DNA of 43,768 nt from an uncultured Pelagibacteraceae bacterium (lineage in GTDB: Bacteria > Pseudomonadota > Alphaproteobacteria > Pelagibacterales > Pelagibacteraceae). The position numbers and the translations under genes are program-made. The notes under the pieces were generated by a model. The model was not told where the DNA came from, searched no databases, and saw nothing but the letters and a program-made list of their open reading frames with translations. Position 1 is the first letter of the stretch. Each line of letters opens with the position of its first letter. Where the stretch lies: NCBI GenBank assembly GCA_902622805.1, contig CACNRG010000007.1, positions 1 through 43,768 on the forward strand. Direction: 5' to 3'. Positions 1 to 43,768 of the stretch are shown here, one piece after another.

Positions 1-58
1 TTTTTTTTATTTTTTTTGACCATTTTTTTTCTTCAGATACAACTTCTATCTTAATCAT
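1..58 (-). CDS. ybeY: Endoribonuclease YbeY, N-terminal fragment (cut by window edge)
   Basis: Only the first 19 codons are inside the window; the gene runs off the left edge. The visible start reads MIKIEVVSEEKKWSKKIKK, which resembles the short beta-strand start of YbeY, a metal-dependent endoribonuclease used in 16S rRNA maturation and ribosome quality control. Its ATG overlaps the 3' end of phoH by 8 nt, and miaB-phoH-ybeY is a widely conserved order, so the identity rests mainly on context. The fragment is too short to contain the catalytic histidines. It could be another small gene, but position and reading frame make YbeY the best call. Confidence 0.6.
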   Translation of the reverse strand, partial: MIKIEVVSEEKKWSKKIKK

Positions 59-1049
59 TTTGATTGCTATAAGCTTTAACAATCTTTGATACTAATGGAT
101 GTCTTACTACATCCGAATGATCAAAATTAATTACTGAAATTTCATTTAAATGAGATAATAATTTTTTAGATCTATCAAGACCAGACATATTTTTATTTGG
201 TAAATCTATTTGAGAGGGATCTCCGTTGACAATTATTTTGGAATTCTCACCTATTCTAGTGAGAAACATCTTAATCTGGGTATCTGTTGCATTTTGAGCT
301 TCATCTAAAATGGCAAATGAATTTTTTAAAGTTCTACCTCGCATAAATGCCAATGGTGCAATTTCAATATCTCCAATTTCAATCATTCTTTGTATCTTTT
401 CAAAATGAAATAGATCGTATAGAGAGTCATAAAGAGGTCGTAAATACGGGTCTACTTTTTCTTTCATATCCCCAGGTAAAAATCCTAATCTTTCTCCTGC
501 TTCCACCGCAGGTCTTGATAAAATTATTTTTTCAATTTTTTTTTCAAGTAACATTGTTAAACCAACTGCAACAGCTAAAAATGTTTTTCCCGTACCAGCT
601 GGTCCTGCAGAAATTACTATATCACTTTGCCTTAGAGCTCTTACGTATTCTTTTTGTTTTTCTGATCTTGGTATTATCGATTTTTTTGGAGTTTTAATAA
701 TGTCAGTAACATTTTGATTTTTTACCTTTTCGTTGATCATAAATTTATCGATTGATGATAATATGTCTTTGTTTTCTATATTTCCATTATTAATAAATTG
801 ATTAGCTAAAAATTGTATTGCATTTTTGACTATCTCATTTTTGTCAGGTGTTGATTTAATTAAAATAGAGTTGCCTCTTGAATACAAATTTGACTTAGTA
901 ATTCTTTCTAGCTCTTTGAGATTTTTATTAAATTCTCCAACAACTCCTATTAGCAGATCATTATTGTGAAAAATTACACTTAAAGTGCCATTATCAGAAT
1001 ATACAAATTTTAAATTGTTATCGAAATTTTTCTTTGAATTTATACTCAA
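51..1049 (-). CDS. phoH: PhoH family P-loop ATPase
   Basis: A 332-residue PhoH/YbeZ-type ATPase, a cytoplasmic family linked to RNA metabolism and to the partner YbeY encoded just downstream. The Walker A motif GPAGTGKT lies at about residues 149-156 and the Walker B stretch DEAQN at about 249-253. The N-terminal 100 residues resemble the small RNA-binding-like domain that precedes the ATPase core in this family. The start is inferred as TTG: no in-frame ATG exists between the previous in-frame stop and residue 104, which lies close to the ATPase core. The gene begins 4 nt after the miaB stop, so it is translated from the tsaB-fur-miaB-phoH-ybeY operon. Length is normal for the family. Confidence 0.95.
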   Translation of the reverse strand: MSINSKKNFDNNLKFVYSDNGTLSVIFHNNDLLIGVVGEFNKNLKELERITKSNLYSRGNSILIKSTPDKNEIVKNAIQFLANQFINNGNIENKDILSSIDKFMINEKVKNQNVTDIIKTPKKSIIPRSEKQKEYVRALRQSDIVISAGPAGTGKTFLAVAVGLTMLLEKKIEKIILSRPAVEAGERLGFLPGDMKEKVDPYLRPLYDSLYDLFHFEKIQRMIEIGDIEIAPLAFMRGRTLKNSFAILDEAQNATDTQIKMFLTRIGENSKIIVNGDPSQIDLPNKNMSGLDRSKKLLSHLNEISVINFDHSDVVRHPLVSKIVKAYSNQND

Positions 1050-1053
1050 ATTT

Positions 1054-2382
1054 TTAAGCTACCTTTTGTTTTTGATGTTCTATAGCCTCGCCAAATAAAG
1101 TATTTCGATTGCTATTTTTAATTTTTACTTTCACAACTTTTCCTATCAAATCATCACTACCATTAAATAGAACTGAAGTCATATGTTCAGATCTAGCAAA
1201 AAGGTTAGACTTATCATCTGTTCGATTCTCAACAAGTACATCTATTGTCTTGTTTTCTAATTTTTTGTTCATATTTATTTGATTATTAAATAGTTTTTGC
1301 TGAATAATTTCTAGTCTTTCCATTGATTTTTTTTTATCAATTAATGGCAAATCTGCAGCAACTGTTCCAGGTCTTGGACTAAAGATAAATGAAAATGAAT
1401 TAATAAATTTAATTTCATCAATAAGTTTTATAGTTTTCTCAAAATCATTTTCATTCTCACCCGGATAAGCAATAATAAAATCACTTGAGAACTCAATATT
1501 TGGATTAATTTTTTTTAACTTATAAAAAATTTCTAAATAAGTTTTTATTGTATGATTTCTATTCATTAACTCTAAAACTCTATCTGAACCACTTTGGACA
1601 GGTAAATGCACTAATGGCATTAATTTTTTTGAACTTTTATAAATATCAATGAGATCATCTGTCATATCATTTGGATGAGAAGTTGTGTAACGAATACGTT
1701 CAACTTCAGAAATTTTTTCAAGTTCTAAAATTAAATTTGATAATCTAAAACTTTCAAAATTATAAGCATTAACATTCTGCCCTAAAAGTATGATTTCTTT
1801 TGAACCATTTTTGACCAATTGTTTAGCTTCATCTATAATTTGATCTAAAGGTCTAGAATACTCAGGTCCTCTTGTATATGGAACTACACAAAAATGGCAA
1901 AACTTATCACAACCCTCTTGTATTGTTAAAAATGAAGAAACTTTTGATGTTTGATTTTTTATTTTACTTAAATATTCAAATTTAGTTATTGCATCAAACT
2001 CTGTTTCTTCTTGCTTATTTTTCTCATTTCGATGATTTAGGATTGTATCATTAATTTTATGATAAGCCTGAGGACCTAATACTAAATCAATATAAGGTTC
2101 TCTTTTTAACATTTCTTCATGTTCTGCTTGAGCAACGCAACCAGCTACAATTACTAAAGGTTTATTTTTTGACCTGAATATTTTTTTTACTCTACCAATT
2201 TCATGATAAACTTTTTCTTTTGCTTTATCTCTAATATGACAAGTATTTAATAAATAACAATTAGCATTTTCATATTTATCTGTTTTTTCATATCCAATTT
2301 TTTTTACTGCATCGTAAATTCGGTTTGAGTCATACTCATTCATCTGACAACCAAAAGTCTTAATAAATATTTTTTGATCCAT
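1054..2382 (-). CDS. miaB: tRNA-2-methylthio-N6-dimethylallyladenosine synthase MiaB
   Basis: Radical-SAM methylthiotransferase that adds a methylthio group to i6A37 of tRNAs, using two 4Fe-4S clusters. The N-terminal domain carries the three cluster cysteines at about C12 (in FGCQMN), C48 and C82. The radical-SAM CxxxCxxC motif is EGCDKFCHFC, cysteines near 158, 162 and 165. A C-terminal TRAM-like RNA-binding segment follows (about 375-442). At 442 residues it has full family length. It starts 2 nt after fur and is followed by phoH, the usual alphaproteobacterial order. Its need for Fe-S clusters fits with nfuA being encoded about 3 kb away. Confidence 0.97.
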   Translation of the reverse strand: MDQKIFIKTFGCQMNEYDSNRIYDAVKKIGYEKTDKYENANCYLLNTCHIRDKAKEKVYHEIGRVKKIFRSKNKPLVIVAGCVAQAEHEEMLKREPYIDLVLGPQAYHKINDTILNHRNEKNKQEETEFDAITKFEYLSKIKNQTSKVSSFLTIQEGCDKFCHFCVVPYTRGPEYSRPLDQIIDEAKQLVKNGSKEIILLGQNVNAYNFESFRLSNLILELEKISEVERIRYTTSHPNDMTDDLIDIYKSSKKLMPLVHLPVQSGSDRVLELMNRNHTIKTYLEIFYKLKKINPNIEFSSDFIIAYPGENENDFEKTIKLIDEIKFINSFSFIFSPRPGTVAADLPLIDKKKSMERLEIIQQKLFNNQINMNKKLENKTIDVLVENRTDDKSNLFARSEHMTSVLFNGSDDLIGKVVKVKIKNSNRNTLFGEAIEHQKQKVA

Positions 2383-2384
2383 TA

Positions 2385-2816
2385 TTATTTTTTTGATTTT
2401 TTCACACCATAAAGCTCTAGTTTATGATCAACCAAAGTATACCCATATTTATCTGCAACTTGTTTTTGTAGTTTTTCTATTTCTTCATCTACAAATTCAA
2501 TTATTTCTCCAGACTTAACATCTATCAAATGATCGTGATGGCTTTCTCTTATTTGTTCGTATCTTGCTTTACCTGCCTTGAAATCATGTTTAACTAATAT
2601 TCCTGCCTCTTCTAAGATTTTTACAGTACGATATACTGTAGCGATACTTATTTTGGAGTCTATTTTTGATACTCTATTGTAAAGTTCATCTACATCTGGA
2701 TGATCAGACTCACCGTATTTTTCTTTTGATTCTGATAGAACCTTAACTATTACTCTTCTTTGATCAGTTAATTTAACTCCTTTTGATAAACATTTTGCTT
2801 CTATTGTTTCTGACAT
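2385..2816 (-). CDS. fur: Fur-family metal-responsive transcriptional regulator
   Basis: A 143-residue Fur-family repressor. The winged-helix DNA-binding domain (about 1-85) contains the recognition-helix pattern SIATVYRTVKILEEAG. The metal-binding and dimerisation half has a histidine cluster HHDH at about 93-96 plus later acidic and histidine residues. It lacks the C-terminal CxxC zinc pairs found in E. coli Fur, a common situation in alphaproteobacterial Fur/Mur proteins, so whether the main metal is iron or manganese cannot be told from sequence. It sits 8 nt after tsaB and 2 nt before miaB, making it a middle gene of the operon. Confidence 0.93.
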   Translation of the reverse strand: MSETIEAKCLSKGVKLTDQRRVIVKVLSESKEKYGESDHPDVDELYNRVSKIDSKISIATVYRTVKILEEAGILVKHDFKAGKARYEQIRESHHDHLIDVKSGEIIEFVDEEIEKLQKQVADKYGYTLVDHKLELYGVKKSKK

Positions 2817-2824
2817 TGTTAATT

Positions 2825-3211
2825 TTAACTCAAATAAATTGGTTTAATCAAATTTTTTTTAACTTTAAATTTATCACATAGAATGGGAACATTTTCGTAT
2901 TTCTTATCATCTAAATTGCCAAAATCATCAAAACTGAAGCAATAATAGTCAATTTTTTTTGCAATGAATATTGCTTTTACCACAGAAAGAGAATTCCTGA
3001 TTCCTGCAAAGCTTCCTGGGCCACGATTAACATATAATTTTGAAATTTCACTGATCATCAAATTGTAAGTTTTGATGAAATCATTGATTAAAATTGTCAA
3101 TTTTTCATAATTAGTTTTACTATTTTCATGACTAATACTATAAATATTTTCATTCTTAATGAGCATTAAATATATTTTTTCATTAGCAGCATCAATTATT
3201 AAACTGTTCAT
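2825..3211 (-). CDS. tsaB: tRNA threonylcarbamoyladenosine biosynthesis protein TsaB, short form
   Basis: TsaB is the inactive ASKHA-fold partner of TsaD in making t6A37 of tRNA. The start chosen (MNSLIIDAANEK) matches the first beta-strand of the family; an in-frame extension to 3379 is rejected because it has no family features. The signature GPGSFAGIR is at about residues 69-77. The protein has only 128 residues, roughly 60% of typical TsaB length, and ends 8 nt before fur, so the second ASKHA lobe is missing rather than merely unread. Its first 53 nt overlap the divergent start of the deacetylase gene. The rimI gene often found between tsaB and fur is absent. Confidence 0.85.
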   Translation of the reverse strand: MNSLIIDAANEKIYLMLIKNENIYSISHENSKTNYEKLTILINDFIKTYNLMISEISKLYVNRGPGSFAGIRNSLSVVKAIFIAKKIDYYCFSFDDFGNLDDKKYENVPILCDKFKVKKNLIKPIYLS

Positions 3212-4220
3212 AATTTTATTTTCAATTATCCTAAATTCTAATGCAGAAGAAAATAATATCAAACAATATTCAAAGGATGAGGGTGTTTTATCAATTATGT
3301 ACCATAGATTTGATGAAAATAAGTATCCATCTACAAATATCAAAATGGAAGTTTTTTTAAAACATATACAATTAATCAAGGACTTGAATTATGAATTTAT
3401 TCATCCTGAAGATTTCCAGAAAAATTTTAACACACCAAAAAAACAAAAAAAAATACTTTTAACTATTGATGATGCGTTTCAATCTTTTTACAATTTTGCG
3501 TGGCCTTTTCTAAAAAAAAATAAGATTCCTTTTATTTTATTTGTTTCGACTGAGCCAGTTGGAAATAACGGATACATGACATGGGAACAAATTAAAGAAA
3601 TAGAAAATGAAAGCTTTGCTATTATAGGACACCATTCTCATTCTCATGAATATCTTATAGATGAAACTGATCAAGATTTTATTAATGATATTAAAACAGC
3701 TGATCAAATTTTTAAAAAAGAAATTGGATACGTACCAAATTTATTTTCATATCCATTTGGAGAATATTCTGAATTTATGAGGCAATATATTTCAGAGAAT
3801 TTTAACTTTGCTTTTGGCCAACACTCTGGAGTAATTGATGTTAACAAGGAGAAATTTCAACTTCCAAGGTTTCCAATTAATGAAAATTATGGAGAGATAA
3901 AAAGATTTACATCAATTATTAAAACTTATCCTCTTGAATACGAAAATTTACTACCTGTGGAAAAAAAATTAAATAAATTAAATAATCCACCGCAATTTTC
4001 TGTGAAATTTTTTAAAGATCAAAAGAATATCAAAAATATTAATTGTTATTCAAATGAAGGAGATAAATGGAATAAATCAAATATAGAACTTATCAACAAT
4101 ACTTTGCATATTCAATTTAGAGAAGCTTTTCTCCCAAGAAGAGGTAGAATTAACTGTTCACTTAATGATGACGGAAAATGGAGATGGTTTGGTACTCAGT
4201 TTATAATTAGAAATAATTAA
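3159..4220 (+). CDS. Secreted polysaccharide deacetylase (NodB-like)
   Basis: A 353-residue carbohydrate esterase 4-type protein that probably removes acyl groups from an envelope polysaccharide. An N-terminal hydrophobic segment ending near NSNAEE (about residues 5-30) looks like a signal peptide. NodB motifs follow: LTIDDA at about 101-106 (paired aspartates of motif 1), HHSHSHE at about 158-164 (metal-binding histidines) and SYPFGEYS near 197-204. The roughly 90-residue tail after 260 was not assigned. The ATG at 3159 lies inside the 5' end of tsaB on the other strand; a downstream start would lose the signal peptide. Substrate is unknown. Confidence 0.85.
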   Translation: MSIKYIFSLAASIIKLFIILFSIILNSNAEENNIKQYSKDEGVLSIMYHRFDENKYPSTNIKMEVFLKHIQLIKDLNYEFIHPEDFQKNFNTPKKQKKILLTIDDAFQSFYNFAWPFLKKNKIPFILFVSTEPVGNNGYMTWEQIKEIENESFAIIGHHSHSHEYLIDETDQDFINDIKTADQIFKKEIGYVPNLFSYPFGEYSEFMRQYISENFNFAFGQHSGVIDVNKEKFQLPRFPINENYGEIKRFTSIIKTYPLEYENLLPVEKKLNKLNNPPQFSVKFFKDQKNIKNINCYSNEGDKWNKSNIELINNTLHIQFREAFLPRRGRINCSLNDDGKWRWFGTQFIIRNN

Positions 4221-5305
4221 ATTAAACTTTCTAGCTCAAGACTAGAGGGTAAAAGTTTTGCTTTATCAAAGTCTTTTAAATTATTTTGCTCAATAATTTT
4301 TCTTAAAATTTTTACATATTCTTTACCAGTCTCGGCATATTCATCTAGATACTGAGAAAGAATAATACTGTCTAATGGTTTACCCTCATCTCTCAATTGA
4401 GCTCTTGCCAATCTAAATTCTCTATATGTTTTATGAGTATTAAGATTTCTTTGGTAAGCTCTCACAGAGGCTTGTAATATATTAAATTTCATAACTTTAT
4501 GCCCTTTATTTTCATCAGCCTCTTTAGGCTTCAAACCTTCTCCTGACCAAGTCCATTGACCAAAAAGTGCATTACCTTCTTGTGCAAATCTTGAAGTTCC
4601 CCAACCTGTTTCTTTTGCCGCTTGAGCTAAAGCCAATGACACTGGAACCTCATCCATTCTTATTTTTAAAGTAGATAAATCTTTAGATGGAATTCCATAC
4701 TGTTTGTATTTTTTATCTAACCATCTTTTTTCTAAATCAGAGTTATTACTTTTATTGATAATATTAAAAAGTCTTTTTCTATCTATTCGTATGTTGTTGT
4801 TCTCCTGAAGAACTAAAGGTAAAACAATTTGTAAAAATAGTTCTTTTCTTTTTTTAGTATTCTCTATCATTTTAATTTCACGAGGGAATGAATCTAGAGC
4901 AACTGGTTTTACTAATTTATTTTTCCTGATATCATCTAATTTGTAACCAGTATCTTCAAAAAGCTGCTTTATAGTTGAAGCATCTAATCTTACAGCATCA
5001 GTTTCTTTTTCGTTTAAACTATAGATATCTACTAATAAATCCCTCTCATCAAACTTTTCATCACCATCTAATGACCCCTTTATTTTTTCATCAAGTGTGT
5101 ATGCTAAAACTTTTTTAGAATTGTTTCTAAATTCCTTAGTTACCAAGATATTGTCATTAGCAAAATTAATTAACAATGGTAATGAATAAAATAATGAGAT
5201 AATAACCAGGCTACCCAAAAAAGTTCTTGCTAAAGATCCCAGGTTATTTTTATCAAGTGTATCAAAAACCTTATTCTTCCTAAATCTAAAGTTTTTTTTA
5301 ATCAT
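4217..5305 (-). CDS. Membrane-anchored Bax-like glucosaminidase
   Basis: A 362-residue protein of the Bax/glucosaminidase (GH73-like) family, probably a peptidoglycan hydrolase. One transmembrane segment lies at about residues 27-48, placing the rest in the periplasm. The catalytic-type motif reads LALAQAAKETGWGTSRFAQEG at about 224-244, with the likely acid glutamate at E232, followed by NALFGQW and the YREFRLARAQ region. It resembles E. coli Bax in motif order. It overlaps the nfuA stop by one base (TAATG) and meets the deacetylase gene tail-to-tail with a 4-nt overlap. Confidence 0.85.
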   Translation of the reverse strand: MIKKNFRFRKNKVFDTLDKNNLGSLARTFLGSLVIISLFYSLPLLINFANDNILVTKEFRNNSKKVLAYTLDEKIKGSLDGDEKFDERDLLVDIYSLNEKETDAVRLDASTIKQLFEDTGYKLDDIRKNKLVKPVALDSFPREIKMIENTKKRKELFLQIVLPLVLQENNNIRIDRKRLFNIINKSNNSDLEKRWLDKKYKQYGIPSKDLSTLKIRMDEVPVSLALAQAAKETGWGTSRFAQEGNALFGQWTWSGEGLKPKEADENKGHKVMKFNILQASVRAYQRNLNTHKTYREFRLARAQLRDEGKPLDSIILSQYLDEYAETGKEYVKILRKIIEQNNLKDFDKAKLLPSSLELESLI

Positions 5306-5844
5306 TAAATAGCCACAACCTCTTTAACTTCTGGCAGATAATGGCACAAAAGATTTTGAACACCTCGTTTAAGAGTCATCGTAGAGCTAGGGCATCCAGA
5401 ACAACTACCCTGTAACTGAACCATAACAATACCATTTTTAAATTTTTTAAATTTTATATCTCCACCGTCTTTTGCAACTGCAGGTCTAATTTTTTGATCT
5501 AAAATTTGAATGATTTTTTTTTCTATTTCTCCAAGATTTTCATCTGTCTCAAAAGGGCTTTTATCAATAACAAAATCTTTTCCACTTGAGTAAAAATCGT
5601 TAATTAAAGAAATAACTATGTGCTTGATCTCATCCCATGAAATTTCATCATATTTATTTATCGAAATAAAATCCTTACTTAAAAAAATTCCTTCTACACC
5701 ATTAACAGACATTAAATTTCTTATTAATTCATTCTTAACATCATCTTTTTTCGTAATTTCAAAAGAGCCTCCATTTGAAACTATTTTACCTGGTAAAAAC
5801 TTTAATGAATTAGGATTTGGTGTTGCTTCAGTTTGAACGAACAT
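5305..5844 (-). CDS. nfuA: Nfu-type iron-sulfur cluster carrier protein
   Basis: A 179-residue Fe-S scaffold or carrier that delivers clusters to apoproteins in the cytoplasm. The N-terminal half (about 1-90, MFVQTEATPNPNSLKFLPG) is the Nfu_N domain typical of alphaproteobacterial and mitochondrial Nfu. The C-terminal NifU domain (about 105-179) has the cluster-binding CSGCPSS motif, cysteines at about 148 and 151, and the strand pattern KDGGDIKFKKF before it. It is followed with a 1-nt overlap by the Bax-like gene, an apparently unrelated operon partner. Targets in this window would include MiaB and Nth. Confidence 0.93.
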   Translation of the reverse strand: MFVQTEATPNPNSLKFLPGKIVSNGGSFEITKKDDVKNELIRNLMSVNGVEGIFLSKDFISINKYDEISWDEIKHIVISLINDFYSSGKDFVIDKSPFETDENLGEIEKKIIQILDQKIRPAVAKDGGDIKFKKFKNGIVMVQLQGSCSGCPSSTMTLKRGVQNLLCHYLPEVKEVVAI

Positions 5845-5893
5845 AATTAATATATAGTCATTAATTACAAAATTGGAACTTGTTTAAGAAATT

Positions 5894-6898
5894 TTATAAA
5901 AAACCTATAATTTCTTGCATTTTTTTTAATTTATTTGTTGCAAATTCATTAGCTTTTTTCTGACCGTTTAATAAAATTCTATCTAAATATTCTTTATCAT
6001 TATTTAGTTTTTTAATTTTGTCTGAAATTGGATTTATTTTTTCAACTAAAACTTGTGAAAGTTTTTCTTTGAACTGTGAAAAATTTTTTCCACTAAATTC
6101 TTTTACAGACTCATCTATTGATAAATTTGTCAAACTTGAATAAATACCTAGAAGATTTTTTGCTTCAGGTCTCATTTCCAATTCTTTTGAATTTGATGGT
6201 ATTGGTAATGAGTCAGTTTTTGCTTTCTTAATTTTATTTATAATTAAATTTTCATCATCAGTTAAATTTATTCTACTTAAATCAGATAGTTCGGATTTAC
6301 TCATTTTTTTTGTACCATCTTTTAAACTCATTATCCTTGAAAACTCTTTTTGAATTAATGGTTCTGGAACTTTAAAAAAATCACCAGCAAAGTAATCATT
6401 ATTAAATTTTTGAGCAATATCTCTGCAAAGTTCTAAATGTTGTTTTTGGTCTTCACCCACTGGAACATGGGTTGCCTCATAAAGAAGGATGTCAGCAGCC
6501 ATCAATATTGGATATGAATAAAGCCCGACACTAACTTTTTCTTTATCTTTACCAGCTTTTTCTTTGAACTGTGTCATTCGATTTAACCAGCCCATTCGTG
6601 CCACACAACTTAACAACCAGGCAGCTTCAGAGTGTGCAGATACAGATGATTGATTAAAGATAATGCTTTTTTCTGGATTAATCCCACATGCGATAAAAGT
6701 TGCTACCGTCTCTCGTATATTATCTCTAAGTTCTTTCGGGTCTTGTTTTACTGTAATAGCATGTAAATCTACCACACAAAATATACAATCATTATTATTA
6801 TCATTATTTAATTCTACGAAATTCTTAATAGCTCCCAAGTAGTTTCCTAAATGCAAGTTACCTGTGGGCTGAACTCCTGAAAATATTCTTTTTTTCAT
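5894..6898 (-). CDS. trpS: Tryptophan--tRNA ligase
   Basis: Class I aminoacyl-tRNA synthetase charging tRNA-Trp. The HIGH-equivalent lies in [12 protein letters not shown] at about residues 9-20, and the KMSKS loop is exact at about 198-202. At 334 residues it is the normal bacterial TrpRS size. It starts 1 nt after the murJ stop on the same strand, so murJ and trpS are probably co-transcribed. A 49-bp gap separates its end from nfuA. Confidence 0.97.
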
Positions 6899-6899
6899 T

Positions 6900-8429
6900 T
6901 TAATACTTTAATTTAATATCTTTGAAATGAAAAGCTTTGATGAAATAACATACAATTAAATAAAACAATAATCCTAAAAAGACAGATAAAACTAAATACA
7001 AGGATTTAATTAAGTTATTGAATGCTAGTTTGTTTTGAAAAAAACTTAATAAAAAATCAAAAAATAAACCCATAAGAATTGATGCAATAATTATTTTAAT
7101 AAACTTTACAAAAAAGATTTTATTAAAAAAGAATAATTGACGATTTTTTAAAAATAAAAATAGCAATATTGAATTAAACCAAGATGAAATGGATGTTGCT
7201 ATAGGAATTATTATAAAACCTATTTCGTTAAAATAATAAATACTAATAAATATATTTACCATTACTGAAACTAATGAAATATAGAATGGTGTTTTAGTAT
7301 CATGATTTGCAAAGAAAAAACTTGAAAAAACTTTTATTAAAGCAAAAGCAGGTAAACCTAATGCAAAATAATACAAAGCCAAACTTGATTTTATCACTGA
7401 AGTTTCATTAAAAGATCCATACCCAAATAAAGCCGAAACAATTTGTTCTGATCCAATAATTAATGCAATCGTAGCTGGAAGACTTAAAAATAGGCTTAAT
7501 TCAAGAGCTTTATTTTGTATAAGTAATATCTTATTTTTTTTTTTAGATTGAACATATTTTGATAGTTGGGGAAGAATAACAACACCAATCGCAATACCAG
7601 CAATTGCTAGATTAATTTGATAAATTCTATCTGCATAATATAAATACGATACTGCACTTGCTTGAAAAGATGCAATTATTGTCCCAATTAAAATATTAAT
7701 TTGAGTAACTCCAGAGGAAAAAATACTTGGTAAAAGTTTTTTAAAAAAAAACTTCACTTTATTACTTACTTTAAATTTTAAGCTCAATTTAATTAAATAA
7801 TACTTTGATACATATTTGTATAAAAATATTAATTGTAAAAAACCAGCTAAAGAAACACCATAAGATAAGTAGTAAACGAGGTTATCTCCCAAAGATTTAG
7901 AAAGTAATAATACTAATATCAAAACAATATTTAAAATTATTGGAGCAGAAGCTGCAGCTGCAAATTTATTATGAGAATTTAAAATTGCAGAAAAAAATGA
8001 AGCTAAACAAATAAAAAGTAAAAAGGGAAAAGTAATTCTCGTTAAATTTATTGCTACTGCCATTTTTTCTTTATCATCAATAAATCCTGGAGCAATAAGT
8101 GAAACAAATGTTGGCATGAAAATCTCAATAATAATTGTTAAAAATAATAATCCTAAAAATAGAAGATTAAAAATATCATTCGCAAACTTATTAGATTTTT
8201 TCTTGCCTTTAATTATTTCTGATGAATAACTTGGAACAAACGCAGCATTAAAAGTACCTTCAGCAAACAATCTTCTAAAAGTATTGGGAATTCTAAATGC
8301 TACAAAAAAAGCATCAGCTAACATTCCTGTTCCTAAGAAAATTGCGATTAAAATATCCCTTAGATAGCCAAACAATCTACTGATGATCGTATAAAAACCA
8401 AATGTGCCTGTTGACTTAAGTAAGTTCAT
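6900..8429 (-). CDS. murJ: Lipid II flippase MurJ
   Basis: A 509-residue polytopic inner-membrane protein of the MOP/MviN family that flips lipid II for peptidoglycan synthesis. Hydrophobic segments recur along the whole length, consistent with about 14 helices. The conserved start [20 protein letters not shown], the [21 protein letters not shown] segment and the [10 protein letters not shown] segment are all recognisable MurJ signatures. It is encoded upstream of trpS and divergent from maeB; the gap to the preferred maeB start is 52 bp and must hold both promoters. Confidence 0.95.
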
Positions 8430-8481
8430 AAATCATATTAGTCTTAATTTTACCCCAATTGTACAAATATTGTTATCAGAA

Positions 8482-10767
8482 ATGAAAAAAACCAAAATTG
8501 ATCATTACACAGATAAAGAGGCTTTAGAATTTCATAAAGACAAAAAACCTGGCAAGATTGAGATAATTTCTTCAAAAAATATGACAACTAAGCGAGATCT
8601 CGCTCTAGCATATTCTCCAGGTGTAGCAGCTCCAGTTAAAAAGATTAGTGAAAACCCTGAAGCTGCTTATGACTACACAAGTAAAGGAAACTTAGTTGCT
8701 GTCATAAGTAATGGTTCAGCAATCTTAGGCATGGGGAATTTAGGTGCTCTTGCGTCAAAACCTGTGATGGAGGGAAAAGCTGTATTATTTAAAAGATTTG
8801 CAGATATTGACTCCATTGATTTAGAAATAGATTCTAAAGACACTAATGAAATTATTAATTCCATTAAAAATTTTGCACCAAGTTTTGGTGGAATAAATTT
8901 AGAGGACATAGCCGCTCCAGATTGTTTCATAATAGAGCAAAAATTAAAAGAAATTTTGGATATTCCAGTTTTCCACGACGATCAGCACGGCACAGCAATC
9001 ATAACAACTGCAGCACTAATAAATGCTCTAGATATTTGTGGTAAATCAATAGAAAAAATTAAGGTTGTCGTTAATGGAGCTGGTGCATCAGCACAAGCTT
9101 GTACTGAATTATTTAAAAACTCTGGCGTAAAACCTGAAAACATAATTATGTTAGATAGAAAAGGGGTAATTTATAAAGGAAGAACTGATGGTATTGACAA
9201 ATGGAAATCTAGATATGCTGTAAAAACTAAACTCAGAAATCTTAAAGATGCTCTTAAAGGGGCAGATGTTTTTTTAGGATTATCCTCAAAAGGAGTGCTC
9301 AAAAAAGAGATGATTAAATCAATGGCAAAAAATCCTGTTATATTTGCATGTGCAAATCCTGACCCTGAAATTACTCCTGAAGAAGTTAACGAAGTAAGAG
9401 ATGATGCAATTGTAGCAACCGGAAGATCTGATTACCCCAATCAAGTAAATAATTTAATAGGTTTTCCATATATCTTTAGAGGAGCTCTTGACGTCAGATC
9501 TAAAACTATAAATGAAAAAATGAAGGTTGCTGCTGCTAATGCAATAGCTGAATTAGCAAGGGAAGATGTGCCTGATGAAGTAGTTGCTGCAATGGGTGGT
9601 GAAAGACCTCATTACGGAAAAGACTATATTATTCCATCAACCTTTGACCCAAGGTTAATTAGTGTAATACCAGCTGCGGTAGCAAAAGCTGCAATAGAAA
9701 GTGGAGTAGCTCGAAAAAAGATTGATGATTTTGAAGTTTATAAGGATCAACTTAAACAAAGGCTAGACCCAACTGTAACAATAATGCAGGGTATAAATTC
9801 ATTTATCAAAAAAAACCAAAAAAGAATTGTATTTGCAGATGGTGAGGATGAAAATACTTTAAAAGCAGCAATAGCATTTAAAAATTCTAAATTAGGAATT
9901 CCAATTTTAGTTGGTAAAGAAAGTAAAATTAAAGAACAAATTAAAAAAATTGGTTACAGTGAAAATTTTGATATTGAAATTGTTAATTCAAAGGATGAAA
10001 AAAAAAGAAATAGATATGTAAAACATTTATTTGAGAAGCTACAAAGAGAGCAGGGATTACTAGAACGAGATTGTGACAGAATGATTAGAAATGATAGAGT
10101 TATATGGGCCACAAGTATGGTAGCTTGTGGTGATGCAGACGGAGCAGTTACTGGAAATACAAGACGTTTTGGAGCTTCACTTGAAAAAATTAAACAAGTT
10201 GTAGATGTTAGAAAAGGGGAAATAATGTTTGGGCTCAATATGATAGTGCATAAAGGTAAAACTATCTTTATCGGGGACACAAGTGTACATGAATATCCAA
10301 CATCTGAGCAAATGGCAGAAATAGCCATTTCCACCGCGAGAGTAGTCAGACTTTTTGGATTTGATCCTAAAGTTGCTTTTGTCTCTCACTCAACTTTTGG
10401 ACAGCCTCTAACAAATCGAACAAAACATATTCGAAATGCAGTTGAAATACTTAAAGAAAAAAAAGTTGATTTTGAATTTGATGGAGACATGCAGCCAGAT
10501 GTTGCTTTAAACGCAGAATATAAGGAACTTTATCCTTTTGCTAAAATTGTTGGTAAAGCCAATATACTTATCATGCCAGGACAACATAGTGCAGCTATAT
10601 CTTACAAATTAATGAAAACCTTAGGAGATACAAAAGTTATTGGACCTTTATTAGTAGGTTTGGGTCTTCCAATAGAAATTGCGCCTTTAAGAACTTCAAC
10701 ATCTGAACTAATTAATCTTGCTTCAATTGCAGCTTATTCAGCAGAAAAAATTGACTACAATAAATAA
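8482..10767 (+). CDS. maeB: NADP-dependent malic enzyme with phosphotransacetylase-like domain
   Basis: Converts malate to pyruvate and CO2 with NADPH formation, linking the TCA cycle to pyruvate. The malic enzyme half (about 1-430) shows RDLALAYSPGVAAPV, the DDQHGTA segment and the dinucleotide-binding VVNGAGASAQA. The C-terminal half (about 435-761) is a phosphate acetyl/butyryltransferase-like domain that is usually regulatory in MaeB enzymes. I chose the ATG at 8482: the upstream reading to 8404 would overlap murJ and its extra residues have no family features. The result is 761 residues, the usual MaeB size. It converges directly on the BON lipoprotein gene with no gap. Confidence 0.95.
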   Translation: MKKTKIDHYTDKEALEFHKDKKPGKIEIISSKNMTTKRDLALAYSPGVAAPVKKISENPEAAYDYTSKGNLVAVISNGSAILGMGNLGALASKPVMEGKAVLFKRFADIDSIDLEIDSKDTNEIINSIKNFAPSFGGINLEDIAAPDCFIIEQKLKEILDIPVFHDDQHGTAIITTAALINALDICGKSIEKIKVVVNGAGASAQACTELFKNSGVKPENIIMLDRKGVIYKGRTDGIDKWKSRYAVKTKLRNLKDALKGADVFLGLSSKGVLKKEMIKSMAKNPVIFACANPDPEITPEEVNEVRDDAIVATGRSDYPNQVNNLIGFPYIFRGALDVRSKTINEKMKVAAANAIAELAREDVPDEVVAAMGGERPHYGKDYIIPSTFDPRLISVIPAAVAKAAIESGVARKKIDDFEVYKDQLKQRLDPTVTIMQGINSFIKKNQKRIVFADGEDENTLKAAIAFKNSKLGIPILVGKESKIKEQIKKIGYSENFDIEIVNSKDEKKRNRYVKHLFEKLQREQGLLERDCDRMIRNDRVIWATSMVACGDADGAVTGNTRRFGASLEKIKQVVDVRKGEIMFGLNMIVHKGKTIFIGDTSVHEYPTSEQMAEIAISTARVVRLFGFDPKVAFVSHSTFGQPLTNRTKHIRNAVEILKEKKVDFEFDGDMQPDVALNAEYKELYPFAKIVGKANILIMPGQHSAAISYKLMKTLGDTKVIGPLLVGLGLPIEIAPLRTSTSELINLASIAAYSAEKIDYNK

Positions 10768-11361
10768 TTAATCTTTTTGTATTCTTAAATCATCTACAAG
10801 AATTATACTTGCGATAACACTTTCTACGTCTAAAATTTCCTCTGCCTCACTTATAACTAAATCTTTTTCGTCTGAGGTAAGCGCAATACCATAAATGTAA
10901 ATTTTCTTTTTATACGTATCAATTTGATAGTTTGTTGCTTTTATATTTTTATTAAAGATCATTGCAGATCTCAATTGTGAAGTGATCAAGATATCTTTAG
11001 CCGACTGTTGAAAATTGAAATTTTCTTTTATCTTGATATCATTTCTTACAGATCTAACACCACTAGTCTCCCAAGCTAATTTTGTAAGTTTTAGTTTTTC
11101 CTCAGGATTATCAACTTTCCCTGTTAAAAATATTCTACCGTCTAAGACTTTTGTTTTGACTGACAATAAATATTTTTTATCCATTAATATTATTCTTGCT
11201 GACAAATTCTTTTGCATGATAGAATCATCTACTTGTGTACCAACTGTTCTTGGATCAAAAGCAACGCTTACACCTGTCCCAAAAATTCCTTTCGAAGCAA
11301 CTCCGACACAGCCTGACAAAATAATGCTTAAAAGAAAAAGTATAAATATTTTATTTTTCAT
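10768..11361 (-). CDS. BON-domain outer-membrane lipoprotein (DolP/YraP-like)
   Basis: A 197-residue lipoprotein with signal peptide and lipobox LSGC, lipidated cysteine near C18. Two BON domains follow at roughly 50-115 (VLDGRIFLTGKVDNPEE) and 120-195 (KKIYIYGIALTSDEKD). In E. coli the similar two-BON protein DolP supports outer-membrane integrity and is encoded near rsmI and lpoA. The same three partners occur here: rsmI overlaps this gene by 11 bp and an LpoA-like gene is next to rsmI. I therefore favour a DolP-like envelope role. Confidence 0.88.
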   Translation of the reverse strand: MKNKIFILFLLSIILSGCVGVASKGIFGTGVSVAFDPRTVGTQVDDSIMQKNLSARIILMDKKYLLSVKTKVLDGRIFLTGKVDNPEEKLKLTKLAWETSGVRSVRNDIKIKENFNFQQSAKDILITSQLRSAMIFNKNIKATNYQIDTYKKKIYIYGIALTSDEKDLVISEAEEILDVESVIASIILVDDLRIQKD

Positions 11362-12211
11362 TCTTTAATTTAATACAATATTCATAAATTTCTTTTTTTG
11401 AAATATTACTATTCTGACTTATTATATTACTAATTTCTTTTGTACTTAATTTGTTAAGCATAGTTTGAATATTCTTCTTATCTGATTCACTAATTTTTTG
11501 CGAAGTATTTTTTTTTGATTGTATTTCTGAAATAACGATTGTTAATTCACCTTTTGGTTCAGTTTTAAATTTTTTTAAATTACCTAAATTAAATCTTAAA
11601 TATTCCTCATAATATTTTGAAATTTCTCTACAAATTAATATTTTTCTCTCTTTGAAGTAAGCATTCAAATAAGGAATAATTTTATTAAATTTTTTTGGAG
11701 AGACAAAAAAGACAATACAAAAATTTAATTTTGATAACTTTTCAAGTTCCCCAATGATCATTTTTTCTTTTTCTGGTAAAAAACCGTAAAATATATATTT
11801 ATCACTAAATCCACTTGCTGAGACAGCTGTCGTTACAGCTGATGGTCCTGGGAGTGGAATTACATCAATATTTTGCTTTACACACTCACTAATTAAAATT
11901 GCACCAGGATCTGATATGCCTGGAGTTCCTGCATCTGAAATCATTGAAACAATTTTATTATCTTTCAAAATATTTATAATCTTAACTATATTTTTTGTTT
12001 CATTGAATTTATGATTTGATATTAATTTTGCACTTATCTGAAATTTATTTAATAGTTTTTTAGATACTCTGGTATCTTCAGAAAGTATAAAATCTGACTT
12101 TTTGAGCATTTCTATTGCTCTTAGGGTAATATCGCCTAGATTACCTATTGGAGTTGGTATTAGATATAAACCTTTTTTTAAATTATTTTTATGCAATATA
12201 GGATTTAACAT
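11351..12211 (-). CDS. rsmI: 16S rRNA (cytidine(1402)-2'-O)-methyltransferase RsmI
   Basis: SAM-dependent tetrapyrrole-methylase-fold enzyme that 2'-O-methylates C1402 of 16S rRNA. Recognisable motifs include GLYLIPTPIGNLGDITLRA near the start, SEDTRVSKKLLNKF, and SDAGTPGISDPG plus PLPGPSAVTTAVSASG in the SAM-binding region. The 286-residue length is standard. It shares the rsmI-dolP order with E. coli, overlapping the BON lipoprotein by 11 bp, and is divergent from the LpoA-like gene with a 34-bp gap between the two start codons. Confidence 0.96.
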   Translation of the reverse strand: MLNPILHKNNLKKGLYLIPTPIGNLGDITLRAIEMLKKSDFILSEDTRVSKKLLNKFQISAKLISNHKFNETKNIVKIINILKDNKIVSMISDAGTPGISDPGAILISECVKQNIDVIPLPGPSAVTTAVSASGFSDKYIFYGFLPEKEKMIIGELEKLSKLNFCIVFFVSPKKFNKIIPYLNAYFKERKILICREISKYYEEYLRFNLGNLKKFKTEPKGELTIVISEIQSKKNTSQKISESDKKNIQTMLNKLSTKEISNIISQNSNISKKEIYEYCIKLKNEK

Positions 12212-12245
12212 AATTTAAACAGTATTAGATTATAAATAACACTAA

Positions 12246-13400
12246 ATGAATAAAATTTTTATAATTCTTTTTCTTTTATTATATGATTTGTTTTTATTTA
12301 TCACTCCAAGCATATCTGAAGATAACAAAGTTAAAATAGGATTACTTGTTCCATTGTCTGGAGACAATGCTAAAATTGGTCTACAAATTGTAAAAGCTAC
12401 TCGTTTGGCTTTAAATGATATAAATTCAGATAAAATAGAAATATTCCCAAGAGATACTCAGTCAGATCCGAATAAAACTTTAAAATCTGCAAATGAACTG
12501 AAACAACTCGGAATTAATTTAGTAATTGGTCCAGTTTTTTATAAAAACTTAATTTATCTTGATGAAATTAAAGATTTAATATTTTTGTCATTTACAAATA
12601 AAACACTTAAGCTACCAAAAAATGTAATAAGCACTGGGATAAATTCAACATCTCAATTAAATACCATCAAAAAATTTATCAATCAAAATGAAAAAAAGAA
12701 AACAATAATTTTAACTCCCAAACTAAATTATGATCTAGAGATAAAAAAAGGAATAAAAGAATCTAAAATTAAAAGCTTTAAACAATATTTTTATGATAAT
12801 GAGCCTACAAAACTTACAAAACAAATTGAAAAAATCACCAATTACGAGACACGTAAACAAAATCTATTTGATGAAATAGCAAGACTGGAAAATTCTGATG
12901 ATCCAAATAAAGAAAGAAAAATTAAAAACCTTGAAAAAAGATATACGATAGGAAATGTTAACTTTGATACAGTAATAATTGCTGATTTCGATGAAAGCTT
13001 AAAAAGTGTAATCACCTCATTACTTTACACAGATGTTTCACCAAAAGATAAATATTTTATAACTTTAAATCAATGGTTTGATGAAAGTTTATTAATTGAA
13101 ACTGCTTCTCAGCCAATTTATTACCCCTCAATTAATAAAAAAAACTTAGAAAAGTTTGAAAAAAAATTTTTTAAAGAATTTAATGAAAATCCTAACCATT
13201 TATCTTTATTAAGTTATGATCTTATTGGATTAGTATATTATCTCTCATTAAAAAATGAAATTTTGAATATCGAAAAAACTTTTAAGGCTAAAAATTCCTT
13301 TAAAGGTAAAATTGGAATTTTTGAAATAGAGAATAATAAAATTAACCATAAATTAAATTTTTATAAAATTGAAGAGGGTGTTATTAAAGAAATTTTTTAA
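12246..13400 (+). CDS. LpoA-like penicillin-binding protein activator (periplasmic-binding fold)
   Basis: A 384-residue exported protein with a signal peptide (about 1-24, hydrophobic run ending near PSISE) and a type 1 periplasmic-binding fold beginning KVKIGLLVPLSGDNAKIG. The family is the LpoA C-terminal/YraM group, in which E. coli LpoA activates PBP1A at the outer membrane. No lipobox cysteine is visible, so unlike LpoA it may be soluble or differently anchored, and the N-terminal TPR half of LpoA is missing. An alternative is an amino-acid ABC-transporter binding protein, but no permease or ATPase genes are nearby and the rsmI neighbourhood supports LpoA. It converges on rdgB with a 17-bp overlap. 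Confidence 0.8.
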   Translation: MNKIFIILFLLLYDLFLFITPSISEDNKVKIGLLVPLSGDNAKIGLQIVKATRLALNDINSDKIEIFPRDTQSDPNKTLKSANELKQLGINLVIGPVFYKNLIYLDEIKDLIFLSFTNKTLKLPKNVISTGINSTSQLNTIKKFINQNEKKKTIILTPKLNYDLEIKKGIKESKIKSFKQYFYDNEPTKLTKQIEKITNYETRKQNLFDEIARLENSDDPNKERKIKNLEKRYTIGNVNFDTVIIADFDESLKSVITSLLYTDVSPKDKYFITLNQWFDESLLIETASQPIYYPSINKKNLEKFEKKFFKEFNENPNHLSLLSYDLIGLVYYLSLKNEILNIEKTFKAKNSFKGKIGIFEIENNKINHKLNFYKIEEGVIKEIF

Positions 13401-13980
13401 TTTTTTTAAAAGCATTAAATCTGTGATCTATTTTATATTTTTTTGAAGCAGGAATTTCTCCAAAGGTTAGTCTTTTACCATTAGGAATAAAAATTGGATC
13501 ATAGCCAAAACCATTTTTGCCCCTAGGCTCCGTTGCTATCATTCCCTCTATTTTACCTCTAACGCAAGCTATTTTTTTTTCTAAATAACATATTGATAAA
13601 GAACAAATAAATCTTGCTTTTATTTTTTTCCTTTTCCAATTTTTATCCTTTTTATTTAATTTCCTATAAACTTTATTTATAGCCTTTTTAAAATCTGAAT
13701 TCTTTCCTGCCCATCTTGCGGAAAAAATACCAGGTGCTTTATCTAAAATATCTATTTCTAAACCTGAGTCATCTGCAAGACATGGTAAATTTGTTTTTTT
13801 AGAAAAATATTTTGATTTAATAATTGAGTTATCATCAAATGATTTTCCATTCTCTAAAGGACTTTTAATTTTAAAATCTAAAGTAGAGTAAATTTTGATA
13901 CGCTTTGGCAACAATGCCTTAATTTCTTTTAATTTTCCCTTATTATTAGTGCCTATTAAAAGGTTAGAAATTTTTTTCAT
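13384..13980 (-). CDS. rdgB: Non-canonical purine NTP pyrophosphatase (RdgB/HAM1)
   Basis: Hydrolyses dITP, ITP and XTP to monophosphates, keeping deaminated purines out of DNA and RNA. Family motifs are TNNKGKLKEIKALLP near the start, LPCLADDSGLEIDIL with the acidic metal ligands, PGIFSARWAG, and GFGYDPIFIPNG near the C-terminus. Length (198 residues) is normal. It is divergent from grpE across 42 bp. The rdgB-grpE adjacency resembles alphaproteobacterial rdgB/hrcA/grpE neighbourhoods, but hrcA is not present between them here. Confidence 0.95.
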   Translation of the reverse strand: MKKISNLLIGTNNKGKLKEIKALLPKRIKIYSTLDFKIKSPLENGKSFDDNSIIKSKYFSKKTNLPCLADDSGLEIDILDKAPGIFSARWAGKNSDFKKAINKVYRKLNKKDKNWKRKKIKARFICSLSICYLEKKIACVRGKIEGMIATEPRGKNGFGYDPIFIPNGKRLTFGEIPASKKYKIDHRFNAFKKIKKFL

Positions 13981-14022
13981 TATAACCTAGCAATTTATAA
14001 ATTTCTTACCATATAAGCAATT

Positions 14023-14652
14023 ATGGATAAAGAACAAAAACCTTCAGAAGAAAGCTCACCAAAAAATTCTGAGAACGAAATTCTTGAGGAAAATTCTATT
14101 AGTACAGATACGGGTGATCAAGAAAATGATGAAAAAGAAATTAGCAATGAAGAAAAAATAAAAGAATTAGAGGATAAATTAGCACGAGCTTTTGCTGAAA
14201 TGGAAAATCAAAGAAGACGTTTTGAAAAAGAAAAAGAAGATGCATTTGAATATGGTGGTTTTTCATTTGCAAAAGAAGCTTTAAATTTAATTGATAACTT
14301 AGAAAGATCAAAACAAGTTTTAGAAAATGACGATAAATTGAAAAATACAGAGGCATTAAAAAAAATTTTGGAACATTTAGAAATTATTAACAAAGATTTA
14401 ATTTCAATTTTTAGTAAAAATAATATTAAGCCTATTGAGTGTTTAAACAAAAAACTTGACCCAAATTTTCACCAAGCGATGATGGAAATTGAAAATGATC
14501 AAAAAGAACCTGGGACTATTATACAAGAAATTCAAAAAGGATTTACAATTAAAGATCGGCTATTAAGGCCATCATTGGTTGGGGTTTCCAAAAAAACTGA
14601 GGATAAGAATAAAAAATCTGCTGAAAATAAGGAAAATAAAGAAAATAATTAA
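14023..14652 (+). CDS. grpE: Nucleotide exchange factor GrpE
   Basis: Co-chaperone that releases ADP from DnaK. The highly acidic N-terminal 45 residues are followed by a long predicted coiled coil (about 45-120, EKIKELEDKLARAFAEMENQRRR) and a beta-wing domain containing HQAMMEIENDQKEPGTIIQEIQKGF. The lysine/glutamate-rich tail ends at residue 209. It lies directly upstream of dnaK and dnaJ in the same orientation, with 61 bp before dnaK that hold a separate heat-shock promoter. Confidence 0.95.
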   Translation: MDKEQKPSEESSPKNSENEILEENSISTDTGDQENDEKEISNEEKIKELEDKLARAFAEMENQRRRFEKEKEDAFEYGGFSFAKEALNLIDNLERSKQVLENDDKLKNTEALKKILEHLEIINKDLISIFSKNNIKPIECLNKKLDPNFHQAMMEIENDQKEPGTIIQEIQKGFTIKDRLLRPSLVGVSKKTEDKNKKSAENKENKENN

Positions 14653-14664
14653 TGTTTAGATCAA

Positions 14665-14692
14665 CTTGTAGAATTAAATTTAGCTCCTATAT
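14665..14692 (+). promoter_or_regulatory. Sigma32 (RpoH)-type heat-shock promoter for dnaK
   Basis: In the grpE-dnaK gap a CTTG at 14665-14668 is followed after exactly 17 nt by CCTATAT at 14686-14692. This matches the alphaproteobacterial heat-shock promoter pattern CTTG-N17/18-CYTATnT. It ends 21 bp upstream of the dnaK ATG. No CIRCE operator (TTAGCACTC inverted repeat) was seen here or upstream of grpE, so control by RpoH rather than HrcA is inferred. Confidence 0.65.
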
Positions 14693-14713
14693 GAGGTTAA
14701 AGAATATAGTATT

Positions 14714-16651
14714 ATGAGTAAAATAATTGGAATTGACCTTGGAACGACAAATTCATGTGTTGCTATCATGGAAGGAAGTCAACCAAAAGTTCTTGAAAAC
14801 GCTGAGGGAGCAAGAACAACCCCTTCTGTAGTTGCATTTACAGATGATAGTGAGAAACTAATTGGTCAACCAGCTAAGAGACAGGCTGTAACAAATCCTG
14901 AAAATACTATTTTTGCTGTTAAAAGATTGATTGGAAGAAACTTTGATGATCCTACAGTAAAAAAAGATGTAGAGGCAGCACCATTTAAAATTATTAATTC
15001 AGAAAAAGGAGATGCCTGGATTGAAGCGAAATCAGAAAAATATTCTCCGTCACAAATCTCTGCTTTTATTCTTCAAAAAATGAAAGAGACTGCAGAAAAA
15101 TATTTAGGTCAAACTGTATCAAAAGCTGTAATAACTGTACCAGCATATTTTAATGACGCACAAAGACAAGCTACCAAAGATGCTGGGAAGATTGCAGGTT
15201 TAGAGGTATTAAGAATTATAAACGAACCAACAGCTGCCTCACTAGCTTATGGTTTAGATAAGAAACAAAATAAAAAAATTGCTGTTTACGACTTAGGTGG
15301 TGGAACATTTGATGTTTCAATTCTTGAACTTGGTGATGGTGTTTTTGAAGTTAAATCTACTAATGGTGATACTTTCTTGGGTGGAGAAGATTTTGATAAC
15401 GCAGTTGTAGAATATTTAATATCTGAATTTAAGAAGGATAATGGAATTGATTTAAAGTCTGATAAACTTGCACTTCAAAGATTAAAGGAAGCAGCTGAAA
15501 AAGCTAAAATTGAATTATCATCTGCTGAACAAACTGATATAAACTTACCTTTTATTACTGCAGATAAAACTGGTCCAAAACATATAAATATTAAAATGAC
15601 TAGAGCAAAACTCGAAGCTTTAGTTGAAGACTTGATAGATAAAACTATGCCTCCATGTAAAACAGCTCTGAGTGATGCTGGCATAACTGCAAATGAGATT
15701 GATGAGGTAATTATGGTTGGTGGTATGACTAGAATGCCAAAAGTAGTTGAAGAGGTTAAAAATTTTTTTGGAAAAGAACCTAACAAAAGTGTTAATCCAG
15801 ATGAAGTAGTAGCAATGGGTGCTGCAATTCAAGCTGGTGTTTTACAAGGCGATGTAAAAGATGTTTTACTTCTTGATGTTACACCTTTGTCATTAGGTAT
15901 CGAAACACTTGGGGGAGTTTCTACGAAATTAATAGAAAAAAATACAACAATTCCGACAAAGAAAAGCCAGGTATTTTCTACTGCAGAAGATAACCAGCCT
16001 GCTGTATCAATTAGAGTTCTTCAAGGTGAAAGAGAAATGGCAGCAGATAATAAGATTTTGGGTAATTTTGAATTAGTTGGTATTGCTCCTGCTGCAAGAG
16101 GAGTTCCTCAAATTGAAGTTACATTTGATATAGATGCTAATGGTATCGTAAATGTTTCTGCAAAAGATAAAGGAACTGGAAAAGAACAAAAAATTCAAAT
16201 CCAAGCTTCAGGAGGTTTGAGTGATGAAGAAATTCAAAAAATGGTTAAGGATGCTGAAGCAAACAAAGAAGCAGATAAAAAGAAAAGAGAGTCTGTTGAT
16301 GTTAGAAATCAGGCTGATACCTTGTTACATTCGACAGATAAAAATCTAAAAGAGCATGGATCAAAAATTTCTGATGCTGATAAAAAGGCTATTGAAGATG
16401 CATCAAACTCACTAAAAGAAAGTTTAAAAGGTGAAAATGCTGATGAAATAAAAAAGAAAACTGAAACATTGGTTCAAGCTTCAATGAAACTTGGCGAAGC
16501 AATTTATAAGTCTCAACAAAATGCTAAACCTGAACCTGGAAAAAACGAAGGTAAAGATAACAAAGATAAAAAAGACGACAATGTTGTTGACGCTGACTTT
16601 GAAGAAGTAAAAGAGGAAGAAAAAGACAAAAACCAAGAAAAGAGCGCTTAA
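14714..16651 (+). CDS. dnaK: Molecular chaperone DnaK (Hsp70)
   Basis: ATP-dependent chaperone. The nucleotide-binding domain (about 1-385) shows [17 protein letters not shown], the [21 protein letters not shown] and [15 protein letters not shown] segments and [11 protein letters not shown]. The substrate-binding domain follows the linker [13 protein letters not shown], and the C-terminus is a charged tail with VVDADFEEV. Length 645 is standard. It has its own probable sigma32 promoter and is followed 29 bp later by dnaJ, giving the classic grpE-dnaK-dnaJ set. Confidence 0.99.
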
Positions 16652-16680
16652 ACTAACATCTATTCGTCGGGATTAAACTG

Positions 16681-17805
16681 ATGTCTAAACGAGATTATTA
16701 CGATGTTCTTGGTATCAATAAAAGTGCTAGTCCAGAGCAAATAAAATCTGCTTATAGGAAATTAGCAGTTAAATATCATCCAGATAAAAACCCTGGCGAC
16801 AAATCTGCAGAAGATAAATTCAAAGAAGCAAGTGAAGCTTACGGAATACTTTCAGATAAAAGTAAAAAAGAAAACTATGATAATTTTGGTCATGCTGCGT
16901 TTGAAAATGGTGGAGCTGGCCAAGGAGGTTTTGGGGGTTTTAGTGGATCAGATTTTTCTGATATTTTTGAGGATTTTTTCGGAGATTTTGGTGGTGGAAG
17001 AAGAAACAACAGAAGAAGTTCTAATAATAGAGGCTCAGATTTAAGATATGATCTATCTATAACACTTGAGGACGCATATTTAGGCAAGAAACAAAATATC
17101 CAATTTTCATCAACTGATAAATGTAATGCCTGTAAGGGAAGTGGCTCAAAGCCTGGTCATACGCCTGACAGATGCACTTATTGTGGTGGAAATGGAAAAA
17201 TTAGGTCAAATCAAGGATTCTTTACTGTCCAACAAACATGTCCCCAATGTTCTGGTAGCGGAGAAGAAATCACAAATCCTTGCAATGATTGTAATGGAGC
17301 TGGAAATAAACAGACTTCAAAAAAAATATCTGTAACTATCCCAAAAGGAGTTGATGATGGAACTAGAATAAGATTAGCAGGAAAAGGAGAAGCAGGAACT
17401 AGAGGAGGTGCAAGCGGAGATCTATATCTATTTATAAATGTAAAATCTCATAACCTTTTTAAAAGATCGGATGTAAATTTATTTTTTGAATTTCCAATTT
17501 CTATAGCTGATGCTGCATTGGGGACCACAATAGAAATACCTACTATCGATGGTAAAAAAGCAAAAATTAAGATCCCAGATGGAACTCAAGATGGTAAGCA
17601 ATTTAGATTAAAGGGGAAAGGTATGCCTTTTATGCGAAGAGGTGACTATGGTGATTTATATGTCCAGGTTAAAACCGAAGTACCAGTTTTTTTAAATAAA
17701 GAACAAAAAGATTTATTAGAAAGATTTAGAAAAATAGAAAATGAAAAATCTAATCCAAGTATTAGAAAATTCTTCGAAAAAGCTAAAAGCTTCTGGAAAA
17801 ACTAA
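16681..17805 (+). CDS. dnaJ: Chaperone protein DnaJ (Hsp40)
   Basis: Stimulates DnaK ATP hydrolysis and delivers substrates. The J-domain (about 1-70) contains HPD at 33-35. A Gly/Phe-rich stretch follows (about 75-115), then four CxxCxGxG-type zinc motifs ([32 protein letters not shown]), then the C-terminal peptide-binding domain. At 374 residues it is a full type I DnaJ. It begins 29 bp after dnaK; the gap to dapB is 38 bp and contains only a weak AT-rich hairpin. Confidence 0.98.
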
Positions 17806-17843
17806 GCTTTTATTAAATCAAAAGATAGTTATAAATTTCAATA

Positions 17844-18620
17844 ATGAAAAAGTTTAATTTAAGTATAACAGGATGTATGGGTCGTATGGGCCAACAACTT
17901 ATTAAAAACTCAAAAAAAAATAATAGAGTGAAATTGTATAGTCTGACAGAAGATAGAATTATATCCAAAAAAATTTATAACATTAAACCTCAACTTAATT
18001 CTGAAGATGCTTTTAAAAATACGGATGTGATTATCGATTTTACAATGCCTAAATGTACTTTCGAAGTTTTAAAAATAGCATCAAAATTAAAAAAAAGAGT
18101 AGTAATTGGTACCACTGGATTCACAAAGAAAGAAGAAAGTTTGATTAAATCTTACTCCAAAAGAATACCAATATTAAAAGCAGGTAATATGAGTCTAGGT
18201 ATTAATCTTTTAATGTATTTAACTGAAATTGCCTCAGGATCACTAGGAAATAAATATCTAAGTAAAATTTTTGAAGTTCATCACAAATACAAAAAAGATT
18301 TTCCATCAGGAACAGCATTGATGTTAGGCAAAGGAATAGCTATTGGAAAAAATAAAGATTTTTACAAAATACTTGGCAAAAAATATCTAAATAAAAATTC
18401 ATTCCCCTATGGAAATAAAATAAATTTCAATTCTATAAGAAAAGGTGAAATTATTGGAGAACATGAGGTATTATTTTCAAATAAAAAAGAAATAATTAAA
18501 CTTAATCATGAGGCATTTGATAGAAGTTTATACTCAGAAGGTGCACTTACAGCAGCAATATGGTTAATGAATAAAAAATCAGGACTTTATTCAATGAGAG
18601 ACTTGATGAATTTCAAATAA
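17844..18620 (+). CDS. dapB: 4-hydroxy-tetrahydrodipicolinate reductase
   Basis: NAD(P)H-dependent reductase of the lysine/diaminopimelate pathway, supplying peptidoglycan and protein synthesis. The Rossmann start NLSITGCMGRMGQQL corresponds to the GxxGxMG nucleotide-binding motif. The segments VVIGTTGF and the substrate-binding EVHHKYKKDFPSGTAL (the HHxxKxDxPSGTA signature) are clear. The 258-residue length is normal. Its stop overlaps the nth start by one base (TAATG), so dapB, nth and the kinase behind them form a tight translational unit. Confidence 0.96.
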   Translation: MKKFNLSITGCMGRMGQQLIKNSKKNNRVKLYSLTEDRIISKKIYNIKPQLNSEDAFKNTDVIIDFTMPKCTFEVLKIASKLKKRVVIGTTGFTKKEESLIKSYSKRIPILKAGNMSLGINLLMYLTEIASGSLGNKYLSKIFEVHHKYKKDFPSGTALMLGKGIAIGKNKDFYKILGKKYLNKNSFPYGNKINFNSIRKGEIIGEHEVLFSNKKEIIKLNHEAFDRSLYSEGALTAAIWLMNKKSGLYSMRDLMNFK

Positions 18621-19273
18621 TGAATGAAATTCAAAGAGCAAAAAAAGTTTTAAAAATACTCAACAAAACTTATCCCCGAATTGATGTTCCATTAAAAAGT
18701 AGAAATGTATTTACTCTATTAATTTCTGTGCTTCTTTCAGCTCAATGTACAGATGTTAACGTTAATAATGTTACAAAAAATATTTATCCAAAATATTATA
18801 AACCTGAACACTTTGTTAAATTAGGACAAAAAAAAATTGAAAATTTAATTAGAAAAATTGGTATTTTTAGAATCAAAGCAAAAAGTATCTACAATCTCTC
18901 AAAAATATTAATAAAAAAATATAAAGGAAAAGTTCCCAAAACATTTGAGGAACTAGAAAAATTACCTGGTGTTGGCCACAAAACAGCAAGCGTTGTGATG
19001 TCTCAAGGATTTGGTTATCCAGCTTTTCCAGTAGATACTCACATACATAGACTTGCTCAAAGATGGGGTTTAACAAACGGTAAAAATGTTATTCAAACCG
19101 AAAATGATTTAAAGAGATTGTTTCCAAAAAAAAATTGGAACAAACTTCATTTACAAATTATCTATTATGGAAGGGAATATTGTAAAGCAAGAGATTGCTA
19201 CGGAATCAGTTGTAAAATTTGTACTTCTTGTTATCCTAAAAGAAAAAAACCATTTATTGTAAAAAAACCATAA
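18620..19273 (+). CDS. nth: Endonuclease III (DNA glycosylase/AP lyase)
   Basis: Base-excision repair glycosylase that removes oxidised pyrimidines. The helix-hairpin-helix region reads LEKLPGVGHKTASVVM at about 114-129, with the catalytic lysine in GHKTA and the catalytic aspartate in FPVDTHIHR shortly after. The C-terminal cysteine cluster is present but spaced differently from the E. coli Cx6Cx2Cx5C pattern: here five cysteines occur as Cx4Cx4Cx2Cx2C in YCKARDCYGISCKICTSC. Whether a 4Fe-4S cluster forms is therefore uncertain. It is coupled by 1-nt overlaps to dapB upstream and the sugar kinase downstream. Confidence 0.94.
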   Translation: MNEIQRAKKVLKILNKTYPRIDVPLKSRNVFTLLISVLLSAQCTDVNVNNVTKNIYPKYYKPEHFVKLGQKKIENLIRKIGIFRIKAKSIYNLSKILIKKYKGKVPKTFEELEKLPGVGHKTASVVMSQGFGYPAFPVDTHIHRLAQRWGLTNGKNVIQTENDLKRLFPKKNWNKLHLQIIYYGREYCKARDCYGISCKICTSCYPKRKKPFIVKKP

Positions 19274-20199
19274 TGAAAATTTTAGGAATAGGGAATGCAA
19301 TTGTTGATGTTCTCTGTAGAGTAACAGATGATTTTTTAAAAAAAAATTCATTAACTAAAAGTACAATGAAGTTAGTTGATGAGCTAGAATTTAAAAAACT
19401 TTTATCATCATTAAAGATTGAACAAACTATTTCTGGGGGATCAGTAGCCAATTCTGTTGTTGGCTTATCAAAATTAGGAAACAACGTTGGTTTTTTAGGT
19501 AAAATAAATGACGATGAATTAGGTAAGAAATACGAGGAAGGACTAAAAAAAGAAAATGTTAATTATTTATATAAAAAAAAATCTGAACCGATTCCCACTG
19601 GATCTTGTTTGATTCTTATTACTCCCGACTCTGAGAGAACAATGTGTACTTTTTTAGGTACGGCAGGAAAAATTAATAATGATGATGTAAATGATAAAGA
19701 AATTAAAAGTGCAGATATAATTTTTCTTGAGGGCTACTTATGGGATGTGGGTGAACCAAAAAAAGCTTTTGATAAAGCTATTATGCATTCCAATAAAGTT
19801 GCTATGACTTTATCAGATTTATTTTGTGTCGAAAGACATAAATCCCATTTTTTAGATTTAGTAAAAAATAAATTAGATATTACTTTTGCAAATGAACAAG
19901 AAATTTTATCTCTTACAAACTCGGTTTCTTTTGAAGATGTGATAAATTTTTGTAAACAAATTAAAAAAAATATTATAATTACTAGAGGTGAAAAAGGAGC
20001 AATTTCTATTAATGGTGATGAAATAGAAGAATGCCAAGCAAAAACAAATTTAGATATTAAAGATTTAACTGGTGCAGGAGATTTATTTGCTGCAGGATAT
20101 TTACACGGGATAATAAATAATAAGTCTACTAAAGAAAGTTTAGAAAAAGGAACTGAGCTATCTGCAGCAATTATTCAAAAAATTGGTGCACGTATTTAA
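19273..20199 (+). CDS. PfkB-family sugar/nucleoside kinase
   Basis: A 308-residue ribokinase-fold enzyme phosphorylating a sugar or nucleoside. The N-terminal signature reads LGIGNAIVDVLCRV, the substrate region has ISGGSVANSVVGLSKLG, and the C-terminal PfkB signature is DLTGAGDLFAAGYLHG with the catalytic aspartate in GAGD. The adenosine-kinase-like N-terminus makes adenosine or a related purine nucleoside a possible substrate, but specificity cannot be read with confidence. It starts on the last base of nth and ends 4 bp before the tail of the convergent regulator gene. Confidence 0.9.
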   Translation: MKILGIGNAIVDVLCRVTDDFLKKNSLTKSTMKLVDELEFKKLLSSLKIEQTISGGSVANSVVGLSKLGNNVGFLGKINDDELGKKYEEGLKKENVNYLYKKKSEPIPTGSCLILITPDSERTMCTFLGTAGKINNDDVNDKEIKSADIIFLEGYLWDVGEPKKAFDKAIMHSNKVAMTLSDLFCVERHKSHFLDLVKNKLDITFANEQEILSLTNSVSFEDVINFCKQIKKNIIITRGEKGAISINGDEIEECQAKTNLDIKDLTGAGDLFAAGYLHGIINNKSTKESLEKGTELSAAIIQKIGARI

Positions 20200-20203
20200 G
20201 TTT

Positions 20204-20758
20204 TTATTGTAAATAATACCCTTTCTTATCATGTTTGATAAATTTTTTATCTTTAAATTTTTCAGAAAATTTTTTTCTTAGTCTATAAACGTGGGTTTCA
20301 ACAGTGTGCGTTTCTAAATCTGAAGAATGTTTCCATACCTTTTTTTCTAAATCTTTAAGGGTAACAAACTTATTTGCCTTAATGAATAAAATTAACTCTG
20401 TTTCTTTTTCTGTTAAATTTAGCATGTTGTCTGAATTACTAATTTGTCTTGAATTTAAATCTAAAAAATAATTCCCAATTTGAATTTTTGACTGACTTGC
20501 AAACTTATTACCTAAAAACCAAATATTTATTTGTTCTAAAATTTTATCTAATCTTGATGGAACATTTAAAAGATTACAATTTTCAATTTTATTTTCATCT
20601 TTTGAAACAATTACGTAATTTTCAAACTTATCTAAATACGATCTGACCATTTTTTTTTCATCAAGAGTTATTACATCAAAATTTAAATTTTCCTTAATTT
20701 CTTCAAAAATCTCGAATAAGATAGGTGAATTATAAATTATTAAAGTTTTGGAACCCAT
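20204..20758 (-). CDS. OmpR-type winged-helix protein with degenerate receiver domain
   Basis: The C-terminal half (about 85-184) is an OmpR/PhoB-type DNA-binding winged helix: LTEKETELILFIKANKFVTLKDLEKKVW, THTVETHVYRLRKKF and a final GKGYYL-like KKGYYLQ. The N-terminal half (1-80) resembles a receiver fold but has no clear phospho-acceptor aspartate with its acidic pair, and no histidine kinase gene is nearby. The ATG at 20758 is preferred; a TTG five codons upstream would overlap the divergent transpeptidase gene. It is probably a transcription factor working without phosphorylation. Targets are unknown. Confidence 0.82.
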   Translation of the reverse strand: MGSKTLIIYNSPILFEIFEEIKENLNFDVITLDEKKMVRSYLDKFENYVIVSKDENKIENCNLLNVPSRLDKILEQINIWFLGNKFASQSKIQIGNYFLDLNSRQISNSDNMLNLTEKETELILFIKANKFVTLKDLEKKVWKHSSDLETHTVETHVYRLRKKFSEKFKDKKFIKHDKKGYYLQ

Positions 20759-20767
20759 ATATTTTTT

Positions 20768-21259
20768 ATGCAAATAATTTTAAAGAACAAAGATACTCTT
20801 TTATTTGACGAATTTAAATTCAAATGTTCAATTGGTAAAAAGGGTGTAACATCAAATAAAACAGAGGGAGATCTAAAAACTCCAAGAGGAGTTTACTCTC
20901 TTGGATCACTATTTTTTAGAAAAGATAAATTGCCTAATCCTACCACTAAACTTAAAAAAATTTCTATCAATAAAACAATGGGTTGGTGTGATGACATAAA
21001 TAGCAAATACTACAATCAACTAATAAACATTAATAAGAATATAAAATATGAAAAATTATTTAGAAAAGATCGAATTTACGATTTAATAATTCCCATAAAT
21101 TATAACACAAAAAATCCAATTAAAAATAAAGGTAGTGCTATTTTTATTCATGTAACAAAAAATTATGAAAAAACCGAAGGATGTATAGCTCTTAAGAAAA
21201 AAGACCTATTAATTTTATTAAGGATAATTAACAAAAAAACACTAATTAAAATTACCTAA
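20768..21259 (+). CDS. L,D-transpeptidase (YkuD) family protein
   Basis: A 163-residue protein of the YkuD-like family that may cross-link peptidoglycan or attach proteins to it. The active-site region reads IFIHVTKNYEKTEGCIAL, with histidine near 128 and the catalytic cysteine near 139 (the HxxxxxxxxxGC pattern). The TPRGVYSLG segment near 38-46 fits the family (GxTPxGxF). No signal peptide is visible, and there is no SHGCIR-type arginine after the cysteine, so export and exact activity are uncertain. It is divergent from the winged-helix gene with 9 bp between start codons and meets yggS tail-to-tail with a 4-nt overlap. Confidence 0.82.
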   Translation: MQIILKNKDTLLFDEFKFKCSIGKKGVTSNKTEGDLKTPRGVYSLGSLFFRKDKLPNPTTKLKKISINKTMGWCDDINSKYYNQLININKNIKYEKLFRKDRIYDLIIPINYNTKNPIKNKGSAIFIHVTKNYEKTEGCIALKKKDLLILLRIINKKTLIKIT

Positions 21260-21900
21260 GCTCTTTTTCCAAAAATTTTTGATCCAACTCTTACATAGGT
21301 TGAGCCATGTTTTGCAGCCTCTAAGTAATCTGAAGACATTCCCATACTAAGCTCTTTAAGTCTCAATGAATCATTTAAGTTTTTCATCTGAATAAAATAT
21401 TTATTTACATTTTCGTCATTAGGAGGAATACACATTAAACCAATTATATCTAAGTTAAAACGATGAAAACATGTTTTATAAAATTCTTCAACGTCCTTCA
21501 CATCAATTCCACTTTTTTGATGTTCATTACCTATATTAACTTGAATGAATATTTTTAGTTTTTTATCTTTTTTCTTTTGTTCAATAGATATTTTCTCTGC
21601 AAGTTTTAAACTATCTAAAGAATGAATATAGTCAAATAAAGGTATTGCAATTTTTACTTTGTTTGTTTGAAGTTTACCAATCATGTGTAATTTCAAATTC
21701 TTATTTTGCTCTTTTAAAGATACCCATTTACCAGCCGCCTCTTGAACTTTGTTTTCTCCAAAATGAATATGTCCAGATGTAATAAGTGGTCTAATTTTGT
21801 TACTATCAAAAGTTTTACTTACTGCGATTATATTAATTTTTGGATTGATAATATTTAATTCATTTTTTACAGTTAATAAGTTATGTGTTAAATCGTGCAT
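21256..21900 (-). CDS. YggS/PLPBP-family pyridoxal-phosphate homeostasis protein
   Basis: A 214-residue single-domain PLP-binding protein of the YggS/PROSC group, without known enzymatic turnover and linked to vitamin B6 and amino-acid homeostasis. The PLP lysine is K29 in IIAVSKTF. Other signatures are HFGENKVQEAAGKW, LHMIGKLQTNK, QVNIGNEHQKSGI and the C-terminal LSMGMSSDYLEAAKHGSTYVRVGS stretch. Length is normal. Its ATG overlaps the GTG start of the ThiE-like gene on the other strand by 6 nt. Confidence 0.94.
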   Translation of the reverse strand: MHDLTHNLLTVKNELNIINPKINIIAVSKTFDSNKIRPLITSGHIHFGENKVQEAAGKWVSLKEQNKNLKLHMIGKLQTNKVKIAIPLFDYIHSLDSLKLAEKISIEQKKKDKKLKIFIQVNIGNEHQKSGIDVKDVEEFYKTCFHRFNLDIIGLMCIPPNDENVNKYFIQMKNLNDSLRLKELSMGMSSDYLEAAKHGSTYVRVGSKIFGKRA

Positions 21901-22437
21901 TTAAATAATATAAAAATATATTACTTTTTAAGTGAATTTAATAAAAAACATATATTAAATCTTAATAATAAGATTAATTTAATATTTAGAAATTACGATA
22001 AAGAATTTAGCATAAAATTTTACAAAGAATTAAGAACATTCTGCCGTAAAGCAGGATTCAGGATATATCTGGCTAATAACATGAAAATTGCCAAATCATT
22101 GGAATTTGATGGTGCTTATTTGCCCTCCTTTAACAAAGAAATCGTTGGCATTAACAGCAACACACCAAAAAACTTTAAATTATTAGGATCCGCTCATGAT
22201 ATAAAAGAAATAAAAATAAAAGAAAAACAAGGAGTTGAATTGTTGTTTCTAAGTCCAGTTTTCAAAAAGAAAAATGAAAGACAGCTCAAAATTAATAATT
22301 TTTTGCGTCTAAGAAAGTCTACAAATATAGAAACAGCAGCTTTAGGTGGTATAAATTCCAAAAATATTAAACTTCTAAATCTTTATGGTATAAAAAATGT
22401 AGGATCAATAGACTGGGTCAAGAAAATTTATGGATAA
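21895..22437 (+). CDS. ThiE/TenI-like TIM-barrel protein
   Basis: A 180-residue protein resembling thiamine-phosphate synthase/TenI. Visible matches are GFRIYLANNMKIAKSLEFDGAYLP, LLGSAHDIKEIKIKEKQGVELLFLSPVF (the SxH..E...A...GaDyi..sPvF pattern) and AALGGINSKNIKLL. The usual ThiE phosphate and substrate residues are only partly kept, for example GAYLP instead of GxHLG, so real thiamine-phosphate synthase activity is uncertain. No in-frame ATG is available; the start is a GTG overlapping the yggS ATG. It overlaps the following TPR-sulfotransferase gene by 8 nt. Confidence 0.75.
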   Translation: MHLNNIKIYYFLSEFNKKHILNLNNKINLIFRNYDKEFSIKFYKELRTFCRKAGFRIYLANNMKIAKSLEFDGAYLPSFNKEIVGINSNTPKNFKLLGSAHDIKEIKIKEKQGVELLFLSPVFKKKNERQLKINNFLRLRKSTNIETAALGGINSKNIKLLNLYGIKNVGSIDWVKKIYG

Positions 22438-23983
22438 AAAAGAAGTTGAGGAAAAAATTAAGATTTTATTAAATTATTTTAATAATGAAAAATACATAGA
22501 TGCTATTACAAGGAGTAAAAAACTTTTAAAAATATTACCTCAACATGAACCTTTTTTGTTAAATATTATTGGATTAAGCTATCAAAGATTGAATGATACT
22601 GATAATGCTAAATCATATTTTTTAAAAGTTATAAATAATTATCCTGAATATTTACAAGCTAAACTTAATTACTCCATAGTTTTAAAATCAGAAAACAAAA
22701 TTAAAGAAGCGGAGTTATTATTAACAAGAATTATTGATCAAGAACCTAATTATATTCAAGCTATAAATAATTTAGCAAATTTAAAAAAAGAAAAAAGAGA
22801 TTATAAAAGTGCTGCTCATTTGTATGAAAAAGCTCTTAGTATAAACAAAAACGTTCCCATAATTCATTTTAATTTAGCCACGTGTTTTGCAAATCTTAGG
22901 CAGAAGAAAGAAGCTCTTTTTCATGCAAGTGAAGTGATTAGGCTTGAGCCTAAATTAACAAATGCTGATAAACTTATTAGCGACTTAACAAATTATAAAG
23001 AGGACAAATCAAATCATTTAGAAACAATGGAAAAGAAGTTGGATTCTGGTATTTTAAATGAAGATCAAAAAATAATCTTATCTTTTGCTCTTGGTAAAGC
23101 ATATGAAGATAAAAATATTTATGAAGAGTCATTCAAATTTTATAAACTAGCAAATACTAAAGCAAAATTAAGAATAAAATATGATTTTAATCAAGAAGAA
23201 AAGTTTTTTGAACTTATTAAAGAAATTTTTAATAAAAAAAATAATCATTTATTAAATAATAATAATATATCAAAACAAGATAAAAAAATTATATTTATTT
23301 GTGGCATGCCAAGGTCTGGAACAACTTTATTAGAGCAAATCGTGTCATCTCACAAAGACGTAATGAGCTTAGGTGAAACTGACTACCTGCTAGAAATTAC
23401 TGAAAAAATTTTTAATCTTAAAGAGATAGAAATAATTAAAAATAAACTATTTGAAAAAAAAGATTATCTATATAGTCAATATCTTGAATTATTATCTGAA
23501 ATTAAGAATAAAAAAAATATTTTTAGTGATAAAAGTTTATTAAATTATAAATTAATAGGATTTATTCACTCCTGTTTTCAAGACGCAAAAATAATTGTTC
23601 TAAAAAGAAAATTTGAGGATAATTTTTTATCTATATATAAAAATTATTTACCAAATAAAAAACTAAATTGGTCGTTTGATGAAGATGATATTTCTAAAAA
23701 TTATAAATTATTTCATGAGTATTTAGAATTTTGGAAAATAATTTTTCCAAATTCTTTCTTTGAAGTTGATTATGAAGATCTAGTTACAAATAATAAAGAG
23801 ACTACAAAATCTATTTTGAAATATTGTGAGCTTGAATGGGATGATAATTGTTTAAAGTATTACGAACAAAATCAGTCCCCAATTGCAACTGCTAGCTTCA
23901 ATCAAGCAAATAAACCTATATATAAATCTTCTATTAATAGTTTTAAAAATTTTAGTAAATTTTTTGCAAAAAAAAACCCCTGA
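22430..23983 (+). CDS. TPR-repeat sulfotransferase
   Basis: A 517-residue protein with tetratricopeptide repeats (about 10-190; units such as YIQAINNLANLKKEKRDYKSAAHLYEKAL) joined to a sulfotransferase domain (about 285-510). The 5'-phosphosulfate-binding loop of the sulfotransferase is FICGMPRSGTTLLEQ near 289-303, and GETDYL follows. It probably transfers sulfate from PAPS to an unknown acceptor, perhaps a glycan, protein or small molecule. There is no signal peptide. The last four codons and stop (KKNP, TGA) are made of the A-run and 5' stem of the terminator belonging to the convergent porin gene. Confidence 0.87.
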   Translation: MDKKEVEEKIKILLNYFNNEKYIDAITRSKKLLKILPQHEPFLLNIIGLSYQRLNDTDNAKSYFLKVINNYPEYLQAKLNYSIVLKSENKIKEAELLLTRIIDQEPNYIQAINNLANLKKEKRDYKSAAHLYEKALSINKNVPIIHFNLATCFANLRQKKEALFHASEVIRLEPKLTNADKLISDLTNYKEDKSNHLETMEKKLDSGILNEDQKIILSFALGKAYEDKNIYEESFKFYKLANTKAKLRIKYDFNQEEKFFELIKEIFNKKNNHLLNNNNISKQDKKIIFICGMPRSGTTLLEQIVSSHKDVMSLGETDYLLEITEKIFNLKEIEIIKNKLFEKKDYLYSQYLELLSEIKNKKNIFSDKSLLNYKLIGFIHSCFQDAKIIVLKRKFEDNFLSIYKNYLPNKKLNWSFDEDDISKNYKLFHEYLEFWKIIFPNSFFEVDYEDLVTNNKETTKSILKYCELEWDDNCLKYYEQNQSPIATASFNQANKPIYKSSINSFKNFSKFFAKKNP

Positions 23984-24005
23984 TTTATTTCTAAATCAGG
24001 GGTTT
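23968..24005 (-). terminator. Intrinsic terminator of the porin gene
   Basis: A perfect 14-bp stem (23974-23987 with 23992-24005) encloses a 4-nt loop. Read on the minus strand after the porin stop, the GC core (CCCC/GGGG) is followed by nine T residues (A-run 23968-23976 on the plus strand), a textbook Rho-independent terminator. On the plus strand the same DNA holds the last codons and TGA stop (23981-23983) of the TPR-sulfotransferase. The plus-strand transcript lacks a good T-tract after the stem, so termination is expected mainly for the porin. Confidence 0.93.
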
Positions 24006-24032
24006 AAAGTTTTTAAGAACTTTTTTATCTAA

Positions 24033-25019
24033 TTAAAACGCAAAAGATAAAGATACTTGAGTTCTTTTGTCTGTCTTACCAGCAGTACCACCAACGTTGT
24101 CAGCTTCGTTTTGGAAAGCTGAAAGTGTCATACCACCCATTGTGTAAGAGGCAGCGATACCTGTATCTTCATGATCTGAAGTTGCAGAAACAACTTGATC
24201 TCCAAGCTCTACTTCTCTTTTGTTGTAAGACAATGATGCATTATCATTTATGTTAAATGCAATACCATACATCATGATGCTTTCATCATCAGCAGCTTTA
24301 TTATGGTCAGCCATTTGCATACCTAATGTTACAGATCCAACTGCATATTTAGCCCAAACCGTAGCTTGTTTTTCAACATCAATTGAAGTTGTATCATCGA
24401 TCTTACCATAACCAGCACCAACTTGTAGACCATCCATTAATGAGTCAGTCCATACAGTCAATGTTTTACTTGAGTCATCACCTGCAGCTGTTTGTGTATC
24501 ATCGTTAGAGTTTCCACCACCGTTCTTTGCATAAACTACATCATAGTTCATACCAGCGATTTGATTTCTATAAGCGATCATACCAGTAGTTGCTTCACCA
24601 GTAGTGTAAGCATCTCCTGCAGTATCATCCCAAGCTTGTTCAGCTCCAGATGCTCTTGGTAGAGTATCTTTTTTGTTATTCATACCGTAAGCAGCTGTTC
24701 CACCATCAATTCCGATAGTACCAGCATCACCCATATCAATAGTTAAAGATGATGAAGATGCAGCAGCACCTCTCATATCAAAACCTATGTATAGGCTGAT
24801 AGTTCCAATATCGTTATCAGCACTGCCACTAAAACCTAGCATTTGCTCAAAACCTAAAGGAGAACCAGTTACGTTACCTTTTTGAGAGTCTGAGTCACCA
24901 CTTTCAGATACATAAGTAACTTTAGCACCACCTGAAACAGACATGTCTGCTGCGTGAGCACCAAAAGATACCAATGAACCAGCAAGTGCTGTCAAACCTA
25001 TTTTCTTTAGATTGTTCAT
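24033..25019 (-). CDS. Outer-membrane porin
   Basis: A 328-residue beta-barrel porin of the Gram-negative general type. A signal peptide of about 23 residues (MNNLKKIGLTALAGSLVSFG, then AHA cleavage) precedes alternating hydrophobic/polar beta-strands, Gly/Asp/Ser-rich loops and a C-terminal phenylalanine (QVSLSFAF), the BAM recognition signature. Base and codon use are clearly richer in G+C than the neighbours, as expected for a very highly expressed gene. A good ribosome site AAGGA lies 7 nt before the ATG, the 5' gap is 196 bp, and a strong terminator follows, so it is probably a monocistronic abundant transcript. Confidence 0.93.
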   Translation of the reverse strand: MNNLKKIGLTALAGSLVSFGAHAADMSVSGGAKVTYVSESGDSDSQKGNVTGSPLGFEQMLGFSGSADNDIGTISLYIGFDMRGAAASSSSLTIDMGDAGTIGIDGGTAAYGMNNKKDTLPRASGAEQAWDDTAGDAYTTGEATTGMIAYRNQIAGMNYDVVYAKNGGGNSNDDTQTAAGDDSSKTLTVWTDSLMDGLQVGAGYGKIDDTTSIDVEKQATVWAKYAVGSVTLGMQMADHNKAADDESIMMYGIAFNINDNASLSYNKREVELGDQVVSATSDHEDTGIAASYTMGGMTLSAFQNEADNVGGTAGKTDKRTQVSLSFAF

Positions 25020-25215
25020 ATTTATTTCCTTTTGTTTGTATTTAAATACGGTGACAAATTACTTTAAATCCTAAATTTTATTCTAATTTTTTATTATCGA
25101 TGCTTATTATTTCTTTTAGTGTTGCAATTTTACAACAATTTTTACTATTTTCGTGTAAATTCAACCTTTTTATGATATTTGAGACCATATTTTAAAATAA
25201 TCAACTAAATGATCT
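25020..25215. promoter_or_regulatory. Divergent control region between porin and DUF3576 lipoprotein genes
   Basis: This 196-bp gap is among the longest in the window. On the porin side it has a Shine-Dalgarno AAGGA (plus-strand TCCTT, 25027-25031) and a 12-bp perfect palindrome GTATTTAAATAC at 25038-25049 in the likely 5' leader. An imperfect inverted repeat GTTGCAATTTTACAAC (25121-25136) lies further upstream near possible -35/-10 hexamers. Exact promoters cannot be fixed in such AT-rich DNA. The opposite strand must hold the lipoprotein/leuS promoter. Confidence 0.5.
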
Positions 25216-25782
25216 ATGTTTCAAAAAACTAAAATTTTATACACTATTTTCTTAGTAGTACTACTATTCCTAAACAATTGTGGCATTTATAAAAAAACTG
25301 ATGCAAGAAAAGTTTCTCCTGATCCTCGTGAAAGAGTAAAAAAAAATTTAGAAGAGGGCAAAGGTTTAAGACTAACTGGGCTTGTGGGAAAAGGAGGAAC
25401 GAATTTCCAATTTGCAAGCTCAAATCCACTTTGGAGAGCAAGTTTAGATGTTTTAGATTTTGCTCCACTATTAAACGCAAATTATTCTGGTGGTATAATT
25501 ATAACAGACTGGATATCAAGTGATGACCAAAGATTAAATGAATATTATAAAATCACAATTAAATTTCTATCTAACGAAATAAGATCAGATGCTCTTAGAA
25601 TTAGTCTCCATGAAAAAAAATGTAACAATAATAATCAATGCAAAATTTCAGAGGTAAAAAGTAATAAGATAGAAAATGAAATTTCTAAGAAAATTCTAAG
25701 AATTGCATCACTTTATGAAAAAAAAGATATTGAGAAATTAAAAGAAGAACTTGGGGAATATAAGTTGCCAAAAAATTTTTAA
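25216..25782 (+). CDS. DUF3576-type lipoprotein
   Basis: A 188-residue lipoprotein of a family that in alphaproteobacteria is commonly found just upstream of leuS (DUF3576). A hydrophobic signal (about 8-21) ends in FLNNC with the probable lipidated cysteine C22. The conserved core reads NPLWRASLDVLDFAPLLNANYSGGIIITDWI, followed by KITIKFLSNEIRSDALRISLHEK. Function is not established; the core suggests a small envelope beta-rich domain. It is 45 bp upstream of leuS in the same direction and may share its transcript. Confidence 0.82.
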   Translation: MFQKTKILYTIFLVVLLFLNNCGIYKKTDARKVSPDPRERVKKNLEEGKGLRLTGLVGKGGTNFQFASSNPLWRASLDVLDFAPLLNANYSGGIIITDWISSDDQRLNEYYKITIKFLSNEIRSDALRISLHEKKCNNNNQCKISEVKSNKIENEISKKILRIASLYEKKDIEKLKEELGEYKLPKNF

Positions 25783-25827
25783 TTAATTAAAAACTAACGA
25801 CAAATTTTATTCTAATTATCCATTTGT

Positions 25828-28368
25828 ATGAATAGATATAATTTTCAAGATATTGAAAAAAAGTGGCAAAAATATTGGGAAGATAATAAATTTTTTAAAA
25901 CTAGTATAGATAAGAAGAAAAAGAAATTTTACTGCCTAGAAATGTTTCCTTATCCTTCTGGAAAAATTCACATGGGTCATGTTAGAAACTATACTATTGG
26001 TGATGTGCTAGCTAGATATAAAACTCTTCAAGGCTTCAACGTTCTACATCCAATGGGATGGGATGCTTTTGGTATGCCAGCTGAGAACGCTGCAAGAGAT
26101 AATAATCTAGATCCTAAAATTTGGACAAACTCAAACATTGCTACTATGAAAAATCAACTTAAAAAACTTGGACTTTCAATTGACTGGGATCGAGAAATTT
26201 CAACTTGTTCTGAAGATTATTATAAGCACCAACAAATTTTTTTTTTAGAACTCCTTGAAAAAAAATTAGTTTATAGAAAAGAAAATTATGTGAATTGGGA
26301 TCCAGTAGATCAAACAGTTTTAGCTAATGAGCAAGTTATTGATGGAAAAGGTTGGCGATCAGGTGCAATTGTTGAAAGAAAAAAATTAAATCAATGGTTT
26401 TTCGATATCTCTAAATTTTCTCAAGATTTACTAGATGGTCTTGAAAATTTAGAGACTTGGCCCAATAAAGTTAAAACCATGCAAAGAAATTGGATTGGTA
26501 AATCTTTTGGTTGCGAAATCGACTTTAAAGTTGAAGGTGACTTACCAATAGATATTATAAAATGTTTTACCACAAGGCCAGATACTCTATTTGGATTTTC
26601 ATTTTTAGCATTATCTATTGATCATCCAATATCGAGTTATTTTGAAAAAAATAAAGAATTTTTAAAATTTAAAGAAGAATGCTCAAAAACTGGGACCACT
26701 GAGGAAGCAATAGCAGTAGGTGACAAAATTGGTTTTAAAACAAATCTTGAAGCAATTAACCCACTGGACAGCACTCAAAAAGTTCCTGTGTATTTCGCTA
26801 ATTTTGTATTGATGGACTATGGTTTTGGAGCTGTATTTGGGTGCCCAGGTCATGATCAAAGAGATTTTGATTTTGCTAAAAAGTATAAGTTACAAATAAA
26901 AACTGTTGTCAGACCCCCAAATGAAAATGAAAATTTTAAAGTTTTAGACGAAGCTTACGCTGGGCCAGGGATTATTATCAATTCAAAATTCTTAAATGGT
27001 TTTGAGGCTCCTATAAACTCCGTTTTAGAAACAATTAAAATTTTAGAAGAAAAAAAACTTGGAAAAAAAAAGGTTAATTTTAGATTAAAAGATTGGGGCG
27101 TTTCTCGCCAAAGATATTGGGGATGTCCAATACCAGTAGCTTATGACGATACAGGAAAAGTACATGCTCTACCAAAATCTATGCTACCAGTCAAACTTCC
27201 AGAAAATATAAATCTTAAAGTGAAAGGCAATCCTTTAGATAGTCAGACAGATTGGAAGCAAATCATTATCGATGGAAAAAAGATGACAAGAGAAACTGAT
27301 ACCTTAGATACTTTCGTTTGTTCTTCATGGTATTATCTAAGATTTTGTTCTCCAAAAGAGAATAATTATGGATTTAAAAAAGAGGATATTGATTATTGGA
27401 TGCCTGTAGATCAGTATATTGGTGGAGTTGAACACGCAATATTGCACCTCTTATACTCACGATTTTTTATGCGAGCAATCAATTATAATAACAAAAATTT
27501 TAATATTATTGAACCATTTCAGAGTCTATTTACTCAAGGCATGGTCTGCCATGAGACTTATAGAGATGAAAAAAATAATTGGCTAAGTCCAGATGATGTA
27601 GAAAAAATAAACAATAAATTTGTTTTAAAAAGTGATCCAAATAAATCTGTGAAAGTAGGTCCCTCAGAGTCAATGTCAAAATCAAAAAAAAATGTAATTG
27701 ATCCTGAATTTATTATTAAAAATTATGGTGCTGACTCTGTTAGGTTATTTATTTTATCTGATAGTCCTCCCGAAAAAGATGTTCAATGGTCTGAGCAAGG
27801 TATGGTGTCTGCTTATAAATTTATTCAAAAGCTTTGGGGCCTACATAATGAAATAAAGATGAAAATTTCTAATGAAAAGAAAGATCAACAAGATAAAGAG
27901 ATTGATAAGTTTACCAGTCAAGTCATATCAAAAATAACACACAATTTAGAAAAATTTAATTATAATGTAATTGTCGCTAATATGTATGAGACATACAACT
28001 ACTTAATTAATTACGTTAAAAAAAACAAAAATTTAAAAAATTTAGAAGAAAACTACAAAAAAATCCTTATTTGCTTCTCTCCTGTCATACCTCATTTTGC
28101 AAATGAATGTTTGGTTGATCTAGGAATTAAGGGAGATGTTAATTGGCCAAATTACGATAAAAGTCTTTTAGATGATGAAAAAGTAAATATCGTTGTTCAA
28201 ATAAATGGTAAAAAAAGAGAAATTATTCAAGTAAAAAAAGATACAGATGAAAAAGAAATTTTAACATTAATCAAAAAAAATGATAAAATTCAAAATTTAA
28301 TAAAGAACAAAGATGTTGTTAAAAAAATTTTTGTACCAAATAAAATATTAAATTATTTAATTAAATGA
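25828..28368 (+). CDS. leuS: Leucine--tRNA ligase
   Basis: Class I synthetase charging tRNA-Leu, 846 residues. The HIGH motif appears as HMGH at about 48-51 ([19 protein letters not shown]), the CP1 editing domain spans roughly 225-415 with TTRPDTLFG, and the KMSKS-like loop is SMSKS at 615-619. The anticodon-binding and C-terminal domains follow. Length is normal. Its stop overlaps the lptE start (ATGA, 28365-28368), the usual leuS-lptE-holA order of Gram-negative bacteria. Confidence 0.98.
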
Positions 28369-28817
28369 AAATAATAAAAATCATACTAATTTTTACTTTT
28401 CTCTTTAGCAGTTCATGTGGTTATAAACCAATATATTATAAAAATGACCAACTAATCACAAAGTTTAATGAAATTGTCCTCGAAGGAGACGATAAAATAA
28501 ATAGACAAATTATTAGTAACTTAAATTTAGAAATTGATTTTTCAAGCAGACAAACACTGTCATTAAAAACGAATTATATTATTGAAGAAACTTCTAAAAA
28601 TTCTAAAGGTCAAGTAGAGACTTATCGATCAATAATTAATACTGTATTAACAATAAAAAATGAAAGGGATATTATTGAAACTAAAAATTTATCTGCTGAT
28701 ACTTCCTACAATAATAAAGATAATAAATTCGAGTTAACCAAATATCAAAATGAAGTAAAAAGCAACTTAATAGATAAAATATCAGAGGAAATTATTTTAA
28801 TTTTTAATTTACTATGA
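28365..28817 (+). CDS. lptE: LPS-assembly lipoprotein LptE
   Basis: Outer-membrane lipoprotein that plugs the LptD barrel and helps insert lipopolysaccharide. Signal peptide and lipobox end in SSSCGY with C18 lipidated, followed by the YKPIYY start typical of LptE. At 150 residues it is short but within family range. The sequence is weakly conserved, so the name rests on the lipobox, the GYKP start and the leuS-lptE-holA context, coupled by 4-nt ATGA overlaps on both sides. Its presence implies the organism makes LPS. Confidence 0.88.
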
Positions 28818-29815
28818 TTGTTAAAGCTGCGGATCTATCAAAAAATTTAGGTAAAAATAAAAATTTTTATTTATTATATGGTGTAAATGGTGGTCTAATT
28901 GAAGAGACCATTGAAAATATTCTTAAACCAAAACTACCAAAGAATATTTTTAGCTATGATGAAAATGAAATTACTTCAAATATTGATGAATTTGAGGAAA
29001 ATATATTAAACAAATCTTTTTTCGATAATGAAAAATTGATTATAATAAGTCGTGGGTCTGACAAAATCTTGAGAATTATAAGAGACTTAATAGAAAAAAA
29101 AATTAGTGAAACTGTAATTATTATTAAAGCTGGTGTATTAGAAAAAAAATCTAAACTAAGAAGTTTTTTTGAAAAAGATTTAAATGCAATATGCACACCT
29201 TTTTATGAAGATAATTATCAATCATTATCATTAATTGCGAAAAATTTCTTTTTTAAAAATAAAATCAAAATTTCAACACAAAATATAAATTTTATAATTG
29301 AAAGATCTAGAAATAGTAGATCTAATTTGAAAAACGAATTAGAAAAAATAAAAAATTTTTGTCATAAAAAAAAATTTATTGAATTTGATGAAATTCTTAA
29401 GTTGACTAATTCAGCAGAGAATTACAATATATCAGAACTAATTGATAATTGCCTTATTAAAAATAAGAAAAAAGTTATAAATATACTTAACGAAAATATA
29501 CCGACAATTGAAGATAATATTCTGATCGTAAGAACATTTCTAAACAAACTTAAAAGATTAAAAAAACTAAAAATCGAAGTTGAAAATAAAAAAAGTGTAG
29601 AGCAGGTTATTTCGTCCTATAAACCGCCAATATTTTGGAAAGATAAAGAAGTGATTAAACAGCAATTAAAAGTTCTATCTTTAACTGAAATTCGAGCTTT
29701 TATTAAAAGAGTTAATAACTTGGAGTTGTTGATTAAAAAAAACTCAAACTTTTCTTATCAGATAACAAATGGTTTTGTTATGGAAATGCTAGATATTCCT
29801 AATAATTATCTTTAA
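28814..29815 (+). CDS. holA: DNA polymerase III subunit delta
   Basis: Clamp-loader delta subunit that opens the beta sliding clamp. The 333-residue protein shows the HolA start (FYLLYGVNGGLIEETIENI), the SFFDNEKLIIISRGSDKI region and a C-terminal helical collar with RTFLNKLKRLKKLKIEV and KPPIFWKDKEVIKQQL. It overlaps lptE by ATGA and meets parB tail-to-tail with a 17-bp overlap (29799-29815), where the plus-strand leuS operon collides with the minus-strand origin-side cluster. Confidence 0.92.
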   Translation: MIVKAADLSKNLGKNKNFYLLYGVNGGLIEETIENILKPKLPKNIFSYDENEITSNIDEFEENILNKSFFDNEKLIIISRGSDKILRIIRDLIEKKISETVIIIKAGVLEKKSKLRSFFEKDLNAICTPFYEDNYQSLSLIAKNFFFKNKIKISTQNINFIIERSRNSRSNLKNELEKIKNFCHKKKFIEFDEILKLTNSAENYNISELIDNCLIKNKKKVINILNENIPTIEDNILIVRTFLNKLKRLKKLKIEVENKKSVEQVISSYKPPIFWKDKEVIKQQLKVLSLTEIRAFIKRVNNLELLIKKNSNFSYQITNGFVMEMLDIPNNYL

Positions 29816-30644
29816 TTATATCGATAATTTTATTCAATTGATCAATTTCTTTATATAAGAAAGTGATTGTCCCTTTGTTATTTTTGCTATTTTTAATGAC
29901 TACATTAATACCAATCTTTTCTGACAAAGAATTTTCTAAATCTTTAATATTAGCATCTCTATTATTGGTAGCTTTCGGTTTCTTTGTTTTAAAGATTTTT
30001 ACAAACTTTTCTGTTTGTCTTACTGAAAGTTTTTTTTCTATAATTTTATTAGCTACAAAACTTGCATTATTAAGACCTACTAAAATTTTTGCATGACCAG
30101 AAGTAATTTTTTGTTGTTCAATTAATTTAATTACTTCTGGTGGCAAAGTTAAAAGTCTTAGAGAATTCGTGATATAACTTCTGCTTTTACCAATAAATTT
30201 TGACACTTTTTCTTGGTCATAATTAAATTCATCAATCAATTTTTTATAACCTTGGGCCTCTTCTAATGGATTTAAATCATGCCTTTGAACATTTTCAACA
30301 ATAGCAAATTCAAGTGATTTTAAATCATCTGCTTCAGTAACAACTACTGGAATATCATGAAGGCCTGCTCTTTTCGCAGCCAACCATCTTCTTTCACCTG
30401 CTATGATTTCATACTTTGAATTATCTGAATTTGAGCTTCTAACTATAATTGGTTGTATAACTCCTCTCTCTTTAATTGATTTTGTTAAATCATCTAAATT
30501 TTCTTCATCAAAGTTTTTTCTTGGTTGATATTTATTTGGTACAATATCACTTAATAATAATTTGTTAGTTTTTGACTCAACTTTTGTTTCACCAATTAAA
30601 GAAGATAAGCCCCTGCCTAGCCCTTTTTTTATTTGAGAATTCAT
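29799..30644 (-). CDS. parB: Chromosome-partitioning protein ParB
   Basis: CTP-dependent DNA clamp that loads at parS and spreads along nearby DNA. The N-terminal domain has the CTP-binding GERRW at about 83-87 (EIIAGERRWLAAKRAG) and ENVQRHDLNPLEEAQGYKKL, followed by a helix-turn-helix (KVSKFIGKSRSYITNSLRLLTLP) and a C-terminal dimerisation domain. An N-terminal GLGRGLSSLIGE fits the ParA-stimulating peptide. Its ATG overlaps the parA stop by one base. A near-perfect parS lies 1.4 kb upstream within rsmG. Confidence 0.97.
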   Translation of the reverse strand: MNSQIKKGLGRGLSSLIGETKVESKTNKLLLSDIVPNKYQPRKNFDEENLDDLTKSIKERGVIQPIIVRSSNSDNSKYEIIAGERRWLAAKRAGLHDIPVVVTEADDLKSLEFAIVENVQRHDLNPLEEAQGYKKLIDEFNYDQEKVSKFIGKSRSYITNSLRLLTLPPEVIKLIEQQKITSGHAKILVGLNNASFVANKIIEKKLSVRQTEKFVKIFKTKKPKATNNRDANIKDLENSLSEKIGINVVIKNSKNNKGTITFLYKEIDQLNKIIDIIKDNY

Positions 30645-31438
30645 TAAGCTGCACTCCCAATTTTATTTTCTTGAATTATAAATTCATCTGTAAAACTATA
30701 ATATGATTTACTTCCCGGACAATTTTTATCATATACTAAAACTGGTACTCCATGAGATGGTGCTTCAGATAATCTAACATTTCTTGGTATTACAGTTTTA
30801 TAAACTTTATCTTTAAAATAATTTCTTGCTTCTTGCTCAACCTGAGACGAGAGTTTATTTCTTCTATCATACATTGTTAAAAGTATTCCTTGAATTTCTA
30901 AAAGTGGGTTCAAGTTAACTTTTATTCGATCAATAGTTTTCATTAGCTGAGTAAGGCCTTCTAATGCAAAAAATTCTGTCTGAAGAGGCACTAGGAGAGA
31001 ATTGGATGAAACTAAGGCCATAACGGTAAGTAGACTTAAGGAGGGAGGACAATCTATAAGGATATAGTCGTATAACCCTTTAGAATTGTTTAAATATGCG
31101 GTTAATTTAGTCTTCAAAATAAAGGCTCTATCACTATCACCTGCTGTTTCAACCTCTAATCCTGATAAATCAACATTTGAAGTAATTAAGTCTAGATTTT
31201 CAAATTTGGTTTTCTTAATCACATTAGAAATTGAAGTTGTTCCATTAAGAATTCCATATATAGTTTGATCTGATTTTTCTGTATTTGATAATCCTAATCC
31301 AGTTGTTGCATTTCCTTGAGGATCAAGATCGATAACAAGAATTTTTTTTCCCTGCTGTGTTAAGGCTGAAGCTAAATTAATAACAGTCGTAGTTTTTCCA
31401 ACCCCACCCTTTTGATTTATTATTGAAATAATTTTCAT
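30644..31438 (-). CDS. parA: Chromosome-partitioning ATPase ParA
   Basis: Deviant-Walker ATPase that moves ParB-parS complexes to segregate the replication origin. Walker A is KGGVGKTTT at about 10-18, the A' region is DLDPQGNATTGLG, and DYILIDCPPSLSLL provides Walker B. Length 264 is standard. It overlaps rsmG by ATGA (31435-31438) and parB by one base, so rsmG-parA-parB are translationally coupled, as in many bacterial origin regions. Confidence 0.98.
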   Translation of the reverse strand: MKIISIINQKGGVGKTTTVINLASALTQQGKKILVIDLDPQGNATTGLGLSNTEKSDQTIYGILNGTTSISNVIKKTKFENLDLITSNVDLSGLEVETAGDSDRAFILKTKLTAYLNNSKGLYDYILIDCPPSLSLLTVMALVSSNSLLVPLQTEFFALEGLTQLMKTIDRIKVNLNPLLEIQGILLTMYDRRNKLSSQVEQEARNYFKDKVYKTVIPRNVRLSEAPSHGVPVLVYDKNCPGSKSYYSFTDEFIIQENKIGSAA

Positions 31439-32082
31439 GAAACTTTTTTTTTAATTTTTTTTATGTTTAATATAAATGAGTCTTCACTTGTTAAACTTTT
31501 TTTTTCTTCATAATCTAAATCCCACTCTTTAATTGTCTCACTCAAAATTTTTCTTCCATTAGCTCCCATAAAAAAAATTATGTTTTTATATTTTTTAAAA
31601 TTTTCGTTAACCAAATTTAGAATTACTGGCATAGGCTTAAATGCTCTCGACATTATTGTTCCTGTTTCAATATTTTTAACTGTAAAAATATCTTTTTGAA
31701 TTATTTCTGTGTTCAATTTTAACTTTTTTGAAACTTCTCGTAAAAAAACACATTTATGGTAACTTTTTTCGTATAGATGAACTTTCATATTATTTTTCAT
31801 ATTTTTCATCACAATTGCTATAATAAGACCGGGCATTCCTCCCCCTGTTCCTAAATCTGAGGTTGTATTATTATTTAAATCAACAAAATCAATAATTTGC
31901 GCTGAATCAATTATATGACGCTCTCTTATCTCCTTTTTTCCATACATTTTTTTGCTAATTATGTTAATTTCTCTATTTTTTTGCTGTATCATGGAAATTA
32001 GGCTCTCAAGCTCATTACAAGTTTCACGTGAAACATTTAAATTGGAAATCTGAGAGTAAGAATTTAAAATTACGTTATCCAT
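31435..32082 (-). CDS. rsmG: 16S rRNA (guanine(527)-N7)-methyltransferase RsmG
   Basis: SAM-dependent methyltransferase modifying G527 of 16S rRNA. The SAM motif is SDLGTGGGMPGLIIAI in the middle of the 215-residue protein, with the family region NIISKKMYGKKEIRERHIIDSAQI before it. The N-terminal peptide NVSRET is encoded by the parS site (32020-32035), so the coding sequence and a centromere overlap. Its ATG overlaps the mnmG stop by one base. Confidence 0.95.
   Translation of the reverse strand: MDNVILNSYSQISNLNVSRETCNELESLISMIQQKNREINIISKKMYGKKEIRERHIIDSAQIIDFVDLNNNTTSDLGTGGGMPGLIIAIVMKNMKNNMKVHLYEKSYHKCVFLREVSKKLKLNTEIIQKDIFTVKNIETGTIMSRAFKPMPVILNLVNENFKKYKNIIFFMGANGRKILSETIKEWDLDYEEKKSLTSEDSFILNIKKIKKKVS
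32020..32035. other. parS centromere site (ParB-binding) inside rsmG
   Basis: The palindrome GTTTCACGTGAAAC (32021-32034) is exact to the core of the bacterial parS consensus TGTTTCACGTGAAACA; with flanks it matches 15 of 16 positions. It encodes V-S-R-E-T of RsmG on the minus strand. It lies about 0.6 kb upstream of parA and about 9.4 kb from the proposed oriC, the distance range known for chromosomal parS. I saw no second copy in the window. Confidence 0.93.
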
Positions 32083-33953
32083 TAAGCTATATGCTTAATA
32101 GACTTTCTTTTGACATGTGACAACAAAATATATACAGCTGCAGGCGTTATTCCATCTATTCTTAATGCTTGACCCATAGTTTTAGGCCTGATTTCCTTAA
32201 ATTTAGCTTTAACCTCGTTAGAAAGACCTGAAAATTGATCATAATCAATATTATCTGGGATAGACAAATTCTCATCTCTTTTAAAGGCAAGAATATCAGC
32301 TTTTTGCTTTTTCAAGTAACCTCTGTAATGAGAGTTAATCTCTATCTGTTCATCAATCTCAGCACCATGGTTAAGAATTTCAGGCCAAATATCTCTAATT
32401 TTACTCATATTAACGTCTTTTTGAGTTAATATTTCTTCAGCTGTTCTAAAAACGCCATCTTTAGCAATTTTAATTCCAAATTTCGCAGCTTTAGATGGAG
32501 AGATATTCAAATTAGACATCTGCATTGATATTTTACTCAATTTTAGAAATTTATCTTCAAATATCTCTTTTCTATTATTTGAAATTAAACCAATATTGAT
32601 TCCTTTGTGAGTAAGTCTTAAGTCAGCATTATCTGATCTAAGACTTAATCTGTATTCAGCTCTGGACGTAAACATTCTATAAGGCTCAGCAACACCCTTG
32701 GTTACTAAATCATCAATCATTACTCCAATATATGCATCTGATCTATCAAGTATAAAAGGTTCCATTTTTTTAAGTGAGAGGGCAGCATTAATCCCAGCTA
32801 TAAGACCTTGAGCTGCAGCCTCTTCGTATCCTGTAGTTCCATTAATCTGACCTGCAAGATATAGATTATTTATTTTCTTAGTCTCTAATGTCAAAAATAG
32901 TTCTCTAGGGTCTACGTAATCATATTCTATAGCATATCCTGGTCTAATCACTTTAACATTTTCTAAACCATTGATATTATTAAGTATTTCATGTTGCACA
33001 ACCTCTGGTAGGGATGTTGATATACCATTTGGGTAGATTGTGTTATCATTCAGGCCCTCTGGCTCTAGAAATATCTGATGTCTAGTCTTATCGGCAAATT
33101 TTACAATCTTATCTTCTATTGAGGGACAATATCTTGGACCAACACCTTGAATGCTACCAGAGTACATTGCACTTTTAGATAAATTCTTTTCTATAATCTT
33201 ATGAACCTTTTCATTGGTGTAGGTCATAGAGCACGATACTTGTTTGTTTAGATTTTTTTTTGTTAAGAAAGAAAAAAAATAAGGATCATCATCTGCAAAT
33301 TGTTTTTCTAATTTTTCAAAATTAATAGTTCTAGAATCTAATCTTGGTGGTGTTCCAGTTTTAAGCCTACCTATTTTAAAATTATATTTCTCTAACTGTT
33401 CACTTAAACCAGTGCTTGGCTTTTCATTAAATCTACCAGCAGGAGTTCTTTCATCACCAATATGTATCAAGCCGTTTAAAAATGTGCCAGTTGTAAGTAT
33501 TAACTTTTTACAACTTACTTTATTACCTTTTAATGTTAAAAATCCACTTATTTCATTATTATCAAAAATAAACTTAATTACAGGATCAGAAAAAATGCTT
33601 AAATTACAGTAGTTTACAAGTTTTTCTTGCATAAATTTTCGATATAATGATCTATCAGATTGAGTTCTTGGTCCTCTTACTGCTGGACCTCTACTTCTAT
33701 TTAACAGTCTAAACTGTATTCCAGACTTATCGGCAACCTCACCCATAATCCCATCTAAAGCATCAATTTCTCTTACCAAATGACCTTTACCTAAACCACC
33801 AATAGCGGGATTACATGACATTTCTCCTATGGTATTTTTATTGTGAGTGAATAGGGCAGTGTTAATTCCAAGTCGAGCTGATGCAGCTGCTGCCTCACAT
33901 CCTGCATGACCCCCACCAATTACTACCACATCATATGATAAATCTTTTTTCAT
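32082..33953 (-). CDS. mnmG: tRNA uridine-5-carboxymethylaminomethyl modification enzyme MnmG
   Basis: FAD-dependent partner of MnmE that makes cmnm5U34 in tRNA. The FAD-binding GGGHAG is at 13-18 ([15 protein letters not shown]). Other signatures are [34 protein letters not shown], the [11 protein letters not shown] and [17 protein letters not shown] segments, and the C-terminal helical domain. Length 623 is normal. The upstream 116-bp gap to mnmE probably contains a promoter for the mnmG-rsmG-parA-parB unit. Confidence 0.98.
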
Positions 33954-34056
33954 GATCTAAATTTATATTCGATTAGAATATTTACAAGATTTCAGTTTTT
34001 TTTCTTAAATAAGCTATATTTATCAACGAAAATCGAAAAAAAAGACCTAAAAATAC

Positions 34057-34068
34057 AGCAAAATTGCT
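34057..34068 (-). terminator. Possible weak terminator after mnmE
   Basis: Directly after the mnmE stop, AGCAA/TTGCT form a short stem with a 2-nt loop (AGCAAAATTGCT). Read on the minus strand it is followed by GTATTTTT and, further on, a run of T residues. The stem is only 5 bp, so termination would be weak or partial. The rest of the 116-bp mnmE-mnmG gap holds an AT-rich inverted repeat (33965-33981) and no gene. Confidence 0.3.
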
Positions 34069-34069
34069 T

Positions 34070-35401
34070 TTATTTCCCAATACAAAAATCGTTGAAAATA
34101 CTGCCTAATATCTCCTCTACATCAACTTTTCCAACAATCATACCCAAATGTCTAGTTGCTAACCTTAAATCTTCAGCTGCTTTATCAAAATCTTTTTTAC
34201 TATTTTTATCCAAAAAGTTTTTCAGATGATCTACGCACTGAACCAAATGTTGTCTGTGTCTTTCTCGAGTGATTAAAACATCTTCCTCAGTTATGAATTT
34301 ATCTCTTAAATAGTTTTTAATTTTTTTGATCAACTCATCAATGTTTGAGTTGTCTTTTAATGAAATTAAAACGTGATTAAGTTTAAGAATTTCTGGGTCT
34401 AACTTATCTTTTATTAAGTCAGATTTATTGACAACAAGAATTGCATCATTTTTTAACAAATCATTCAAAAAACCGCTTAAATCAATACTTTTAGCATCAA
34501 CTACTACTAATTTTAGGTCAGCATTTTCAGCTTTTTTTAGAGATAATCTTATTCCCTTTTTTTCGATTTCATCTTTTGACTCTCTTATACCAGCTGTGTC
34601 AGAAATAATAACAGGATACCCATCTATATTTAGATGGATTTCAACAACATCTCTCGTTGTGCCAGCTATCTCAGAAACTATAGCAACCTCTCGGTTTGAT
34701 AAATTATTTAATAAACTTGATTTACCTGCATTAGTTGGTCCTACAATTGCAATTTTAAAACCTTCACGGATTATCTCACCAACTTTTTGATCATTTAAAA
34801 TTTTATTAATCTCATTTACTATATCTAAAGAGTCTTCCTTTATTTTTTTCAGATTATCATCTGGTAAATCCTCATCTGGAAAATCTATTTTTGCCTCAAC
34901 AAATGACAAAATTTTCAATAATTTTTCTCTTAACTCATTAAATTTCTCTGAAGATTTTCCCCTCATAATTTTTACCGCTTGTAATCTTTGAATTTCAGTC
35001 TCTGCAGAAATAAGATCCGCTATACTCTCGGCTTTGAGTAAGTTTATTTTCCCATTTTGAAATGCAAGCTTTGTAAATTCTCCCGGCTCTGCTAATCTGC
35101 AATTTTTAATTTTTGAAATCTCATTTTGAACTGCCATAACTACAGCTTTTCCTCCGTGTATATGAATTTCAGCCATATCATCCCCTGTGTAGCTCTGAGG
35201 GCCTGGAAACCATATTATTATACCTTCATCAATAAGCTCAGAAGTGTTGATATTGTTTATTTTCCGAAGGGTAGCTACCCTTGGCTGTGTAACTTCTTTT
35301 CCTGTGAGAGATTTTATAGCTATCGATGCCTCGGGACCTGAAATTCTAATAATTGCTACCCCAGAAACACCTGGGCCTGATGATAGAGCGTAAATTGTCA
35401 T
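34070..35401 (-). CDS. mnmE: tRNA modification GTPase MnmE
   Basis: GTPase that works with MnmG to modify U34 of tRNAs. The N-terminal tetrahydrofolate-binding domain (about 1-118) includes TIYALSSGPGVSGVAIIRISG and AEPGEFTKLAFQNGKINL. The inserted G domain has the P-loop GPTNAGKSS at 221-229, followed by EIAGTTRDVVE and SDTAGIRESKDEIEKKGI. The C-terminal CIGK (440-443) is the universal MnmE end with the catalytic cysteine. Length is 443. It begins 1 nt after the GT41 gene stop. Confidence 0.98.
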   Translation of the reverse strand: MTIYALSSGPGVSGVAIIRISGPEASIAIKSLTGKEVTQPRVATLRKINNINTSELIDEGIIIWFPGPQSYTGDDMAEIHIHGGKAVVMAVQNEISKIKNCRLAEPGEFTKLAFQNGKINLLKAESIADLISAETEIQRLQAVKIMRGKSSEKFNELREKLLKILSFVEAKIDFPDEDLPDDNLKKIKEDSLDIVNEINKILNDQKVGEIIREGFKIAIVGPTNAGKSSLLNNLSNREVAIVSEIAGTTRDVVEIHLNIDGYPVIISDTAGIRESKDEIEKKGIRLSLKKAENADLKLVVVDAKSIDLSGFLNDLLKNDAILVVNKSDLIKDKLDPEILKLNHVLISLKDNSNIDELIKKIKNYLRDKFITEEDVLITRERHRQHLVQCVDHLKNFLDKNSKKDFDKAAEDLRLATRHLGMIVGKVDVEEILGSIFNDFCIGK

Positions 35402-35402
35402 T

Positions 35403-37349
35403 TTAAATATTTAATAATTTTGAATAAAGATTTTCTAAATTATACGTAAATCTTACACTATCAAATATAGGTGATTTAGGCAGGTAGTCTTTAAGTCTTT
35501 TCTTAATTTTTTTTAATTTATCAGGATGTAACCCTAAATCTATAGCCAATGTTTCATAATCAACTAAATTGTAAGTAATCAAATTTTCCATATGAGAATT
35601 TTTTAATATACTGGCTGCAACTCTAGAGGCAAATGAATTACCGGTAAGTGTAATTAAAGGTATTCCCATCCTAACAGCATCGCTAGCCGTAGTATGAGCA
35701 TTATAAGGAAATGTATCTAAAAATAAATCAGCTAATTCTAAACGTTTTAAATGTTCATCATTTTGTAAATAGTCAGCAAATATAATTCTCTTTGGATTTA
35801 TGCCTAATATTTTTGCTTTTTTTTTCAAATTTTCAGCAGCGATATCGTTTGTTTTTAGTATCCACAAAACACTATTTTCAACTTTTTGTAAAACTTTCAT
35901 CCATGAACTAAAAATTTGGGGAGTAATTTTATAATTATTGTTAAAACTACAATAAACAAATCCATTATCCGGTAGCCCAAACTCACTTCTTTTGAATTTT
36001 TTGTCTGATACTTTACGTTTATTCATATTTGGCTGATAACAATTTGGTAAATATAAAACTTTTTCAGAGTAATATTTTATATTTTCTTTTGGTATTGTTG
36101 TTTCATCTGCAATAATAAAATCCATATTTTGTATCGCAGTTGTTCCAGGATAACCTAAATAATTTATTTGAATAGGGGCTACTCTATCTGAAAAAATTAA
36201 ACTACGATTTTTGCCAGTATAGCCGGTTAAATCAATCGCAATATCTATCTCTTGATTTCTTATTGAATTCACCACATCTTTGTCTGAGATTTTATTAATT
36301 TCCTTAAATTCAAAAAAATATTTTTTTACTTCCTCATTCCATTTATCATTTTTGTTTGGACCAAATGAAAATCCAAAAAAATCAAATTTTGATTTATCGT
36401 GATTTTTAAAGACATCCATTATAAGATGTAGTACTGGATGATCATGGAAATCACATGAAAAATAAGCAATTCTTGGTTTTTTTGTTTTATCTTTAATCAA
36501 TATTTGATTTTTTACATTATTATTAAATTCATATTTTACAAAAATTTCCGAGGCATTCTTAGTGATTTCGGGGTTATCTATAATTCCAAGAGATGAAAAA
36601 GGATCAATAGTTTTTAATCCTTTATTTATATTAATAATAATTTTATTAACAAGTAGATCAAAGTTATCCCAATCAGATAAAAACATCTTACATTGAAGTA
36701 TTTTTCCCAAAATGTATTCATAATTAGGGTTTAATTGTAAAACTTTTTCATAATCTAAAAGAGCTTTATTATATAATTTAAGATTTTTATAAACATTACC
36801 TCTACCATTATATGCATCGATAAAATTAGGCTTAATTTTAATAGCTTTATCAAAACTTGAAATTGCTTCCTCTAATCGGTTAAGATTTTTTAGAGCTATA
36901 CCACGGTTATTATGAGCAAAAAAATGATCGTGTTTAATTTTAATAGCTTTATCAAAACTTGAAATTGCTTCCTCTAATCGGTTAAGATTTTTTAGAGCTA
37001 TACCACGGTTATTATAAGCATCTGCAAAATTAGGGTCTGCGTCTATTGCTGAATTATAATTAGAGATTGCCTCATCATACTTTCTAAGATTTTTTAATGC
37101 ATTTCCTATATTTACGAGTGCTGGCGCACTATTAGGATTTAAATCCAAAAAATTTTTTAAATATTTTATGCCGGTAGAATTGTTTCCAACTTGTAAATGG
37201 GCAGTGCCAAGTGTAAATAGTAGATGTTGATTTTTTTTATTTTTCTTAATTAGTGAAGAATATATTTTAATTGCTTTATTAATTTCACCACTGTCATGAA
37301 GTTTAATAGCTTTTTCAAACAAAAGATTTTGCTTAAAATTAAGCAGCAT
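35403..37349 (-). CDS. TPR-containing GT41 glycosyltransferase (SPINDLY/OGT-like)
   Basis: A 648-residue protein with about six tetratricopeptide repeats (about 1-230) followed by a GT41-type domain (about 285-648) like O-GlcNAc transferase/SPINDLY. Recognisable parts are RIAYFSCDFHDHPVLHLIMDVF, IDIAIDLTGYTGKNRSLIFSDRVAPIQINYLGYPGTT, VYCSFNNNYKITP and DLFLDTFPYNAHTTASDAVRMGIPLITLTG. It probably transfers a sugar to protein acceptors in the cytoplasm; the donor (UDP-GlcNAc, GDP-Fuc or another) cannot be told. Two adjacent TPR units are near-identical in DNA. It sits 9 nt after rho and 1 nt before mnmE, an unusual insertion in a conserved cluster. Confidence 0.9.
   Translation of the reverse strand: MLLNFKQNLLFEKAIKLHDSGEINKAIKIYSSLIKKNKKNQHLLFTLGTAHLQVGNNSTGIKYLKNFLDLNPNSAPALVNIGNALKNLRKYDEAISNYNSAIDADPNFADAYNNRGIALKNLNRLEEAISSFDKAIKIKHDHFFAHNNRGIALKNLNRLEEAISSFDKAIKIKPNFIDAYNGRGNVYKNLKLYNKALLDYEKVLQLNPNYEYILGKILQCKMFLSDWDNFDLLVNKIIININKGLKTIDPFSSLGIIDNPEITKNASEIFVKYEFNNNVKNQILIKDKTKKPRIAYFSCDFHDHPVLHLIMDVFKNHDKSKFDFFGFSFGPNKNDKWNEEVKKYFFEFKEINKISDKDVVNSIRNQEIDIAIDLTGYTGKNRSLIFSDRVAPIQINYLGYPGTTAIQNMDFIIADETTIPKENIKYYSEKVLYLPNCYQPNMNKRKVSDKKFKRSEFGLPDNGFVYCSFNNNYKITPQIFSSWMKVLQKVENSVLWILKTNDIAAENLKKKAKILGINPKRIIFADYLQNDEHLKRLELADLFLDTFPYNAHTTASDAVRMGIPLITLTGNSFASRVAASILKNSHMENLITYNLVDYETLAIDLGLHPDKLKKIKKRLKDYLPKSPIFDSVRFTYNLENLYSKLLNI
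36832..37015. repeat. Direct repeat of one TPR unit (82-bp perfect copies, 102-bp period)
   Basis: Positions 36832-36913 and 36934-37015 are identical over 82 bp; the next difference is G/A at 36914/37016. The 102-bp spacing equals exactly one 34-residue TPR unit of the GT41 protein, so gain or loss of a unit keeps the reading frame. Other TPR units of the same gene have diverged at the DNA level, suggesting a recent duplication or gene conversion. Confidence 0.95.
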
Positions 37350-37358
37350 AATTAACTA

Positions 37359-38627
37359 TTATGCAGGTTTATTCATTGAGTTAAAAAACTCTGCATTATT
37401 TTTGGTATCTTTTAATTTTGAGCTGATAAACTCTATAGCATCCATTGTGCCCATGGGAGCAATAATTCTTCTTAATACGTTCATCTTTTGCAAATCATTT
37501 TTATCAAATAGTAATTCTTCTCTTCTAGTTCCTGATTTCGTAATATCTATTGCTGGATAAATCCTTTTATCTGCAATTTTTCTATCAAGTACTGTTTCAC
37601 TATTACCTGTTCCTTTAAATTCCTCAAAAATTACTTCGTCCATTCTGCTACCTGTATCAATTAAAGCTGTGGATATTATTGTTAACGATCCACCTTCTTC
37701 AATGTTTCTAGCAGCACCAAAAAATCTTTTGGGTCTTTGAAGAGCATTTGCATCTACACCTCCTGTTAAAACCTTGCCTGAGCTAGGTATTACTGCATTA
37801 TAAGCCCTGCCAAGTCTGGTAATAGAATCTAATAGTATAACTACGTCTTTCTTATGTTCTGTTAATCTTTTGGCTTTTTCAATAACCATCTCTGCCACAG
37901 CAACGTGCCTTTGGGCTGGTTCATCAAATGTTGAACTAATAACTTCTCCTTTAACTGTCCTTTGCATATCAGTAACTTCCTCCGGTCTTTCATCAATTAA
38001 AAGCACAATTAAGTAACATTCAGGATAATTTTTAGCGATCGAATTAGCTATACTTTGTAAAATCATAGTCTTACCAGCTTTAGGAGGAGAAATAATTATT
38101 GAACGCTGACCTTTTCCTATTGGGCTTACTAAATCAATCAATCTAGGTGTAAGATCAGGTTTTTTTTCAATTTTTGTATTTTCAACTTCCATGACTAATT
38201 GTTTATCAGGATACAGAGGCGTCAAGTTATCAAAGGCGATTTTATGTCTTGATTTATCAGGTTCTTCAAAATTTATTTTACTAACTTGTAACAATGCAAA
38301 ATATCTTTCACCCTCTTTAGGTGCCCTAACTGGGCCTTCAACGGTATCTCCTGTTCTCAAACCAAATTTTCTTATTTGGCTTGGACTTACATAAATATCA
38401 TCTGGTCCTGGTAGATAATTTGACTCCATGGCTCTAAGAAAACCAAATCCATCTTGTAATAATTGTAAAACTCCAGCACCTGTAATTTCCTCTTTTTCAG
38501 CTACTTTTTTTAAAATAGCAAAAAGAATTTCCTGCTTTCTTAAAGTACTAGCATTTTCTATTCCAAGCTCTTCAGCTTGTGTAATAAGTTGTTCAGATGA
38601 TTTAAGTTTTAATTCTTGTATGTTCAT
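37359..38627 (-). CDS. rho: Transcription termination factor Rho
   Basis: Hexameric RNA-dependent helicase that terminates transcription. The N-terminal helix bundle (about 1-45) leads to the cold-shock-like primary RNA-binding domain with [36 protein letters not shown]. The ATPase core has Walker A PPKAGKT at 181-187, [14 protein letters not shown] and [13 protein letters not shown], and the R-loop [30 protein letters not shown]. Length 422 is typical. The leader (38628-38754) contains a promoter-like pair and two hairpins, hinting at self-regulation. Confidence 0.98.
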
Positions 38628-38636
38628 GATTAAAAA

Positions 38637-38656
38637 ATTATTAAGGACTTAATAAT
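38637..38656 (-). promoter_or_regulatory. Inverted repeat followed by T-tract in the rho leader
   Basis: On the minus strand ATTATTAAG and CTTAATAAT (9-bp arms, 2-nt centre TC) form a perfect inverted repeat, immediately followed by six T residues and then the rho ATG at 38627. In RNA this is a hairpin plus U-run, terminator-like but AT-rich; as DNA it could be an operator. It would cover the ribosome-binding region of rho, for which no Shine-Dalgarno sequence is otherwise visible. Confidence 0.5.
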
Positions 38657-38661
38657 ACTGC

Positions 38662-38691
38662 ATAATATATATACTATTAAATCTTTTACAA
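38662..38691 (-). promoter_or_regulatory. Candidate sigma70-type promoter for rho
   Basis: On the minus strand TTGTAA (38686-38691) is followed after 16-18 nt by TATATT or TATTAT (38662-38669), giving a plausible -35/-10 pair about 35-60 bp upstream of the rho ATG and just ahead of the leader inverted repeat. In AT-rich DNA such pairs occur often by chance, so this is a candidate only. Confidence 0.35.
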
Positions 38692-38719
38692 GAGTGTTCC
38701 TGTGTTTTTAAAAAATGTT

Positions 38720-38754
38720 AAAAATACCGGCCTTTTAAGGCTTTTCAGTATATT
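38720..38754 (-). terminator. Hairpin between hemG and rho, probable terminator
   Basis: The palindrome GCCTTTTAAGGC (38730-38741) is extended by pairing of AAAATAC (38721-38727) with GTATATT (38748-38754), one mismatch. Read on the minus strand it directly follows the hemG stop and is trailed by TTTTT (38720-38724). It could end the hemE-hemH-hemG transcript or form part of the rho leader. Confidence 0.5.
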
Positions 38755-39273
38755 TTAGCTTAATTCTCTCGCAAATTCATCTACTTTCGACCAGTCTGTA
38801 AATTCATAAGATTGGGATGTGTCCGTAGGGCCATTTGTTAAAAACATAATAAGTTTAATGACATATTTATCAAAAAAACCATAATTTGGATAATCTACTC
38901 TGCCAGCAAACACTCCAATTTTTTTTGGTCTCCAAGCAGAAATTTTTAAAAATTTTTTAATATAGGGGTTAGTTTCAGGAGTGTTTTTTTCCAATTTTCT
39001 AGCGACTACGTTTACTGAAAAAAAAATACTTTGTTTTTGATCTAATAAATTTTTATTTAGTGTAATAAATTTATAAAGTTTTTTAGAGTGTTTTCCATAT
39101 CTAATACTGGCTCCTATAATAATTTTATTAAAAACTGACAAATCAAGCTTCGATGCTTCCTCCAAAGACATGATTTTAGTCTCATTCTTGCTATCTAAAA
39201 AATTTGATATTCGTTTACAAATAGTTTTTGTGTGCCCATCTGTACTAGAATAAATTATTAAAGTTTCATGCAT
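38755..39273 (-). CDS. hemG: HemG-type protoporphyrinogen IX oxidase (flavodoxin-like)
   Basis: A 172-residue FMN-binding flavodoxin-fold protein that oxidises protoporphyrinogen IX to protoporphyrin IX, passing electrons to the quinone pool. The FMN phosphate loop is IIYSSTDGHTKTICKRI near residues 6-22, then IIIGASIRYGKHSKKL, and the HemG C-terminal signature TNGPTDTSQSYEFTDWSKVDEFA. It lies between hemH and rho, immediately after hemE and hemH, the enzymes acting before and after it. Alphaproteobacteria more often use HemJ for this step. A generic flavodoxin is the alternative, but signature and context favour HemG. Confidence 0.88.
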   Translation of the reverse strand: MHETLIIYSSTDGHTKTICKRISNFLDSKNETKIMSLEEASKLDLSVFNKIIIGASIRYGKHSKKLYKFITLNKNLLDQKQSIFFSVNVVARKLEKNTPETNPYIKKFLKISAWRPKKIGVFAGRVDYPNYGFFDKYVIKLIMFLTNGPTDTSQSYEFTDWSKVDEFARELS

Positions 39274-39282
39274 ATTATAATG

Positions 39283-40395
39283 CTATGTTTTATTCATCTC
39301 TTGTTTTGGCATCACTTGATAGTATTTTTTATCAAGTTTATATTCTATATCTTCTTTATCTTGCGCAGAGCCCTCGGCTTGAGTAAAAGTATATTTTGCA
39401 AAATCTTTACACCAATTTTGATTAGTGTTTAAACATTCCACTGGGTATATATTGCCGCCTAGTTCTTTCGCCTCATTTACTAACTCATGACCTAATTCAT
39501 CTGTTGTCTCCAAACAATCAGCGACAAAACTAGGTGAGTATATTGCTATTTCCTTTTTTCCTTCTGATATTAATTTTTTAACCACATCCTCTGTATAAGG
39601 TGTTATCCATTCCTCAGACCCAAAGCGACTTTGAAAACTCATCAAACACTGCTCCGGTTTTATATTTTTAAGATTTTTTGTAATAAGGCAGAATGTTTCA
39701 TAACAATGTCGATAATAATCATCTCCCTTATTGACAACTCTTCTCTTTTGCATTCCATGAAAAGTTATTATTAAACTATCAATTTTCTTCCCTTGATTTT
39801 TTAATTCATCTAATTTTAAATCAACCTGGTTGACTGAATTATCGATAAATGCATGTGTTCTATGAAAATTTGTTATCACTTCAAATGTTGGTATTTTTAC
39901 TCTTTTAGATAATTCTTTTGCTAAAGCGTCTATACCTGAGGCTATTGTACTTTCAGAATATTGTGGAAACATTGGTATTACAAGAAGCTTGGTTGCACCA
40001 ACTCCTTTTTTCAAATCATCCTCCCAACTGTCATAAACTTCATTCACATAAGGTGGGGATAATAAAAAAGCATGGTTGACTTCGACAAATCCTTCGGGAT
40101 CTATTTTTTTTAATTCTTCACTAACATTTTTTGTAAAATCCCTTGTATTAGTAATTAGTGGAAAACTTTTACCGTCCCAAATTCTTGCGTAGAGCTTAGC
40201 TGATTTTTGTGGTCTAAAAGGCAATACAAAACAGTTCAAAATAATTTTCCAAAGCCAAGGATTTATATCAATAACTCTAGGATCTCCTAAAAATTTTCTA
40301 AGATATTTTCTTAAAGCTTTAGTTGTTGGTTCAGCCGGTGAACCGAGCTGTACAAAAACTACTTTAGTTTTCCTTTTTGGGTGTGTGTAATCCAT
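39283..40395 (-). CDS. hemH: Ferrochelatase
   Basis: Inserts Fe2+ into protoporphyrin IX to make haem. At 370 residues it fits the family. Motifs include VVFVQLGSPAEPTTKALRKYLRKFLGDPRVID, PMFPQYSESTIASGID, the catalytic histidine H213 in IITFHGMQKRRV, and FQSRFGSEEWITPYTEDV. PSFVADCLETTDELGHE is the C-terminal signature. The gene starts 1 nt after hemE and ends 9 nt before hemG, so hemE-hemH-hemG form one haem operon covering late steps of the pathway. Confidence 0.97.
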   Translation of the reverse strand: MDYTHPKRKTKVVFVQLGSPAEPTTKALRKYLRKFLGDPRVIDINPWLWKIILNCFVLPFRPQKSAKLYARIWDGKSFPLITNTRDFTKNVSEELKKIDPEGFVEVNHAFLLSPPYVNEVYDSWEDDLKKGVGATKLLVIPMFPQYSESTIASGIDALAKELSKRVKIPTFEVITNFHRTHAFIDNSVNQVDLKLDELKNQGKKIDSLIITFHGMQKRRVVNKGDDYYRHCYETFCLITKNLKNIKPEQCLMSFQSRFGSEEWITPYTEDVVKKLISEGKKEIAIYSPSFVADCLETTDELGHELVNEAKELGGNIYPVECLNTNQNWCKDFAKYTFTQAEGSAQDKEDIEYKLDKKYYQVMPKQEMNKT

Positions 40396-40396
40396 A

Positions 40397-41399
40397 TTAA
40401 TAGTCTTTAACTGTTTTTACTAAATAGTCCATCATACCAGGATCCGTCTCTGGTAAAACACCATGTCCTAAATTAAAGATATAAGGATGATCTTTAAATA
40501 TATCTAGATATCTTTTTGCCTCTTTTTTTAAAGTTTGTTTATCAGTCAATAAAACTTTGGGATCCATTCCTCCTTGAACTGGTATTTCTATTTCTTTTAC
40601 AATCGTTAATGGATCAACTTCATAATCAATACAAATCACATCAGGTTTTACAAAATCACAATATTTTTTATAATTTTTTATATTCCTCGGAAAACATATA
40701 ACTGGTATATTTAGAGATTGAGTAAATTTTACCAAATTTAATGTTGGATGATATACGTAGTGAGGTAAATCCTTATCTTCCAATAATCCTGCCCAGCTAT
40801 CGAATATTTGGATTACATTTGCGCCACTAGCTATTTGGTTTTTAATATGAATTTTTAAAAACTTTTCAATGATAATTAAAATTTTGTCTATTAAATCTTT
40901 ATTCTGAAAAAAATCTTTTTTTAGTTGTTTTTTTTGGAGACTGTTGGTTTATCATATAGACTAGTATTGTCCACGGAGCACCAACAAAACCGATAATGTT
41001 TTTATTTTTTAAAATAATATTATTGCTCACATTTTTTATAGCTTCATAAACTTTTTGAACTTTTTTTGTGAAGTCGATTTCATTAATTTTAGATATTTCA
41101 TTTAAATTGAATTTTCCTAATATTGGACCAAAATTCTTTTTAAATTCCACATTTTGATTTAAACCGTATGGCAACATTAATATATCTGAAAAAATAATTG
41201 CTGCATCAAAATCAAATCTTTTTAATGGTTGAATAGTAATTTCAGAAGATAAATCTGAATTTAAACATAATTTAATAAAATCTTTATTTTTAGATCTAAT
41301 TTCTCTAAACTCAGGTAAATATCTACCTGCTTGCCTCATTATCCATATAGGCTTTTTTCTAATATTCTTATTCAATATTACTTCATGTAGAGGTGTCAT
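40397..41399 (-). pseudogene. hemE: Uroporphyrinogen decarboxylase, frameshifted (probably an intact gene with a 1-base error)
   Basis: Decarboxylates uroporphyrinogen III to coproporphyrinogen III. The first part (41399 to 40899, 166 codons) has the family start RQAGRYLPEFREIR and GAPWTILVYMINQQSPKK, then goes out of frame. The second part (from the homopolymer to 40397) contains IDYEVDPLTIVKEIEIPVQGGMDP and PYIFNLGHGVLPETDP, and HemE sequence also continues in that frame between the two reading frames (QIFDSWAGLLEDKDLPHY). Total length is 1003 nt, one base more than 334 codons; removing one T from the T8 run at 40928-40935 (or T7 at 40916-40922) restores a 333-residue HemE of normal size. 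Because the gene is needed for haem and its neighbours are intact, a sequencing or assembly indel is the likeliest cause; true decay or slippage cannot be excluded. Confidence 0.85.
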
Positions 41400-41440
41400 A
41401 TTAAAATAGTATATATTATTATTGTATTAGTATTATAGAG

Positions 41441-41449
41441 TGTGAATAA
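41441..41449 (-). promoter_or_regulatory. DnaA box
   Basis: TGTGAATAA on the plus strand is TTATTCACA on the minus strand, an exact match to the DnaA consensus TTATNCACA, within the AT-rich hemE-side gap. Near-matches (8 of 9) lie at 41579-41587 in the gap and at 41339-41347 inside hemE. One exact box alone is weak evidence, but the location strengthens it. Confidence 0.6.
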
Positions 41450-41609
41450 CGATAATTATTTTTTATTAACATTATATCGACAGTTTAATAACATTATTGA
41501 ACTAATAATATTGTTTAAAATGTAGCTTTTTAGTATTTTACTATTTTTAATGTATTATTTTATTAACTAATTTATTAATGTTAATAAAATCCTCATTTTA
41601 CAATAATAA

Positions 41610-41624
41610 TTAACCAATATTTAA
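41610..41624. promoter_or_regulatory. CtrA-like binding site
   Basis: TTAACCAATATTTAA fits the alphaproteobacterial CtrA consensus TTAA-N7-TTAA exactly. In Caulobacter CtrA binds such sites in oriC and represses initiation. The surrounding 86% A+T composition makes a chance match fairly likely. Confidence 0.35.
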
Positions 41625-41671
41625 ATTGAGTAATTTTATTAAAATAATACAAATTTACTAACTATTTATTC

Positions 41672-42499
41672 ATGAGTAATACATATCAAATTTATTTGAT
41701 TTCAGATTCTACAGGTGAAACTTTAGATAGAATTTTTTTAGCTTTAAAGGCTCAATTTAAAAACATCGAATATAAGGTTCATTCTTACTCGTTTACGAGA
41801 ACAGAAAATCAAATCTTAAAAATACTAGAAGATGCTAAAAGAAATGAACACGCAGTAATTTTATATACAATTGTTGATAACAGTTTAGCAAAATATTTAG
41901 CTAATATGAGCGATGAAAAAAACATTCCTTGTTTCGGAGTGCTAGGAAACTTAATTTTAAACTTTTCAAAAATTCTCAACCAGAAAGCTTCCCACGAACC
42001 AAGCGGACAACATGTTTTGAATGATGAGTATTATGAAAGAATAGAGGCTATTCAATTTACAATGAATCATGATGATGGAAAATCAACAAAAGACATAGAA
42101 AAGTCGGATATAATACTTGTTGGAGTTAGCAGAACAAGTAAAACACCAACTTCAATCTATTTAGCTAATAGAGGGTTTAAAACTTCAAACATACCATTAA
42201 TAAATGAAAATTCTTTACCTAAAAAATTAAAAGATAATCCACAAATTACATGTGTCATTGGTTTAACCACCGAACCAGAAAGATTGGTAGAAATAAGAAA
42301 AAATAGAATGAATTCTTTAAAGGAAACTGAAAATAAAAATTATACAAACATTGAAAATATCACAAAAGAAATTATTGATGCAAAAAGAACTTTTCAGAAA
42401 TATAGATGGCCAGTTATTGATATTACAAGAAAATCAGTTGAAGAAGCAGCAGCTTCAATAATAAAAATACACGAAATATATCTTAATAATGTTAAATAA
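41672..42499 (+). CDS. PPSR-type kinase/pyrophosphorylase (DUF299), dikinase regulator
   Basis: A 275-residue bifunctional Ser/Thr kinase and phosphotransferase family that switches pyruvate-phosphate or phosphoenolpyruvate dikinases off and on. The start reads IYLISDSTGETLDRIFLALKAQF, and the nucleotide-binding P-loop is GVSRTSKTP at 151-159 followed by TSIYLANRGFKTSNIPLI. The C-terminal region PVIDITRKSVEEAAASI is typical. In alphaproteobacteria this gene (RP001 in Rickettsia) lies right of oriC. Its target dikinase is not in the window. It overlaps maf by 11 nt. Confidence 0.92.
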   Translation: MSNTYQIYLISDSTGETLDRIFLALKAQFKNIEYKVHSYSFTRTENQILKILEDAKRNEHAVILYTIVDNSLAKYLANMSDEKNIPCFGVLGNLILNFSKILNQKASHEPSGQHVLNDEYYERIEAIQFTMNHDDGKSTKDIEKSDIILVGVSRTSKTPTSIYLANRGFKTSNIPLINENSLPKKLKDNPQITCVIGLTTEPERLVEIRKNRMNSLKETENKNYTNIENITKEIIDAKRTFQKYRWPVIDITRKSVEEAAASIIKIHEIYLNNVK

Positions 42500-43076
42500 A
42501 ATTATACTAGCCTCAAAAAGTGAAGTTAGAAAAGAAATACTTGATAAAAACGATATTCCCAATGAAGCCGAACCATCAAACGTTGATGAAGATATAGTTA
42601 AAGAAAGTTTACTGAAAGAAAAAGCAACTCCAGATATTATTTCTAAAAATTTAGCAGAATTAAAGGCAAACAAGGTAAGTCTTAAAAAAAGCGGTGAAAT
42701 TGTTTTAGGAGCAGATAGTGTAATTGATTTAAATGGTGAATTAATATCCAAACCTGAAAATAGAGAGGAAGCTTTTAAAATTCTAAAAAAATTAAATGGA
42801 AAAAAACATTGTTTAGTTAGTTCAGTTTGTATTTCAAAGAATGGTTCTATGATTTGGAATTATACTGATAAAGCGACATTAACTATGAAAAATTTTAGTG
42901 ATGATGAGTTGAAATCTTATTTGTCTAAAATAACAGATAAAGCTTTATATGCTTATAATGTTTATCAAATTGAAGGCGCTGGAAGAGAATTATTTTCAGA
43001 TATAAAAGGAGATGAAAATACAATAATGGGGTTACCAATAAAACAAATTAAAGAGTACTTAAAGAAAATTAAATGA
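42489..43076 (+). CDS. Maf-family nucleotide pyrophosphatase
   Basis: A 195-residue Maf/YhdE-type nucleoside triphosphate pyrophosphatase that hydrolyses modified or canonical NTPs. The N-terminal motif is LASKSEVRKEIL in place of the more usual LASxSPRR, VLGADSVIDLNG holds the catalytic aspartate, and SKPENREEAFKILKKLNGKKH and the YNVYQIEGAGR segment follow. Exact substrate is not assignable. It overlaps the upstream gene by 11 nt and aroE by ATGA (43073-43076), matching the alphaproteobacterial ppsR-maf-aroE order. Confidence 0.9.
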   Translation: MLNKIILASKSEVRKEILDKNDIPNEAEPSNVDEDIVKESLLKEKATPDIISKNLAELKANKVSLKKSGEIVLGADSVIDLNGELISKPENREEAFKILKKLNGKKHCLVSSVCISKNGSMIWNYTDKATLTMKNFSDDELKSYLSKITDKALYAYNVYQIEGAGRELFSDIKGDENTIMGLPIKQIKEYLKKIK

Positions 43077-43768
43077 ATAAATATTTAGTAATTGGAAATC
43101 CCATTGAACACTCTTTGTCACCAAAATTACATAATTTTTGGATCAAAGCTAATAACCTTGATGCAATATATGAAAAAAAAAAACTCAATGAAAATGAGCT
43201 TACAGACCTGATGTTAAAAGTTAAAAAAAAAGATATTCATGGAATTAATGTTACTGTTCCTTTTAAAAAAGTTGTAATCCCTTATCTTGATCAATTAACC
43301 TTTGAGTCTGAAAGCACCCAATCTGTTAACACGATTTATTTAGAGAATAATAAATTAATTGGTCACAATACTGATATTGAGGGATTTGAAAGGAGTATTC
43401 AGGATTTAAAATTAGAGGTGACGAAAAAAAAAATTTTAATATTAGGAGCAGGTGGAGTAGTACCATCGATAATTTTCGCTTTGAATAAAATGAAAGTATC
43501 TGAAGTCATAGTAAGCAATAGAACTAAAAGTAAAGCAGAGAGTTTGAAAAATACATTTGAAAATATAAAAATAGTTGAATGGGGAGAAATTCCAGAATTT
43601 AATATGGTCATCAATGCAACAAGTATTGGTCTTAAAAATGATGATAAAATAGACTTAGATTTTTCTAAGGTAGGTAAAAATAAATTCTTTTACGATGTAA
43701 TTTATAAACCAAACGAAACAAATTTTTTAAAAGTTGGTAAAAAATTAGGTAATAAAACCGAAAACGGT
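43073..43768 (+). CDS. aroE: Shikimate dehydrogenase, 5' part (cut by window edge)
   Basis: The first 232 codons of shikimate 5-dehydrogenase, an NADPH enzyme of aromatic amino-acid synthesis, run in frame to the last base of the window. The substrate-binding start is YLVIGNPIEHSLSPKLHNFW, the catalytic lysine is in GINVTVPFKK, GHNTDIEGF follows, and the NADP-binding loop is ILILGAGGVVPSIIFAL. INATSIGL and the YDVIYKPNETNFL segment are also typical. About 40-50 residues are missing at the C-terminus. Its ATG overlaps the maf TGA by 4 nt. Confidence 0.95.
   Translation, partial: MNKYLVIGNPIEHSLSPKLHNFWIKANNLDAIYEKKKLNENELTDLMLKVKKKDIHGINVTVPFKKVVIPYLDQLTFESESTQSVNTIYLENNKLIGHNTDIEGFERSIQDLKLEVTKKKILILGAGGVVPSIIFALNKMKVSEVIVSNRTKSKAESLKNTFENIKIVEWGEIPEFNMVINATSIGLKNDDKIDLDFSKVGKNKFFYDVIYKPNETNFLKVGKKLGNKTENG

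Follow-up and report, generated by a model that had tools for sequence, protein, structure and literature searches.

A predicted hemE-linked chromosomal replication origin of reduced length in SAR11 bacteria

The replication origin of Caulobacter lies between hemE and a COG1806 gene, and the same location is stated for Rickettsia in the passages of PMC1914354 that deal with origin position. Those passages also describe the Wolbachia and Ehrlichia origins (hemE|COG1253), in which the origin stays beside one old flank and the other flank changes. A layout consisting of a DnaA box beside DnaA-trios (BUS) has been described for Bacillus subtilis, and 1755 of 2070 bacterial origins are predicted to have it, according to portions of PMC8287927 and PMC6669920; the rule given in the former calls for at least three NAN triplets no more than 16 nt from a DnaA box that has two mismatches or fewer. 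As for cell-cycle signals, excerpts of PMC3973325 report a CcrM homologue in SAR11 and several GANTC motifs in the Caulobacter origin, a section of PMC9516812 reports an origin-to-terminus gradient of GANTC methylation in Pelagibacter, and a statement in PMC2877005 has it that the ctrA gene was not found in Pelagibacter. No published SAR11 oriC was recognised among the top-ranked literature matches, and the relevant portions of PMC2704228, PMC2031905 and PMC8116508 contain nothing on one; DoriC-type predictions may already include the location described here.

The window analysed here, 43,768 nucleotides long, is contig C7 of a draft SAR11 genome (942,367 bases, 33 contigs, 82% complete) whose nearest named matches are uncultured Pelagibacteraceae. 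An earlier note had proposed that the spacer between its hemE and PPSR genes is a chromosomal origin, an interpretation that is supported by the position of the spacer, its conserved DnaA boxes and the symmetry of parS and dnaA about it. From sequence comparison we consider it very probable that this spacer is the oriC of the SAR11 bacterium, a homologue, reduced to about 270 bp, of the origin that Caulobacter and Rickettsia have beside hemE.

The hemE-PPSR spacer and its counterparts

The spacer comprises 272 bp, from the hemE start codon (41399, minus strand) to the PPSR start codon (41672, plus strand), contains no ORF of at least 80 aa, and has a computed G+C of 0.14, in agreement with the eye count of about 14% and with the coordinates and gene orientation reported before (Table 1). 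Searches for other elements gave no Rfam match at gathering thresholds in the whole window, no terminator in 41380-41700, and no reported direct repeats of at least 9 nt in the gap. Family models recovered hemE, hemH, a hemG-type flavodoxin, rho, mnmE, mnmG, PPSR and maf, and also the rsmG, parA and parB types, with rsmG slightly under its curated cut-off; the assignment of the last ORF (43073-43768) as AroE is by eye only. As described, genes between 29799 and 41399 run leftward and those between 41672 and the window end rightward, apart from short opposite-strand ORFs that overlap them. Because the rightward run in a complete relative (G012) is only about 3.4 kb, gene orientation is weak evidence alone, and it was discarded as proof of an origin.

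Table 1. Positions of the predicted origin and of associated features in the window
Feature	Position	Strand	Remarks
Predicted chromosomal replication origin (oriC)	41400..41671		between divergent hemE and PPSR
hemE (frameshifted), left flank	40397..41399	-	ORF list and family models
PPSR / Kinase-PPPase (DUF299, COG1806), right flank	41672..42499	+	NF003742, E 8e-92
Predicted DNA-unwinding stretch, hemE side	41400..41439		nearest-neighbour sum, rank 20 of 43729 among the window's least stable 40-mers
Predicted DnaA-trio stretch TTG-TAT-TAG-TAT-TAT	41422..41436	+	4 nt from box 1
DnaA box 1, exact TTATTCACA	41441..41449	-	anchor of the predicted unwinding module
DnaA box-like site 2, TTATTAACA (1 mismatch)	41463..41471	+	98 sites in bin, 2 exact, over 167 f1 gaps
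Degenerate box-like site ATATCGACA (2 mismatches)	41474..41482	+	88 sites with at most 1 mismatch in bin, 0 exact, over 167 f1 gaps; weak in the window
DnaA box-like site 3, TGTTAATAA on the plus strand (1 mismatch)	41579..41587	-	111 sites in bin, 7 exact, over 167 f1 gaps
parS-type site AGTTTCACGTGAAACA (1 mismatch)	32020..32035		9.4 kb from the gap; consensus quoted from general knowledge

The window's hemE is interrupted by a frameshift at 40783-40942 that leaves two ORFs of 128 and 166 aa. Alignments to two relatives (L032 and L033) place a one-base gap near the frameshift, beside a run of T. A homopolymer error of the draft assembly is the likely cause, and a real lesion is possible.

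The same arrangement recurs in SAR11 relatives. A first set of 140 loci (hemE starts not yet snapped to ATG) showed hemE-gap-PPSR in 139, with gaps of 261-292 bp, the remaining locus (L043) having no hemE match. A wider set of 212 loci yielded a gap in 208, the four others being L043 and three displaced-hemE loci of genus g6. Three arrangements were found, namely hemE|PPSR (184 loci, spacer 261-289 bp), hemE|maf with PPSR lost (21 loci, 271-281 bp), and rho|PPSR with hemE gone from the site (3 loci, 348-353 bp). Some loci represent the same genome reached by two routes, and merging of identical gaps left 191 distinct ones (167, 21 and 3, respectively), from which a thinned set of 42 was taken whose left blocks (the hemE-side DnaA block) are under 75% alike. 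Family f1 accounts for the 167 distinct gaps. The Kinase-PPPase family occurs in 275 of 347 genomes of the order and in 8 of 12 genera, and the window's PPSR protein as query matched one genus of five, its own.

Both flank replacements were observed in defined lineages. The sister family f2 (L251-L271) appears to be without PPSR, its place beside the predicted origin being taken by maf; the window's PPSR protein gave no match in any of the 48 f2 genomes searched, and the identity of the Maf-type neighbour was assigned by eye, its protein matching the place of maf in L043. In genus g6 (G121, G124, G367; L248-L250, L280-L282), hemE is no longer at the predicted origin, rho (by eye) now borders the spacer, and a divergent hemE copy, under the family cut-off, lies elsewhere.

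Other alphaproteobacteria were represented by the best 30 of 137 genomes with a PPSR match, from 193 searched. A divergent hemE adjoins PPSR in 29 of the 30; the sequence of the remaining locus has only about 366 bases ahead of PPSR. The 29 gaps, with hemE starts estimated from alignment, measure 310-1076 bp (median 424), and the description of the SAR11 spacer as very small compared with Caulobacter is right in kind, with these gaps rather than Caulobacter by name as the yardstick. The SAR11 spacer shares with the Caulobacter/Rickettsia origin its location between the same two divergent flanks, hemE and COG1806 (PPSR), its DnaA boxes, and an A+T content above that of the genome (gap G+C 0.14-0.15 versus 0.22-0.34 in 20-kb bins of G012). 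It differs in its shorter length in the two hemE-bordered arrangements (rho|PPSR spacers fall within the range of the 29 others), in its lack of GANTC (0 of 40 thinned f1 and f2 gaps, versus 27 of the 29 others holding one) and in the swapped flanks of two SAR11 lineages. As in Wolbachia and Ehrlichia (passages of PMC1914354), the predicted origin stays beside one old flank; unlike in these, either flank has been lost in SAR11, in different lineages. Judged by its sequence, the SAR11 gap is a short member of the known hemE-linked class of alphaproteobacterial origins.

DnaA boxes, trios and cell-cycle motifs

The exact DnaA box reported in the earlier note (box 1) is the window's only exact TTATNCACA. 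The gap also has the one-mismatch sites 2 and 3, which together form a perfect 14-nt inverted pair. Across the whole window, boxes with at most one mismatch show no excess (63 versus 70.8 expected). The window's own gap contains three, against a shuffle mean of 0.75, and three or more occurred in 37 of 1000 shuffles, while an exact box occurred in 3 of 500. Since the box count of this gap alone is only modestly unusual, the case must rest on relatives.

The alignment of related gaps that had been suggested as a check bears out the conservation of box 1. Over the 167 distinct f1 gaps, its 6-nt bin contains 136 minus-strand boxes that deviate at one position or none (104 exact). By information per column, no other set of ten columns reaches that of box 1, and only the final two bases ahead of the PPSR start are higher. 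Further plus-strand sites with at most one mismatch number 48 at about 41484 and 117 near 41652 over these gaps, the latter site being degenerate in the window itself. Every one of the 191 distinct gaps holds at least one box with at most one mismatch, with a mean of 4.34 per gap versus 0.83 in dinucleotide shuffles (3.8 versus 0.8 for the 42 thinned gaps). Among the 173 intergenic regions of G012 of at least 100 bp and without N, the gap ranks first with 4 boxes, the next having 3. The boxes of the SAR11 gap are in this way enriched over chance and over other intergenic regions, as expected of an alphaproteobacterial hemE-linked oriC. Outside SAR11, a scan for minus-strand boxes with no more than one mismatch found none in the stretch covered for 15 of the 29 alphaproteobacterial gaps.

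To the left of box 1 lies a stretch resembling TAGTTGTA in f1 or TAGTAGTAGTAG in f2, followed by TGTG or TGTT, in f2 often with CC in between. Of 404 pairs of G residues in this stretch, 178 lie a multiple of three apart (expected fraction 0.304), a periodicity equalled in 0 of 2000 shuffles and at background or below (0.17-0.32) at five control offsets. Over the 42 thinned gaps, where this periodicity exceeds chance, the TAG-trio score averages 10.3 versus 7.9 in shuffles (0 of 200 as high), and for the window alone it is marginal (59 of 1000 shuffles as high). In the window, the arrangement TAT-TAG-TAT-TAT, 4 nt, TGTGAATAA conforms to the box-plus-trio rule of BUS, with the qualification that NAN triplets come cheaply in A+T-rich DNA. 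Many f2 gaps have a tandem pair of boxes, on the second of which both the box anchoring and the profiled block fall; the trio test re-anchors the f2 rows. The least stable 40-mer of the gap starts within the first 30 nt in 16 of the 42 thinned gaps and elsewhere in 26.

By its sequence, the left block consists of a T(A/T)G triplet repeat followed by a DnaA box, corresponding to the DnaA-box/DnaA-trio 'basal unwinding' layout. It resembles the B. subtilis BUS in having a DnaA box beside at least three NAN triplets (sections of PMC8287927 and PMC6669920). In comparison with that system, most f1 gaps have one strong box beside the trios, and the trios are degenerate (TAT besides TAG and TTG). The strand and side of the SAR11 module presumably also agree with the B. 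subtilis layout. Some other alphaproteobacterial gaps display a similar TAGTTGTTG..CC-TGTGGATAA layout, in which, as in SAR11, the T(A/T)G stretch, the CC and TGTGGATAA lie towards hemE. The strict trio-plus-box pattern was found in only one of the 30 loci, the one with TTGTAGTTGTTGTTGATCCC-TGTGGATAA. Common ancestry of the left block beyond SAR11 is a suggestion.

Profiles of the left block, built without the target's own row and without rows at least 85% identical to the target, place the gap first in G012 (1.34 Mb; 40.6 bits, next 22.1), in 400 kb of a second relative, G126 (36.2 bits, next 22.3), and in the window, where it scores 43.4 bits and the next place 9.9; common descent adds to these scores. 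An f2 profile likewise finds the f2 gap in 400 kb of the f2 genome G073 (34.0 bits, next 18.2). The f2 profile does not return the f1 gap as top match in G126 or in the window, and the f1 profile fails in the same way on the f2 gap.

GANTC, the CcrM methylation site, is present in only 4 of the 191 distinct SAR11 gaps and in none of the 42 thinned gaps (shuffles 6.3 +/- 2.4, 0 of 200 as low), counts that are weakened by kinship among the gaps. The depletion is seen in f1 (0 versus 4.4 in shuffles, 1 of 100 as low), and f2 alone shows nothing (0 versus 1.5, 18 of 100 as low). Other intergenic regions of G012 are not depleted, neither all 173 (80 versus 70.8 expected) nor the 37 with less than 20% G+C (14 versus 8.5), and the 29 gaps of other alphaproteobacteria are enriched (86 versus 56.1 +/- 7.0, with 27 holding at least one). 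CtrA sites (TTAA-N7-TTAA) are in excess in the thinned f1 gaps (16 versus 8.0 +/- 2.5, 0 of 100 as high), number 0 versus 0.7 in the thinned f2 gaps and 4 versus 0.6 in the other alphaproteobacteria, and with one mismatch allowed and both strands counted show no excess (6.05 versus 5.95). These counts conflict, and CtrA sites were set aside as evidence.

Chromosomal position and alternative readings

Chromosome-scale evidence was sought in GC skew, as the earlier note had recommended, and in the positions of parS and dnaA, tests beyond its own that both point to the gap. Skew was computed for the whole of G012 (5000 N) and for 400 kb of G126 and G073 (8000 N each). In G012, with the gap at 1,261,949-1,262,209 and the dnaA match at 1,198,936, the cumulative minimum falls at 1,290,841, which is 29 kb away from the gap and 92 kb away from dnaA; the maximum falls at 615,774. 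The trough, which includes the gap, runs flat between about 1.22 and 1.32 Mb. In G126, the gap lies near 335.45-335.74 kb, about 64 kb from dnaA, and the minimum, at 307,638, is displaced from it by 28 kb in the PPSR direction. The f2 genome G073 has its gap at 424 kb, with the minimum (385 kb) on one side of it and the best changepoint (456 kb) on the other. Block shuffles gave a changepoint as strong in 3 of 500 cases for G012, 9 of 500 for G126 and 30 of 500 for G073. Gene-level models for G012, which treat origin and terminus alike, place the gap 1.3 log units under the best position by GC3 (dnaA 5.3 under) and 0.7 by AT3 (dnaA about 5), the AT3 skew peaking elsewhere. Gene-strand splits provide little discrimination (best at 1.2325 and 1.2375 Mb, 0.6461 versus 0.6454 at 1.2625 Mb). 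The skew is compatible with an origin at the gap and is not decisive; as a pinpoint it was dropped, the trough being broad, and it is retained as weak evidence.

Sites of parS type were searched with up to two mismatches, using a consensus quoted from general knowledge, in 11 single-contig genomes and in the window's own draft. All matches with at most one mismatch are near the gap, the 11 single-contig genomes having 12 such sites at 6.9-19.7 kb and the draft one, the site in the window at 9.4 kb. With two mismatches, matches at other places turned up in 6 of the 12 genomes, and a reversed-pattern control with at most two mismatches gave none in 9 of 12 and 7 sites per strand in the other three. 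In all 11 single-contig genomes, dnaA is 60.8-73.1 kb distant from the gap. Both change sides by genus. The seven g1 genomes, which do not count as independent cases, have parS and dnaA on the hemE side, g8 has dnaA there and parS on the PPSR side, and g6 and g7 have both on the PPSR side. Genes that swap sides at a nearly constant distance are the mark of inversions centred on an origin. The distances here are 61-64 kb on one side and 71-73 kb on the other for dnaA, and 7-10 and 17-20 kb for parS, giving a mirror centre, calculated by hand, that is offset from the gap by about 5 kb and coincides neither with the skew minimum nor with dnaA. The chromosome is roughly mirror-symmetric about the gap locus.

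These positions bear on two other placements of the origin. The minima of G012 and G126, each displaced by 28-29 kb towards PPSR, would suit a true origin at the cumulative skew minimum, about 28 kb from the gap, which we consider very improbable given that the G012 trough is flat, that f2 points to both sides, that the mirror positions of dnaA and parS centre far closer to the gap, and that none of the G012 intergenic regions scanned equals the box count of the gap. An origin adjoining dnaA, the general rule in many phyla, has in our view next to no probability, as dnaA switches sides at a distance from the gap in all 11 single-contig genomes, both gene-level models disfavour it by about 5 log units, and the cumulative skew in G012 stands at -2494 at 1.2 Mb, compared with a minimum of -3253 and a maximum of 9003.

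A third reading keeps to the gap and takes it to be solely the bidirectional promoter of hemE and PPSR, with the boxes and triplets as promoter elements or DnaA-regulated operators and the origin elsewhere. The gap is common to two divergent genes, and some of its conservation must be promoter because both genes need promoters there; promoter-like pairs number 8, versus 4.9 +/- 2.2 in shuffles, and one of them, on the minus strand, overlaps box 1. However, spacer length and the left DnaA-type block survive replacement of PPSR by maf or of hemE by rho, so that the promoter of either flanking gene is a hard reading, the triplet periodicity of G is no promoter feature known to us, the gap surpasses all other G012 intergenic regions compared in DnaA boxes, and parS and dnaA are roughly symmetric about it. 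A promoter with no origin function therefore appears improbable.

Predicted initiation and its meaning for SAR11

If the gap is the oriC, DnaA would bind box 1, aided by the sites at 41463, about 41474 and 41579, and would then polymerise along the T(A/T)G-type trios on the plus strand towards hemE. The A+T-rich tract at the hemE edge of the gap would open, allowing helicase loading and the departure of two outgoing forks. DnaA binding, unwinding and initiation at the gap are predicted here from the order of the motifs. In a tentative and rather doubtful extension of this scheme, SAR11 may have trimmed the alphaproteobacterial origin to an unwinding module and a few weak boxes and removed the methylation input, with GANTC selected against despite the retained CcrM; with ctrA absent, neither of the classical alphaproteobacterial cell-cycle signals might then still act at the origin to gate initiation.

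SAR11 bacteria are among the most abundant cells in the sea. Sequencing-based growth inference, through peak-to-trough coverage or methylation gradients, needs the position of the origin, and placement by GC skew in weakly skewed SAR11 genomes could err by tens of kb. One Pelagibacter growth-inference study set the origin with a GC-skew script, as described in a section of PMC9516812. The hemE-side DnaA block would provide a sequence marker for the origin that is usable even in draft genomes, and the shortness of the spacer together with its avoidance of GANTC offers a testable statement on the control of initiation in a streamlined alphaproteobacterium without ctrA.
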